Position numbers and translations under genes: made by a program. Below, one piece after another: positions 1 through 6,163 of a DNA stretch of 6,163 bases. The notes below the pieces were generated by a model. That model had not been told where the DNA came from. It searched no databases and saw only the letters and a program-made list of their open reading frames with translations. The number at the start of each line of letters is the position of its first letter. Position 1 is the stretch's first letter. Origin of the DNA: Acidobacteriota bacterium (GTDB lineage: Bacteria; Acidobacteriota; Terriglobia; UBA7540); NCBI GenBank assembly GCA_021789565.1, contig JAJYJL010000551.1, forward strand, positions 1 to 6,163, read 5' to 3'.

Positions 1-573
1 GAAAACATAGTAGGAATACTCGTTCGTCATATTGGCAAGAGTAGTGATGGTGCCGTTCGGAAAAACGTATACGGTCCCGTCCTGCCCGCGAAGAACAATT
101 GTCCGCAGGTTGATCTGCTCCACCAGCCCTCCCGTCCCGTTGATGATGGCCACGTCGTTCACCCGGATCTGGTTTTCCAGCAGGATGAACAGTCCGGCAA
201 AGAGGTCCCGGACCAGATGCTGCGCGCCAAATCCCACCGCCAGGCCAAGCACGCCGGCGCCGGCCAGGATGGGCCCAATGTCAAACCCGGATTCCTTCAA
301 TGCCATCACAAGGGCCAGCAGCCAGATTCCGATGACGACCGTCTTACGGAAGATGCCGCTCAGTGTGGCCGCGCGCTTCTCGAGTTCGACATCGACCCTT
401 CCCTGCTTCTTCATCCTTTCGATGATCTGCACCCGTATGGTGGGAATCGACTTATTCAGAATTTTGGCGGCTGCATATGCAGCCAGTAAAATCGCCACAA
501 TGCGGATACCGTGATCCAGGAAAGAGCCCAAATCAGGAATTAAAGGCACCGAAAATGTTAACGTCAGCAACAT
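1..573 (-). CDS. MscS-family mechanosensitive ion channel, N-terminal part (3' end beyond window)
   Basis: My reverse-strand translation gives 191 residues from the ATG at 573 to the left edge with no stop, so the C-terminus is missing. It is an inner-membrane channel of the small MscS family, which opens on membrane tension to release solutes during hypo-osmotic shock. Residues about 22-39 and 77-93 are hydrophobic helices. Residues 104-133 form the Gly/Ala-rich pore helix (GAGVLGLAVGFGAQ, then VRDLFAGLFILLE), the family hallmark. Residues 136-183 match the start of the beta domain, including VND, GGLVEQINLRT and VFPNG. The N-terminus is short, with two helices before the pore helix, as in compact MscS rather than the large MscK types. 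The start is supported by AAAGG seven bases upstream of the ATG and by a good promoter about 80 bp further up. Specific conductance or paralogue type cannot be assigned. Confidence 0.93.
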   Translation of the reverse strand, partial: MLLTLTFSVPLIPDLGSFLDHGIRIVAILLAAYAAAKILNKSIPTIRVQIIERMKKQGRVDVELEKRAATLSGIFRKTVVIGIWLLALVMALKESGFDIGPILAGAGVLGLAVGFGAQHLVRDLFAGLFILLENQIRVNDVAIINGTGGLVEQINLRTIVLRGQDGTVYVFPNGTITTLANMTNEYSYYVF

Positions 574-659
574 GCCAAAACCTTTCGAGAGATTTCCCCA
601 AGAACCCATTCCAGCGGGACAATTACACGCAGTCCCATAAGCGGAAGGCTTCCTCCCAA

Positions 660-687
660 GTTATAGCTTTGGGAAGGCCCATGTCAA
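660..687 (-). promoter_or_regulatory. Sigma-70-like promoter for the mscS-type gene
   Basis: On the minus strand TTGACA (687 to 682, a perfect -35) is followed after 16 nt by TATAAC (665 to 660, five of six -10 matches). Transcription would start near 653, leaving a leader of about 80 nt before the channel ATG at 573. The -10 box sits in the loop of an imperfect inverted repeat (CCTCCCAAG at 652-660 and CTTTGGGAAGG at 667-677), which could be an operator. The promoter lies in the 225-bp gap after the upstream aroDE stop codon, so the channel gene is likely to be transcribed independently. Confidence 0.6.
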
Positions 688-798
688 ACTGGTGGTGGAG
701 GCGAGACAGAGGTTTCCGTCAAAAGCCATTTCGATTCAATGAAAGGAAAACCCGGACCGGCCCTGCCCGCAGCAGCTCAACGGGACGAACCAGCGATA

Positions 799-2370
799 CT
801 AGCCCGCTGTTGGATGGCTCAGAGATTGGCGGACGGCCTGCTCCATCAGAGCCCTTGGGGCGGATTGTCCGGTCCAGATTTCAAATTGCCGGGCACCTTG
901 GGCCACCAGCATTTCGAGGCCGGAAATGGTCACCAGCCCGCGGCCGCGTGCTTCAGAAAGGAAACGTGTCTCGACCGGATAATAGACCATGTCAAAAACC
1001 ACGCGCGTCCGCAGCCGCGCAAGGTCGATGGGGTGCGCGTCACTGTGGGGCGCCATACCTACCGGAGTAGCGTTAATCACGGCATCCACGTCCATGCCGT
1101 CCGCGTTCTCCCAGGGAACGGCCTCCGCGCCCACAGCACGGGCGAGTTTTCTGGCCACGGCGTCCCGGCGGGCGGTAATAAAGACGTCGACCTTCTCCGC
1201 AACCAGAGCATAGGCCGCAGCCCGCGCAGCCCCTCCGGCGCCCAGGATCAGGATTCGGCTTCCTGGAAGGCGCAACCGCTTGGCCAGTACTTCAACCACG
1301 GCGGTAGAGTCCGTGTTCCACCCCATCCACTTGCCGTGCCGGATCGCAACGGTGTTGCAGGCGCCGATCTGCTCGGATAAAGGGTCCATCCAGGATAGTT
1401 CCCTCATGATCGCCTGCTTGAAGGGCATGGTGATGCTGAAACCCGCAAACTTGAGGGACCTGGCAAACTTCAGAAAGTCGCTCAGCCGGCCGGTTTCACA
1501 GGGCAGGTAGAGCGCGTTTACGCGCTTGGCCTGGAAGGCAATATTCTGCATGGCCGGCGAGAGGGACATGGAAGAATGCGTCCCCACCACCCCAAACAAC
1601 TGCGTGCGCTCGTCAAGATCATCCACATGGTAAACCGACAGCATGTGGTCAATCCCCAACTGGCCGCTGGCCACAGCATGGTGGTTGCCCATCGATGCGT
1701 ATGTAAAAGGACATCCCCAACGGAAGGCCATGACGCGCGAACAGATGCCTGAGTTTCCCATCGCAAGCGCAACCAGCATGGGGTGTCGCCTGCGGTTGGT
1801 CTTCAGCAGTTTGAGGACTTTCAGATTGTCCTGAAGGTCCCGGGCATGGCTTGCAATCTTGACGGCTTCCACCGGAAAACGGGCAAGACGGCGATAAACA
1901 GCGGCAAGGTCAGGCGTACTCTTGTAATTGTGATAGGAAACAATCACCTTGGCGGGATCAAACAGCCTGAACGGCTTCTTGCGCAAAGAATTAACGGATT
2001 CAATCTCAATATCAACCCACTGGCACCCGGCACGGGCCGCTGCGGCCAGCACAGCGATCTGATCTTCAACCGAACCGTGAAATTTCCCGCCGGCCTCACC
2101 CCTTCGGCATGTCGCAATAACCTGAGGATAGCGCAACCGGGCCAGCATCTTGTGCAAGTCGGTTTCTAAGCCGGTGAGGTTCTGGAGATAATCAAGACGA
2201 AGCTCGAAACCAAGCGAGGCGGAGATACCCATACTCTCGATGTGTGCCTCGGCCGCATCCAGTGAGGTGGGTGCCAAAGCAACAAAAATGCGCGGAGATG
2301 AAGATTTGGCCAAATCAAGTTCCGGGGCCGTCAGCCCTTTTGAGTGAACAACTCTTTTATTATAAGTCAT
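799..2370 (-). CDS. aroDE: Bifunctional 3-dehydroquinate dehydratase (type I) / shikimate dehydrogenase
   Basis: This 523-residue cytosolic enzyme should catalyse steps 3 and 4 of the shikimate pathway: dehydration of 3-dehydroquinate, then NADPH-dependent reduction of 3-dehydroshikimate. Residues about 26-245 are a type I dehydratase. Visible are ELRLD (56-60), ATCRR (86-90), the VDIE motif (119-122), the catalytic His147 in SYHNY, the Schiff-base Lys171 in VKIASH, and SR at 211-212. Residues about 256-518 are an AroE-type dehydrogenase: SLSP (269-272), the catalytic Lys318 in FSITMPFK, GACNT (336-340), NTD with Asp354, the Rossmann motif GAGGAA (377-382), NATPVGM (433-439) and Gln491 in MLVAQGA. 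All key residues of both halves are present, so both activities are expected. Domain order matches plant DHQ-SDH, and the GFSIT variant is also plant-like. The start has no clear Shine-Dalgarno sequence; the first 25 residues precede the conserved domain, so a later start is possible. Confidence 0.95.
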   Translation of the reverse strand: MTYNKRVVHSKGLTAPELDLAKSSSPRIFVALAPTSLDAAEAHIESMGISASLGFELRLDYLQNLTGLETDLHKMLARLRYPQVIATCRRGEAGGKFHGSVEDQIAVLAAAARAGCQWVDIEIESVNSLRKKPFRLFDPAKVIVSYHNYKSTPDLAAVYRRLARFPVEAVKIASHARDLQDNLKVLKLLKTNRRRHPMLVALAMGNSGICSRVMAFRWGCPFTYASMGNHHAVASGQLGIDHMLSVYHVDDLDERTQLFGVVGTHSSMSLSPAMQNIAFQAKRVNALYLPCETGRLSDFLKFARSLKFAGFSITMPFKQAIMRELSWMDPLSEQIGACNTVAIRHGKWMGWNTDSTAVVEVLAKRLRLPGSRILILGAGGAARAAAYALVAEKVDVFITARRDAVARKLARAVGAEAVPWENADGMDVDAVINATPVGMAPHSDAHPIDLARLRTRVVFDMVYYPVETRFLSEARGRGLVTISGLEMLVAQGARQFEIWTGQSAPRALMEQAVRQSLSHPTAG

Positions 2371-2718
2371 TTGTCAAAATTGAGGGAGAAAATGTCCAGG
2401 GCCACATCCTCCGGACCCCATTTCGACTGATTTTAGATAGCCATCTGCCGGTCCGTTGGCCCCGGGAAAACCCCCGCCCGAACCCTCAGCCGGCGAAATC
2501 GTAGACTTTCCGGCCATCGCAGCCCGAAAATTCAGCGGATTTAAAATTCTGTGGGCACAAGTGCGGCATAATACCGTAAAATTCTGTCCTGGGCCAAGCC
2601 ACGGAGATCTTCCGTGCGGGCTCATTTCGGCAGAGAAAACTTAGCAAACATATGTATTTACAATAAGTTACGAATAAACACCGGCAGCGTCAACGGTCAA
2701 ACCGGCGAGACCCCTGAT
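2371..2718. other. Divergent intergenic region between aroDE and the Nudix gene
   Basis: This 348-bp stretch separates two divergently transcribed genes and should hold both promoters. For aroDE (minus) the best candidate is TTGGCC (2597-2592), an 18-nt spacer and TATTAT (2573-2568), giving a leader of about 190 nt. For the Nudix gene (plus) there is only an AT-rich patch at about 2636-2688 with no convincing -35/-10 pair. A perfect 6-bp hairpin with a 5-nt loop (CACGGA 2600-2605, TCCGTG 2611-2616) lies between them. A second hairpin spans 2489-2514 (GCCGG and AAA arms, two-base bulge). An open minus-strand frame (2374-2517 from its inner ATG, 47 codons, Gly-rich) ends two codons before the aroDE ATG and in the same frame. 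I cannot show that it is translated. Confidence 0.5.
2568..2597 (-). promoter_or_regulatory. Possible aroDE promoter
   Basis: On the minus strand TTGGCC (2597-2592, four of six) is followed after 18 nt by TATTAT (2573-2568, five of six). It is the best -35/-10 pair I found upstream of aroDE, but it implies an unusually long leader of about 190 nt. A weak -35 makes this tentative. Confidence 0.3.
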
Positions 2719-3177
2719 ATGAAGCGTGAATACCCTGATCACCCGATTGTGGGAGTCGGCGGAGTGGTCATTCGAGATAACTTCGTACTCCTGATCCGGC
2801 GCGGGCGAGAACCGCTCAAGGGCGAATGGTCCATACCAGGAGGCATGCTCGAACTCGGGGAGAGTTTGAAAGACGGAATAAAGAGAGAAATTCTGGAGGA
2901 AACAGGCCTGAAAGTCCGTCCGCTGGAGCCCATCGCAGTGCTGGATCGCATACAGGAGAACGGGGGCAGAGTACAGTTTCACTACGTCATTATCGACTAT
3001 GTTTGCCGACCGGCAGGAGGCCGTCTGAAGGCCGGCAGCGACGTTCTGGATGCCCGATGGGTGGACCGCCGCAATCTGCTGGACTACAAAATCACGCCCA
3101 AAGCCGCCGCCGTTATCGCTGACGCATTTGATTGGTTTGCGAAGCACAAAAAGGTATCATCACGCAAGACCCGGTGA
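2719..3177 (+). CDS. Nudix hydrolase, ADP-ribose pyrophosphatase-like
   Basis: This is a 152-residue cytosolic Nudix protein, expected to cleave a nucleoside diphosphate linked to another moiety using a divalent metal. Residues 42-64 match the Nudix box GX5EX7REUXEEXGU exactly, with Gly42, Glu48, Arg56-Glu57, Glu60-Glu61 and Gly63. Just before it is the EPLKGEWSIPGG segment (31-42), typical of the group often annotated as ADP-ribose pyrophosphatase or MutT-like (COG1051 type). That resemblance is recalled, not searched, and substrate cannot be read from sequence. The frame is open upstream to a GTG at 2614. I prefer the ATG at 2719 because the conserved fold begins at residue 11 (VGVGGVVIRD) and the upstream residues look like translated intergenic DNA; GGCGAG lies 9 nt upstream as a weak ribosome site. 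It is divergent from aroDE and convergent with the small transcription unit to its right. Confidence 0.92.
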   Translation: MKREYPDHPIVGVGGVVIRDNFVLLIRRGREPLKGEWSIPGGMLELGESLKDGIKREILEETGLKVRPLEPIAVLDRIQENGGRVQFHYVIIDYVCRPAGGRLKAGSDVLDARWVDRRNLLDYKITPKAAAVIADAFDWFAKHKKVSSRKTR

Positions 3178-3249
3178 GCCAACTGCCTGAAACTTGACCC
3201 TATCACTGCTGCCGCCCGGTCCCAAATCCAAGCCCCATAAAATACAGAA

Positions 3250-3282
3250 CCCCTGGCCTTGCTTCGCTGGCAAGACCAGGGG
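3250..3282 (-). terminator. Rho-independent terminator of the small transcript
   Basis: The arms CCCCTGG-T-CTTGC and GCAAG-G-CCAGGGG (minus strand) form a continuous 13-bp stem with one U-G pair and a 7-nt loop. It is followed on the minus side by the T-rich TTCTGTATTTTATG. On the plus strand the same position is a C-A mismatch and no T-tract follows, so it acts leftward rather than terminating the convergent Nudix gene. Confidence 0.8.
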
Positions 3283-3326
3283 TCGGATACTGATTGGGAT
3301 TGGCCTCCCTGATGCTTCCGGGAACT

Positions 3327-3341
3327 GGCGCTACTAGCGCC
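3327..3341. repeat. Near-perfect palindrome
   Basis: GGCGCTACTAGCGCC has 7-bp arms around one central base. In the predicted minus-strand RNA it gives a 6-bp GC-rich hairpin with a 3-nt loop. It is part of the small transcript. Confidence 0.7.
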
Positions 3342-3399
3342 GTGCCTTTTATCCTCTCTTAGCTAGGGAGAGGTCCTACAAACAAGCACTAGCGAGCGC

Positions 3400-3441
3400 C
3401 TAAGCCTCAGCACCCTCGCTACAGTTACTTTCAATTTGCAT
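3400..3441 (-). CDS. Mini-ORF of 13 codons with a very strong ribosome binding site
   Basis: ATG at 3441 to TAG at 3400 encodes MQIESNCSEGAEA, an acidic peptide with one cysteine and no signal or membrane segment. I do not recognise it. The case for translation is the ribosome binding site: 14-17 nt complementary to the 16S rRNA 3' end, with GGAGG spaced 6 nt from the ATG, placed just after a promoter. The stop codon lies in the 18-nt loop of a 7-bp stem whose 5' arm is inside the ORF, so a translating ribosome would open that stem. It may be a functional peptide, or its translation may serve to control the RNA. The short length gives no coding statistics. Confidence 0.45.
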   Translation of the reverse strand: MQIESNCSEGAEA

Positions 3442-3458
3442 GGATCACCTCCTTTCTA
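3441..3458 (-). promoter_or_regulatory. Extended Shine-Dalgarno sequence complementary to the 16S rRNA tail
   Basis: The plus strand reads TGGATCACCTCCTTTCTA, the form taken by many bacterial 16S rRNA 3' ends. The minus-strand RNA therefore carries its full complement, including AAAGGAGGTGATCC, directly before the mini-ORF ATG. Typical sites pair over 4-7 nt. The GTGATCC part can also pair with GGAATCAC at 3468-3461 (one bulged A), which could partly mask the site if transcription starts far enough upstream. Confidence 0.75.
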
Positions 3459-3469
3459 GCGTGATTCCG

Positions 3470-3498
3470 ATACTATAGTCCTGCGACTTCGGAGTCAA
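3470..3498 (-). promoter_or_regulatory. Sigma-70-like promoter of the small transcript with an embedded inverted repeat
   Basis: On the minus strand TTGACT (3498-3493, five of six) is followed by TATAGT after 15 nt (3477-3472) or TAGTAT after 17 nt (3475-3470). Transcription would start near 3465-3463, about 20 nt before the mini-ORF. The 12-bp imperfect palindrome GACTTCGGAGTC (3485-3496) overlaps the -35 box and the spacer, a position where a repressor could act. Confidence 0.6.
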
Positions 3499-3499
3499 G

Positions 3500-3535
3500 A
3501 AAAAACATCGGCGCACTGAAGTAAATTTCAGCGCG
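3500..3535 (-). terminator. Rho-independent terminator of the glycosyltransferase gene
   Basis: On the minus strand CGCGCTGAA (3535-3527) pairs with TTCAGTGCG (3520-3512) in a 9-bp stem with one G-U pair and a 6-nt loop. A run of six T (3505-3500) follows 6 nt after the stem. The glycosyltransferase stop codon (3530-3528) lies inside the 5' arm. The tail ends one base before the -35 box of the next promoter. Confidence 0.6.
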
Positions 3536-4262
3536 GAAAGTGGCCCGTCAAAGCGTGCCATCGGAGCACAATCAGATCGAGGAACATACGCGTGGAATCA
3601 CGCAGGAAATGGACCTTGGTGGCGGGATTATCGTTCCAGCGGACGGGCACTTCCACAATCTTCCCGCCCAGGTGCTGGATCAGGAAAAGCACCTCCGGGT
3701 CAAAGCCGAACCGCTCAACCTGCTGCAGTTCAAAAGCCCTGCGCGTTGAGTCTCTGCGGAAGAGTTTCAGCCCGCATTGAGTGTCGTGAAGCTTGAGCCC
3801 TGTAAACAGTCTGACCAGCAGATTGAAGAATCGCCCGGCAAGCTCGCGTTGCAGCGGCTGACGGACTCCAATCAGCTTCCGGTCGAGAGCGCGCGAGCCG
3901 ATTGCGGCATCGGCCGACCCGGTCTCCAGCGCAGCCAGCAGCTTGTCCGCTTCTTCAATGGGAGCGGAAAGATCAGCATCTGTGAAAAGGACCAGTTTGC
4001 CACGCGCTTCCAGAACGCCACGCCGGACGCTGAACCCTTTTCCACGGTTGACGCCGTTCAAAAGCACCTGCGTTCTGGACCAGAGCGATTGAAATTCCCT
4101 GAAAAGATCCGCAGTACGGTCACTGGAACCGTCGTCCACAAGCACGATTTCAACCCCAAAGGGCTTTGAGGAGGCGTATTTCCGGACTTCATCCAGGGTT
4201 TTCCCAACCCTCAGAGACTCGTTGTAGGCAGGGATAACAATACTTAGGTACGGGCTAGCCAT
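3528..4262 (-). CDS. GT2-family glycosyltransferase, polyprenyl-phosphate glucosyltransferase-like
   Basis: This 244-residue GT-A enzyme should transfer a sugar from a nucleotide donor, probably to a polyprenyl phosphate at the inner face of the membrane. The opening SIVIPAYNES (7-16) and VDDGSSD (42-48) form the nucleotide-binding part; DAD at 95-97 is the metal-binding DXD. NRGKG (72-76), DTQCGLKLF (160-168), FGFDPE (185-190) and RWND (208-211) are shared with the dolichyl-phosphate beta-glucosyltransferase (ALG5-like) branch as I remember it, rather than with chain-forming GT2 synthases. No transmembrane helix is evident; the C-terminal segment 224-240 could lie on the membrane. Neighbouring genes do not reveal the glycan. 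The start fits because the conserved fold begins at residue 6, yet no Shine-Dalgarno sequence precedes it; a -10-like TATATT lies only 9 nt upstream, so a leaderless mRNA is possible. Confidence 0.9.
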   Translation of the reverse strand: MASPYLSIVIPAYNESLRVGKTLDEVRKYASSKPFGVEIVLVDDGSSDRTADLFREFQSLWSRTQVLLNGVNRGKGFSVRRGVLEARGKLVLFTDADLSAPIEEADKLLAALETGSADAAIGSRALDRKLIGVRQPLQRELAGRFFNLLVRLFTGLKLHDTQCGLKLFRRDSTRRAFELQQVERFGFDPEVLFLIQHLGGKIVEVPVRWNDNPATKVHFLRDSTRMFLDLIVLRWHALTGHFPR

Positions 4263-4271
4263 AGGGGGCAG

Positions 4272-4301
4272 AATATAATCCGGTCACTCCACAAATTGCA
4301 A
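4272..4301 (-). promoter_or_regulatory. Possible promoter giving a nearly leaderless glycosyltransferase mRNA
   Basis: On the minus strand TTGCAA (4301-4296, four of six) is followed after 18 nt by TATATT (4277-4272, five of six). The glycosyltransferase ATG starts at 4262, only 9 nt beyond the -10 box, so the transcript would begin within a few bases of the start codon. Confidence 0.35.
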
Positions 4302-4346
4302 TGGAATTCAAGTCAGAGACCGTAAACCTATGTCGCTCTTGAGGCA

Positions 4347-4401
4347 GCACTTGCAACGTTGCCACAGTTGGGGCAACGCTCACCGTTCTGCCGCCAAGTG
4401 C
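4347..4401 (-). repeat. Two-tier inverted repeat in the pcm-glycosyltransferase gap
   Basis: An outer 7-bp pair (GCACTTG 4347-4353 and CAAGTGC 4395-4401) encloses an inner pair (AACGTTGCC 4355-4363 and GGCAACGCT 4372-4380, 9 bp with a G-U pair in minus-strand RNA, 8-nt loop). The inner arm contains the palindrome GCAACGTTGC (4353-4362). No T-tract follows, so it is not a standard terminator for pcm. It could be an mRNA-stabilising structure or a protein-binding site. Confidence 0.45.
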
Positions 4402-4445
4402 CACATGGCGGCGCCACAGCTTCAAGATTGTTACCGGAAATTCCG

Positions 4446-5105
4446 CTACCACGCTCGCTCTGGCCACGCCTGCCGCCCAACCAGAGGAACAAACTGGCAG
4501 GGGTCCAGTTCGCGGATTGAAATCTCGTCTCCGTGTTTGAAAATGACTTGGAGGGTCTGCAACTGGAGCGTCCCCACAGGAATCACCAACCGCCCGCCTT
4601 CGGCCAACTGGCTGACCAAAGCCTGCGGGACCGCCGGCGCCGCAGCCGTTACAAGAATTGCATTGTAAGGAGCTCCGGCGGGATAGCCTTCGCTTCCGTC
4701 TTCGGGAATGACCCGGATGCCGCGGTAGCCGAGGGACGCCAGGCGCTCGCGCGCCGATTCAGCCAGGCGCCGGACGCGTTCCATGGTGATTACTTCCGCG
4801 CCGAGATGCGCCAGAACCGCAGCCTGGTAGCCCGAGCCAGTGCCAATTTCCAGCACTTTGTCCCCCGGACTAATCTGGGCCGCTTCCGTCATGGCGGCAA
4901 CCATATACGGTTGCGAAATGGTCTGGCCTTCTCCAATCATGATGGGCCGGTCGTCGTAGGCTGCCTGCTTATCTGCAGGAGGAACGAACTCGTGGCGTGG
5001 CACCTCAAACATGGCAAGCAGAACACGCGGGTCACTAATTCCACGCCGTCGCAACTGCCACTTAATCATTGCGCGGCGTTCGGATTCAAAAGGAATTGCA
5101 GTCAT
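4446..5105 (-). CDS. pcm: Protein-L-isoaspartate O-methyltransferase
   Basis: This 219-residue, SAM-dependent cytosolic repair enzyme methylates L-isoaspartyl residues in aged proteins so they can revert to aspartate. The length is normal for the bacterial family. Visible motifs are QLRRRGISDPRVL (17-29) and VPRHEFVP (35-42). GEGQTISQPYMVA (58-70) carries the active-site serine Ser64. The SAM-binding motif I is VLEIGTGSGYQ (84-94), with Glu109 as the acidic residue after strand 2. EDGSEGYP (135-142) and VTAAAPAVPQALVSQLAEGGRLVIPVG (152-178) follow. The usual GDG of the third motif reads EDG, a mild change. The start is fixed by lack of any other start codon before an in-frame TAG upstream. 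The immediate Shine-Dalgarno is weak, and a mini-ORF with a good one ends across the ATG. It is co-directional with the AraC-type gene 89 bp upstream. Confidence 0.95.
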   Translation of the reverse strand: MTAIPFESERRAMIKWQLRRRGISDPRVLLAMFEVPRHEFVPPADKQAAYDDRPIMIGEGQTISQPYMVAAMTEAAQISPGDKVLEIGTGSGYQAAVLAHLGAEVITMERVRRLAESARERLASLGYRGIRVIPEDGSEGYPAGAPYNAILVTAAAPAVPQALVSQLAEGGRLVIPVGTLQLQTLQVIFKHGDEISIRELDPCQFVPLVGRQAWPERAW

Positions 5106-5146
5106 ATCGATCCACGGCGCGGATGGTGCGGCACCCTGCTAACCAC
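5102..5146 (-). CDS. Possible 14-codon upstream ORF coupled to pcm
   Basis: GTG at 5146 is preceded by GGAGG (5157-5153) at a 6-nt spacing, the best ribosome site in the AraC-pcm gap. The frame MVSRVPHHPRRGSI ends in TGA, whose last two bases are the TG... overlap of ATATGA with the pcm ATG, so stop and start share bases. pcm itself has only a weak site. Ribosomes delivered here could re-initiate on pcm. The peptide is unlikely to matter by itself and could be fortuitous. Confidence 0.35.
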   Translation of the reverse strand: MVSRVPHHPRRGSI

Positions 5147-5194
5147 TATCTTCCTCCGTCCGTGGGCTTGTGTCGAGCGCTATGAGGGCGAAAA

Positions 5195-6154
5195 TCAATC
5201 CGCCGCCGGTGCCAGGTCAGGCCAGTGGCGAGTGTCTTGCCGCAACCTGGCGATGTCGCGAGTGGGCGCACTTCCAAAAAAACGGCTGTATTCCCTGCTG
5301 AACTGGGATGGACTTAAGTAGCCCACCCGTTCGCTTGCGCTCCCTGCATCCATCATTGCGGACAACATGAGGCGTCTTGCTTCCTGAAGGCGTAATACCT
5401 TTTGATAGTGCAGGGGGCTCATCGAAGTGACTGCCTTGAAGTGCTCATGGAAAGACGAAACACTCATGTTCACCAGGTCGGCCAGTTCTTCGACCTTCAC
5501 GGGCTGGGAATAGTTGACGCGCAGCCAGGAAATCGCCTTCGCAACCCGTTGCACGCTGGATTCAGCAAAGCCCATTTGAGCCGCGCGAACGCCAATGGGG
5601 CTTCTCAGCAGACGGATCAGAATCTCATCCACGACGAGCGGGGCGAGAAGCTCGGCGTCTCCGGGTTGTTGTAAACACTCAATTAACCTGGTCGCAGCGC
5701 TGATGATACTCGCGTCGACGGGAGTGATGTAAACCGCCTTCCTCTCCTGAGCCGGAGGAACACCGTGAGGAAACACCTTCAAGACCAGCTCGGCAATCCG
5801 GGGCGCATCAAGGTCAAGCTGTAAAGAGAGGTATGGCTTGGCGAAGCTCGCCTGCGTGACCTGCGCCGCAATGGGCAAGGCAACGGAGAACACAATCATC
5901 CGCGATGAGTCGTACTCGTAAACTTCCTCCCCCACGGTAACCGTCTTGGCCCCTTGCGCGACGATGCACAAGGAAGGCACCCGTAGCACATGCGCACACT
6001 CCTTGTTAATTTGTGAGAGGCGTCCCGCATGCACACCGGGAATGCGCAGGTCAAAACTGCCGTCGTGCGGGGCATAAGCAGCGATGAGACGGGCAAGCCT
6101 CTCAAGGTCGGGCTCGGCAACCGTTTGCACCGGACCTGAAGCCCCAGCCGGCAT
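5195..6154 (-). CDS. AraC-family transcriptional regulator with AraC_N-type N-terminal domain
   Basis: This 319-residue DNA-binding regulator has an N-terminal sensor (about 20-190) of the AraC_N type seen in the YqhC-like group. It includes PSLCIVAQGAKTVTVGEEVYEYD (60-82) and the SLQLDLD stretch (110-116). The C-terminal AraC/XylS DNA-binding domain has two helix-turn-helix units at about 221-243 (VEELADLVNMSVSSFHEHFK) and 270-294 (SERVGYLSPSQFSREYSRFFG). The final SAPTRDIARLR is usual for this group. The inducer is unknown; some relatives answer to aldehydes, but nothing nearby (no oxidoreductase gene) points to a target. Such genes often control a divergent neighbour, which would lie beyond the right edge. 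The ATG at 6154 is only 9 bases from the edge and the frame stays open to it, so the true start may be further upstream. Confidence 0.92.
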   Translation of the reverse strand: MPAGASGPVQTVAEPDLERLARLIAAYAPHDGSFDLRIPGVHAGRLSQINKECAHVLRVPSLCIVAQGAKTVTVGEEVYEYDSSRMIVFSVALPIAAQVTQASFAKPYLSLQLDLDAPRIAELVLKVFPHGVPPAQERKAVYITPVDASIISAATRLIECLQQPGDAELLAPLVVDEILIRLLRSPIGVRAAQMGFAESSVQRVAKAISWLRVNYSQPVKVEELADLVNMSVSSFHEHFKAVTSMSPLHYQKVLRLQEARRLMLSAMMDAGSASERVGYLSPSQFSREYSRFFGSAPTRDIARLRQDTRHWPDLAPAAD

Positions 6155-6163
6155 GATGCTTTC

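Follow-up and report, generated by a model that had tools for sequence, protein, structure and literature searches.

Dual-function sRNAs and leader peptides occupied by ribosomes share a design in which a short open reading frame (ORF) lies within a structured RNA and in which translation and structure are interdependent. The Caulobacter sRNA CC2171 (RF01867) begins with GAAAGGAGGUGAUCCA followed by GUG, that is, with a long complement of the 16S rRNA tail and a start codon. Ms_IGR-5 (RF02471) is an sRNA of Actinobacteria; passages of three papers (PMC8079986, PMC8780764, and PMC10454040) report transcripts of its Streptomyces and mycobacterial members, the last of them citing Li et al. 2013 for the IGR RNAs of M. 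smegmatis. MS_IGR-5 homologues with ribosomal reads in M. abscessus and M. smegmatis are described in a passage of PMC4974804, which also states that most characterized E. coli ncRNAs show a footprint, so that these reads are weak support. In Staphylococcus aureus, according to a passage of PMC13009471, extended Shine-Dalgarno (SD) mRNAs pair beyond the core SD with the 16S 3' end during initiation.

Here, we describe an RNA encoded on the minus strand of a 6,163-nucleotide (nt) stretch of an Acidobacteriota genome (contig JAJYJL010000551.1, order UBA7540), the whole of which we call the window. It differs from dual-function sRNAs and leader peptides in having neither a downstream gene nor a known target, and from the S. 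aureus mRNAs, which have extra start-proximal pairs, in that the whole tail is matched and the match lies in a short independent RNA. We propose, with a confidence slightly short of even, that it would be a structured mini-mRNA, ~220 nt long and transcribed on its own, that works by engaging ribosomes. Titles and abstracts of the open-license PMC literature yielded no 16S-tail-complementary sRNA of this kind and no ORF in Ms_IGR-5.

A transcription unit between two protein genes

The unit runs on the minus strand from about 3462 to 3242 (~220 nt) and occupies one intergenic stretch, with a glycosyltransferase gene on one side and a convergent Nudix gene on the other. The preliminary description had read a self-contained minus-strand unit here, and its promoter, ribosome site, 13-codon ORF, hairpins, and terminator could all be located and are conserved across the order. 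The parts are as follows.

3528-4262, minus strand: glycosyltransferase gene (PF00535)
3470..3498, minus strand: promoter, with -35 TTGACT at 3498-3493, a 17-nt spacer, and -10 TAGTAT at 3475-3470 (pattern scan)
3441..3458, minus strand: 18-nt complement of the 16S 3' tail, TAGAAAGGAGGTGATCCA, whose last base is the A of the start codon
3400..3441, minus strand: 13-codon ORF MQIESNCSEGAEA, from ATG (3441-3439) to TAG, in a frame kept in the family
3402..3415, minus strand: 5' strand of helix P1, GGGTGCTG at 3415-3408 and GGCTT at 3406-3402 (RNAalifold, pair counts)
3386..3399, minus strand: P2 hairpin, whose first base is the base after the stop codon
3353..3373, minus strand: P3 hairpin, CCTCTC/GAGAGG (consensus fold and pair counts)
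3327..3341, minus strand: P4 hairpin, GGCGC/GCGCC (consensus fold and pair counts)
3285..3306, minus strand: 3' strand of P1, AGGCC at 3306-3302 and CAGTATCC at 3292-3285 (alignments, pair counts)
3301-3293, minus strand: conserved unpaired bulge AATCCCAAT within the 3' strand of P1 (both alignments)
3240..3284, minus strand: intrinsic terminator, a 15-pair hairpin at 3284-3248 and a U-rich tail (scan, fold, covariation)
2719-3177, plus strand: Nudix gene (PF00293), convergent to the RNA

Transcription would start at about 3462. The fold of the window RNA has an energy of -93.2 kcal/mol (z -4.78), which none of 200 shuffles equaled. Pattern scans gave 5 promoter-like sites against 2.5 expected and 9 terminator-like sites against 7.9 expected; such scans barely exceed chance, and the case for the unit therefore rests on comparison. 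In the members from the order, the promoter, SD, ORF, stop, and terminator are all kept, and those printed have a similar promoter arrangement upstream of the RNA. Judged from these sequences, what lifts the unit above chance is conservation, namely, its recurrence in 27 of 40 genomes of the order, its shared parts, and base-pair covariation. Elsewhere in the window, a single minus-strand gene (799-2370) fuses a type I dehydroquinase to a shikimate dehydrogenase.

Distribution in Acidobacteriota

The preliminary description had asked whether the hairpins are conserved in related genomes, and they are: blastn finds the RNA in the 27 genomes of the window's order just mentioned, and its helices covary. 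Over 297 phylum-spread genomes, blastn matched 6; one of them (G001) is the RNA by its score, one (L011) is an ordinary-looking ORF start, and the other four are weak rows outside the set that was followed. A pattern scan of contigs gave five stretches, of which the four acidobacterial ones carry the RNA and the fifth (L001, Oscillospiraceae) looks like an ordinary gene start.

Covariance models reach further. R1, built from 25 sequences of the order, matches 68 of 399 class genomes at E<=0.01. Beyond the order, 28 of the 32 R1 matches fetched are real (10 weak rows lay outside the fetched set), and the remainder are ordinary-looking gene starts (L098 and L105) or antisense of 16S (L103 and L104). 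R2 was built from 26 distant members, none of them from the window's order, and scores the window RNA at 65 bits (E 4.8e-19). It places the RNA in 258 of the 399 class genomes, a count that includes weak rows unchecked, and in 67 of the 297 phylum-spread genomes, where the weak rows were checked in part; 18 of 20 fetched phylum rows carry the same design, and two (L217 and L218) do not. L098, L105, and L011 are ordinary-looking Acidobacteriota protein genes whose SD sequences (AGGAGGTGATCCATG) are unusually long.

The RNA appears once per genome in most cases, with 4 of the 258 positive class genomes listed with two matches. In genome G002, the RNA is present on two contigs (L006/L042 and L009/L019), cut near contig ends in both; this could be either two copies or a redundant assembly.

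Genomic context

A Nudix orthologue lies downstream and convergent, up to 1.3 kb away, at 27 of 54 loci (15 of the order and 12 distant), which makes it the commonest downstream neighbor; in L096, the Nudix match is upstream instead. The cluster of upstream glycosyltransferase genes covers 11 loci, and the other flanks differ. Is the RNA, then, a leader or attenuator of a neighboring gene? A same-strand ORF does follow it in some loci, but no such ORF recurs: none of the 54 loci scanned shares a same-strand downstream gene, and the ORFs of the sole cluster (three loci) turned out to lie antisense to the Nudix gene. Given also the convergent orientation of the commonest neighbor and the unit's own terminator, we give this explanation almost no credence. 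The preliminary description had likewise seen no minus-strand gene before the Nudix gene and had dismissed a role as a neighbor's leader, and the 54 loci bear this out. On this comparison, we take the RNA to be an independent unit with an old neighbor.

Complementarity to the 16S rRNA tail

The ribosome site had been called exceptional from its letters. Over 18 nt (3458-3441), it is complementary to the 16S 3' tail, a property that adds to the preliminary description and that tells more about the RNA than any other: in genomes of this order, the antisense of the 16S 3' end reads exactly TAGAAAGGAGGTGATCCA. Its 15-nt core, GAAAGGAGGTGRTCC, has 39 exact places in the 40 genomes of the order, 28 in the RNA (in 27 genomes) and 11 opposite 16S; elsewhere in these genomes it has none, and a reversed-pattern control matched at 0 places. 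For 94 distinct members, the predicted duplex with the tail GGCUGGAUCACCUCCUUUCUA has 16 to 20 pairs and an energy of -33.5 +/- 3.3 kcal/mol, compared with -9.9 +/- 4.0 kcal/mol for ordinary ORF starts from the loci against the same tail (n=110), 2 of which reach the weakest member. The members in this comparison were chosen partly by AGGAGG, so that the contrast is one of extension beyond AGGAGG.

Across the family, the start codon follows the tail complement directly or within a few bases. Many of the printed phylum loci read AAAGGAGG-A-TGRTCCAGCC-TATG, in which the complement continues past the SD, with one extra base, onto a 16S strand that we take to be that of helix 45. It does so although the start codon of these loci then sits 12 nt from GGAGG; a plain SD, or start-codon placing by itself, would have no need of this.

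Another element of the window RNA, CCCAATCAG (3285-3301), has its complement in CTGATTGGG, close to the 3' end of 16S. For five of the six partial 16S stretches compared, its energies range from -14.9 to -17.0, and the means of shuffled motifs are about -12 to -14. No 16S complementarity of the distant members' CCCAACAG was seen in the 16S stretches compared.

A short reading frame with a conserved end

One sign that the RNA is read by ribosomes comes from variation in length. In 46 distinct segments, the distance from the SD to a conserved GAG takes 18 values between 25 and 53 nt and covers every phase, yet each of the 46 offers an in-frame start (ATG, GTG, or TTG) from which the conserved end is reached without a stop, against 4.6 expected from segment shuffling. 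The test used the 50 sequences of alignments A1 and A4, with L094, L106, and a few near-duplicate or truncated members removed beforehand, and the nominal product of 1e-47 is overstated, the sequences being related. The preliminary description had suggested a dual-function RNA or a tiny-peptide mRNA, and this conservation of frame speaks for such a reading.

Among the 94 distinct members, the start is ATG in 77, GTG in 16, and TTG in 1. In all 94, position -5 is Glu and position -4 is Val or Gly, a motif with which they were chosen. When loci were chosen by the 5' element alone, all 97 distinct loci had a short ORF with Glu at -5 (72 ending E-V-x-x-x-stop and 25 ending E-G-x-x-x-stop); this set was drawn from model-search loci, and the 5' pattern leaves out CC2171-like ones. 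The peptides have 11 to 22 residues, an N-terminal half that drifts in sequence and length, and C termini that are mostly [S/R]-E-[V/G]-x-x-x. Because the ORF ends E-V-x-x-x-stop, a GAGGUG stands 9 nt before the stop. This hexamer, invariant in the 26 sequences of alignment A5 (the window's order has GAG-GGN), is the complement of the anti-SD sequence CACCUC, and its distance upstream from the last P-site codon is roughly one SD spacing. From these patterns, we conclude that the ORF is under selection and that the RNA is very probably translated.

The end of the frame lies in a long-range helix

The 3' half of the ORF pairs with the block before the terminator; in the window, GGGTGCTG-A-GGCTT pairs with AGGCC-AATCCCAAT-CAGTATCC. 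The 5' strand of this helix, P1, lies inside the ORF and extends to the first base of the stop codon. In the near alignment A1 (25 sequences, 26 pairs including P2 to P4), 97.2% of cells are paired and 17 have both sides changed, against 3.3 in shuffles; in the distant alignment A5 (26 sequences, P1 only), 94.3% are paired and 9 have both sides changed, against 1.9. A weak measure, the number of A5 pairs with both sides changed, is 3 against 1.4 and was reached by 33 of 500 shuffles, and one P1 pair fails in 7 of the 26 sequences. Pairing falls to 19 to 45% in A5 and 38 to 55% in A1 when the strands are slid. The alignments that yielded the P1 structures also served for the counts, which favors these structures. 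At A5 columns 89-326 (n=26), the pair is G-C in 13 sequences, G-U in 6, A-U in 3, and U-A in 2, and it is unpaired in 2; changes of an Ala codon to Thr or Ser track this pairing, and in L025, GGGAACTG is paired with CAGTTCCC.

These observations bear on whether the peptide itself is the product, the structure merely stabilizing the message or controlling its translation. The frame kept in every segment, the Glu at -5 in both sets of loci with Val/Gly at -4 in the first, and the resemblance of the Ms_IGR-5 consensus ending ...WTCEVAAR-stop to the acidobacterial ...WTSEVAEA-stop all fit a tiny-peptide mRNA. The N-terminal half of the peptide drifts, however; the conserved codons make up one side of P1, with Ala/Thr/Ser changes that follow base pairing; and a 16- to 20-bp match to the 16S tail would be left unexplained. 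We consider it rather unlikely that the peptide is what matters.

The local hairpins are also kept. P2 is paired in 99.0% of cells, with 2 pairs changed on both sides, and P4 in 99.2%, with 3 such pairs; the terminator hairpin covaries across 25 sequences. P2 and P4 are near-identical and change together, both being exchanged for CCCGAC/GTCGGG in L039, so that a single long-range helix (window 3327-3399) may form instead. The covariance model also matches 3327-3399 on the opposite strand.

Could the RNA be a switch that closes on itself, with a 16S-tail mimic in its 3' domain sequestering its own SD and thereby reporting the number of free 30S tails? In the minimum-energy folds of several members, the SD is taken up in pairing with P3 or GACCGCCUC, and L020, L033, and L039 are individually extreme. 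Over 50 sequences, however, internal anti-SD pairing has a mean z of just -1.0 relative to chance, with 13 sequences at p<=0.05 and several positive. Pairing of the P3 5' arm with the SD is thus weakly supported, and we judge such a switch very unlikely.

The bulge within P1 suggests a further alternative, namely, a trans-acting antisense sRNA gated by translation, in which unpaired CAATCCCAA would serve as the seed that recognizes target mRNAs. In its favor, both alignments conserve the bulge strongly and the consensus fold leaves it unpaired, but a protein-binding loop would look alike, and comparison with the available 16S stretches gave no clear complementarity. We regard antisense action as unlikely.

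Kinship with Ms_IGR-5 and CC2171

The preliminary description had found no resemblance to any RNA family. Its exclusion of tmRNA, 6S, SRP RNA, and RNase P RNA holds, with no Rfam or ARAGORN match to them; the broader statement does not survive comparison with relatives. The covariance check against Rfam leaves the window RNA itself below threshold, at 23 bits for Ms_IGR-5 (E 0.034; cut-off, 45 bits), and none of the 40 genomes of the order passes that cut-off (best, 28.2 bits; 20 loci scanned), nor does any of 14 control genomes. Phylum relatives do exceed it, in 3 of 18 loci: L205 at 50.6, L202 at 50.3, and L201 at 47.3 bits. These three are R2 matches, and R2 also finds the window RNA; it is this stepwise link, and not its own score, that makes the window RNA a distant relative of Ms_IGR-5. 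The Ms_IGR-5 alignments of the window RNA and its relatives run from the first to the last model position. An 18.5-bit near-miss of the window to mir-9847 is taken as chance.

The likeness extends over the whole RNA. Ms_IGR-5 starts with ACACnnGGAAGGAGGUGGUCC, which matches the 16S tail, has a GUGAGGUGGCUG block, and carries a 3' AAUnCC..CAG..CACCC block followed by a terminator. Its consensus in the cmscan alignment holds UUG AUU GAU UUA UGG ACA UGU GAG GUG GCU GCC CGC UAG, which would read (M)IDLWTCEVAAR-stop, to be set beside the acidobacterial ending above (L079 and L084); this reading is taken from a model consensus with variable positions. There are differences. In the Rfam structure line, the 3' block has no pairing partner and P1 is absent, and the family is labeled an sRNA; in the window, AUG directly follows the tail complement, whereas the Ms_IGR-5 consensus would need a UUG 12 nt after GGAGG. 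Ms_IGR-5, supposedly noncoding, probably works by being translated. With CC2171, the likeness is one of design only: the best match (L039) has 24.2 bits, mainly from the 5' element, against a cut-off of 75 bits that was reached by no locus scanned and in neither of two genomes.

Proposed mechanism and significance

In the ribosome-engagement model, four parts come from comparison: the tail complement, the kept frame, the end of the ORF inside a long-range helix, and the independence from neighbors. We speculate that the 5' end of the RNA hybridizes with the 16S tail and captures a 30S subunit, that translation would then begin at very high affinity, and that the ribosome would melt P1. It would stop with the SD-like GAG-GUG (GAG-GGN in the order) about one SD spacing upstream of its P-site, where it may dwell. 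We posit that the state of the ribosome, whether its capture, its dwell, or an RNA refolding that depends on translation, would matter more than the peptide, since the N-terminal half drifts and several residue changes fall on compensated base pairs. The outcome could be titration of 30S subunits, their parking, or a report of translation capacity. Against this model, the near-constant C-terminal E-V/G-A/T-E-A could equally mean a functional peptide, and the GAG-GUG codons may be kept for P1 and not as an SD-like element.

To generalize further, is this one widespread class of regulatory mini-mRNAs, in Acidobacteriota and Actinobacteria and possibly, by design, in Alphaproteobacteria? In such a class, tail hybridization would precede an ORF of 11 to 22 codons, the ribosome would be held at a stop that follows a second SD-like element by one SD spacing, the free-30S pool would be set or sensed, and Ms_IGR-5 would be translated. 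We think this possible, although doubtful.

An acidobacterial RNA of hundreds of genomes is here joined to a functionally uncharacterized "sRNA" of Actinobacteria, and both gain a testable activity, namely, ribosome capture and translation of a micro-ORF. Should the predicted pairing with the 16S tail take place, the RNA would differ from the protein hibernation factors in being a bacterial RNA regulator of the initiating ribosome that acts through the anti-SD itself. Families labeled noncoding can conceal ORFs below annotation size.

Plasmids and viral contigs

A blastn search of L205 against plasmids and phages gave no match. Patterns aimed at Ms_IGR-5 of Actinobacteria on viral contigs yielded either nothing or matches that were set aside: L109 to L111 fall in a region without an Rfam match, and L219 to L222 lie inside a longer protein gene. 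Two viral contigs, L075 (3865-4000) and L076 (9758-9856, close to the contig end), carry a CC2171-like 5' element (GAAAGGAGGTGATCCAGTGTCTCA). By reading, the L076 ORF ends GEVRA-stop, and the DNA just downstream of the L075 element, by reading alone, resembles the end of an integrase on the opposite strand, as if prophages might integrate beside a CC2171-like RNA gene.
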